From: Syntrophomonadaceae bacterium
GTDB lineage: Bacteria > Bacillota > Dethiobacteria > DTU022 > PWGO01
Assembly (NCBI GenBank): GCA_003550565.1
Contig: PUKQ01000188.1
Coordinates: 1 to 46,607, forward strand
Length of the DNA: 46,607 bases
Direction of reading: 5' to 3'
Positions within the stretch are counted from its first letter, which is position 1. Each line of letters starts with the position of its first letter. A model generated the notes under the pieces. That model ran no database searches. It worked only from the letters and a program-made list of their open reading frames with translations, and was not told the DNA's origin. A program made the position numbers and the translations under genes. Of this stretch, positions 1 to 46,607 are shown piece by piece.

Positions 1-75
1 TCGTTTGAATTATGTTAAAATATTTGTGTAATATCTCTATTGATAAATTTTCGGGGGAAAGTGCAGGCGATGTAA

Positions 76-1224
76 TTGGCCGGTGATAAATTTATCCCGT
101 TTAAAGTTAATCTTGAACTTGAAGGTGAAAAACGCTTATCGGGCAATAATCTATTTGAAATGTTAAGGGTTATAAAGCAACAAGGTTCTATTAGTCGAGC
201 AGCCTCTACGTTGGGGTTTTCTTACCGTTACGCGTGGGGCTTGATCAAAGAAGCAGAAAGCGCCCTGGGATTAAAACTGGTGGAAAAACAAGCCGGCGGC
301 GCCTCCGGTGGTGGAGCTTCTTTAACTTCAGAAGGGCTTAATTTACTCGAACACTACCAGTCTTTTAAAAACGAAGTTAATGAAGAACTAGACCGCTTCG
401 TTGATAGCGCAGTATTTTCATTAGAGCAGCAAAACTTGGGTTATGAACAGAAAAGTAGTGCCTTAAGTCATCATTTGTTACTGGCAAGTACCATGGAACC
501 GGTAGAGACCGGACTTCTGGATGTGTTGGAAGAAGCATTTTACCAGTCCAGTGGGATACTGGTTAAGCATATTGCTGTAGGGAGTGGACGTGCCCTGGAA
601 ATTGCCCGGCAGGGAAGGGTGGACATGGTTTTAACTCATGCTCCGGAATTGGAAAAACAGTTCATGGCTGAAGGGTATGGCTCTCAAATCATCCCGGTAA
701 TGTCTAATAAATTTATTTTGGTGGGGCCTGGTGAACTAATTGAGAAAATAGAACTTGAAGTGGGGGCGGTGGATATTTTCAGGGAGATAGCCTTGCGTGG
801 TTTTCCCTTTGTAAGTAGGGGAGATTTCTCCGGAACTCATTTGCAGGAACAAAAGATTTGGGAAGCCTCTGACGTAAGCACTTCAGGGGAATGGTATCTG
901 ACCTCTTCCGGAGTGGCCGGCAACCTGGGAATTTTAAGCCTTGCCAATGAAAAGCGTGCCTTTACCCTGGTAGACCGGGCCAGCTATATCTTGTCCCAAA
1001 GTAAAATTGAGTTAGAAATTGTAAAGAATACGCAAGAGGATTCAAGAGAACCTGATTTATTTAATAACGTGTTTGTCTTATCAACAGTTAACCCCGAACG
1101 TTTTGCCTCAATTAATAGCGAGGATGTTCGTAAATTTGCCCGGTGGCTGCAGGCAGAAGGAAAACAAATCATCTCCGGTTTTGGCAAAGAAAAATATGGT
1201 GAGCCTTTATTTGATCTTGTTTGA
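76..1224 (+). CDS. Transcriptional regulator: N-terminal ModE/LysR-type winged HTH fused to a C-terminal TupA-like periplasmic-binding domain (putative tungstate/molybdate-responsive regulator)
   Basis: N-term 'GNNLFEMLRVIKQQGSISRAASTLGFSYRYAWGLIKEAE' resembles ModE HTH; C-term aligns by eye with the neighbouring TupA (GFPFVSRGDFSGTH vs GFPFLSRGDDSGTH; EKYGEPLF vs DEYGEPLF). TTG start. Confidence 0.85.
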   Translation: MAGDKFIPFKVNLELEGEKRLSGNNLFEMLRVIKQQGSISRAASTLGFSYRYAWGLIKEAESALGLKLVEKQAGGASGGGASLTSEGLNLLEHYQSFKNEVNEELDRFVDSAVFSLEQQNLGYEQKSSALSHHLLLASTMEPVETGLLDVLEEAFYQSSGILVKHIAVGSGRALEIARQGRVDMVLTHAPELEKQFMAEGYGSQIIPVMSNKFILVGPGELIEKIELEVGAVDIFREIALRGFPFVSRGDFSGTHLQEQKIWEASDVSTSGEWYLTSSGVAGNLGILSLANEKRAFTLVDRASYILSQSKIELEIVKNTQEDSREPDLFNNVFVLSTVNPERFASINSEDVRKFARWLQAEGKQIISGFGKEKYGEPLFDLV

Positions 1225-1400
1225 TTACCCCATTTTTTTCATTTTTCTCTTGACAGGCTAATAAGGGTAAGATAATATTTCTATAGGTTCGATATGAAGG
1301 TGTATGCATAACGCCCAACATTAAATGTTATTTATTATTCTTTTGATTATCGGGGCGGGTTTAAAAAGGTGTGGAGATGCAAAATGTCTCGAATGTCTTG

Positions 1401-1419
1401 TTATATGACAATTACATAA
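1401..1419. promoter_or_regulatory. Imperfect palindrome TTATAT-N7-ACATAA upstream of tupA; candidate operator for the ModE-like regulator
   Basis: TTATATGACAATTACATAA, near-perfect dyad (one mismatch in the 6-bp arms), ~45 bp upstream of the tupA start; arms resemble ModE half-sites (TTATAT/ATATAA). Confidence 0.4.
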
Positions 1420-1464
1420 ATTATTTTCCGAGCCTGGCTATCCATAAGCAAGGAGGAAATTTGA

Positions 1465-2343
1465 TTGAAAGGATTTATCTTTAATATGACGATAATATTG
1501 ACTATTTTATTCATGGGATTGATGGGTTGCGAGACCGGACCAGTTCCGGAAGCCGAACCGGAAACAGAACTTCATCAAGAAGTAATTGAAATAACTTTGG
1601 CCACTACTACCAGCACCTATGATTCAGGATTGTTGCATGAGATATTACCGGAGTTTGAAGAAGCACATAATATTGAAGTAAATATTATTTCCGTGGGAAC
1701 CGGGCAGGCTATAGAAACCGGAAAAAGAGGGGATTGCGATATTATTTTAGTGCATGCCCGGGATTTGGAAGAGCAGTTTGTAGAAGACGGTTATGGGACG
1801 GAACGATTTGATGTGATGTATAACGACTTTGTATTAGTAGGGCCGGAAGGGGATCCCGGCAACGTATATGACAGTGCCGACATCAATGAAGCCCTGGATA
1901 ATATTGTGGATCACGCCGCAAAAGAGGGATTTCCTTTCCTGTCTCGCGGAGACGATTCCGGCACTCATACAAAAGAAATGAATTTGTGGGAAGTTGCCGG
2001 TTATGATCAAGTCACTGAAGAAGAATGGTATGATTCCATGGGGCAGGGCATGGGAGATACTCTGGTTGCCTGCAATGAAAGAGAGGGCTATGTTCTGGCA
2101 GATCGGGGCACTTTCCTTTCCATGGAAGATAAGTTACCAAACCTGGAAATTGTTTTTGAAGAGGACGATGAGTTAACCAATCCTTATGGCATCATACCCG
2201 TGAATCCTGACGAGCATACCCATGTCAAGTATGAAGAAGCTCAGCTTATAGTAGAATTCTTCACTTCTGAAGAAACACAGCAGAAAATTAGCGAGTATGG
2301 CATAGATGAATACGGAGAGCCTTTATTTTTTCCTGACGCTTAA
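1465..2343 (+). CDS. tupA: Tungstate ABC transporter substrate-binding lipoprotein
   Basis: Lipobox-like 'LMGLMGC', TupA motif 'TTTSTYDSGLL', 'SRGDDSGTH'; RBS AGGAGG before TTG start; followed by permease and ATPase. Confidence 0.92.
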   Translation: MKGFIFNMTIILTILFMGLMGCETGPVPEAEPETELHQEVIEITLATTTSTYDSGLLHEILPEFEEAHNIEVNIISVGTGQAIETGKRGDCDIILVHARDLEEQFVEDGYGTERFDVMYNDFVLVGPEGDPGNVYDSADINEALDNIVDHAAKEGFPFLSRGDDSGTHTKEMNLWEVAGYDQVTEEEWYDSMGQGMGDTLVACNEREGYVLADRGTFLSMEDKLPNLEIVFEEDDELTNPYGIIPVNPDEHTHVKYEEAQLIVEFFTSEETQQKISEYGIDEYGEPLFFPDA

Positions 2344-2404
2344 TAATATAGGAAAAGAAATGTTATTTTAACTATTTAAATAGACGGGTATAGGAGAAAA
2401 AGTA

Positions 2405-3100
2405 ATGGGAGATGGATTAACGGAATCAATAAGACTATTATTAGAATTCGACCCGTATGTTTATAATATTATAGGGGTCTCCCTACGAGTTGCCGGGTTG
2501 GCTCTGCTTTTTAGCACCTTAATCGGCATCCCGTTGGGGGCCTTACTGGGCTTGACTAATTTTCGGGGAAAACCAATTGTTACCGCTTTATTGTATACGG
2601 GAATGGGATTTCCGCCGGTAGTTGTGGGTTTGATTGTATTTATCATGTTTTCTTCGATGGGCCCTATGGGATATTTAGGGTGGTTGTTTAATGTTGAAGC
2701 TATCGTAGCAGCCCAGACGATTATTGCATTTCCCTTAATTGCAGGTTTTACCATGGCGGCTGTCATGCAGGTAGATCGTAATCTTATGAGCCAGCTAATA
2801 GCCCTGGGTGCTACCAAGATACAGGCGGCATGGGCTGCCATCAAGGAGGCCAGGGTGGGTGTTATTGTGGCCATAATCGCGGGTTTTGGCGGAGTTATTT
2901 CTGAAGTGGGAGCGGTGATGCTGGTTGGGGGAAATATAGAGGGCAAAACCAGGGTTTTAACTACAGCTATAGTTTTGGAAACCAGGAAGGGAAACTTTGG
3001 GGTGGCCATAGCCTTTGGTATTATTCTCTTGGCCATTGCCTTTATCGCCAACCTGTCCATGATTTATTTACAGAAAAAGCACTTGTTCGAGGATAATTAA
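2405..3100 (+). CDS. tupB: Tungstate ABC transporter permease
   Basis: Hydrophobic permease with EAA-loop-like 'ALGATKIQAAWAAIKEAR'; between tupA and tupC. Confidence 0.9.
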   Translation: MGDGLTESIRLLLEFDPYVYNIIGVSLRVAGLALLFSTLIGIPLGALLGLTNFRGKPIVTALLYTGMGFPPVVVGLIVFIMFSSMGPMGYLGWLFNVEAIVAAQTIIAFPLIAGFTMAAVMQVDRNLMSQLIALGATKIQAAWAAIKEARVGVIVAIIAGFGGVISEVGAVMLVGGNIEGKTRVLTTAIVLETRKGNFGVAIAFGIILLAIAFIANLSMIYLQKKHLFEDN

Positions 3101-3159
3101 TTATAAGTATACCTACTATTAGAAATTAAATGGAGCAAGTAATTTAGGAAAGGTCTTAT

Positions 3160-3894
3160 ATGAGGCAAGAAATGAGTTTCCATATAGAGAATTTGCGCAA
3201 AAGCTATCCCGGATTTTCATTAAAGATTGACAAATTAAATCTTTATGAAGGGGAAATATTTTGTTTGCTGGGGCCAAGTGGCGCAGGTAAAACTACTCTG
3301 CTGCGGCTTTTAAATTTTTTGGAAGATCCCGATGAGGGACAGGTTTTTTATCGCGGCCAAGAATATACTTCCGGTAATTATCAGCCCCCGCTGGGGATGA
3401 TGAGGGAGATAACTACGGTATTTCAAAGGCCAGCCTTGTTGAAGGCAAATGTTTGGAGCAATATAGTCTATCCTTTAAAGATTCGGAATATGCAAGTTGA
3501 TCAAAGAAGTATTATGGAAATGCTAAAGGAACTGGGAATAGATAATTTGCTTAAACAAAAGAGTAAAACACTCTCAGGTGGTGAAGCCCAGCGAGTGGCA
3601 TTGGCCAGGGCGTTGGTGTTTAATCCCCGGGTACTTTTGATGGATGAACCTACAGCCAATTTGGATCCCCACAATATTAAAATAATAGAAAATATGGTAA
3701 CCAAGTACAGCCAAGAATGGAAGCCCACAGTGGTTTGGATTACCCATAATCATTTTCAAGCCAAACGAGTGGGGCACCGCATTTGCCTCATGGAAGACGG
3801 AGACATTCTTGAGGTTAATAATAAGGAAACTTTTTTTAATCAGCCGGAACACCCCAAAACCAGGGCTTTCCTTTCCGGCGAGATGTTTTACTAA
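3160..3894 (+). CDS. tupC: Tungstate ABC transporter ATP-binding protein
   Basis: Walker A 'GPSGAGKTT', signature 'LSGGEAQRVALARAL', Walker B 'LLMDEPTANLD'. Confidence 0.9.
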   Translation: MRQEMSFHIENLRKSYPGFSLKIDKLNLYEGEIFCLLGPSGAGKTTLLRLLNFLEDPDEGQVFYRGQEYTSGNYQPPLGMMREITTVFQRPALLKANVWSNIVYPLKIRNMQVDQRSIMEMLKELGIDNLLKQKSKTLSGGEAQRVALARALVFNPRVLLMDEPTANLDPHNIKIIENMVTKYSQEWKPTVVWITHNHFQAKRVGHRICLMEDGDILEVNNKETFFNQPEHPKTRAFLSGEMFY

Positions 3895-3943
3895 AAAACA
3901 GGGAAGGATTCTTTTATCTCCTTCCCTGTTTTCTATTTTTTTA
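3894..3943 (+). terminator. Rho-independent terminator after tupC
   Basis: AAAACAGGGAAGGA-loop-TCCTTCCCTGTTTTCTATTTTTTT. Confidence 0.85.
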
Positions 3944-3997
3944 AGGAGGAACCAGAGTAATCCTCCTCTTTCTGCATCTTTTCACTTGCTTCTTATT

Positions 3998-6900
3998 TTA
4001 AGAATACTGGGTTCTGTTAATTACATGCCATTTCATATCGTCGGAAAGATTGTGAAAGTATTCACAGTAACCGGCTATGCGGATAAGAAGGTCCGGGTAT
4101 TTTTCCGGGTTTTCGTATGCATCCAGCAGCATTTCCCTGTTTACTACATTAGGCTGCAGTTGCATCCCTCCACTTTTAAAAAATGTTTTCAATATGTTCA
4201 TCAGGTTTTTCTTGCCTTCTTCTCCCGGAAATAAGGAAGAATCGATAGTAAGGGTTGCCGTGGTGCCGTTTTCGGCATGTTCGGCAAAGTCGATACCGGC
4301 TATGGAATTGAGCGCCGATAAAAGGTCTGACTGTTCTTTTCCGTAGTGGGGGGTAATGCTGTTGGCAAAAGGAACGCCTTTTAACCTTCCCGAAGGCAGT
4401 GCCGGTGAATTTTTGCCGAACATATTGGCCAGGTTTAAAGCGTAATATCCGGCTGAATACCGACCGTTTCGCGGATCACTTCCCGCTGAATCCAGCGCAT
4501 TGTTATACATCTCCAGAACTTTGTTTACCCACTGGGTAGCCTTGTTGGAGTGATCGTCCCCGAATTTGGGAACTGCCCGCAAGGCTTCTCTTATTTGCTG
4601 GTTTTCTTCACCCTCGAAGTTGTCATCTATGGCCTTAATAACGTCGTTGACGGAGTAGAGATTGTTTTTGAAAACAACTTCCTCAATAGCGTGGAAGGAA
4701 TCTGCCACATCTGTAACAGCTATGGCCTGGATGCCGCTGCTGTTGATGGTGGTTCCTCCTTCGAGAATATCCTTGCCGCTTTCAATGCACCCTCTGTAAA
4801 GAGCAGAGCTCAGGGGGGTAGGAAAGTTTTCCCGGAGTGATTCTTCCATTTTATGATGATCGGCCAGAATTGATTTTGCCAAATGGTTTAAACGTTCCTG
4901 GAAGCGTTCAAGCAACTCATCCATGCTGGAAGGCGGCTGGTAATTATAAATCCCTTTTTCCATGTTGTTTTTTTCGCGGAGTTTGGTAGATCTCTGGTTG
5001 ACCAGGCGGTTAATACTGGCCCTTTCCCTGGAAACATGATGGGCGAAATTCGTGGCGAGTTTCAGTCTGGATTCCCGGCGCTCAAAATTCCACAAATCAT
5101 GGGTTTGGCCTTTGAGAGCTTGCAAAAAAGGCATGGCCAGGTTTATGTTAGAGCAGTCGGTATTGCCAAAATGATCGTCGGATGCCACCGGTTCCACACA
5201 TCCTACAATGGAATAATTTCTAGCATCCTCAATGGTAGTATGATAATGCCTGAGTAATGACTCTATGTATACTTCATCACAGAATATTTGGGGAAGGGGG
5301 CATCCGCTGAGATAAACCTCAGCAAGCCTTTCCAGGTATTTGTCGGGGCTGTTTTCATGGATACGGGCTGCCGGGTCGGCTGACCGGGGTTGTAGCTCGC
5401 AAATATCTATGAGCATGTAAGTGATATCGTTGGTGGCGTCTGCACCGTTTTTGTCCACTCCGCCGAAAGTATAAGCCTGGTCGGTGGATATAGTTTCAAA
5501 AAGCCGGAAAAGCTCCGGGAAATTGTCCCCGTTGTTGACCAAAACAAGTTCGTCCATTTTGAGAATGAATAAGCTGAGAAGCTCTTTGGCTTTTTCATAG
5601 GTGATTCTTCCTTCTTGAATGTCTTCTTTATAATACGGATATAGTATTTGATCAATCCGCCCAAAAGATATGGCATTTTCGTAAGATTCCAGGCAAAGGG
5701 CTATATGCAAAAACAGCATGCTTTGCAGGGCTTCATGAAAGGTGCGGGCGGGATAACGGGGGACATGTTCGCATATCTCGGCTAATTCTTCCAGTTCCTG
5801 GCGCCTCTGAGAATCGCTTTCTTCTGTGCTTAAAGCCCACAGATGCTCGGCATATTTTTGGCCGAACTGTTCTAGGCCTTCAAGGGCAATAATAGCGCCG
5901 TCATAAAAATTGTGAGTGTTTTCGGGCATCTCTTTTTTCTTTTCTTCTATTTCTTCAATCATGCCGGAAGTTCCCAAACTCAAGATACGGTCGAAGTTTA
6001 CAATATAGTGACCGATGGCCAGAATATTAAAATTCATGCCGATATTCCATTCCGTTGTCCGGGCTGCCAGTAAACCCAATTGGGCCAGATCCGGCCACAA
6101 TTTGCTAACCTGGCTATGGTGGATCCAGTAAGGGGCAACTTCTTTGAGGAAAGTAAAGTAGTCTTTAAGTGAGCTCTGAAATGCCACCGGCTTCCGATTG
6201 TTGGCTTTTAATACCTGCATTACGCTGCCGGCGGATATATACTCAGGCCAAGTTCTTCCGCCCACCCTGCTGGAAGTAAAGTTGCCTACGAGCAATTCCC
6301 GGGGATAAATTTTGGTTTCTTTGTTCTTTAATACATGGGCGAGGCATTCTGCCCTGTGAATTGGCCCGGGTTTGGCAAATTCTCCATCTTTATAAGGTTT
6401 TTTAAAGCCATAATTCTTGTAATACTCTGTGCGCAGCCTGGCGTCCTCGATGCAAACGGCAGGTTTGGTATTTTTGATAGTTTCGTCTATTTCTTTAACG
6501 CGTTCGGTAAATTCGGCTTTGGGTGGAGGGGAATCTATATAGGTGCTTTCTGCTTTGATACCGTACTTTTGGAAAAGCTTGATGCCTTCTTCCAAGGATG
6601 CCTGGCTTTGCTCCATGGTAATATTTAGTGGTTCATATTCCAGGCCGAGGCGTACGGCTTTATCTTCGTATAAATTATGGTATTTGAGTAATTCAATGGA
6701 ATTATAACCGATTGATTTTAGAAATTCAGAAGTGGCGCGGATATTGTTTTCCCCATCAGTATATCCAGGGATCATTACCATCCGGAATTTGACTTCAGCA
6801 TCCAAATCTAACAGCTTTCTGATGTTGTCGTGGATCAATGAAGGATCCCGTTTGGTGTATTGCATATGGAGTTCTTCATTGCCAACTACCTTTAAATCTA

Positions 6901-7318
6901 CAAGAAAGAGATCGATGTAAGGGGCGGCTTCGTTGATAACTTCCCAGGGAGCGTGAAATGAAGATTCTACAGCAACTTTTATATTTTCCTGTTTTAACGC
7001 CTTCAATAGATTGAGAAGGTTTTCAGAGTCCTGGAGAAAAGGTTCTCCACCACTAAGAGTTACTCCCCCGTTGGAGGAAAAATAATAATTTTTATCCCGC
7101 AGGACCACATCCAGCATATCTTCTATTGTATAGTTGTTTTGAGAGTTGGTTTGCTTCTTAAACGCCAGACCTTCTGGATTTTGACACCATAAACACCTTA
7201 AATTGCATCCTTGGAAGAAAATTGTGGTCCTAATTCCCGGGCCATCGTGTACACAAGTACGCTGGATATCAAAGACTTGCAAACTTTTGGCTATTGTTGT
7301 CAAATTCATCACCGTCAT
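3998..7318 (-). CDS. Fusion: N-terminal glycyl radical enzyme activase (radical SAM) + C-terminal glycyl radical enzyme (pyruvate formate-lyase-like; Cys-x-Glu eliminase/lyase type, substrate unknown)
   Basis: Residues ~1-259: 'GCNLRCLWCQNPEG' (CxxxCxxC), 'TLSGGEPFLQ'. Residues ~268-1106: GRE N-term pattern 'FTERVKEIDETIKNTKPAVCIEDARLRTEYYK', active-site 'VGCVEP' (Cys707/Glu709), glycyl motif 'RIAGYCEYF' (Gly1083, codon 4070-4072). One continuous reading frame. Confidence 0.93.
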   Translation of the reverse strand: MTVMNLTTIAKSLQVFDIQRTCVHDGPGIRTTIFFQGCNLRCLWCQNPEGLAFKKQTNSQNNYTIEDMLDVVLRDKNYYFSSNGGVTLSGGEPFLQDSENLLNLLKALKQENIKVAVESSFHAPWEVINEAAPYIDLFLVDLKVVGNEELHMQYTKRDPSLIHDNIRKLLDLDAEVKFRMVMIPGYTDGENNIRATSEFLKSIGYNSIELLKYHNLYEDKAVRLGLEYEPLNITMEQSQASLEEGIKLFQKYGIKAESTYIDSPPPKAEFTERVKEIDETIKNTKPAVCIEDARLRTEYYKNYGFKKPYKDGEFAKPGPIHRAECLAHVLKNKETKIYPRELLVGNFTSSRVGGRTWPEYISAGSVMQVLKANNRKPVAFQSSLKDYFTFLKEVAPYWIHHSQVSKLWPDLAQLGLLAARTTEWNIGMNFNILAIGHYIVNFDRILSLGTSGMIEEIEEKKKEMPENTHNFYDGAIIALEGLEQFGQKYAEHLWALSTEESDSQRRQELEELAEICEHVPRYPARTFHEALQSMLFLHIALCLESYENAISFGRIDQILYPYYKEDIQEGRITYEKAKELLSLFILKMDELVLVNNGDNFPELFRLFETISTDQAYTFGGVDKNGADATNDITYMLIDICELQPRSADPAARIHENSPDKYLERLAEVYLSGCPLPQIFCDEVYIESLLRHYHTTIEDARNYSIVGCVEPVASDDHFGNTDCSNINLAMPFLQALKGQTHDLWNFERRESRLKLATNFAHHVSRERASINRLVNQRSTKLREKNNMEKGIYNYQPPSSMDELLERFQERLNHLAKSILADHHKMEESLRENFPTPLSSALYRGCIESGKDILEGGTTINSSGIQAIAVTDVADSFHAIEEVVFKNNLYSVNDVIKAIDDNFEGEENQQIREALRAVPKFGDDHSNKATQWVNKVLEMYNNALDSAGSDPRNGRYSAGYYALNLANMFGKNSPALPSGRLKGVPFANSITPHYGKEQSDLLSALNSIAGIDFAEHAENGTTATLTIDSSLFPGEEGKKNLMNILKTFFKSGGMQLQPNVVNREMLLDAYENPEKYPDLLIRIAGYCEYFHNLSDDMKWHVINRTQYS

Positions 7319-7563
7319 TTCTTAGTAGTTTTATACATTAAGTATCTTATTATATATATTATATAACACTCTTATGGTTTGCTTCAACCTGTTTAGAAAC
7401 TTTAAAACCTCCATTATTATCCAAAGTTATCTAGCATTAATGGTAAATGAGGGGAGGTAAAGTGATAAAGTATTTTTCCGCTTCCATATTGTAAACACAG
7501 GCTATACCAATTAAAATGAATGTAGCACATTTATTTAAGCTTCAGAGTGGGGGAGGGGTATTT

Positions 7564-8163
7564 ATGTGCGGGCGTTATTGGTTAAGCGACAGTTTAGAAG
7601 ATATTGCTGAAAAATACGGAGTTTCTCTCTTAGATAATCAAAGCATTACCGGCCCGGAAATATTTCCTTCCCAAGCTGCACCGGTAATTTATAAGGTTAA
7701 TACCCCACAAATCTCCCTATGGAAGTGGGGCTTTCCTAATCCCGTAAAAAGCGGAATTATAATAAATGCCCGGGCGGAAACTATAGATCAAAAAAGAATG
7801 TTTAAACGGCCATTTGCCGGGCAAAGATGTGTGATACCCGCCAACGCATTTTTTGAATGGAAAAAAGAACAAAAGGGGAAGCAAAAATACAGGATATATT
7901 TTAATCACGGCAATCTTTTTTCCATGGCGGGCATTTGGGAATCATTTACTACTGATGATGGAACTTCCCAAAACTACTTTGTTATTATTACTACCCGGGC
8001 AACCAACCGGTTGCAAGCGATACATGACCGCATGCCGGTTATTTTAACCGCAGAAGAAGAAAAAAACTGGCTGGACCACAATAATTCAAATATTGAGGTT
8101 CTTAAAAGTATTTTAGATTCACCTAAATTTGATCAAAAAATGATTACTGCCAAAGAAAATTAA
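7564..8163 (+). CDS. SOS response-associated peptidase (SRAP/HMCES-YedK family)
   Basis: 'MCGRYWLS' with catalytic Cys2, 'INARAETIDQKRMFKRPFAGQRCVIPANAFFEWKK', 'IHDRMPVIL'. Start moved from 7516 to 7564 so that Cys follows the initiator Met. Confidence 0.93.
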   Translation: MCGRYWLSDSLEDIAEKYGVSLLDNQSITGPEIFPSQAAPVIYKVNTPQISLWKWGFPNPVKSGIIINARAETIDQKRMFKRPFAGQRCVIPANAFFEWKKEQKGKQKYRIYFNHGNLFSMAGIWESFTTDDGTSQNYFVIITTRATNRLQAIHDRMPVILTAEEEKNWLDHNNSNIEVLKSILDSPKFDQKMITAKEN

Positions 8164-8190
8164 GGATCAAAGCAAATATCTCTTAATTGT

Positions 8191-9735
8191 TTATTGGCTG
8201 TGGATGCCGTTTTTAACATCGTTCATTTTCATTAACTTATTTATTCCATTTATATATGCTTTAATACTTGCTTCAATTATGTCTGTACTTAGGCCTCTGC
8301 CGGTTATGTCTTTATTATTGTGATTAATTTTTACGGTAACTTCTCCGAGGGCGTCTCTTCCGCCGGTAACCGCACTCAGGTTATAACTTGTCAGAGTAAT
8401 ATTTATTCCTGTAATTTTATTGATGGCATTGTATGCGGCGTCAATAGGACCGGAACCAATGGCCACTTCTTCAAAATATTCATCGCCTTTAATAAGGCGG
8501 ATGATTGCTGCCGGAATGCTTTTACTACCGCTTACAGTTTGCAAATAATCAAGCTTGTATGTAGGTTCTGTAAAAGAAAGATGTTCGAAGACAAGCGCTT
8601 CTATATCTTCTCTATACACTCCCTTTTTCTTATCGGCTAACTCCACAAATCGCTCATAGAAATCTTCGAACTCTTCCTCGGGAATGGTATATCCCGTTGC
8701 CTGCAATTCATTTTTCAATGCGTGCCTTCCGGAGCGGGCGGTAAGTAGCATTTGAGCGGGCTTACCGCCAATAAGATCAGTATCGATAATTTCATATGTG
8801 CGTTTATCTTTAAGGACACCATCCTGATGAATGCCGGATGAGTGGGCAAATGCATTTATACCAATAATAGCTTTATTTACCGGTATCGGAATGCCTGTTA
8901 ATTTGCTTACCAGACGGCTGGTTCGATATATTTCCTGAGTGTTTATGTCTGTATAGTGGGCAAACATGTCCTGGCGTATGCGTAAAGCTACGGCAATTTC
9001 TTCGAGGGAGGCGTTGCCTGCTCTCTCGCCGATTCCATTAACATTGCATTCTATTTGTTTGGCGCCGTTCTTAATGGCTGACAATGAATTGCTAACGGCC
9101 ATGCCCAGGTCGTTATGGCAGTGAACGCTTAAAACTGCATTTTCTATACCCTTAACATTTTCATTAATTCTGCGAATTAACGCCCCAAATTCTTCGGGAA
9201 CCGAATACCCAACTGTGTCGGGAATATTTATGGTAGTTGCTCCGGCTTCAATGGCGGCTTCTATAACCCGGAACAGATAATCTTCTTGGGCTCGCGTGGC
9301 ATCTTCCGGTGAATATTCGATATCATCAGTAAATTGACGGGCATATTTTATTGTTTGCACGGCCTGCTCAATAAGCTCTTCCGGTTTTTTATGCAGCTTT
9401 TGTTCCATGTGAATGTTTGATACCCCTAAAAAAATATGGATACGCGGTTTTTCCGCTTCTTTTACAGCTTCCCAGGCAGCATCAACATCTTCTTTTACAC
9501 ACCTGGCCAGGGCGCAAATGGTAGGCCCCTTAACTTGACGGGATATTTCTTTTACAGCATCAAGTTCTCCGGGTGATGATATTGGAAATCCGGCTTCAAT
9601 AACATCTACGTTGAGTTTGGCTAATTGCTTTGCTATTTTTAATTTTTCATCCATATTAAGTTTAGAGCCCGGTGTTTGCTCACCGTCTCTTAAAGTACTG
9701 TCAAATATAATTACTTTCTCTTTTTCCATGATCAT
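8191..9735 (-). CDS. leuA: 2-isopropylmalate synthase
   Basis: 'IIFDSTLRDGEQTPGSKLNMDEKLKIAKQLAKLNVDVIEAGFP', 'HCHNDLGMAVSNSLSA', 'SSGIHQDGVLK'. Start taken at 9735 (alternative 9729) next to AGGAGG; the longer ORF to 9846 reads into the T-box leader. Confidence 0.93.
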   Translation of the reverse strand: MIMEKEKVIIFDSTLRDGEQTPGSKLNMDEKLKIAKQLAKLNVDVIEAGFPISSPGELDAVKEISRQVKGPTICALARCVKEDVDAAWEAVKEAEKPRIHIFLGVSNIHMEQKLHKKPEELIEQAVQTIKYARQFTDDIEYSPEDATRAQEDYLFRVIEAAIEAGATTINIPDTVGYSVPEEFGALIRRINENVKGIENAVLSVHCHNDLGMAVSNSLSAIKNGAKQIECNVNGIGERAGNASLEEIAVALRIRQDMFAHYTDINTQEIYRTSRLVSKLTGIPIPVNKAIIGINAFAHSSGIHQDGVLKDKRTYEIIDTDLIGGKPAQMLLTARSGRHALKNELQATGYTIPEEEFEDFYERFVELADKKKGVYREDIEALVFEHLSFTEPTYKLDYLQTVSGSKSIPAAIIRLIKGDEYFEEVAIGSGPIDAAYNAINKITGINITLTSYNLSAVTGGRDALGEVTVKINHNNKDITGRGLSTDIIEASIKAYINGINKLMKMNDVKNGIHSQ

Positions 9736-9783
9736 ATTTCCTCCTAAGATTATTTTATTTTGAAGAATAATTAAATAAATAAT

Positions 9784-10048
9784 AAAAACCTTTCGTTCCA
9801 AGAGACGAAAGGTTTTCGCGGTACCACTCTTATTAGCAAGCTTCAATGAGCTTGCTCACTCTTTGCCCTTAACGCGGGCCCAATGCGACCTTCCTACTAA
9901 CTATTTGAAATTATTTGTGAAGCTAATTTCTTTATAGTTTTCAGTCGGTATCTCCCGGACGAGTTCGAAAGAGCTTACCTGCCGATTTTCAGCTTACACG
10001 GCTCTCTGAAAGGTATATTGCCTTTTCTAATACTTCCGATCCTCGAAT
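9784..10048 (-). promoter_or_regulatory. T-box riboswitch leader upstream of leuA, including terminator
   Basis: Minus strand contains the T-box core 'AATAAGAGTGGTACCGCG', Stem I-like 'AGAGAGCCG...CTGAAAATCGGC', and terminator 'AAAACCTTTCGTCTCTTGGAACGAAAGGTTTTTATT'. Confidence 0.93.
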
Positions 10049-10310
10049 AGTATTTAGTTTTTATATATACAATATTATTGTATTTTAGAGATACTGTCAA
10101 TACACGTAAGTTTAAATCCTAAGTGCTTTTAGATGCAAGTAATATTTTTAAAGTAGAAAAAACCTCATATTATATTTGATATATTATTTTATGCGTGCTA
10201 ATATAATAAAAAATAAAATTATAGCTTCAACTTTATACTTTATAAATTGCCAATCAGTTTAAGTAAATATATCTTAATATGTCTAATAAAAAGAAGTGGT
10301 GATGATGTAA

Positions 10311-12497
10311 ATGAAAATAGGAATCCCCAGAGCAATGGGGTATTATTACTATTATCCCTTTTATCGTAAATTTTTAGAATATTTGGATGTGGAGCCGGTA
10401 ATTTCTTCTCCCACCAGTAGAAAAACTCTTGATTCATTAACAGATTGCCCCACAGATGAACCATGCATCTCTGTGAAACTAACTTTTCCTCATGTGAGGC
10501 AGTTATTGGAAAAAGAGGTAGATGGCATATTTTTGCCTGTGTTGGTAAGCGGGAGGAAAGATAGCTACTTTTGCCCGAAACACATAGGACTGCCGGCCAT
10601 GGTGAAAAACAATTTCAATTTAACCGATGATATGTTTTTATCCCCCAAATTTGATATCCATCATACTACCGATAAAGGCCGTTCTTCTTTTGTTAGGGAA
10701 GCTAAAAAAATTGGAGCAGATTCTAGAAAGGCGCGCCGGGCTTTTAATGCTGCATGGGAGAAACAAAAAGAATTTATTTACCTCACCTACTCCAGGCAAA
10801 TCACTACCCCCGAAGCATTCACTTTATTGGAAGGGAAAGAAATTAATTCACCGCTCGGCAAAGAAGGGGGAATTAATATTGGCATAGTGGCCCACAGCTA
10901 TACTTTATATGATTATATCGGCTATAACCTGGTAGATCGCCTGCGTGAATACGGAAATGTTTACACTCCGGAAATGATTTCACCGGAAGAAGCTGTTCAC
11001 CAGGTTGAAGATTCTATTTATGATGGAGAAAAACTGTGGAGTTTTGAAATACAGTTAGTAGGTAGTGCTCTTTACTGGCTGCGTAATGGCATGGTAGATA
11101 AATTAATTATGCTGGGGCCGTTTGAATGCGGGCCGGAAGCAATAATAGAAAACTTTTTGGAAGAAAAATGTAATGAGATGAATGTCCCCTTTCTTATTCT
11201 AACCGTGGATGAACAGACCGGTGAAGCGGGCCTTATGACCCGTATAGAGGCTTTTATGGATACTGTTCCGGTAATTGAGAGTCCAGAAGGCACAAATGAG
11301 AAAGGCGGGGAAAAAGACCTTTCATGGTCGGCGAATAAAAATAAACAAATTCATGTTCCTACATTTGATAAAAGGGTAGTAGGTTTACCTACAATGGGCA
11401 ATTTGGGAGTTATATTATCTACTATCTTCAAAGAACTGGATATCGAAACAGTGATTCCTCCCATTACAAATAGGACCGTGGAGTTAGGTATGGAAGTAGC
11501 TCCGGAATTCATATGTTTTCCCATGACAGTTACTATCGGGCAGATGAGGGAAGCATTAGAACAGGGGGCGAACACGATTGCCATGGTTACCGGAAAAGGT
11601 AGATGCCGTTTGGGATGGTACGCTGATATTCAAGAAATACTTCTTAATAAGTTGGGCTATCAATTTGAAATGGTGGCTATAGACAATCCTTTTCCGGTTT
11701 TTAAGAAGGGGAGGCAGTTTTTAAAAACCCTGCAATTAATTACAGCAGAAGGCGCTTCCTGGCCTAAAATTTCCCGAGCCTTTGTCAGGGGTTATAGACG
11801 ATTGATAGCATTGGATGCGGCGGAAAACGAACTTTTTTATTATAGGGCTATTGAGAAGAACAGGGGAGAAGCAGATAGGTTATTTAATAATTTTAGCCGA
11901 CGCCTTTTGCAGTTAGAAACAATAGGAGAATTTGAAGCTGCTTACAAAAATTATCTGGAAGAATTAAATAAATTAGAAAGAGTAGAAAATGAGGAAATTT
12001 ACCGGGTAAGAATTATCGGGGAAATATATGCAGTCCAAGAAAAATTTGTTAACCTTGATCTCATAGAAAGGCTGGGAAAATATCCATCCCAGAGAATATG
12101 GGTGGAACGTGAACTTAACACCAGCAACTGGTTCCGTTTGAAAGTGCTTAATGACAAAAAACTCAGAGAAAGGCACAGCGAGATTGAAGAAGCAGCTGCT
12201 CCTTACCTGGATGAGATGGTAGGGGGGCACGGACAAGAGAATGTAGGGCTTACGGTGCTGGCGCCTCAAGAGGGAATTGATGGCATTATACATTTATTTC
12301 CTTTTACTTGTATGCCGGAGATTGTAGCTCAAAACATATTAACCCGTGTGACTGAGGAAAAAGATATACCTATTTTAACAATTATTACTAACGAACAAAC
12401 CGGCGAAGCAGGCGTTCAAACCAGATTAGAGGCTTTTCTGGATATAATGAAAGATAAAAAAAGAAAACAAAAAAAGGAGAGTGGAATACTCTTATGA
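10311..12497 (+). CDS. Tandem-duplicated DUF2229/HgdB-like CoA-enzyme activase-associated protein (two fused modules)
   Basis: 'MKIGIPRAMGYYYYYPFYRKFLEYLDVEPVISSPTS' and 'VVGLPTMGNLGVILSTIFKELDIETVIPPITNR' begin two homologous modules; each ends in 'EQTGEAG(L/V)xTR(I/L)EAF(M/L)D'. Confidence 0.8.
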   Translation: MKIGIPRAMGYYYYYPFYRKFLEYLDVEPVISSPTSRKTLDSLTDCPTDEPCISVKLTFPHVRQLLEKEVDGIFLPVLVSGRKDSYFCPKHIGLPAMVKNNFNLTDDMFLSPKFDIHHTTDKGRSSFVREAKKIGADSRKARRAFNAAWEKQKEFIYLTYSRQITTPEAFTLLEGKEINSPLGKEGGINIGIVAHSYTLYDYIGYNLVDRLREYGNVYTPEMISPEEAVHQVEDSIYDGEKLWSFEIQLVGSALYWLRNGMVDKLIMLGPFECGPEAIIENFLEEKCNEMNVPFLILTVDEQTGEAGLMTRIEAFMDTVPVIESPEGTNEKGGEKDLSWSANKNKQIHVPTFDKRVVGLPTMGNLGVILSTIFKELDIETVIPPITNRTVELGMEVAPEFICFPMTVTIGQMREALEQGANTIAMVTGKGRCRLGWYADIQEILLNKLGYQFEMVAIDNPFPVFKKGRQFLKTLQLITAEGASWPKISRAFVRGYRRLIALDAAENELFYYRAIEKNRGEADRLFNNFSRRLLQLETIGEFEAAYKNYLEELNKLERVENEEIYRVRIIGEIYAVQEKFVNLDLIERLGKYPSQRIWVERELNTSNWFRLKVLNDKKLRERHSEIEEAAAPYLDEMVGGHGQENVGLTVLAPQEGIDGIIHLFPFTCMPEIVAQNILTRVTEEKDIPILTIITNEQTGEAGVQTRLEAFLDIMKDKKRKQKKESGILL

Positions 12498-13495
12498 GAG
12501 CTTATATTGGTGTAGATGTTGGCAGTTTAACCACTAAAATTGTAGCCCTGGATGAAAATGGGGAAGCTTTATTTGATTGGTATGCCCGAAACCAGGGGGG
12601 GCCAATTGAAACTGTCCAGCAAGGTTTTCGTAAATTAGAAAGTGAACCTCTTAAAGATATAGATATAGGGGGCATAGGGACTACCGGTTCCGGTAGGCAT
12701 TTAGCGGCCATAATGGTCGGCGCGGATATAATAAAAAACGAAATTACCGCTCATGCAGTTGCTGCCAGCCACGTAAACCCGGGGGTTCGCACTGTTATTG
12801 ATATCGGAGGTCAAGATTCCAAAATCATATATTTAAAAAAAGGAGTAGCCGTAGGTTTTAACATGAATACTATCTGTGCTGCCGGAACAGGCTCTTTTCT
12901 TGATCACCAGGCTTCTCGGCTAAATATACCCATTGAGGAATTTGGCGAATATGCTCTTAAGTCTGATAATTCCGTGCGTATTTCCGGCCGCTGTGGAGTC
13001 TTTGCAGAATCTGATCTCATACATAAGCAGCAAATGGGTTATAATCGGGAAGATCTCGTTGCCGGGCTTTGTATGGCTTTAGCCAGAAATTTTGTTACTA
13101 ATGTGGCCCGTTCCAAGAAAGTAGAACCGGAAATTCTCTTTCAAGGAGGCGTTGCTGCCAACCTGGGTATTAAGTATGCTTTAGAGGTTATTTTAAATAA
13201 GGAACTCATAATACCTGACAAGTTTAAAGTGATGGGGGCTTATGGTGCTGCTCTTTTAGCTTTGCGGGAAAAGCAAAATACTAACGAACTTTCAAAATAC
13301 CGCGGCGCTCATGCAATAGCTTCCTTTGATTGTTATCCCCGGAGTTTTATTTGCGATGATTGCAGCAACAGTTGCGAAATTAACGAACTCTACATTGACG
13401 AAAAACTTGTAAGCAGATGGGGGAGTCGTTGCGCCAAGTGGGAAGACCTTAACTACCACAAGAAAGAAAAAACAAAAAGCCAGGCAACCTTTTAA
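12494..13495 (+). CDS. BadF/BadG/HgdC-type CoA-substrate-specific enzyme activase (ASKHA ATPase) with Cys-rich C-terminus
   Basis: 'YIGVDVGSLTTKIVALDENG', 'DIGGQDSKIIYL', 'NTICAAGTGSFLDHQASRLNI'; ATGA overlap with upstream ORF; tail 'CYPRSFICDDCSNSCEI...GSRCAKW'. Confidence 0.9.
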   Translation: MRAYIGVDVGSLTTKIVALDENGEALFDWYARNQGGPIETVQQGFRKLESEPLKDIDIGGIGTTGSGRHLAAIMVGADIIKNEITAHAVAASHVNPGVRTVIDIGGQDSKIIYLKKGVAVGFNMNTICAAGTGSFLDHQASRLNIPIEEFGEYALKSDNSVRISGRCGVFAESDLIHKQQMGYNREDLVAGLCMALARNFVTNVARSKKVEPEILFQGGVAANLGIKYALEVILNKELIIPDKFKVMGAYGAALLALREKQNTNELSKYRGAHAIASFDCYPRSFICDDCSNSCEINELYIDEKLVSRWGSRCAKWEDLNYHKKEKTKSQATF

Positions 13496-13627
13496 GTAAA
13501 TAAATAATTAAGCAAAAAAATAAGTAAAGTAAGCTTATAATTATTTAACAATATATAAGATGTAAGCGTCAAATTGAATTCCCATAGAATTGCTAGAACA
13601 GTTGTGTGATAAATCTCCTTGATTGGC

Positions 13628-13705
13628 TTAAGGTAATCTATGTAAAATTTTGTTTAAGGTAATCTGTGTAAAATTTGATTTATGTAAGCTGTGTGAAGGG
13701 GACGG
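13628..13705. repeat. Degenerate 26-bp tandem repeat, about 3 copies
   Basis: TTAAGGTAATCTATGTAAAATTTTGT / TTAAGGTAATCTGTGTAAAATTTGAT / TTATGTAAGCTGTGTGAAGGGGACGG; exact 26-bp spacing (13628, 13654, 13680). Confidence 0.8.
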
Positions 13706-13781
13706 TTATTCATTGTCCCCGAAGCGCAGCGAAGGGCCGAAGGAAGCGAAGCGACTGAGGGGAGACTATGGAACCGTCCCC
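13698..13781. repeat. GGGGACGGTT...AACCGTCCCC inverted-repeat element (REP/MITE-like)
   Basis: Outer arms GGGGACGGTT (13698-13707) and AACCGTCCCC (13772-13781); internal GGGGAC...GTCCCC; GC-rich core in AT-rich non-coding DNA. Confidence 0.75.
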
Positions 13782-14060
13782 TGAAATACAGCGTATTAAG
13801 CATAAACAGCTTTCATATTCCTTAAGTAATTAATATACGACCATATAACTGGTAGTATTTATATCATTGACTGATACCCTTAATAACGCTAAAGTAATTT
13901 AAAATGAATTCCCGAGAACAAATATAAAATCATAGAAAAGCAGGCAAGACAGGACTTAAGAGATTCGTAAATTTATAACTTCCGATAATATATCTTATGT
14001 TAACTAAAAAATTTATAATTAATTATTATAATATTTTAATCTTTATGCTTATCAATTCTA

Positions 14061-14474
14061 TCAATCGCCGATAATTTTAATAATTAACCGTTTGGGTCTG
14101 CGACCGTCGAATTCTGCATAATAAATTTGCTGCCAAGGACCCAAATCGAGCTTTCCCGCGGTAATTGGCAAAACAACCTGGTTGCCCATAACTATGCTTT
14201 TTAAGTGAGCATCGCCATTATCCTCACCGGTGCGATGATGGCTATAATTGGGTCCGAATGGAGCTATTTCTTCCAGCATGTTGTCCATATCTTCCTGGAA
14301 ACCTGATTCGGCGTCATTTACATATACACCGGCAGTTATATGCATGGCAGATACTAAGGCCATCCCTTCATTTATATTGCTTTTTTGAAGTTCTTCTGAC
14401 ACATTTTGGGTAATGTTAATATATTCCCTTCGTTTTGAGGTATTGAAGGTCATATAAGCGGTATGGCTTTTCAT
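14061..14474 (-). CDS. YjbQ family protein (UPF0047)
   Basis: '[11 protein letters not shown]', '[22 protein letters not shown]', '[19 protein letters not shown]', '[28 protein letters not shown]'. Confidence 0.92.
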
Positions 14475-14653
14475 ATTAATTATCCCTCCCCCACTCTATG
14501 TTTTTTAGACTACCTTAAATAATAATTTAACAAATGTTATTTCTTTATACAAATTTATTGTTTTTAACTGTTTATTTTTATGTTTTTAGATATGATATAA
14601 TCTTTATTGAAGTTTATCACTTAAGGTATAAGCAAAATAAAGGATTGATATTT

Positions 14654-15979
14654 ATGAAAACAAAGAAAAAGGACAATAAAAAGAAGAAAAATAACCCGGC
14701 AACCATAGTAATTTTGCTGCTTATATTCATTTTAGTTGCCGCTTATACTATTTTTGCTAATTTTATCGATTTTCCATTTTCTGATCAGTTTTCTAGAGCG
14801 CTTTCCATTTTACCTTTTTATAATGAAGATAGTGCAGAAGAAAAAACTAAAGAAAAACCTGACCCTATTCATGAAATCGAGGAAGAGGAAGAAGATAAAG
14901 AAGCTTTATTAATGGCAGCGGGAGATGTAATGGTTCATACCATTCAGCTTAATCAGGCAAAAGATGAGAATAATGATTATGATTTTAGCCCCAGTTATGA
15001 ATATATTACTGACTACCTTGAAAATGCTGATGTTGCCGTGGCTAATTTAGAAACTACTTTTGCCGGTCCCGAAAGAGGCTACTCATGTTTTCCTTTGTTT
15101 AATACACCCGATGCCCTTGCCCATAACCTTAAAGACGCAGGGTTTGATTTAATGTGTACAGCTAACAATCATTCACTGGATATGGGAAAAGAAGGTTTAT
15201 TTCGGACTATTAATGTGTTAAGGGATGCTGGTCTGCAATCGTTTGGTACTTATCAGAGCCGGGAAGAAAGAGATACTTCTTTAATTGTAGATGTTAATGG
15301 AATTAATGTGGGTTTTCTTGCTTATACTGATAGTACTAATGCTATACCAATTCCGGAAGGAAAAGATTATATCGTTAATTATGTGGGAGTTGATAGCGAG
15401 CCTTCTTTAGAAAGCGCAGCGGCTATTTTTGAGGAAGACATTGAACGCGCTCGAAATGAAGGGGCAGATCTGGTAGCAGTATACATGCACTGGGGTCATG
15501 AATACCAATTTACCCCTCATATATGGCAGGAGAAACTTGCCGAATCTTTAGCTAAAGCAGGTGCAGACATGATATTAGGTAGTCACCCCCATGTAATACA
15601 ACCCATGGAATTTATAGAAATTGAAAAAAATGACGGATCATCACATGAAGCTTTTGTTGCTTACTCCATGGGTAATTTTGTTTCTAACCAGCATTATATA
15701 CCCGGTGCAATTCCCACCGAAGAAGTAAAGTACGGCCTGGTTTTAAAATTACACCTGGCAAAAGAAGCGGAAACTGAAGAGGCTTACATTGATAAAGTAG
15801 AATATATGCTTACCTGGGTAAACCGGGATCGGGAACATCAAATTCTTCCCCTGCACGAAGCCATAGCTTCAGAGCCGGAAGTTTTTAAAATACCTGAAAA
15901 TAAATATAACCGTCTTGAACCAATTTGGGATAGAACCCTGGAAAGATTGGAAAATTTCCAGCCGGCGTTTACGCCTTAA
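14654..15979 (+). CDS. CapA family (poly-gamma-glutamate synthesis-like) metallophosphatase-fold protein, membrane anchored
   Basis: 'LMAAGDVMVHTIQLNQ', 'ADVAVANLETTFAG', 'CTANNHSLDMGKEGL', 'DLVAVYMHWGHEYQ', 'MILGSHPHVIQPME'; TM near N-term. Start at 14654 preferred over 14534. Confidence 0.88.
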   Translation: MKTKKKDNKKKKNNPATIVILLLIFILVAAYTIFANFIDFPFSDQFSRALSILPFYNEDSAEEKTKEKPDPIHEIEEEEEDKEALLMAAGDVMVHTIQLNQAKDENNDYDFSPSYEYITDYLENADVAVANLETTFAGPERGYSCFPLFNTPDALAHNLKDAGFDLMCTANNHSLDMGKEGLFRTINVLRDAGLQSFGTYQSREERDTSLIVDVNGINVGFLAYTDSTNAIPIPEGKDYIVNYVGVDSEPSLESAAAIFEEDIERARNEGADLVAVYMHWGHEYQFTPHIWQEKLAESLAKAGADMILGSHPHVIQPMEFIEIEKNDGSSHEAFVAYSMGNFVSNQHYIPGAIPTEEVKYGLVLKLHLAKEAETEEAYIDKVEYMLTWVNRDREHQILPLHEAIASEPEVFKIPENKYNRLEPIWDRTLERLENFQPAFTP

Positions 15980-15989
15980 AAATAAATAA

Positions 15990-16199
15990 CTATTGATCAC
16001 TATTGAGATCGATATCTTGTTCTTCTTCTTGCTGTAATCTTAACCTGAACCTTTTAACGGCTATTGCTAAGAATAATTGGAATATTACCAGGACTACAAA
16101 AATAATTGATAGGGCGGGAACTGTACTGTTAAAATAAAAGTATATGCCTATGAGGAGGAATAATAAAGCTGACAAATAGTGATATGCGGGGCTTAACAT
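15990..16199 (-). CDS. Small membrane protein (69 aa), hypothetical
   Basis: Two predicted hydrophobic segments; no overlap with other genes. Confidence 0.5.
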   Translation of the reverse strand: MLSPAYHYLSALLFLLIGIYFYFNSTVPALSIIFVVLVIFQLFLAIAVKRFRLRLQQEEEQDIDLNSDQ

Positions 16200-16338
16200 A
16201 AACTTAACTCTCCTAAGATTAAAAATATAATGACTCTAATAAGTATAACATATTATAAGGTTATTTATTAAGTTAGAGACGAAGTATAAGTAAAGTCAAT
16301 AATGTACCCTCATATAATAGATAAAAGGTGGCCTCAAG

Positions 16339-17520
16339 ATGAAAATTGGTATATTTACAGATAGTTTTAAACCCTATACAAGCGGTGTGGTTCGTTCCAT
16401 AGAGATATTTACCAAGCAATATATAGAAAAAGGTCATAAAGTATATATTTTTGGGCCTGATTACCCGCTTTTTAAAACTAAGGATAAACCAAGAGAAGAG
16501 GGTGTTTATAGATTTCTTTCTATTCGCGCCCCAACTTTTTCTGAATATAACATACCCATTCCTGTTTCACCCCAGATAAGGAACACGGTTAGAAAAATTG
16601 GATTGGATATTATCCATGCTCATTCTCCTTTTTTGCTCGGCAGAATGGGATACAGGGTGGCACGTCGCACAAATATACCCCTTGTTTTCACTCATCATAC
16701 ATTGTATGAACAATATGCCCATTATGTCCCCTTCCCCCATAAAGCATCGCGTAGAATGATACTTAATATGGGGCGAGATTTTTGTAATAAATGCAGCCTG
16801 GTTGTTGCTCCCTCCCGCTCCATTAATTTTTATTTACGCCAAATAGGAGTGCGTGCTCCTATTCAAACAATCCCAACCGGTATAGAGTTGAAAGAGTTTG
16901 AGGATATTGACAACAGATGGTTGCATAGGAATTACGGAATTAATGAAAAGGAAAAAATTCTTTTATTTGTGGGCCGGCTTGGGCCGGAAAAAAACTTACC
17001 TTTTTTAATTAGAGCTTTTAAACAAATTCAAAATAGACTACCTCATACCAGGTTGGTTATTGTAGGCAGTGGACCTCAAAAAGACTATTTGCAAAAGTTG
17101 TGTTCAGATTCCGGAGTTCAAGATAGTGTGATATTTACCGGTTTGCTGCCTCGTCAAGTCATTGTTCATTGTTTTGCCAGTGCCGATATTTTTACTTTTC
17201 CTTCAGTTTCTGAAACTCAGGGTTTAGTAATCGGCGAAGCCAAGGCTGCAGGTTTACCCATCGTTGCCATTAAAGCGTTTGGAACTTCGGATATGGTTTC
17301 ACACAGTGAAGATGGATTTTTAACCGATGCAACTCTGAATAGTTATACAAATAGAATCCTTCAGCTTTTGCAAAATGAAAAGCTTTATGAGGAAATGAGT
17401 TTAAATGCCAAAACGAATGCCCAATATATATCTGCTTCATATTGTGCTGATCTAATGTTAGAAAGCTATACAGAGTTAATAGAAAGGAAAAAATATCCCG
17501 GCAGGCTAATTGTTAGTTAA
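16339..17520 (+). CDS. Glycosyltransferase family 4 (GT-B) protein
   Basis: 'MKIGIFTDSFKPYTSGVVRSIEIF', 'LLFVGRLGPEKNLPFLIRAF', 'FPSVSETQGLVIGEAKAAGLPIVA'. Confidence 0.9.
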   Translation: MKIGIFTDSFKPYTSGVVRSIEIFTKQYIEKGHKVYIFGPDYPLFKTKDKPREEGVYRFLSIRAPTFSEYNIPIPVSPQIRNTVRKIGLDIIHAHSPFLLGRMGYRVARRTNIPLVFTHHTLYEQYAHYVPFPHKASRRMILNMGRDFCNKCSLVVAPSRSINFYLRQIGVRAPIQTIPTGIELKEFEDIDNRWLHRNYGINEKEKILLFVGRLGPEKNLPFLIRAFKQIQNRLPHTRLVIVGSGPQKDYLQKLCSDSGVQDSVIFTGLLPRQVIVHCFASADIFTFPSVSETQGLVIGEAKAAGLPIVAIKAFGTSDMVSHSEDGFLTDATLNSYTNRILQLLQNEKLYEEMSLNAKTNAQYISASYCADLMLESYTELIERKKYPGRLIVS

Positions 17521-17580
17521 TGCTATGTAAATAATATCAAAATGATCTAAAATAATATTTAATTATGATGTCTAAAACGA

Positions 17581-19065
17581 TTATGAATATGAAGAAGATT
17601 GGATTTTTTCCAGAGCTTGCTCCAACCGTTGTATTGTCTTTTCCTTTCCTAAAATCAAGATAGTTTCAATTAAATCGGGGCCCATAGTTTTTCCGGTTAC
17701 CGCTAATCTAACCGGTTTGTTTAATTGGCCTGCTGAAACGTCCAATTCCTTATGTGAATCTTGAAATGTTTTTTCAAGGTTTTCTCTGGTGAAATTATCT
17801 AATGCTTTAAGGTTATTGATAAGTGTTTTTAAAATACTATAAACTCCTTCTTTGCCAAATATTTTTTTTATGGCTGTTTCTTCGTAATAAAAATCATCGC
17901 AGAAAAAGTAGTCAACAGCATCAGCAAGTTCTTCGAAAGTCTTTACCCGATCATTCATCACATTAATAACAGCATTAACCTTTTGTTTCTGTTCGGTGGT
18001 AATATCTTCGGATACAAATCCCTTCTCTTGTAAAAATGGCAGAGAAAGCTCTGTAAGCCGGTCAGGGTCGCCTTCTTTAAAATAATGGCTGTTAATCCAG
18101 GTAATCTTTTTAATATCATAAATAGCAGCAGTTTTTACCACTCTATCTAAAGAAAAATGATTTTTTATTTCTTCTAACGGTAAGATCTCTTCTTCCCCGG
18201 GCGGTGACCATCCAAGTAGAGCCAGATAATTGATTACTGCTTCCGGTAGATATCCTTTTTCCTTAAATTCTTGAACGGAAGTCGCCCCATGTCTTTTACT
18301 TAATTTGCTTTTATCCGGTGCCAAAATCATAGGTACATGAGCATAATCAGACATTGAATATTTCAAAGCGCTGCAGATAAGCTGTTGCCGAGGAGTGTTG
18401 GAAAGATGCTCTTCAGCCCTTATTACATGAGATATTTTCATATGCCAATCATCAACAACAGTGGCAAAATTATATGTAGGCGAACCATTAGATTTTAATA
18501 TAATAAAATCATCTAGATGTATATTAGCAAAGCTTACTTCTCCTCTTATGAGATCATCAACTACAGTTTCTCCTTCATCGGGGGACAAAAAGCGAATAAC
18601 CGTGTTTTCCATATCTTCTCCCGGGGAAATATGATCGTTTTTCCCGCTTTTTTCCCGGCATGTCCCGGGATAGATAAACGGCTGTCCTTTTTGCCGGTAT
18701 TTTTCTCTTTCTCGGGCCAGTTCTTCCACAGTACAATAACAACGGTAAGCTTTGCCTGCTTCTAAAAGTCGATTAACTTCGTTAATGTAAAGCTCATACC
18801 TCTGAGATTGAAAATATGGACTATATTCTCCCCCTTTTTCCGGTCCTTCATCCCAATCCAAGCCTAACCAGCGCATTGCTTCTAATATACCTTTCCAATA
18901 ATATTCATGAGAACGTTCCGTGTCTGTATCATCGATGCGTAAAACAAATGCGCCGTTGTTTTTTCGCGCAAACAACCAATTAAATAAAGCTGTTCTCGCT
19001 CCGCCGATATGTAATTCTCCCGTTGGGCTGGGCGCAAATCTTACTCTTATTGGTGACAAATACAA
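17581..19065 (-). CDS. gltX: Glutamate--tRNA ligase
   Basis: 'VRFAPSPTGELHIGGARTALFNWLFA' (HIGH), 'LSKRHGATSV' (KMSKS-like). Confidence 0.96.
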   Translation of the reverse strand: MYLSPIRVRFAPSPTGELHIGGARTALFNWLFARKNNGAFVLRIDDTDTERSHEYYWKGILEAMRWLGLDWDEGPEKGGEYSPYFQSQRYELYINEVNRLLEAGKAYRCYCTVEELAREREKYRQKGQPFIYPGTCREKSGKNDHISPGEDMENTVIRFLSPDEGETVVDDLIRGEVSFANIHLDDFIILKSNGSPTYNFATVVDDWHMKISHVIRAEEHLSNTPRQQLICSALKYSMSDYAHVPMILAPDKSKLSKRHGATSVQEFKEKGYLPEAVINYLALLGWSPPGEEEILPLEEIKNHFSLDRVVKTAAIYDIKKITWINSHYFKEGDPDRLTELSLPFLQEKGFVSEDITTEQKQKVNAVINVMNDRVKTFEELADAVDYFFCDDFYYEETAIKKIFGKEGVYSILKTLINNLKALDNFTRENLEKTFQDSHKELDVSAGQLNKPVRLAVTGKTMGPDLIETILILGKEKTIQRLEQALEKIQSSSYS

Positions 19066-19109
19066 CCACTCCTATCCATATATATAAGTTACTTGCTGCT
19101 TTTTTTTGT

Positions 19110-20060
19110 TTATTTGGTTTCAAATAGTTCGCTAATAGAGCGTTCCTCATGAATTCTGATGATTGCTTCGCCCATTAAATCAGCCACAGATAAAGTTTTA
19201 ATTAAATTAATTGTTTTTTCCGGTGGCAGTTGTATTGTGTTTGTTGCCACTACTTCTTTGATGACAGAATCCTTTAATTTTTCTACTGAAGAACCTGATA
19301 ATACGGGATGGGTACAGCAGGCATAAACTTCATGCGCACCTTCTTCCAGTAAAGTCTTGGCTCCCAATACAATTGTTTCGGCGGTATCTATCATATCATC
19401 TACCATGATAGCGGTTTTACCTTTTACATCACCTATAATGCTATAAACCTCAGCTTCATTGGGAGCTTTCCTCCTTTTATCAACAATGGCAATGGGCATA
19501 TCCAAGAAATCAGCCAAATGCCTGGCCCTGGTTACTCCACCCAGGTCAGGAGAAACCACGACTCCTGCAGATACCTGTTGATCCCGAAAATAATTAGCTA
19601 ATAGCGGAATGCTGGTCAGATGATCAAAAGGGATATTAAAGAATCCTTGAATTTGTCCGGCGTGAAGATCCATAGCCACAACTCTATTTGCGCCCGCAGC
19701 AGTGAGTAAATCAGCAATAAGCTTTGCTGTAATAGGGTCTCGCGCTCTAGTTTTGCGATCTTGCCGGGCATAACCGTAATAAGGTATCACTGCGTTTACC
19801 GATCTGGACGAAGCGCGTTTAAGAGCGTCAATTAAAATAAGCAGTTCGATAATATTTTCATTGATAGGCGCACTTAGGGATTGAATTATAAATACATCTT
19901 GCCCCCTTACGCTTTCTTGGATGCCAATAGAAGTTTCTCCGTCGCTAAAACGGCCTAGCTGGGCTTTACCTAAAGATAACCCGATATATTGAGCAATTTG
20001 TTCGGCCAACGGCTGGTTAGACGAGCCGCTAAATACTTTCAACTTATTATTAGATCTCAC
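19110..20060 (-). CDS. prs: Ribose-phosphate pyrophosphokinase
   Basis: '[24 protein letters not shown]', '[22 protein letters not shown]', '[14 protein letters not shown]'. Confidence 0.96.
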
Positions 20061-20148
20061 TATAAATTACCACCTTTTAAAATATTAGTTTTATTAACTT
20101 TAAAAACGAGTGATAACTAATATATTAAGATGTTATATACAATGTAAT

Positions 20149-20949
20149 TTACTCAATACGTGCATCATCTAATGCTGCTTCACAGGAGCACTGCTTATGA
20201 TCGGGAAAATTATCTATTGTTTCGTAAAGCAGTGTACGGAGCTTATCGTTGTTTTGTTTAAAAACTTTAAAAACTTCTTCTTTGGTAACAGGAGCAATAT
20301 CTTCCTGTCCTTCTAATCCTGCATCATAATCTGTAATTAAAGAAATATTTACATAGCATAATCCTAATTCTCTTGCCAGAATACTTTCAGGGTATTGGGT
20401 CATATTAATAACCTCCCAACCCATTTGATGAAACCATTTGCTTTCAGCGCGGGTTGAGAAACGCGGCCCTTGAATTACAACGACAACGCCTCTTTCATGC
20501 ACGGCATAATTTAATTCATGAGCTTTTTTAATAACTAATTCTCTTAATTGAGGGCAATATGGGTCAGCACCACTAATATGTGTAGCAACCGGGCCATCAT
20601 AAAATGTGTCTTTCCTACCTGAAGTCCGATCTACAAATTGATCGGCAATAACAAAATCTCCGGGTTTAACATTCGTTTGTAAACTGCCCGCAGCACAGGG
20701 GCCAATAATTGATTTTACACCTAATTTATACATAGCATACACATTAGCTCTGTAATTAATCATATGTGGCGGTAATGAATGATCTTTTCCGTGGCGAGGC
20801 AAAAAAGCAACTTTTTTGCCTTTTAAATTTGCTAAAGTTACTTTTTCACTGGGAAAACCATAGGGAGTTTCCACTTTTATTACCTCTACATCTTCCAAAA
20901 ACTCATAAAATCCGGATCCTCCAAAAACTCCAATTTCTGCGTAACTCAT
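20149..20949 (-). CDS. mtnP: S-methyl-5'-thioadenosine phosphorylase (or related purine phosphorylase)
   Basis: 'IGVFGGSGFYEFLEDVEVIKVETPYG', 'FLPRHGKDHSLPPHMINYRANV', 'MTQYPESILARELGLCY'. Start set to 20949 with AAAGGAG RBS. Confidence 0.9.
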   Translation of the reverse strand: MSYAEIGVFGGSGFYEFLEDVEVIKVETPYGFPSEKVTLANLKGKKVAFLPRHGKDHSLPPHMINYRANVYAMYKLGVKSIIGPCAAGSLQTNVKPGDFVIADQFVDRTSGRKDTFYDGPVATHISGADPYCPQLRELVIKKAHELNYAVHERGVVVVIQGPRFSTRAESKWFHQMGWEVINMTQYPESILARELGLCYVNISLITDYDAGLEGQEDIAPVTKEEVFKVFKQNNDKLRTLLYETIDNFPDHKQCSCEAALDDARIE

Positions 20950-20998
20950 AAAAAGCACTCCTTTGTTATAAGATTTTCGAATTTTATTATTTGTGAAT

Positions 20999-21544
20999 TT
21001 AACTCTCGTAACTTGCCAAAGAAAATATTTCATAATCTTGGAGTAGATCTCTACCATTTAGAAAAGATAATTCTACCAGCAGGGCAATGCCCCCTACTTT
21101 TCCCCCGCATTTCTCTACCAGGCTTGTGGTGGCTTTTAAAGTTCCTCCTGTAGCTAATAAATCATCGATGATAATAGTGTTAGTGCCTTTTACCAGCGCA
21201 TCTTCATGCATTTCTACCGTGGCTTCCCCATATTCTAGACTATAACTTTCTTTCAAAGTTGCATATGGCAATTTTCCTTCTTTTCTAACGGGAATAAAAG
21301 GCACCTGCAAATTATACGCGAGGGCGCCGCCGAAAATAAAACCTCGGGACTCCACACCTATAATGGCTTCTGCTTTATTTTGTTCACAAAACATATAGAA
21401 ATAATCCAGTACCTTTTTAAATAATAAGCCGTTTTGAAGCAATGTAGTTATATCTCTAAAAATTATTCCTTCCTTGGGAAAATCGTAAACATCTCTAATT
21501 GATCGCTTTATTTCTTCTTGAAAGTTTTTATCTATCTCTACCAA
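20999..21544 (-). CDS. apt: Adenine phosphoribosyltransferase
   Basis: 'DFPKEGIIFRDITTLLQNG', 'GVESRGFIFGGALAY', 'TIIIDDLLATGGTLKAT'. Confidence 0.95.
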   Translation of the reverse strand: MVEIDKNFQEEIKRSIRDVYDFPKEGIIFRDITTLLQNGLLFKKVLDYFYMFCEQNKAEAIIGVESRGFIFGGALAYNLQVPFIPVRKEGKLPYATLKESYSLEYGEATVEMHEDALVKGTNTIIIDDLLATGGTLKATTSLVEKCGGKVGGIALLVELSFLNGRDLLQDYEIFSLASYES

Positions 21545-21580
21545 ATTATCTCACTCCTTTCAAATAAATTAAGTTTATTA

Positions 21581-21655
21581 AACATGTAGCACGTACCCCG
21601 TCCCCCTGCTACATTCCCTTGCTGTGTAGCAAGGGGACGGGGTACGTGCTACGTT
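21581..21655. repeat. Long hairpin inverted repeat in the mtnA-apt intergenic region
   Basis: GTAGCACGTACCCCGTCCCC-C-TGCTACA-loop(TTCCCTTGCTG)-TGTAGCA-A-GGGGACGGGGTACGTGCTAC: 20 bp + one mismatch + 7 bp stem. Confidence 0.9.
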
Positions 21656-21660
21656 CATAA

Positions 21661-22701
21661 TCAACTACGGGTATTATAATAATATGATAAGTTTTTTGGA
21701 TAAGGTGGCTTTATTACCGCCCTTTCAGTTATAATGGCATTAATATATTTGGCCGGTGTTATGTCGAATGCCGGATTCCATACGCCGGCTCCTTCAGGGG
21801 CAATTCTTTGCCCATAGATATGTGTTACTTCTTCATACTTTCTTTCTTCAATAGGGACTTCTTTTCCTTCAAATAAATTAAAATCTATAGTAGAAAATGG
21901 TGCGGCCACATAAAACGGAATTTCATGCTCTTTTGCTAAAACTGCCAATCCATAAGTGCCTATTTTATTGGCGGTATCTCCATTGGCAGTTATCCGGTCC
22001 GCACCAACTATAACTAAATCTACTTTACCCAAACTCATTAAGCTGGCTGCCATGTTATCAGTAATAAGAACTGCGGGGATGTTTTCTTGAAGCATTTCCC
22101 ACATTGTTAATCTGGCACCCTGTAATAAAGGCCTGGTTTCATTTACATATGCTGTTATATTTTTGCCTGCCTTATGAGCTGCTCTAACCACGCCTAATGA
22201 TGTGCCATATCCTGCTGTAGCCAAAGCACCGGCATTACAATGATTCAAAATACTTGCTTGATATGGAATCAATGCATTTCCGTTATTTCCAATAGCCATA
22301 TTTGTTTCTATATCTTCATGAAAAATCTGGTGTGCTTCTTCCAGTAAAACACTTTTAAGCTTTTCGGTTTCGGTTATATTTTCTCTTTTCAATTTATTAA
22401 TCATGCGATTTAAACTCCACTGAAGATTGACAGCTGTAGGCCTGGTCAAAAATAATTCATGAGCTACCTCTTCGGTTTTATTAATCAACTTATCTTTTGT
22501 TGGAAAAGTTATGTTCATAATTCCCAGCACAAGCCCATAGGCTGCAGCCACACCTATTGCAGGAGCTCCTCTTACACTTAAGTTATTAATTGCCTCAGCT
22601 ACACATTGATAGTCGCTACAATAAATATACTCACTTTTTTGTGGTAATTTGGTTTGATCGAGAATTTTGAGTTGATTATTTTCCCAAAATAGTGATTTCA
22701 T
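21661..22701 (-). CDS. mtnA: S-methyl-5-thioribose-1-phosphate isomerase
   Basis: 'LSVRGAPAIGVAAAYGLVLG', 'ILNHCNAGALATAGYGTSLGVVRAAH', 'NETRPLLQGARLT', 'VDLVIVGADRITANGDTANKIGTYGLA'. Confidence 0.95.
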   Translation of the reverse strand: MKSLFWENNQLKILDQTKLPQKSEYIYCSDYQCVAEAINNLSVRGAPAIGVAAAYGLVLGIMNITFPTKDKLINKTEEVAHELFLTRPTAVNLQWSLNRMINKLKRENITETEKLKSVLLEEAHQIFHEDIETNMAIGNNGNALIPYQASILNHCNAGALATAGYGTSLGVVRAAHKAGKNITAYVNETRPLLQGARLTMWEMLQENIPAVLITDNMAASLMSLGKVDLVIVGADRITANGDTANKIGTYGLAVLAKEHEIPFYVAAPFSTIDFNLFEGKEVPIEERKYEEVTHIYGQRIAPEGAGVWNPAFDITPAKYINAIITERAVIKPPYPKNLSYYYNTRS

Positions 22702-22818
22702 ATGCCTTCCTTTTTATATGATTAATATGAATTATAAATTAAACGTGCCCATAAAAAATATCCTAAGCTGCAATATTTTGTCAAACTATATTTGCCTGAT
22801 TGCAAGCAAGATATAAAA

Positions 22819-22862
22819 TAATCAAGGCCGAGATACATAAAGGTAGGTCGGCCTTAATTATT
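22819..22862 (-). terminator. Terminator downstream of metK (possibly bidirectional)
   Basis: TTAAGGCCGACCTACCTTTATGTATCTCGGCCTTGATTATTTT on minus strand. Confidence 0.7.
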
Positions 22863-22947
22863 ATTTCGTTACGGGTAAGGTACATTAGATTAAGCCCTAC
22901 ACGTATTTATGTTGTATTATATGATAGTTAATTCTTCAAATTTTTAT

Positions 22948-24153
22948 TTAAGACTTAGCTTCTTTTGCTTTTTCTTTTAATAATTCTACCTTATCTGTTT
23001 TTTCCCAGGTTAGATCAAGATCCTCGCGACCAAAATGTCCGTATGCAGCAATATTTCTGTAAATCGGCCTCCTTAATTGCAGGTTATCGATAATGGCCTG
23101 AGGCCTTAAATCAAATACTTCACGCACTATATTAGTTATTTGGTTTTCGGGTATTTTATTTGTGCCAAAAGTATCAATCAATAAAGAAACCGGTTTTGCA
23201 ACTCCAATGGCATAAGCTACCTGTATTTCACATTTACTTGCCAGCCCGGCAGCAACAATATTTTTTGCCACGTAACGTGCAGCGTAAGCTCCGGAACGGT
23301 CTACCTTTGTAGGATCCTTACCTGAAAATGCTCCTCCGCCGTGGCGAGCAAAACCTCCATAAGTATCTACTATTATTTTACGGCCTGTCAGGCCGGCATC
23401 CCCCATAGGTCCACCCACCACGAAACGCCCGGTAGGATTTACATAAAAGCGGGTGTTATTATCAATCAACTCGGCGGGAACAATTTCTTTGATAACTTTT
23501 TCAATTATATCTGATTTTATCTCTTCGGTAGTAACATCCTCACGATGCTGAGAAGATACTACCACAACATCTACTCTTGATGGCTTATCGTTTTCATATT
23601 CCACGGTCACCTGAGTTTTATCATCCGGCCTTAGATAGTCGAGGATACCATTTTTGCGGACAAATGTAAGGCGTTGAGACAATTTATGAGCAAGTGAAAT
23701 TGGCATTGGCATTAGCTCTGGGGTTTCATCGCAGGCAAATCCTACCATCATTCCTTGATCTCCGGCACCTATTTTATTATATTGATTTTCCCGATCTTGT
23801 TCGGATTTATATTCCATTGAAGCGTCAACACCCATAGCAATATCAGGAGATTGCTCATCAATAGAACTTAAAACCGCGCAGGTATCTCCATCAAAACCGA
23901 ACTTGGCTCTGGTATAGCCAATTTCCCTTACCTTATTTCTCACAATGGTGGGGATGTCCACATAACATTCCGTTGTTATTTCCCCGGCCACAAAAACCAA
24001 TCCGGTAGTTACTAAAGTTTCGGCAGCTACCCGACCCATGGGATCATGTTCCAAAATGGCATCAAGGATAGCATCTGAAACCTGGTCGGCAATCTTATCC
24101 GGATGTCCTTCTGTTACAGATTCTGAAGTAAATAAGACTCTTTCTTTTGTCAA
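22948..24153 (-). CDS. metK: S-adenosylmethionine synthase
   Basis: '[25 protein letters not shown]', '[16 protein letters not shown]', '[23 protein letters not shown]'. Confidence 0.97.
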
Positions 24154-24189
24154 TTTAATGTTTCCTCCTTTGTAATATTTTTAATTAAA

Positions 24190-24352
24190 CAAAACAAAAA
24201 CCCCTTTGAAAAAAGAGGTTTGTAATGCCAACCTCCCCTATCTTTGAGAATAATTGTAATTACCATTATTCCCCGGGAATTAGCACCGCTAGCTCTTACG
24301 CCCGGTTGCTGGACTTCATAGGGCCCGTCCCTCCATCTCTCTTGATAAGAGT
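24190..24352 (-). promoter_or_regulatory. SAM-I (S-box) riboswitch with terminator upstream of metK
   Basis: Minus strand 'CTCTTATCAAGAGAGATGGAGGGACGGGCCCTATGAAGTCCAGCAACC...GGTGCTAATTCC' and terminator 'AACCTCTTTTTTCAAAGGGGTTTTTGTT'. Confidence 0.96.
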
Positions 24353-24572
24353 ATATTTTATTATTGCTTCAACGTTGTAAAGTATACTTCAGCCCTAAAG
24401 TATTGTCAATATACAATAAACGGTTTAAACCCTTTTTTACAGGCATTGATTAGATTTTATAAGGATTTGATTCGCATTTTCTTTAATTTAAGCTTACTTG
24501 CTATTTATTTTTCGGCATATGTAAAAAGCATTTATTTAAATATCTTTAAAAAAGGACTATTAATGGCGAAAA

Positions 24573-25715
24573 TTATCCCAGAATAGATAAAAGGATACCT
24601 GCTGCAATGGCAGAACCAATAACACCGGCCACATTTGGCCCCATTGCGTGCATCAATAAGTAATTATTGGGATTCGATTCTTTGCCTACTTTTTGAGAAC
24701 CTCTTGCAGCCATAGGAATTGCGGAAACTCCTGCCGAGCCTATAAGCGGATTTATTTTTCCACCGGAAAGCTTGTACATAATTTTCCCCATAATAACCCC
24801 CATAGCTGTGCCCAAAGCAAATGCACCCAGTCCCAATAGAATTATTGTTAAAGTATCTATAGTGAGAAAGTATTCCGCAGTTGCTTTTGCTCCAACAGAA
24901 AGGCCTAAAAATATAACTACTATATTATTAAGTTCATTTTGAGAGGCTTTACTTAATCGATCAGTTACACCGGACTCACGAAATAGATTACCTAACATTA
25001 ACATTCCTATTAATGGTAAAGCTTCCGGTATTAATAATCCTGAGAGAATGGTAACAATAATGGGGAAAAGTATTTTTTCTCTTTTGGAAACTAACCTTAA
25101 TTGTTCCATTTCTACATTTCTTTCTTTATTGGTTGTAAGTAGTTTCATAATAGGTGGCTGAATTAAAGGCACCAATGCCATATAAGAATAAGCAGCAATG
25201 GCAACTGAACCTAAAATTTCCGGTGCCAAAAGATTAGATAAAAAAATGGCTGTTGGGCCATCCGCGCCCCCGATAATTCCGATGGAACCTGCTTCCTGAG
25301 GTGTGAATCCCAATAAAAGTGCACCCAAAAAAGTAGCAAAAATGCCGAACTGAGCTGCTGCCCCCAACAGCAAAGTTATGGGGTTGGCAATAAGAGGGCC
25401 AAAATCTGTCATAGCTCCTACACCCAAAAATATAAGAGGTGGATATATGCCTAAATCCACTCCCAGAGATATATAATGTAATAATCCACCGATTATGCCT
25501 TCGGCCATTTTGGGTTCTGCCATTAAATCGCTTAAAGGCAGGTTTATCAACAATGCTCCAAAACCTATAGGCACCAGTAACAAAGGCTCATATTTTTTTA
25601 CAATGCCCAAATAAAGTAATATACACGCAATTACCAGCATTGCCAGCTCAGAAATATTGAGGTGATAAAAACCGGTAGCTTGCATAAAATCCGAAAACAT
25701 CTCCAGCATTAACAC
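24573..25715 (-). CDS. Sodium ion-translocating decarboxylase subunit beta (OadB/MmdB/GcdB family)
   Basis: '[22 protein letters not shown]', '[21 protein letters not shown]', '[18 protein letters not shown]'. Confidence 0.94.
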
Positions 25716-25782
25716 TTGCCTCCTTTACCTGCAGGAAAAAACATATCTACTAACAAAGCAATGCTTACTAAACCGGTAATAA

Positions 25783-26259
25783 TTATGCTTCAATTTTAAT
25801 CATAGGATCTTTGCTGTTAACTGAATCTCCTTTGGAAACCATTACTTGAGTAACTTTTCCTGATACGGGAGAAGTTACTTCATTTTCCATTTTCATTGCT
25901 TCCAAAATAATGAGCACCTGATCTTTACTAACCATATCACCCTCTGCTACCTTTACATCAATAATAGAACCCGGCATAGGGGCTGCTACAACTTCTTCAT
26001 GCGCAGAAGAAGTTCTTTCTGCAGCAGGAGCTTCTTTTGGAGTGGAATCTACAGAAGTATTGGCTTTTGGGTGATAAGGTTCTTTCTTCTCATCCGCTGC
26101 TCCAAGTGCTTCTTGCTTTTTTTCTAAGCCGGATTGTGAAGTATCTTTTACCTTCTTTTGTTCTTCGTAACGAGGTAAATCTTCGTTAGTTTTCACTTCT
26201 TCAACTTCTACATTAAAGGTCTCACCATCGACGGTAACCTTAAAAGATTTTCTTACCAC
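25783..26259 (-). CDS. Biotin/lipoyl attachment (biotin carboxyl carrier) protein of the decarboxylase
   Basis: Biotinylation motif 'ILEAMKMENEVTSPVSGKV'; Pro/Ala/Glu-rich linker. Confidence 0.92.
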   Translation of the reverse strand: MVRKSFKVTVDGETFNVEVEEVKTNEDLPRYEEQKKVKDTSQSGLEKKQEALGAADEKKEPYHPKANTSVDSTPKEAPAAERTSSAHEEVVAAPMPGSIIDVKVAEGDMVSKDQVLIILEAMKMENEVTSPVSGKVTQVMVSKGDSVNSKDPMIKIEA

Positions 26260-26638
26260 TTTTTTCCCTCCTTAATTTTTCTAATTCTTTGCCCATATTT
26301 AAAAGCTCTTTTTTACCCTGTAGTGCCCATTTGCCGCTAAATTGCTCATAAACCGGTTCGATTTTTTTAATTGTATACTCCTTATCCGCATCAGATAAAT
26401 ATGCTGTTATGGCTGCAGTTATTGCCGCAATTTTGCTGGCGGGCTCTCCGCCTGATATAAATTGAAACCTGGGGAAATCTGCTTCTTCAATATTTATCAC
26501 TCTATCTTTATAAGAATCCTCTTTTAATCCAAAGAATTTCCCAATAAATAATATTATCAGGAAAAGTATAAAAAGTGTAAACAATACCAAAACAAATCCT
26601 AAAACCATTACTTCCAGCGCAAAAATTAAATCTTCCAT
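26240..26638 (-). CDS. OadG-like small membrane subunit of the decarboxylase
   Basis: Single N-terminal TM, 'KIAAITAAITAYL' OadG-like segment; adjacent to biotin carrier and beta subunit. Confidence 0.8.
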   Translation of the reverse strand: MEDLIFALEVMVLGFVLVLFTLFILFLIILFIGKFFGLKEDSYKDRVINIEEADFPRFQFISGGEPASKIAAITAAITAYLSDADKEYTIKKIEPVYEQFSGKWALQGKKELLNMGKELEKLRREKSGKKIF

Positions 26639-26714
26639 AGAATCACCCTTCTATTCAATGACGCTTCATGTTATTGATAAAGGCAAATTAATCATATGTG
26701 TAAAATTACCTTAA

Positions 26715-27242
26715 TTATTTTACCAAAGATTGCCCATAACTAAAAGCTTTTATATTAATCTCGCTAGTATTTTTGGGAACTCTGGCCAGAATATATTTTT
26801 TAATTGTTTCCGGATTAACGGGAATATTACACCTACTTATAACTCCCAGGGAAACCATATTAGCAGTAATAGGATTCCTAATTTGCCTGTAAGCCGTTTC
26901 CATAATGGGATAACTATAATAATGCGCACGAAAAATTTTACCGTTAATGCTGTTATCATACAAAATTAAACCGCTATCTTTTATAGAGTAACGGTACTTT
27001 TCCAAAGCTGATTCTGTAAGGGCTAATAATATATCTGCTTCACGAACCAGGGGATAATCAATAGGCATATCGCTGATTATAACTTCAGCTCTGCTTGCTC
27101 CTCCCCTTGCTTCCGGACCATAACTCTGAGATTGAGTAACATATTTACCCTCGAAGGTAGCAGCTTCAGCCAGAATTATTGAGGATAAAATCAAACCCTG
27201 ACCACCGGAACCACTTAAGCGTATTTCAAAGTGACTGTCCAT
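26715..27242 (-). CDS. korC: 2-oxoacid:acceptor (2-oxoglutarate:ferredoxin) oxidoreductase gamma subunit
   Basis: 'IRLSGSGGQGLILSSIILAEAA', 'QSQSYGPEARGGASRAEVIIS'. Confidence 0.9.
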   Translation of the reverse strand: MDSHFEIRLSGSGGQGLILSSIILAEAATFEGKYVTQSQSYGPEARGGASRAEVIISDMPIDYPLVREADILLALTESALEKYRYSIKDSGLILYDNSINGKIFRAHYYSYPIMETAYRQIRNPITANMVSLGVISRCNIPVNPETIKKYILARVPKNTSEINIKAFSYGQSLVK

Positions 27243-27244
27243 AA

Positions 27245-28072
27245 TTAATACCTGCCTTGTTTGTCTGAAAATAATTGTTGTTTATATTCTTCCACATATT
27301 CCTGACGACGGGTATGGGAAAGCACACCCCTTAATATCTTATTTTTCTTTGCTTCAGAGGGCAGTCTATTTGCTGCTGTCATTGAAATGGTATTATCCCG
27401 CTGCCATTTTAACATTTCTACTGCCCCACCAATTTTACTCGCTCTTCCATAATGAACGGGGCATTGTGTAATTGCCTCCACCAATGAGAATCCCTTGTTT
27501 TCCAGGGCTTGCCTGATTAGTTCCTCTAGCTGCAAAGGATAAAAAGTTGCTCCTCTGGCTACAAATGTTGCTCCGGCAGTTATAGCCAATTCAGAGATTT
27601 TTAATGGTTCTTCAATATTACCATAAGGTGCAGTACGCGTGGAAACTTCCCGTGGTGTTAAAGGTGAACTTTGTCCCCCGGTCATGCCATAAATACTGTT
27701 GTTAAATACTATAGTGGTAATATTTATGTTTCTCCGGCAAGCATGTAAAAAATGATTTCCTCCGATAGCTGTTAAGTCGCCATCACCGGTCATCACAATT
27801 ACTTCCAGTTTAGGATTTCCCAATTTAACACCCGTAGCAAATGCCAAAGCTCTTCCGTGGGTGGTATGTAAAGTGTTAAAGTCAAGATACCCCGTAACCC
27901 GCGAAGAACACCCAATACCGGAAACCACTACGGTTTGATCAGGGTTAATTTTTAGATCATCAAATGATCTTAAGAAGGCCGAAGTTACAATGCCATTGCC
28001 ACAACCAGGGCACCATATATGAGGCATATTGCTTTTACGTAAATAATTAGTTACATTATATCTTTTTGGCAC
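27245..28072 (-). CDS. korB: 2-oxoacid:ferredoxin oxidoreductase beta subunit (TPP binding)
   Basis: 'WCPGCGNGIVTSAFLRSF', 'TGDGDLTAIGGNHFLHACRRNINITTIVFNNSIYGMTGGQ'. Confidence 0.93.
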   Translation of the reverse strand: MPKRYNVTNYLRKSNMPHIWCPGCGNGIVTSAFLRSFDDLKINPDQTVVVSGIGCSSRVTGYLDFNTLHTTHGRALAFATGVKLGNPKLEVIVMTGDGDLTAIGGNHFLHACRRNINITTIVFNNSIYGMTGGQSSPLTPREVSTRTAPYGNIEEPLKISELAITAGATFVARGATFYPLQLEELIRQALENKGFSLVEAITQCPVHYGRASKIGGAVEMLKWQRDNTISMTAANRLPSEAKKNKILRGVLSHTRRQEYVEEYKQQLFSDKQGRY

Positions 28073-28077
28073 ACCAT

Positions 28078-29223
28078 TTACTCCTTAATATATGCTTTAA
28101 TATATTCCGGCTTAATCATAGTCCCATCTACATGACAAATAGGAATTACTTTTGTAGGTGCATCAATGTTTTTAGATACTTCGCCGGCAATCTGTCCAAA
28201 ATTATGCTCAGGCACCATAATATATTTTTTGTTTTCACATTTATTATGCACCAAAGAATGTGGAAAAGGCCAGATAGTTTTTAAGGATAACAATCCTACC
28301 TTACTTCCTTCAATACGCGCATCTCGAAGCGCAGCAAGGGCTGATCTTTCTGCTGAGCCATAGGTAATAATAAGAGAATCTGCATCTTCGGTCTCCCATT
28401 CTTTAAACATCGTTATTTCTTCTTGATGAGATACAATTTTTTCTCGCAGCCTTAACCTCAATTTTTCTACTTCCTGGTGATTTTCAGTAGCGGGAAAGCC
28501 AGTTTTGTCATGAACTAAACCGGTAACATGATACCGGTATCCTTCTCCAAAATTTGCTATTACCGGAACTTCATTAATTGATGCCTCATATGGCTGATAA
28601 TTCCGGGGCGCTGCCTCCGGTGATGATTTTCTGTTAATAATGTTTATTGTATCTTTTTCTGGAAGAACAACCGATTCTCTAAGGTGCCCTATTACTTCTT
28701 CAAGTAATAATATTACCGGTACCCGGAATTGTTCCGCAAAATTAAATGCGGCAATGGTTAAAGTATAACATTCTTCCACATTAGAGGGTGACAAAGCAAT
28801 AATATCGTAATCGCCATGTCCTCCCCATTTTGCTTGCATTATATCTCCCTGGGCAGTTTTAGTAGGGCCACCCGTACTGGGGCCAAGACGTTGAACATTA
28901 ACAATAACAGCAGGTATTTCAGCTATTACTCCAAATCCAATATTTTCTTGCATAAGGCTAAATCCCGGGCCGCTGGTAGCAGTCATAGATTTGACTCCTG
29001 AAAGAGAAGCGCCCAAAACTGCAGCTAAGCTGGCTATTTCATCTTCCATTTGAATAAAGGTTCCTCCTGTATTTGGAAGCCTGCGTGCTAATATTTCCAT
29101 TATTTCCGTAGAAGGAGTTATAGGATAACCTGCATAAAATTCTAAACCGGAGGCAATAGCTGCTTCAGCACATGCTTCATTGCCTTGCATTAGCTCTATC
29201 TTTTCATGCTTTTTACTCTTCAT
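28078..29223 (-). CDS. korA: 2-oxoacid:ferredoxin oxidoreductase alpha subunit
   Basis: 'LMQGNEACAEAAIASGLEFYAGYPITPSTEIMEIL', 'SGPGFSLMQENIGFGVIAEIPAVIVNVQRLGPSTGGPT'. Confidence 0.93.
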   Translation of the reverse strand: MKSKKHEKIELMQGNEACAEAAIASGLEFYAGYPITPSTEIMEILARRLPNTGGTFIQMEDEIASLAAVLGASLSGVKSMTATSGPGFSLMQENIGFGVIAEIPAVIVNVQRLGPSTGGPTKTAQGDIMQAKWGGHGDYDIIALSPSNVEECYTLTIAAFNFAEQFRVPVILLLEEVIGHLRESVVLPEKDTINIINRKSSPEAAPRNYQPYEASINEVPVIANFGEGYRYHVTGLVHDKTGFPATENHQEVEKLRLRLREKIVSHQEEITMFKEWETEDADSLIITYGSAERSALAALRDARIEGSKVGLLSLKTIWPFPHSLVHNKCENKKYIMVPEHNFGQIAGEVSKNIDAPTKVIPICHVDGTMIKPEYIKAYIKE

Positions 29224-29428
29224 TTAATTCCTCCAGTTTAATAGCAAAATCAGGACAGCGTAATTGACATAAACCACACAAAGTGCATTTTTCAGGATGA
29301 GATACTTGCACTCTTCCATTTTTATCTGTTTCAAAAACACCTTGAGGGCAAAACTCTTTACAAATAAGGCAATCTTTACACCAAGTTTTATTAATTTTTA
29401 CCGGTAAAAGATTAGTTTCTGAGTTCAT
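29213..29428 (-). CDS. korD: 4Fe-4S ferredoxin-type delta subunit of the oxidoreductase
   Basis: 'WCKDCLICKEFCPQGVF' and 'KCTLCGLCQLRCPDFAI' (2x[4Fe-4S]); overlaps korA start. Confidence 0.9.
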   Translation of the reverse strand: MNSETNLLPVKINKTWCKDCLICKEFCPQGVFETDKNGRVQVSHPEKCTLCGLCQLRCPDFAIKLEELNEE

Positions 29429-30314
29429 CAGTATTTCCTTTCTTAGAGAAAACCTTTAAAAGTTCCAAATAAGTATAATCAATGCCTAAAAAACTTGTTG
29501 TATTTAAATCACGGGTAGAGTTTTTTTCATCACCATGAAAATCTGAGCCGCCGGTAATTAATAAATTTTCTTGTCGGGCTAATTGTTCATAAAATAAAGT
29601 TTGCCCCCTGCTATGTTCGGGATGATATACTTCTATTCCCTTTATTCCTTCACTTTTTAATGTTTGAAGGGTTTGGACCCCTTCTGAAGTTATTCCCGGA
29701 TGGGCGAGAACAGGAACAGCATTACATTCTATTAAGAGTTCTATGGCCTCTTTAGTTTTCAACCTCAATCTGGGTATATAGACTGGCCTTCCTCGGTCCA
29801 AATATTTATTAAACGCTTCTTCCACGCTTGAAACATATCCTTTTTTAAAAAGTACACGAGCTAAGTGCAGCCTGCCCGGAGCCGCATTGCCAATTTCTTT
29901 TTTTATGTCCTCCCAGCTCACAGCAACCGACATTTTATTAAGAATTTCTATCATTTGGGCAATTCTTGTATACCGACCGTCTCTCAGATCGTAAAGGACT
30001 GTTTCGAGTTTGTCGAATTTTTGGGGAAAATAACCTAGAATATGTAATTCTTTGGATTTATAACCCACACTGATTTCCACGCCCGGGATAACTTCGAGGG
30101 CAAATTTATTACCGGCATTTATTGCTTCATTGACACCTTTTGTTGTCTCATGATCAGTTAAAGCTATGGCAGATAATCCGCTTGAAGAAGCCATTTCCAC
30201 CAATTCTGTTGGTGAATAAACACCGTCAGATTCGGTGCTATGTAAATGCAAATCAACTTTATTACTAAGTTCGGGCACACTGCCGCTCCTTATTATTTTA
30301 TTTAGTGAACACAA
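29412..30314 (-). CDS. PHP domain-containing phosphoesterase (TrpH/RNase AM-like)
   Basis: 'DLHLHSTESDGVYSPTELV', 'ALTDHETTKGV', 'PVLAHPGI', 'TGGSDFHGD'. Confidence 0.9.
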   Translation of the reverse strand: MCSLNKIIRSGSVPELSNKVDLHLHSTESDGVYSPTELVEMASSSGLSAIALTDHETTKGVNEAINAGNKFALEVIPGVEISVGYKSKELHILGYFPQKFDKLETVLYDLRDGRYTRIAQMIEILNKMSVAVSWEDIKKEIGNAAPGRLHLARVLFKKGYVSSVEEAFNKYLDRGRPVYIPRLRLKTKEAIELLIECNAVPVLAHPGITSEGVQTLQTLKSEGIKGIEVYHPEHSRGQTLFYEQLARQENLLITGGSDFHGDEKNSTRDLNTTSFLGIDYTYLELLKVFSKKGNTDELRN

Positions 30315-30446
30315 TCATAATAATTAATATTTTTGATTAACAAATATCTTTATATTGTCAAAGATAACTTCTATAAAAGTGCGCTATATCCCTCTTAATT
30401 CAATGTTTTTTCAATGCCCCTTTCCAAATGGCTGTAACAATAAAAA

Positions 30447-30480
30447 AATCTTACACCTAAAACCATATTGATGTAAGATT
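30447..30480 (-). terminator. Terminator downstream of spoVS
   Basis: Minus strand AATCTTACA-loop-TGTAAGATTTTTTTATTG. Confidence 0.75.
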
Positions 30481-30509
30481 GGCAAGATGGTAAATATTTG
30501 TATTTTTGT

Positions 30510-30770
30510 TTAACGAGGCTCCACAATCAATTTAATGGCTGTTCTTTCTTCTCCATCAATTTCCACATCTGTAAATGCCGGTATACAAACTAAATCTACA
30601 CCACTGGGGGCCACAAAGCCTCTTGCGATTGCCACCGCCTTTACTGCCTGATTTAAAGCTCCCGCCCCGATAGCCTGTACTTCAGCACCTCCACGTTCCC
30701 TTAAAACTCCTGCTAATGCTCCGGCTACAGAATTTGGATTAGACTTTGCTGAAACTTTTAAGACTTCCAT
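30510..30770 (-). CDS. spoVS: Stage V sporulation protein S
   Basis: 'MEVLKVSAKSNPNSVAGALAGVLRERGGAEVQAIGAGALNQAVKAVAIARGFVAPSGVDLVCIPAF'. Confidence 0.97.
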   Translation of the reverse strand: MEVLKVSAKSNPNSVAGALAGVLRERGGAEVQAIGAGALNQAVKAVAIARGFVAPSGVDLVCIPAFTDVEIDGEERTAIKLIVEPR

Positions 30771-30918
30771 TTAGCGTTTTCTCCTCCTTTTACTTGAATT
30801 AGTTAGGCATATAATAGTATATATTTTGATAATATTTTCATAGTAAATTAATTCTCGCATTACACATATAATTCCTGCAAGAAAATTATAAAAATTACAT
30901 TATTTTTTATAATTTAAT

Positions 30919-31698
30919 TTATTTAACTATCTTAAATATTCTTTTTATTTCAATACAATTTCCTTCACTATTAAATTCAAGGTAAACAGCATTAAATTGC
31001 AATGGTTTTAAATTACTGACATGAAGCTTCATAGGTATTTTGGTAATAAATTTTTCTATGGCAGAATCAACATTAATTCCGATTACAGATTCATAAGGCC
31101 CTGTCATTCCTACATCGGTTATATAGGCAGTAACATTATCCATTATTTTTTCATCAGCAGTTTGTACATGAGTATGAGTCCCTAAAACTGCGCTTACTTT
31201 CTTTCTAAGAAAATATCCCATGGCATTTTTTTCAGAGGTTGCTTCAGCATGGAAGTCTATAATTATGAATGGAGTTTTGGCGCGCATTTTAGCTATTTCT
31301 TCCTCTACCGTGCGAAATGGACAATCTAACTCCGATATAAATACCCTACCTGACAAGTTTATAACACCTAATAAATCATTGTTTACTTGATAACATTCCG
31401 ATCCTTGGCCCGGCGTACCCGGTGGATAGTTCATCGGGCGGAGCAAACGGGGTTCTTCATCTATAAAGTTAAAAACTTCTTTTTTGTCCCAAATATGATT
31501 GCCTCCTGTGATAACATTTACTCCATTAGCAAATAGTTCATTTGCTACTTCACTGGTAATACCAAGTCCTCCCGCTAAATTTTCGCCGTTAGCAATAATA
31601 AAATCCAGTTCATATTTGCTTTTTAGTTCGGGAATCATTATTTTAAGGCAATCCCTGCCCGGTTTACCAACTACATCACCTATGAAAAGAACTTTCAA
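30919..31698 (-). CDS. ymdB: YmdB-family metallophosphoesterase (TIGR00282)
   Basis: 'KVLFIGDVVGKPGRDCLK', 'NGENLAGGLGITSEVANELFANGVNVITGGNHIWDKKE', 'VLGTHTHVQTADE'. Likely TTG start at 31698 after GGAGGG. Confidence 0.93.
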   Translation of the reverse strand: MKVLFIGDVVGKPGRDCLKIMIPELKSKYELDFIIANGENLAGGLGITSEVANELFANGVNVITGGNHIWDKKEVFNFIDEEPRLLRPMNYPPGTPGQGSECYQVNNDLLGVINLSGRVFISELDCPFRTVEEEIAKMRAKTPFIIIDFHAEATSEKNAMGYFLRKKVSAVLGTHTHVQTADEKIMDNVTAYITDVGMTGPYESVIGINVDSAIEKFITKIPMKLHVSNLKPLQFNAVYLEFNSEGNCIEIKRIFKIVK

Positions 31699-31781
31699 TT
31701 TCTTCCCTCCTTCTTGATGCATGATCATATAATTTATTTGAAGTCATTATATCAATAATAGCAAAAAGCTACTAATGATTA

Positions 31782-31815
31782 AAAAGTGCCTTTTAAGTAA
31801 GGCACTTTTTAATCA
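31782..31815. terminator. Terminator between rny and ymdB (symmetrical)
   Basis: TTAAAAAGTGCCTT-ttaagt-AAGGCACTTTTTAA. Confidence 0.75.
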
Positions 31816-31846
31816 AGAAATGTATAAACTTATTTTAAGTAGAAAA

Positions 31847-33391
31847 TTATTTAGCATAATCTACTGCTCTTGTTTCTCTAATAACAGTAACTTTTATTTG
31901 ACCGGGATATTCCATTTCTTCTTCAATTCTTTTAACCATATCACGGGCAATTATAGTTGCATTACCGTCATTAACTTGCTCAGGCTTTACGATAATTCTT
32001 ATTTCTCTGCCGGCTTGAATAGCATAACATTTTTCGACCCCGTCAAAAGAATCAGCGACACTCTCCAGTTTTTCCAATCTCTTAATATAATTTTCCAGAC
32101 TTTCTCTTCTAGCTCCCGGCCTTGATGCAGAAATAGCGTCAGCGGCCTGAATAAGGACTGCTTCTGAGGTTTTAAAGTCTGTATCTCCATGATGTGCTTC
32201 AATGGCGTTAAGAATATCCGGAGATTCTTTATACTTTTTAGCCAAACTAGCTCCAATGTTTACATGAGCGCCTTCCATTTCTTGATCCATGGCTTTTCCT
32301 ATATCATGCAATAATCCGGCTCTTTTAGCAAAGTTGGTGTCCAGGCCTAATTCTGAAGCCATTATTCCGGCCAATTGTGAAACTTCAATGGAATGTTGAA
32401 GTACGTTTTGACCGTAGCTTGTGCGATATCGCAGTTTACCCAGTAAATTTGCTAATTCTGAATGCAAACCATGTACTCCGGTTTTTAGTGTTGCTCTTTC
32501 TCCTTCTTCACGGATTATTTCATCAACTTCTTGGCGCGCTTTATCAACCATTTCTTCTATACGAGCGGGATGAATACGCCCGTCATTAATTAATTTTTCC
32601 AGCGATATTCGCGCAATCTCCCTGCGAATAGGATCAAAACCAGAAATAATAACTGCTCCCGGAGTATCATCAATAATTAAATCAATTCCGGTGAGGTTTT
32701 CCAACGCCCTGATATTTCTTCCTTCGCGGCCAATAATTCTACCCTTCATTTCATCATTTGGTAAATTTACCACGGAAACAGTTGACTCTGAAGTATGTTC
32801 AGCTGCACACCTTTGAATAGCCATGGTAATTATATCTCGAGATTTCTTTTCTGCTTCTTCGAGTGCTTGTTCTTCCATTTCTTTAATCACTATAGACATT
32901 TCATGTTCCACATCTTTTTTAACTTTTTCCAACAGTAATTCTTTTGCTTCTTCAGAAGTTAGCTTAGACAATCTTTCTAATTCTTCAACCTGCTGCTGGT
33001 ATAGCTCATCCACCTTTTTTTGAGTTTGATCAATTTGTTCTTCTTTTTTGAGCAATTCATCTTCTTTCTTTTCAATAAAACCAGACTTTTTATCCAGGCT
33101 TTCTTCTTTTTGAATAAGACGCTTTTCTAGCCGCTGTAATTCTGATTTTCTCTCTTTATTTTCTTTTTCTATTTCATTACGCAATCGATGTGCTTCTTCT
33201 TTAGCTTCTAAATCTTTTTCTCGCTTTAAAGAAGCAGCTTCCGCTTCTGCCTCTTCTAATATCTTCCTTGATTTTTCTTCTGCATTTGTAATCTTTTTTT
33301 CAGCAAAATTTTTACGAATAAAATAACCGATGCCCAATCCGGCTAAAATTGCAAGAATTGCAGTTATAATAATCATAAATATTCCATCCAT
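31847..33391 (-). CDS. rny: Ribonuclease Y
   Basis: N-terminal TM, coiled coil, KH '[38 protein letters not shown]', HD '[20 protein letters not shown]'. Confidence 0.97.
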
Positions 33392-33450
33392 TATTACACC
33401 TCCTCCATTTTTTGGTTATCTGATAATTGATGCCTTTTGCTTCATACAAA

Positions 33451-33480
33451 AAAATAGTTGTGTGGAAACACAACTATCAA
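33451..33480 (-). terminator. Terminator between recX and rny
   Basis: Minus strand ATAGTTGTGTTTCCACACAACTATTTTTTTG. Confidence 0.8.
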
Positions 33481-33692
33481 AAGAGAAAAACATACTATTT
33501 TCCTTTGTCTAGGGAGTTTTCCCTATATTATTCCAAAGGTATTAATCTTAAAATTTATATACAATTTAGTGCATTGCACTTTTTATAATTCTCTTTTATT
33601 TGTATTTCCACATCTAAATAAATTAATTTGCATTAATCTTTGTATATATTGTAACCCCTATTAAAGGGCATGTCAAATTGTAAAAACCTTCA

Positions 33693-34175
33693 TTAAATAA
33701 AGTAATTTTTGAGAACAATATTGATTATATCTCCCGGGAATCCTCGTCTTTTTAAATACTGAGCTGTTTTGCGTTTTAAATGTAAGTCGTTTCTATCATA
33801 CTGATAAGGTAGGTACTTTTCTACCACACTATAAGATGTTTGATATTCGCTGTTAAAATTAATATTCTCTTCTAAAACTTCTTTAATAATTTCTTTGTCT
33901 ACGCCTTTTTCCTCAAGCTCGTATTTAATTCTTAAAGAGCCCCGACCCCTTCGAACCGAATATTCTAACCACTCTTTTGCAAATTGCCGGTCATCTAGCA
34001 AATCAAACTTTATTAATTTAGGTATAACTTCTTTGATAACAGTATCGTCAAAATTCTTTTGGCTCAAATATATTTCCATCTCTCTTATACTTCTGGCTCG
34101 ATATGAAAGAAAGTTAAGAGCTTTCCCCCAGGCAATTTTTAATATTTTTTCATTCTCGATATAATCTTCTGCCAT
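33693..34175 (-). CDS. recX: Regulatory protein RecX
   Basis: 'ALNFLSYRARSIREMEIYLSQKNF', 'LLDDRQFAKEWLEYSVRRGRGSLRIKYELEEKGVDKEII'; abuts recA. Confidence 0.93.
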   Translation of the reverse strand: MAEDYIENEKILKIAWGKALNFLSYRARSIREMEIYLSQKNFDDTVIKEVIPKLIKFDLLDDRQFAKEWLEYSVRRGRGSLRIKYELEEKGVDKEIIKEVLEENINFNSEYQTSYSVVEKYLPYQYDRNDLHLKRKTAQYLKRRGFPGDIINIVLKNYFI

Positions 34176-35218
34176 TATTCTTCATTTTCTGACTTGTTTT
34201 CTTTTGTTTCACTGGAATATTGTTGCTCATTTTTATTAGGTAATTCATAAATCTCCCTGAGTTTGTGTTCAATTTTTTTACTAAGTTCCGGATTACTAGC
34301 AAGATGTTCCCTTACTTTTTCTTTGCCCTGCCCCAGCCGTTCTTCCTCGAAAGAAAACCATGCACCGCTTTTTTGAATGACATCTTTTGCTGTTCCTAAA
34401 TCAATTAAAGCACCTTCATGAGAAATACCATATCCATAAAGAAGGTCAAATTCTGCAACTTTAAATGGAGGAGCCACTTTATTTTTTACTACTTTTGCCT
34501 TGGTCCTGTTTCCGATTATTTCATCGCCTTTTTTGAGTGGTTCGTTTCTACGCACTTCCAACCTCACTGAAGAATAAAATTTCAAAGCTCTTCCGCCGGG
34601 AGTAGTTTCGGGGTTTCCAAACATTACTCCTACCTTTTCTCTAATTTGATTGATAAAAATTGCCGTAGTATTAGATTTACTTATTACTGCAGATAATTTG
34701 CGCAGAGCCTGTGACATAAGTCTCGCTTGTAAACCGACATGAGTATCTCCCATTTCACCTTCTATTTCTGCCCTGGGAGCTAAAGCCGCTACCGAATCCA
34801 CTACAATAACATCAACAGCAGCACTGCGAACAAGCACTTCAGCAATTTCCAAAGCCTGTTCCCCGGTATCAGGTTGAGATACTAAAAGTTCATCAAGATT
34901 TACTCCGAGATTGTTAGCATAATAGGGATCAAGAGCATTCTCTGCATCAATAAAAGCTGCATTGCCTCCTCTTTTTTGAGCTTCAGCTATCACATGCAAA
35001 GCCACTGTTGTTTTACCGGAGGATTCCGGCCCATATAATTCTACTACCCTACCCCGGGGAAATCCGCCTATTCCCAGAGCTACGTCTATTGATAGACAAC
35101 CGGTGGGTATCACTTCAAAACCACCTTTTGCTCCTTCCCCCAGTTTCATAATGGAACCCTTGCCAAATTGTTTTTCGATTTGTGATAATGCTGATTCCAA
35201 AGCTTTTTGTTTGTCCAT
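34175..35218 (-). CDS. recA: Recombinase RecA
   Basis: '[24 protein letters not shown]', '[36 protein letters not shown]'. Confidence 0.98.
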
Positions 35219-35265
35219 GCAAAAACCTCCTCTTCTTTAAACACCCTAAAATTATTTTATTCTGC

Positions 35266-35841
35266 TTACATACTATTTTCTCCTGCACAAAACTTAAATT
35301 TCTGTAAAGAAACATAAGTAGCGCCTTTTGGTGAGAGAATACTTTGATAAAGATTTATATGAGTGGCCTTTGAAGCCGGTGTACTAAAGTCTTTATAATT
35401 ATCTAAAATTTGATTTAGCGGATCATTCCTATTAAAATTCTTAATTCGCCCTAAAGTAACGTGAGGCATAAATTCTTTTTTCTCTTCTTCAAACCCTTTG
35501 TTCTTAAGTTTTTGATTAATGCTCTTGCTCAGTTCAATTATTTTTTCGTTTCCTTTTTCCACACCTGCCCATATTACCCGAGGACGTTTTTTATTTGGAA
35601 ACACCCCCAATTTTTTAAGATTAAAATCAAAAGGCCTGAACGTTTTTACAGCTTGATGCAACAAAGAAAAAAGGGTTTCATGAGGTATTGTTTCCACTTC
35701 TCCTAAAAACTTTAAGGTGATATGCAGTGCATAAACATCTACCCACTTCACATTGTTGAGGCTTGGTTTTAGTTCATCTTGCAGGAGGGTTAAATGAGAT
35801 TTTTGTTCCTCGCTTAGGTCCAAAGCAATAAATAATCGCAA
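35266..35841 (-). CDS. thpR: RNA 2',3'-cyclic phosphodiesterase
   Basis: Two HxT motifs 'LHITLKFLGEV' and 'MPHVTLGRIK'; 'MRLFIALDLSEEQKSHL'. Confidence 0.93.
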   Translation of the reverse strand: MRLFIALDLSEEQKSHLTLLQDELKPSLNNVKWVDVYALHITLKFLGEVETIPHETLFSLLHQAVKTFRPFDFNLKKLGVFPNKKRPRVIWAGVEKGNEKIIELSKSINQKLKNKGFEEEKKEFMPHVTLGRIKNFNRNDPLNQILDNYKDFSTPASKATHINLYQSILSPKGATYVSLQKFKFCAGENSM

Positions 35842-35883
35842 TTATATCACCTCATATCTACACGATATCAATTCAAAAAGTAA

Positions 35884-37239
35884 TTATTTTAGGACATGAT
35901 AACCTAATAAATCGTAACTGGTAAAACCGTAAAAATGTACCGGAACAATTTGACCGGGATTTAACTGCATTTTTGAAGATAATATAACATTCCCGTCAAT
36001 TTCCGGGGCCTGATAAACATTTCTGCCGCGGTAATAAATAATATCATTTTCATTTGTATGTTCTCTTTTTTCTATCAGCACCTGCATTGTCCGGCCTTTA
36101 AAATTTTGATTAAGCCGGCAAGAAATCTGTTTTTGCATGCTCATCATTTTGTGATAACGGCTTAGCCTATCTTTTAGTGGAACTTGTTTTTTAAAATGAT
36201 AGGCAGGTGTATTTATTTCGGGAGAATATTGAAAAACACCCACATTATCTAACGGATATATTTTAAGAAATGAAATAAGCTCATTAAATTCTTTTGTAGT
36301 TTCACCAGGAAAACCTACTAAAAATGTGCTCCTAATAGTTATTCTTTTTTTTCTTAATGCATGCCAAAGTTTCACTATATGCTTCTTGTTATAACTACGC
36401 CCCATATCCTTGAGGATGCGATTGTTAACATGTTGTAGCGGTAGATCTATATAAGGGCAAACTTTATTCTCATTTGCTAAAATATCGATAACAGCATCAT
36501 CGAGGTGAGCTGGATGAGCATATAATAGCCTTATCCATTTTATACCTTTCAATCGGGACAATTTATTCAGTAACAGGGGAAGCATATTCTTTTCCCCTTT
36601 TTCTTTTCCATAATATGTAGTGTCCTGGGCAACCAGATTGATTTCTTTAGTGCCTTTTTTGGCCAGCATTTCTGCTTCATCTAAAATTGACTTTAAAGGA
36701 CGGCTTTTGTATGAACCACGTATAGATGGTATAGCACAATAGTTACATTTATTATTGCAGCCTTCTGCAATTTTCAAGTACGCGCTATATTCAGGTAATG
36801 TAAGAATGCGTTCTCCCCATGATCTATATTCATTTGGAGGAACTTTTAATAAAGACGAGCGGATTTTATGTTTTAAGGCCGCATTTAGTAGCTTTTCGAT
36901 ATGCTCATAACTGTGTACCCCCATCATAATGTCAATTTCCGGAACATTTTTGATCAGCAGACGGCTATGTTTTTGAGGCATACATCCTGTAGCTATTAAA
37001 ATCCGGCATTTACCTTGACTTTTATAATTAGATACTTCCCGCAAAGACTTTATGGATTCCAGACGGGCCTCTTCTATAAAAGCACAGGTATTTACAATAA
37101 TTATATCTGATTCCTCAAGCCTGGAACTAATAAAGTAACCATGGTTATTTAGTTTTCCCAAAACCTCTTCTATGTCTATGCGATTTTTGGCACATCCCAG
37201 AGTAATAACACCTATGGTTAATTTATCATGCATATACAT
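35884..37239 (-). CDS. rimO: Ribosomal protein S12 methylthiotransferase
   Basis: 'ITLGCAKNRIDIEEVLGKL', 'KIAEGCNNKCNYCAIPSIRGSYKSRPLKSILDEA', TRAM-like C-term. Confidence 0.93.
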   Translation of the reverse strand: MYMHDKLTIGVITLGCAKNRIDIEEVLGKLNNHGYFISSRLEESDIIIVNTCAFIEEARLESIKSLREVSNYKSQGKCRILIATGCMPQKHSRLLIKNVPEIDIMMGVHSYEHIEKLLNAALKHKIRSSLLKVPPNEYRSWGERILTLPEYSAYLKIAEGCNNKCNYCAIPSIRGSYKSRPLKSILDEAEMLAKKGTKEINLVAQDTTYYGKEKGEKNMLPLLLNKLSRLKGIKWIRLLYAHPAHLDDAVIDILANENKVCPYIDLPLQHVNNRILKDMGRSYNKKHIVKLWHALRKKRITIRSTFLVGFPGETTKEFNELISFLKIYPLDNVGVFQYSPEINTPAYHFKKQVPLKDRLSRYHKMMSMQKQISCRLNQNFKGRTMQVLIEKREHTNENDIIYYRGRNVYQAPEIDGNVILSSKMQLNPGQIVPVHFYGFTSYDLLGYHVLK

Positions 37240-37247
37240 CCCCTTAT

Positions 37248-38144
37248 TTAGGAACCATTTTCTATGCGTTCAAAGATATAATTATGAGGTCTACTTCTTT
37301 CATCTAAATTTTCAATTTCTATTTCATTTAAAAACATACTAACCTGCCGAGGGTCTCCCAGTCTAATTCTTATTCTTTCTTCAGCAACCACATCTACCTT
37401 ATCCCCTCTGTTGAATGTTTCGCTATATAATTCTTCATCGTCTGCCAGGATATTAGTCCAACAATCTCCGTCAAAAATTAAATATAATTCCATATCTTCT
37501 TCACTTTTAAAATCCCAAGTAGTTTCTAATTCATCGGAATCTACTAATTCGAGATCAGGCTTTTCTACATCTTCCACCTCTTCTTCAAGTTCTTCCTCTT
37601 CTACCTCTTCTTCCTCATCTTCTATTTCTTTTTCTGAATCGGGCAATTCCTCTACAACTTCGGGAACTTTTTCTTCAACATCATTGTTGTTATCATCTAT
37701 AATTGCCAGGCCATTTCCTAAAAACAGCAGCATTCCTCCAAACAGCAACAAAAATAGAACAGTAAAAATGATAACATATACGGCAGTGTTGAAATATTTA
37801 ACTTCTGCAGTTTTAGTCTTTTTTTTATTTACCTTAAGTTTTTTAATATTTCTCTCCATTTCTTCAGAAACGGTTTTTTGTGGCTTGTCAGTTAAATCAT
37901 CTTTACTTTCAGGCTGTTTCCACTGATTATAAATATCCACGGCCTTATCGGGGTCAACTCCTACTTCTTTAGCATAAGCCCTGATGGCTCCTTTTATATA
38001 GGTTTCTCCGGCAAATGCATCATAGTTGCCGTTTTCCAGTTCCTGAAGCAATTTCTTTTGTATTTTGGTTTTTTCTGATATGTGCTCCAAGCTTATGTTA
38101 AATTCTTTGCGAGCGTTTTGTAATATACTTGCAAGTTCATCCAT
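37248..38144 (-). CDS. RodZ-like protein: cytoplasmic HTH, single TM, acidic linker, DUF4115-like C-terminus
   Basis: 'ARKEFNISLEHISEKTKIQKKLLQELENGNYDAFAGETYIKGAIRAYAKEVGVDPDKAV'; TM; Glu-rich linker; C-terminal beta-rich domain. Confidence 0.87.
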   Translation of the reverse strand: MDELASILQNARKEFNISLEHISEKTKIQKKLLQELENGNYDAFAGETYIKGAIRAYAKEVGVDPDKAVDIYNQWKQPESKDDLTDKPQKTVSEEMERNIKKLKVNKKKTKTAEVKYFNTAVYVIIFTVLFLLLFGGMLLFLGNGLAIIDDNNNDVEEKVPEVVEELPDSEKEIEDEEEEVEEEELEEEVEDVEKPDLELVDSDELETTWDFKSEEDMELYLIFDGDCWTNILADDEELYSETFNRGDKVDVVAEERIRIRLGDPRQVSMFLNEIEIENLDERSRPHNYIFERIENGS

Positions 38145-38200
38145 TTTAATTTACCTTTCTTTAATTCTTATATTTATTATAAAGAATAAGTAGTAAAAAA

Positions 38201-40456
38201 TTAAGAAGGATTTTGATTGAATTTATCAATCAAGTTAATTAGTTCATCTTCCGACATGATTATTTGACGTGGTTTGCTGCCTTCATGCTCTCCTACTACC
38301 CCTTTGGTTTCTAATTCATCAATAAGGCGAGCAGCCCTGGTGTAACCTATTCTAAACCTTCTTTGCAGTAGTGAAATTGAAGCGTGTCCGCTCTTTGTAA
38401 CAAGTTTTAATGCATCTGCAAATAAAGGATCTATATTTTCTTCGGTTTCTTCTGAGGTGTAGTTCAATACATTTCCTTCTGCCTCTACGTCATTTTTACC
38501 ATTATTTTGATTTTGCTGTTTTAAAAAATCTGTCAGAGCTTTAATTTCTTCGGTGCTTATAAAAGCATTTTGTACTCTTACAGGTTTAGCCATGCCCAGG
38601 GGATAATAAAGCATATCCCCCTTGCCTAAGAGCTTTTCAGCTCCGGCCATATCAAGTATAGTTCTCGAATCTACCTGTGAAGAAGTCGTAAATGCTATTC
38701 GTGAAGTAATATTTGCTTTTATTATTCCCGTTAATACGTCTACAGAAGGCCTTTGTGTAGCAATTACTAGGTGTATCCCTGCTGCACGAGACATCTGCGC
38801 CAGTCGCGAAATTGAATCTTCCACTTCCGCAGGAGAAACTAGCATTAAATCGGCAAGTTCATCAATAACAACTACTATATAGGGTAAGAATTCTCCTTCC
38901 CATTTATTGGAGCTCAATTTTTCATTATAAGCGGCAATGTCCCTTACTCCTGCCTCAGCAAATATATCATATCTTTTTATCATTTCTTTAATCATATTTT
39001 TTAAAGCGGAAGATGCTTTTTGAGGATTGGTCAATACAGGAGCAAGTAGATGAGGTATGCTTTTAAATACATTTAATTCCACCATTTTGGGATCAATTAA
39101 TAAACATTTTACTTGATCAGGCCTGGCATTAAAAAGCATACTGCAAATAATTGATTTAACACATACACTTTTTCCCGATCCTGTTGCTCCGGCAATAAGT
39201 AAATGAGGCATATCCTCTAAACTAGCCACTACAGGGACACCGGTAATATCTTTTCCCAGAGCTATTGTTAACGGGGAATTCGAATTTTGAAAAGCATGAG
39301 ACTCCAGCATTTCCCTGAAATGAACCGGAACTGTTACTTCATTGGGTACTTCTATGCCTAAAGCTGCCTTTCCGGGAATAGGAGCCTCTATTCTTACTCC
39401 GGAAGCAGCAAGATTCAGGGCTATATCATCTGCTAAATTGAGTATCTTGCTGACTTTAACCCCAGCATCCGGTTGCACTTCAAACCTGGTAACTGTGGGT
39501 CCGGAAACGTAATTTACCACTTTTGCCTGTACACCAAAACTCTGAAGTGTCTTTTCCAAAAATAATGCCCTTTCTTTAATATTTTGTTTCGTGTTAGCTT
39601 CATGAGAATTGTTAGCGGGATTTAATAAACTTAAAGGTGGCCAATTATAATCTTCATTTAATTTGGGGCTCATTTTATTTAATTGATTGATGGATACTGT
39701 TGTGTTTGCATTATCTGATGTTGCCTGAGAAAAGTCTTTTTCTTCATCATTAGCTTCTTGAGTTTTCTTATTGCTGGCGTAGTCACTAGCTTTAATGTTT
39801 TTATTATCCAATTTCGAAGCTGATGGAACTTGATTTTTATCTTCTTTATCTCCATTAATATTATCTTTCTGCCGCCGGTTTTCTATATTTTGAACGAGAG
39901 AGCTTACAGCCTTAAACAAACTTTTTCCCAGGCTTTTAATAAATTCCCAAATTTCCGTTAATGAAATGTTTAAAATTAAAAGTATACTTACTATTGCCAA
40001 AGTAATTATAATTACATAACTGGCAATTTCTCCGAATAGATAGTAAAGTATAATTGAAAAAGCAGCGCCTAATAAACCTCCTCCTTCATGCTGATAACCC
40101 ATATTAAAACTTTCGGAGAAAAAACTTTCCTCCGGTGCTATATGTTCAAGCATAAAATTAAAATGATATGTCATAATTAACAATAACATGAAAGATAATA
40201 TCCCTAAAAGCCTGGTTTTTAACATAAATTTTTCATTTTTTATCACAAAGCGCAGCGCAATAGTTATTATAGCCAGAGAAATAAGAATAGCCAAATCGCC
40301 GGCTATTACACGCATTAAATTGTGAGCAAATATACCTATAGTTCCGGCTTGTTCCGGGAATTGGAGCCCCACAATACAAAGAATCCCGAGGGCAATCAAG
40401 CCTATGCCTTTTATGTGAGAGATAATTTCTTTATTGAAACCGCTCTTTTTACCCAA
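38201..40456 (-). CDS. ftsK: DNA translocase FtsK/SpoIIIE
   Basis: Multiple N-terminal TMs, 'HLLIAGATGSGKSVCVKSIICSML', C-terminal winged-helix gamma domain 'SISLLQRRFRIGYTRAARLIDELE'. Confidence 0.96.
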   Translation of the reverse strand: MGKKSGFNKEIISHIKGIGLIALGILCIVGLQFPEQAGTIGIFAHNLMRVIAGDLAILISLAIITIALRFVIKNEKFMLKTRLLGILSFMLLLIMTYHFNFMLEHIAPEESFFSESFNMGYQHEGGGLLGAAFSIILYYLFGEIASYVIIITLAIVSILLILNISLTEIWEFIKSLGKSLFKAVSSLVQNIENRRQKDNINGDKEDKNQVPSASKLDNKNIKASDYASNKKTQEANDEEKDFSQATSDNANTTVSINQLNKMSPKLNEDYNWPPLSLLNPANNSHEANTKQNIKERALFLEKTLQSFGVQAKVVNYVSGPTVTRFEVQPDAGVKVSKILNLADDIALNLAASGVRIEAPIPGKAALGIEVPNEVTVPVHFREMLESHAFQNSNSPLTIALGKDITGVPVVASLEDMPHLLIAGATGSGKSVCVKSIICSMLFNARPDQVKCLLIDPKMVELNVFKSIPHLLAPVLTNPQKASSALKNMIKEMIKRYDIFAEAGVRDIAAYNEKLSSNKWEGEFLPYIVVVIDELADLMLVSPAEVEDSISRLAQMSRAAGIHLVIATQRPSVDVLTGIIKANITSRIAFTTSSQVDSRTILDMAGAEKLLGKGDMLYYPLGMAKPVRVQNAFISTEEIKALTDFLKQQNQNNGKNDVEAEGNVLNYTSEETEENIDPLFADALKLVTKSGHASISLLQRRFRIGYTRAARLIDELETKGVVGEHEGSKPRQIIMSEDELINLIDKFNQNPS

Positions 40457-40643
40457 ATTTTCACCTCGTTAAAATATTTCTACAAAACACTTCGTTAGCA
40501 ATTCAAATAATCCTTTAACTATTAAGAAGCCTTAATTAAGCCATTATTATGTCTATTTAATTATCATAAAAATATGATGTATAAATATTGAGGAAAAGTT
40601 TGGGGAGTTTTTCTTGATTTTTTGGTTTATAAAAGATAATTTG

Positions 40644-41048
40644 CTAAACAATAGTATATGTACCGATACCAAAAGCCACATCTTTCCCGGAATCACTCTT
40701 AATATCTACTTTGCACACAGAAATTTTTCGCCCTTTTTTAATAACACTTCCCCTGGCGGTAATTCCTGTTTCTTCAAGTTTAATCGGGTTTAGGTAATTA
40801 ATTTTTAGTTCAACAGTGGTAACACTTTCCTTCTCCACATCTATCCAGTTAAATAGAGCAACAGCACCGGCGGCGTCAAGCAAAGAAGCTGCAGCGCCTC
40901 CATGCACAATAGAAAAAACTTGTCCCAGGTCTTGCTTAATAGGAAGATAAATTTCTGCGGCTCCGTCCTCCATTTTTTTTACTTTAAAACCTAAAAGACT
41001 CCAATAAGGGCTATTTTCCAATGCTTTTATAATATCTTTGTTTTCCAT
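40644..41048 (-). CDS. PaaI-family hotdog thioesterase
   Basis: 'DLGQVFSIVHGGAAASLLDAAGAVALFNW', 'KINYLNPI'. Confidence 0.88.
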   Translation of the reverse strand: MENKDIIKALENSPYWSLLGFKVKKMEDGAAEIYLPIKQDLGQVFSIVHGGAAASLLDAAGAVALFNWIDVEKESVTTVELKINYLNPIKLEETGITARGSVIKKGRKISVCKVDIKSDSGKDVAFGIGTYTIV

Positions 41049-41074
41049 AATAGTTCCTTTATAAATAGAATATT

Positions 41075-42766
41075 TTAATTGTTTGCTTTCATAATTATGG
41101 GTAAAATCATAGGGTTTCTACCGGTTTTTTCCCAAAATAAACGGCTCATCTTGTCTCTTATTCCATTTTTGATCACATTTTCATCTTTTTCTTTCTTTTT
41201 ATCTTGTTTTATTTTTTTGAAGTATTTAATGATTATATTTTTGGCTTCGTCAAGGAGTTCTTCGGATTCACGTACATAAACAAAACCGCGAGTGATAATT
41301 TCTGGTGAACCCACCACCTTTTTATCATCCAAAACAATTACTACTATGACAATGCCGTCTTCCGACAACACTTTTCGATCTTTTAACACTATATTACCCA
41401 CATCTCCAACACCCAAACCGTCTAATAGGACTTTGCCGGCAGTTACTTTCTTTAGTTTTTTCCCGCCTTTTGAGGAAAACTCTATCACTGAACCATTTTC
41501 TGCAAAAAAAACATTTTCTTTTGGTATTCCTACTTTTTCAGATATTTTTGCCAGGTGGACCATATGACGGTATTCTCCATGTACCGGAATAAGGTACCTT
41601 GGCTGGACCATGTTTAACATCATTTTTATCTCTTCTTCGGCTCCATGCCCAGATACATGAACTCCTGACATCTGGTGATAATATACTTCAGCCCCTAGTT
41701 TAAAAAGATTGTCTATTGTTCGAAACACCATTTTCTCGTTTCCCGGGATAGGAGAAGCAGAAACAATAACAGTGTCACCATTAGCAATTTTGAGGTTTCT
41801 ATGTTCGGATTTTGCCAGTCTGGTTAAAGCAGACATGGGCTCTCCCTGGCTTCCGGTAGTAATAACAGTTATCTCGTGGGGAAGTAAATTTTCTAATTGA
41901 TCCAGGTCTACCAGAAAATCATCGGGAATATCTAAATAACCAAGTTCCCTTGCGATTTTAGTAGTATTAAATAAGCTCCTTCCTGTGATTGCGATTTTTC
42001 TGTTATATTTAACAGCAGAGTTGACAACTTGTTGAACGCGGTGAATATTGGAGGCAAATGTGGCTACAATAATACGCCCCTCGGCCATGCGAAATATATC
42101 ATCTAAGGCTTTTCCTACTTCTTTTTCCGAACCGGCATAACCTGGGGTTACGGCATTAGTGCTGTCGGAAAGCATAACCATAACGTTACTTTTACCTAGT
42201 TTGGCAAGTTTATCATAATCCGTAACAAGTGAATTAACCGGGGTTTGGTCAAATTTGTAATCGCTTGTATAAACCACGATTCCGGCAGGCGTTTTAATAA
42301 TTACCCCTACACAATCGGGAATACTATGATTTGTTCGGAAAAATTCCAGCTGAATATTATCCGATAGAGTAACTTTATCCCGCGGGGTTATTTCTTTTAA
42401 TTCAGGTTTTCTCACTTGATTAAATTCAGACAGCTTAGCTTTTACCATTCCTAATGTGAGCTTGGTTCCCCAAATTGGCACATTTAAATCGTTTATTATA
42501 TATGGCAAAGCCCCAATATGGTCTTCATGGCCGTGGCTGAGAATAATTCCTTTGAGATTTTTTTTATTTTCTAAAAGATATGATATGTTTGGAATAACAG
42601 CGTCTACGCCCAACATTTCATCTTCTGGAAAGGATAGTCCTGCATCTAAAACTAAAATTTCATCCTCATATTTAATGACAAACATATTTTTGCCGATTTC
42701 CCCCACTCCGCCTAGAGGGATAATTTGAATTCTTTTGTTTTTATTTTTACTTTTTTTATAAGCCAA
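41075..42766 (-). CDS. rnj: Ribonuclease J
   Basis: 'IIPLGGVGEIGKNMFVI', 'ILSHGHEDHIGALPYI', 'VSGHGAEEEIKMMLNMVQPRYLIPVHGEYRHMVHLA'. Confidence 0.95.
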   Translation of the reverse strand: MAYKKSKNKNKRIQIIPLGGVGEIGKNMFVIKYEDEILVLDAGLSFPEDEMLGVDAVIPNISYLLENKKNLKGIILSHGHEDHIGALPYIINDLNVPIWGTKLTLGMVKAKLSEFNQVRKPELKEITPRDKVTLSDNIQLEFFRTNHSIPDCVGVIIKTPAGIVVYTSDYKFDQTPVNSLVTDYDKLAKLGKSNVMVMLSDSTNAVTPGYAGSEKEVGKALDDIFRMAEGRIIVATFASNIHRVQQVVNSAVKYNRKIAITGRSLFNTTKIARELGYLDIPDDFLVDLDQLENLLPHEITVITTGSQGEPMSALTRLAKSEHRNLKIANGDTVIVSASPIPGNEKMVFRTIDNLFKLGAEVYYHQMSGVHVSGHGAEEEIKMMLNMVQPRYLIPVHGEYRHMVHLAKISEKVGIPKENVFFAENGSVIEFSSKGGKKLKKVTAGKVLLDGLGVGDVGNIVLKDRKVLSEDGIVIVVIVLDDKKVVGSPEIITRGFVYVRESEELLDEAKNIIIKYFKKIKQDKKKEKDENVIKNGIRDKMSRLFWEKTGRNPMILPIIMKANN

Positions 42767-43004
42767 ATTATTACACTCCTACATAGTTTTCTACATAAAT
42801 TATTCATTAATAATATTTTTTATCAATTTATATTTATAAAAAATACATCAATATTATAGTAAATCCTTCTAAAAAATTATTCATTAATTAAATCATTTAT
42901 AATAAGTTACTAAAGCATCCCATAAAATGAAGCCCCCCTCAAAAAAATAGATCTTTAATAAACCGAGTGAGTTTATTTTTCCATGGAATTATAGCCGGCA
43001 AGTA

Positions 43005-43454
43005 TTAAAGGCCGGTATGTCCAAAGCCTCCTTCATTTCTTTCTGTTGATGGCAATGCATCACTCTCAATAAATTGTACGGTTTGATAACGCTGGATAAC
43101 CATATGGGCAATACGATCACCGCGATTAATTTCGAAACTATTCTCACCCAGGTTGATCAATATAACCTTAATTTCACCTCTGTAATCTGAATCAATAGTT
43201 CCCGGAGTATTTAAAACTGTAACCCCGTGTTTTAAAGCAAGACCGCTTCTAGGCCTTATCTGAGCTTCATAACCTACCGGCAAGGCAATCTTAATACCCG
43301 TAGGAAATAACATCCTTTTATTTTTTTTCAATAATACTTTTTGCATTATAGCAGCACTGAGGTCAACCCCAGCAGCTCCTTCTGTCATATATGAAGGAAG
43401 TGGTATATCTTCATTTCCTTCAATTTTCTGGAGGTACACTTTTAAATCTTCCAT
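43005..43454 (-). CDS. dut: dUTP diphosphatase
   Basis: 'TEGAAGVDLSAA', 'RPRSGLALKHGVTVLNTPGTIDSDYRGEIKVILINLG', 'RIAHMVIQR', 'RNEGGFGHTG'. Start at 43454 (GGGAG RBS). Confidence 0.95.
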   Translation of the reverse strand: MEDLKVYLQKIEGNEDIPLPSYMTEGAAGVDLSAAIMQKVLLKKNKRMLFPTGIKIALPVGYEAQIRPRSGLALKHGVTVLNTPGTIDSDYRGEIKVILINLGENSFEINRGDRIAHMVIQRYQTVQFIESDALPSTERNEGGFGHTGL

Positions 43455-43589
43455 ATATATCTCCCGATTAATTACATAAAAGCGCACACCCATGCAGAAC
43501 AATTAAGATATGCGCCGCTTTCAAGTATCCATAATGTAAAAAAAGTAAAAAAAGACAACGCTTAATAAGTATATGGTTTGATAATATAT

Positions 43590-45740
43590 TTATCGTCTCT
43601 TCTTAAAGTCATTTTTCTTTTGCCTGTTATCACTTCCAGATGATTTTTCATCATAACCTGCAGGTTTCTCCATAGCTTCTTTTCTAGAAAGGTCTATCCG
43701 GCCTCGCTCATCAATACCCAACACCTTCACCAAAACCTCATCACCATGTTTAACTACATTTTCAGTTTTATCTACATGACCATAATCTAAGTTTGAGATA
43801 TGTACAAGTCCTTCTTTCCCGGGCAGTACTTCTACAAATGCTCCATATTTTTCTACCCTGGTAACTTTACCCAGGTAGGTTTTACCCGGTTCCACATCCC
43901 GCACTAAATTTTCGATCATTTCTCTTGCTTTATCTCCTGCTTCTTTATCAACCGCAGCAATATATACTTTTCCATCGGGTTCAATATCAACACCTGCCCC
44001 GGTATCGGCAATTATTTTATTAATCATTTTACCTCCCGGGCCGATAACATCTCTAATCTTGTCTACATCAATTTGCATGGTAAAAATACGCGGAGCATGA
44101 GGTGAAAGTTCTTCCCTGGGTGCTGCAATGGTTTCATCCATAATGTCCATTATATAAAGGTATCCTTTTCTAGCTTTTGAGATGGCCGCAGCCATAGTGT
44201 CCCTTGAGAGTCCTTTTACTTTTGTATCTAGCTGCAAAGCATTTATGCCATTTCTGGTGCCGGCTACCTTAAAGTCCATATCTCCAAGAAAATCTTCAAT
44301 GCCCTGTATATCATAAAGGATTTCTACTTCCTCTCCCTCTTTAATCATCCCCATTGCGATTCCAGCCACTGCTTTTTCTGTCGCCACGCCGGCATCCATT
44401 AAAGCGAGAGAACTGGCGCAAACACTACCCATGGAAGTAGATCCATTAGATTCTAAAACTTCCGAGACAAGTCTAATAGTATAAGGAAAATCGTCTTTAT
44501 CAGGTATTATAGATTCTAAGGCATGTTCAGCCAATGCTCCATGCCCGATTTCCCTTCTTCCCGGACCTCTCATAAAGCCGGTTTCTCCTACACTAAATGG
44601 TGGAAAGTTGTAGTGATGCATAAAACGCTTTGATTCTTCAACTCCCAATCCATCAAGGATTTGCACTTCCCTTAAAGCTCCCAGTGTGCAAGCTGTTAAT
44701 ACCTGGGTTTGTCCGCGTGTAAACAATCCGGAACCATGAGCTCGAGGCAAAATACCGGTTTCACAACTTATTTCTCTGATTTCCTCCGGTTTACGGCCAT
44801 CCGGTCTTATTTTTTCCTTCAAGATCATTTGGCGTAATGTTTCTTTTAGTTTGCCTTCAAAAACTTCTTTTAAATGAATTTCACCTTCTGGATACAATTC
44901 CAGGTACTTGTCTAAAAATTCATTTTTAACCCGATCAATCTGTTCTTCCCTCTCTTGTTTTTGCGGAATGCGTAATGCTTCATTAATTTTATTTTCTATT
45001 TCTTCATGCATTTTACCTAACTCTTCAGCAGAAAATTCATCCGGAGCTACCACTTCCATTTTCGGCTCTCCCAATTTTTCTACCATTTCTTCTTGCACAG
45101 AGATGATTTTTTGAATTTCTTCATGTCCTTTTTCGATACTATCCATGAGTTTTTCTTCATTTATTTCTTCCGCAATTGATTCAACCATCATGGTAGAGTC
45201 TTTTCTGCCGGCAATAAGTAGATGCAGATTACTTTTCTCCTGTTCTTCCACCGATGGATTTACTACGGGTTGGCCGTCTACCATACCCACAACTGTTGCA
45301 GCCACCGGACCATCAAAAGGTATTTTTGATATGCATAGAGCCGCCGAAGCACCAATGATCGATAATGCTTCTGGCGGGTAGTTTTGATCAACAGACATTA
45401 CTGTAGAAACAATATGGACAGAATTACGGAATTTATCAGGGAACAGAGGGCGCAGAGGTCTGTCAGTTAATCTGGCAGCAAGGGTCGCTTTCTCAGTGGG
45501 CCGTCCTTCTCGTTTAATAAAACCGCCGGGGATTCTGCCTACAGCATATAACCTTTCTTCATAATCAACTGTAAGAGGGAAAAAATCTACTCCTTCCCGC
45601 GGTTCATCTGAAACTGTAACAGTTACCAATACAACTGTATCACCATGTTGCACTTTTACCGCTCCGCTTGCTTGTTTCGCAAGTTTACCTGTTTCCAGAA
45701 TTAGCTCTTGCCCACCAAAGTCTACTTTAAATGTTTCCAA
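43590..45740 (-). CDS. pnp: Polyribonucleotide nucleotidyltransferase (PNPase)
   Basis: Two RNase PH domains, KH '[29 protein letters not shown]', S1 domain. Confidence 0.98.
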
Positions 45741-45763
45741 ATTTAAAATCCTCCTTTAATTTA

Positions 45764-45788
45764 CAAAGCGGGGCCACACCCCGCTTTG
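45764..45788 (-). other. Perfect 10-bp hairpin between rpsO and pnp (attenuator/RNase processing site candidate)
   Basis: CAAAGCGGGG-TGTGG-CCCCGCTTTG on minus strand; no long U-tract follows. Confidence 0.7.
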
Positions 45789-45816
45789 ACTTTAAAAATC
45801 ATAAATATGTTATTAA

Positions 45817-46083
45817 TTATTTTCTCAAACCAAGTTCTTGCAAAATTGTTCTGTAACGATCGGGATTATTATTTTTTAAATAATCCAGCAAGCCCCTTCT
45901 CTTTCCTACTAATTTTAAAAGGCCTCTCTGCGAATGATGATCCTTTTTATGTTTTTGCAAGTGCTCATTCAAATAATTAATACGCTCAGTTAAAATAGCT
46001 ATTTGAACTTCCGGCGAGCCCGTGTCATTTTCGTGTAATTGATAATTATTAATAAGTTCTCTTTTTTTGTCCTGTGTAAACAA
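45817..46083 (-). CDS. rpsO: 30S ribosomal protein S15
   Basis: '[56 protein letters not shown]'. Confidence 0.98.
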
Positions 46084-46110
46084 TAGCTACACCTCCCTTT
46101 TTGTATTTAT

Positions 46111-46154
46111 CCCCAAAAGCCAAGTAATACGCCGGGGAACGCAAAACCTAGCTT
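46111..46154 (-). promoter_or_regulatory. Structured 5' leader of rpsO (candidate S15 autoregulatory element)
   Basis: AAGCUAGGU/ACUUGGCUU 9-bp helix (two G-U), inner UGCG/CGUA, loop CCCC complementary to GGGG just 3' of the stem. Confidence 0.4.
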
Positions 46155-46278
46155 ATGGTTCATCTACAATATTAAGTCTATCACATCTAATTGCAGGTGT
46201 AAACAAAATAAAAACCTTTAAACTTACGCTCTAAGTACTTAATTTGAAAAAAACTGGTAGTTAGAGACAAAATTAAAA

Positions 46279-46607
46279 TTAAGGGGTAGATATTTTCTTA
46301 TAATTATTAACCCTGGGTAGCATTCCCTCTAAGGGTTCTTGAGCAAGTTTTCGTATAATGCCAATATCTCTGGATAATTGTTTTTTTAAAGCATCTACAG
46401 TGGAAAATGCAAATTCTTCTCTTATTTTTTCTATAAAATAAACGGTGATGTCACTTCCGTATATATTACTTTTAAAATTTAAAATATTAACCTCTACGGT
46501 TAACTCACCACTGCTAAAGGTAGGGCGTATCCCAACGTTGGTAGCTCCATAAAACAGTTTATCATCTTTTGATATAATAGTATAATACACGCCTTTATCC
46601 GGTAAAA
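46279..46607 (-). CDS. ribF: Bifunctional riboflavin kinase/FAD synthetase, C-terminal riboflavin kinase part (5' end truncated by window)
   Basis: 'YGATNVGIRPTF', 'VEVNILNFKSNIYGSDITVYFIEKIREEFAF'; genomic position upstream of rpsO. Confidence 0.88.
   Translation of the reverse strand, partial: LPDKGVYYTIISKDDKLFYGATNVGIRPTFSSGELTVEVNILNFKSNIYGSDITVYFIEKIREEFAFSTVDALKKQLSRDIGIIRKLAQEPLEGMLPRVNNYKKISTP

Follow-up and report, generated by a model that had tools for sequence, protein, structure and literature searches.

Does the open reading frame (ORF) at 3998..7318 of the window, the whole 46,607-nucleotide stretch of DNA analysed here, encode a glycyl radical enzyme (GRE) joined to its own radical-SAM activase, and what would such a protein do? 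The original prediction described a single 1106-codon ORF running from activase through linker to GRE, and both translation and Pfam bore this out. The strand, which had been left unstated, is minus: there the interval is one unbroken ATG-initiated ORF of 1106 aa, and the plus strand across it contains many stops. Pfam matched Radical_SAM at residues 33-190 (E 1.9e-16) and also Fer4_12 in the N-terminal part, followed by a PFL-like domain from residue 271 (E 1.4e-129) and Gly_radical at 985-1088 (E 9.4e-23) in the C-terminal part. The predicted positions of C38/C42/C45, GGEP, C707-V-E709, RIAGY with G1083 and the linker all agreed with the translation (Table 1), and these observations support a genuine activase–GRE fusion.

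Table 1. Features of the fusion gene in window coordinates
Feature	Position	Strand	Evidence
Whole fusion gene: activase, linker and GRE, 1106 aa	3998..7318	-	Single ORF, Pfam, 17 further intact orthologues
Radical-SAM activase domain, residues 1-259, without ferredoxin insert	6542..7318	-	Pfam Radical_SAM; split TIGR02494 match; similarity to PFL-AE 3c8f
CxxxCxxC (C38, C42, C45), predicted [4Fe-4S]/SAM site	7184..7207	-	Translation; invariant in aligned fusions
GGEP motif, residues 90-93, predicted SAM binding	7040..7051	-	Translation; alignment
Linker YIDSPPPKAEF, residues 260-270	6509..6541	-	Translation; start codon here not conserved
GRE domain, residues 271-1106	4001..6508	-	Pfam PFL-like and Gly_radical; Foldseek
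His437, aligned with His164 of C. butyricum glycerol dehydratase	6008..6010	-	Invariant in 18 aligned fusions
Cys707-Val-Glu709, CxE Cys loop (putative thiyl radical site)	5192..5200	-	C and E invariant in 18 aligned fusions
Asp721, aligned with Asp447 of glycerol dehydratase	5156..5158	-	Invariant in 18 aligned fusions
RIAGY glycyl-radical loop	4067..4081	-	Gly1083 codon 4070-4072; Gly invariant

Together with the window, 17 further intact single-ORF orthologues of 53-66% identity, found in other Bacillota, Myxococcota and Asgard archaea (Lokiarchaeota, Sigynarchaeum), give a set of 18 intact members (window, L009, L012, L017, L018, L019, L020, L021, L022, L023, L026, L027, L028, L096, L097, L099, L103 and L113). 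A further four (L013/L024, L025, L102 and L105) are incomplete because they run into contig ends.

The GRE half and its likely chemistry

Gly1083 is invariant in the aligned fusions, and an RVAGY-type loop and the Gly_radical domain place the C-terminal half in the GRE superfamily; Pfam, the invariant C707 and a fold match likewise identify a PFL-like barrel with a catalytic Cys. The CxE motif has been reported to be conserved among GRE eliminases (PMC7077986), and the fusion carries it as C707-V-E709. The equivalents of glycerol dehydratase Cys433, Glu435, His164 and Asp447 are invariant across the 18 aligned fusions, and the constancy of Cys707, Glu709, Gly1083, His437 and Asp721 suggests an eliminase (dehydratase-type) reaction. 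We take His164, His281, Ser282, Asp447 and Glu435 to be the substrate-site set of glycerol dehydratase. This set is not retained as a whole: His164, Asp447 and Glu435 are kept, and His281/Ser282 align with Asn548/Ala549 in the window, so the substrate pocket is predicted to differ from that of glycerol dehydratase.

Family models gave no closer assignment. The window falls far under every curated NCBIfam GRE equivalog cut-off (HypD, CutC, sulfopropanediol dehydratase, indoleacetate/HPA decarboxylase and PFL), the best being HypD with 352 of 1100 bits, and it reaches 492 of 678 bits for the PFL2-3 subfamily. The reaction therefore cannot be inferred from family membership, and it is either new or, at the least, unassigned.

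An AlphaFold2 model of the whole chain, built with 31 sequences, had a pLDDT of 86.5 and a pTM of 0.88. As the GRE makes up 76% of the chain and the pTM is nevertheless this high, the activase would appear to be placed with some confidence. The best Foldseek matches of the GRE part were propanediol dehydratase, AfPFL2 and glycerol dehydratase, with TM scores (target) of 0.90-0.92 for the propanediol and glycerol dehydratases. The model agrees with closed crystal structures, which suggests that the glycine loop was modelled in the closed, catalytic state and that activation would still need its opening, a step discussed for PFL (PMC9326890). Glycerol dehydratase (1r8w) and 1,2-propanediol dehydratase (5i2g, 9rco) thus share with the fusion the fold, the CxE Cys loop, the Gly loop and the His164/Asp447 equivalents, but they are only ~27% identical to it, are served by separate activases rather than a fused, insert-free one, and have His281/Ser282 where the fusion has Asn/Ala.

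Among solved structures, Archaeoglobus fulgidus PFL2/PflD (2f3o) is the closest in sequence; it shares the CVE, His and Asp positions but is ~29% identical and has a separate activase. This match lends some weight to the idea that the GRE half catalyses another GRE reaction such as fumarate addition, as suggested for A. fulgidus PflD and Asgard relatives; Hermodarchaeota homologues similar to A. fulgidus PflD have been annotated as alkyl/benzylsuccinate synthases (PMC8163825). We consider a reaction of this kind unlikely, though the strongest of the alternatives, given the CxE motif reported for GRE eliminases (PMC7077986), the invariant His164/Asp447 equivalents and a fold closer to the eliminases than to benzylsuccinate or methylalkylsuccinate synthase.

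A compact activase and the proposed mechanism

The activase half scored 216.6 bits against TIGR02494 (GRE activases), and 224 in a second search, above the family cut-off of 174.35, and stayed under the cut-off of TIGR02493 (PFLA). Its CxxxCxxC is invariant in all aligned fusions, and GGEP is conserved in all of them except L027, which has GGDP. The match to TIGR02494 falls into two pieces, separated exactly at the site where other GRE activases carry a ferredoxin insert. This insert with two [4Fe-4S] clusters is missing from the aligned clade members, whereas L029, L041 and the fused L034 have it; the window thus lacks the ferredoxin-like insert and two extra [4Fe-4S] sites of eliminase-type activases, and because of this its activase domain is, as judged from the alignment, unlike those of its eliminase relatives. 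In its single-cluster radical-SAM architecture without the insert it resembles E. coli PFL-AE (3c8f), which aligns to window residues 23-255 but is a stand-alone protein and groups outside the fused clade in the activase tree. PFL-AE Asp16, Asn38, Lys131, Arg166 and His202 have identical counterparts in the window, and Asp104 is replaced by Glu118; we presume these six to be SAM- or glycine-loop-binding residues.

From the fusion we infer a tethered mode of activation, in which the activase domain would act on its own chain or dimer; the GRE half would carry out eliminase chemistry. The N-terminal radical-SAM domain would bind a [4Fe-4S] cluster and SAM and be reduced by a cellular electron donor. 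Reductive cleavage of SAM would then yield a 5'-deoxyadenosyl radical that takes an H atom from Gly1083 of the same chain or of the homodimer partner. The glycyl radical would give rise to a thiyl radical on Cys707, and this would start a dehydratase-like elimination on a small alcohol or diol in an active site that includes Glu709, His437 and Asp721. The radical-generation steps follow established GRE/activase biochemistry and the intact motifs. In evolutionary terms, an upstream activase gene and a downstream GRE gene would have been joined once in the clade, with loss of the ferredoxin insert, and the fused gene would then have passed as a unit between bacteria and Asgard archaea. To the joint view, a self-contained GRE with activation of its own chain or dimer, eliminase chemistry, a single fusion origin and spread between bacteria and Asgard archaea, we assign a probability of roughly 75%. 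That bacteria and Asgard archaea possess a self-activating GRE family whose tethered, insert-free radical-SAM domain radicalises its own chain or dimer we hold to be somewhat better than an even bet.

The host genome offers another role for the activase domain, which might mainly activate other GREs in trans, with the GRE it is fused to as just one of several clients. The fusion contig (C173) belongs to a 2.65-Mb metagenome-assembled genome (MAG) of 279 contigs, estimated to be 96.5% complete and 6.4% contaminated, and this genome has five other GRE loci, on contigs C260, C2, C87, C223 and C188. Only two stand-alone GRE activases exceeded the family cut-off, adjoining the GREs of C87 and C188, and no recognised activase was found beside those of C260, C2 and C223. 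This imbalance makes an extra activating role possible. As the main function it seems improbable to us: the fusion has been kept in genomes with differing GRE sets, it does not lie close to other GRE genes, and the MAG may be missing genes.

Selection and probable expression as one chain

Pairwise comparison of close members gave dN far below dS in both halves (for L009/L012, for example, dN 0.13 and dS 1.39 in the activase and dN 0.10 and dS 1.06 in the GRE), and both are thus under purifying selection. If the chain were cut or separately initiated in the cell, activase and GRE could still act as two proteins, and the linker sequence is indeed variable and some members have a start codon close to the junction. 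This internal start is not conserved among members, however, and L026, L027, L096, L097 and L099 have no ATG, GTG or TTG within -35..+45 codons of the junction, which makes a conserved second start giving a free GRE unlikely. The linker alignment likewise shows no conserved candidate protease site, and we regard two separately acting proteins as very improbable.

Orthologues and the origin of the fusion

Intact relatives of more than 50% identity are all fused, and none of the orthologues recovered was an intact clade member split at the activase/GRE junction; the two-protein arrangement in close relatives that would have spoken against the original prediction was thus not seen. That a missed stop codon or frameshift error merged two normal neighbouring genes, as a 279-contig MAG with ~6% contamination might allow, can be rejected with near certainty because the same junction recurs in the 17 further intact orthologues, from other assemblies and on contigs of up to 65 kb, in a clade without any intact split member. 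One candidate split orthologue, in the Asgard genome G589, was rejected, as L102 and L105 are hits truncated at contig ends and not split genes. A broken fusion copy in two frames was seen in a Myxococcota/Deltaproteobacteria MAG (L037:6683-8517), where the GRE middle and C-terminal part were not found; it reflects either gene decay or an assembly problem.

In the tree of the GRE part, the thirteen insert-free fusions included formed one clade with full support (UFBoot 100/SH-aLRT 100) on a long stem of 1.55, and the clade was also recovered in a quick GRE tree of 86 rows. The same thirteen and L025 formed one clade in the activase tree with a support of 99. The insert-free fusions are thus monophyletic in both halves, which answers, for this clade, the question asked at the outset. 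Characterised or split relatives all fell outside the fusion clade, at ~27-35% identity. In many of the split relatives (L010, L014, L031 and L079) the activase lies immediately 5' of the GRE, and often the two share a frame with a single stop between them. The earlier remark that the linker sits where a stop and start would usually be holds for these less related activase–GRE operons, and with such an arrangement loss of the stop codon would be a simple route to the fusion.

A second, distant activase–GRE fusion was found on a 240-kb contig of a Thermoanaerobaculia MAG (L034:8968-12252). It has the same domain order in one ORF as the window clade but is only 33-35% identical and has kept the ferredoxin insert with two [4Fe-4S] clusters; its stop-to-stop frame is longer, with 1489 codons open owing to GC-rich upstream sequence. 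L034 joined the main clade weakly in the GRE tree (61/88) and was placed elsewhere in the activase tree, and an AU test did not reject one activase clade including it (p 0.48). The window clade shows that in GRE activases loss of the insert can accompany fusion. Related long GREs (L004, L039, L045 and L047) form a clade with open frames of ~1010-1070 codons, in which an uncharacterised N-terminal extension, some 200 residues long or more, precedes the GRE part.

Distribution and gene neighbourhoods

The fusion gene is rare. It was present in 4 of 98 genomes of the window's class and 1 of 341 in the class of L026, and among 399 sampled genomes of the window's phylum it was found in the window's own genome alone. 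A whole-genome search of relatives returned a single ORF with 65% identity from a different family within the order. A scan of GTDB species genomes found full-length single-ORF fusions in Bacillota, a 'Deltaproteobacteria' (Myxococcota) MAG, Lokiarchaeota MAGs and Candidatus Sigynarchaeum. Two of the 195 Myxococcota genomes searched had the gene, one of them new, as did 7 of 228 in the Asgard phylum, where G483 and G485 each contained two intact copies. All members with titled records come from metagenome-assembled genomes. Ras-family GTPase genes next to the fusion on the Asgard contig L109 speak against simple bin contamination.

In the tree of full-length fusions, Bacillota occupied separate supported places, with well-supported branches forcing at least 3 changes, and the window's group, including one Myxococcota sequence, was nested among Asgard sequences. 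These placements point to horizontal transfer, including transfer between domains, with Asgard monophyly within the fusion clade not firmly rejected (AU p 0.077). A plasmid search returned just a Vibrio europaeus plasmid with separate GRE and activase genes at 27% identity, and a scan of viral contigs gave no relative of the fusion.

Beyond very close relatives, the fusion loci compared have no conserved neighbour genes that hint at a substrate. The neighbours include an MFS sugar symporter, RNase R, an SDR, an M28 peptidase, a phosphoglycerate dehydrogenase and a CrtI-like flavoprotein. As the neighbourhoods are not conserved, they imply no partner gene and give no reliable substrate clue, consistent with a self-contained module of one gene, which seems to move between bacteria and archaea and to function as a single unit. 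The sole adjacent pair common to fusion loci of different bacteria consists of a CrtI/carotenoid-isomerase-like flavoprotein and a PaaE-like ferredoxin reductase close to the fusion (L021:745-3469 and L025:1248-4026).

The window holds two further arrangements of note. At 76-1224, a gene joining a ModE/LysR-type helix-turn-helix to a TupA-like tungstate-binding domain lies upstream of tupA-, tupB- and ATPase-like genes (1465-3894), and its product looks like a one-protein tungstate-sensing regulator. At 10311-13495, a DUF2229/HGD-D protein of 728 aa is followed directly by a BcrAD/BadFG ATPase; this 2-hydroxyacyl-CoA-dehydratase-like protein with its own ATP-driven activase makes a second activase–enzyme pair near the fusion.

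Relation to known fusions and significance

The original prediction held that GRE and activase are separate proteins in the systems it knew. In the wider superfamily fused forms have a precedent among the class III ribonucleotide reductases, of which NrdD–NrdG fusions in one ORF are known from a few eukaryotes (PMC3019208, PMC3267527, PMC4390871). Those fusions likewise unite a glycyl radical protein and a radical-SAM activase in one ORF, and horizontal spread has been proposed for them too, but they belong to the RNR family rather than the PFL-like one and occur in fungi and oomycetes instead of bacteria and archaea (PMC3019208). The name NrdDG indicates that there the catalytic part probably comes first, whereas the activase is N-terminal in the window fusion. 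The window GRE is not an NrdD, as its Pfam assignment is PFL-like, without a match to the ribonucleotide reductase catalytic domain. The eukaryotic precedent limits the novelty: a GRE–activase fusion as such is not new, and the window type is set apart by its GRE family, domain order, hosts and compact activase. The open-access papers searched held no report of such a fusion for a GRE of the PFL or eliminase type.

The access of an activase to the buried glycine of its GRE is still an open question, and a modelling study of PFL activation concluded that the full GRE–activase complex is needed but 'not yet accessible' (PMC9326890). A natural fusion of an oxygen-sensitive radical enzyme with its activator, normally two proteins, may help to show how the enzyme is switched on. 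If our reading is correct, the protein would be a natural single-chain version of the activase–GRE complex, itself without a solved structure, and a stable fusion of this kind would provide a fixed 1:1 complex amenable to expression, cryo-EM and tests of cis versus trans activation. It would also represent a portable one-gene radical catalyst with an eliminase substrate, and such a one-gene radical enzyme would be useful for engineering and for predicting the anaerobic metabolism of Asgard archaea and of digester and sediment bacteria.
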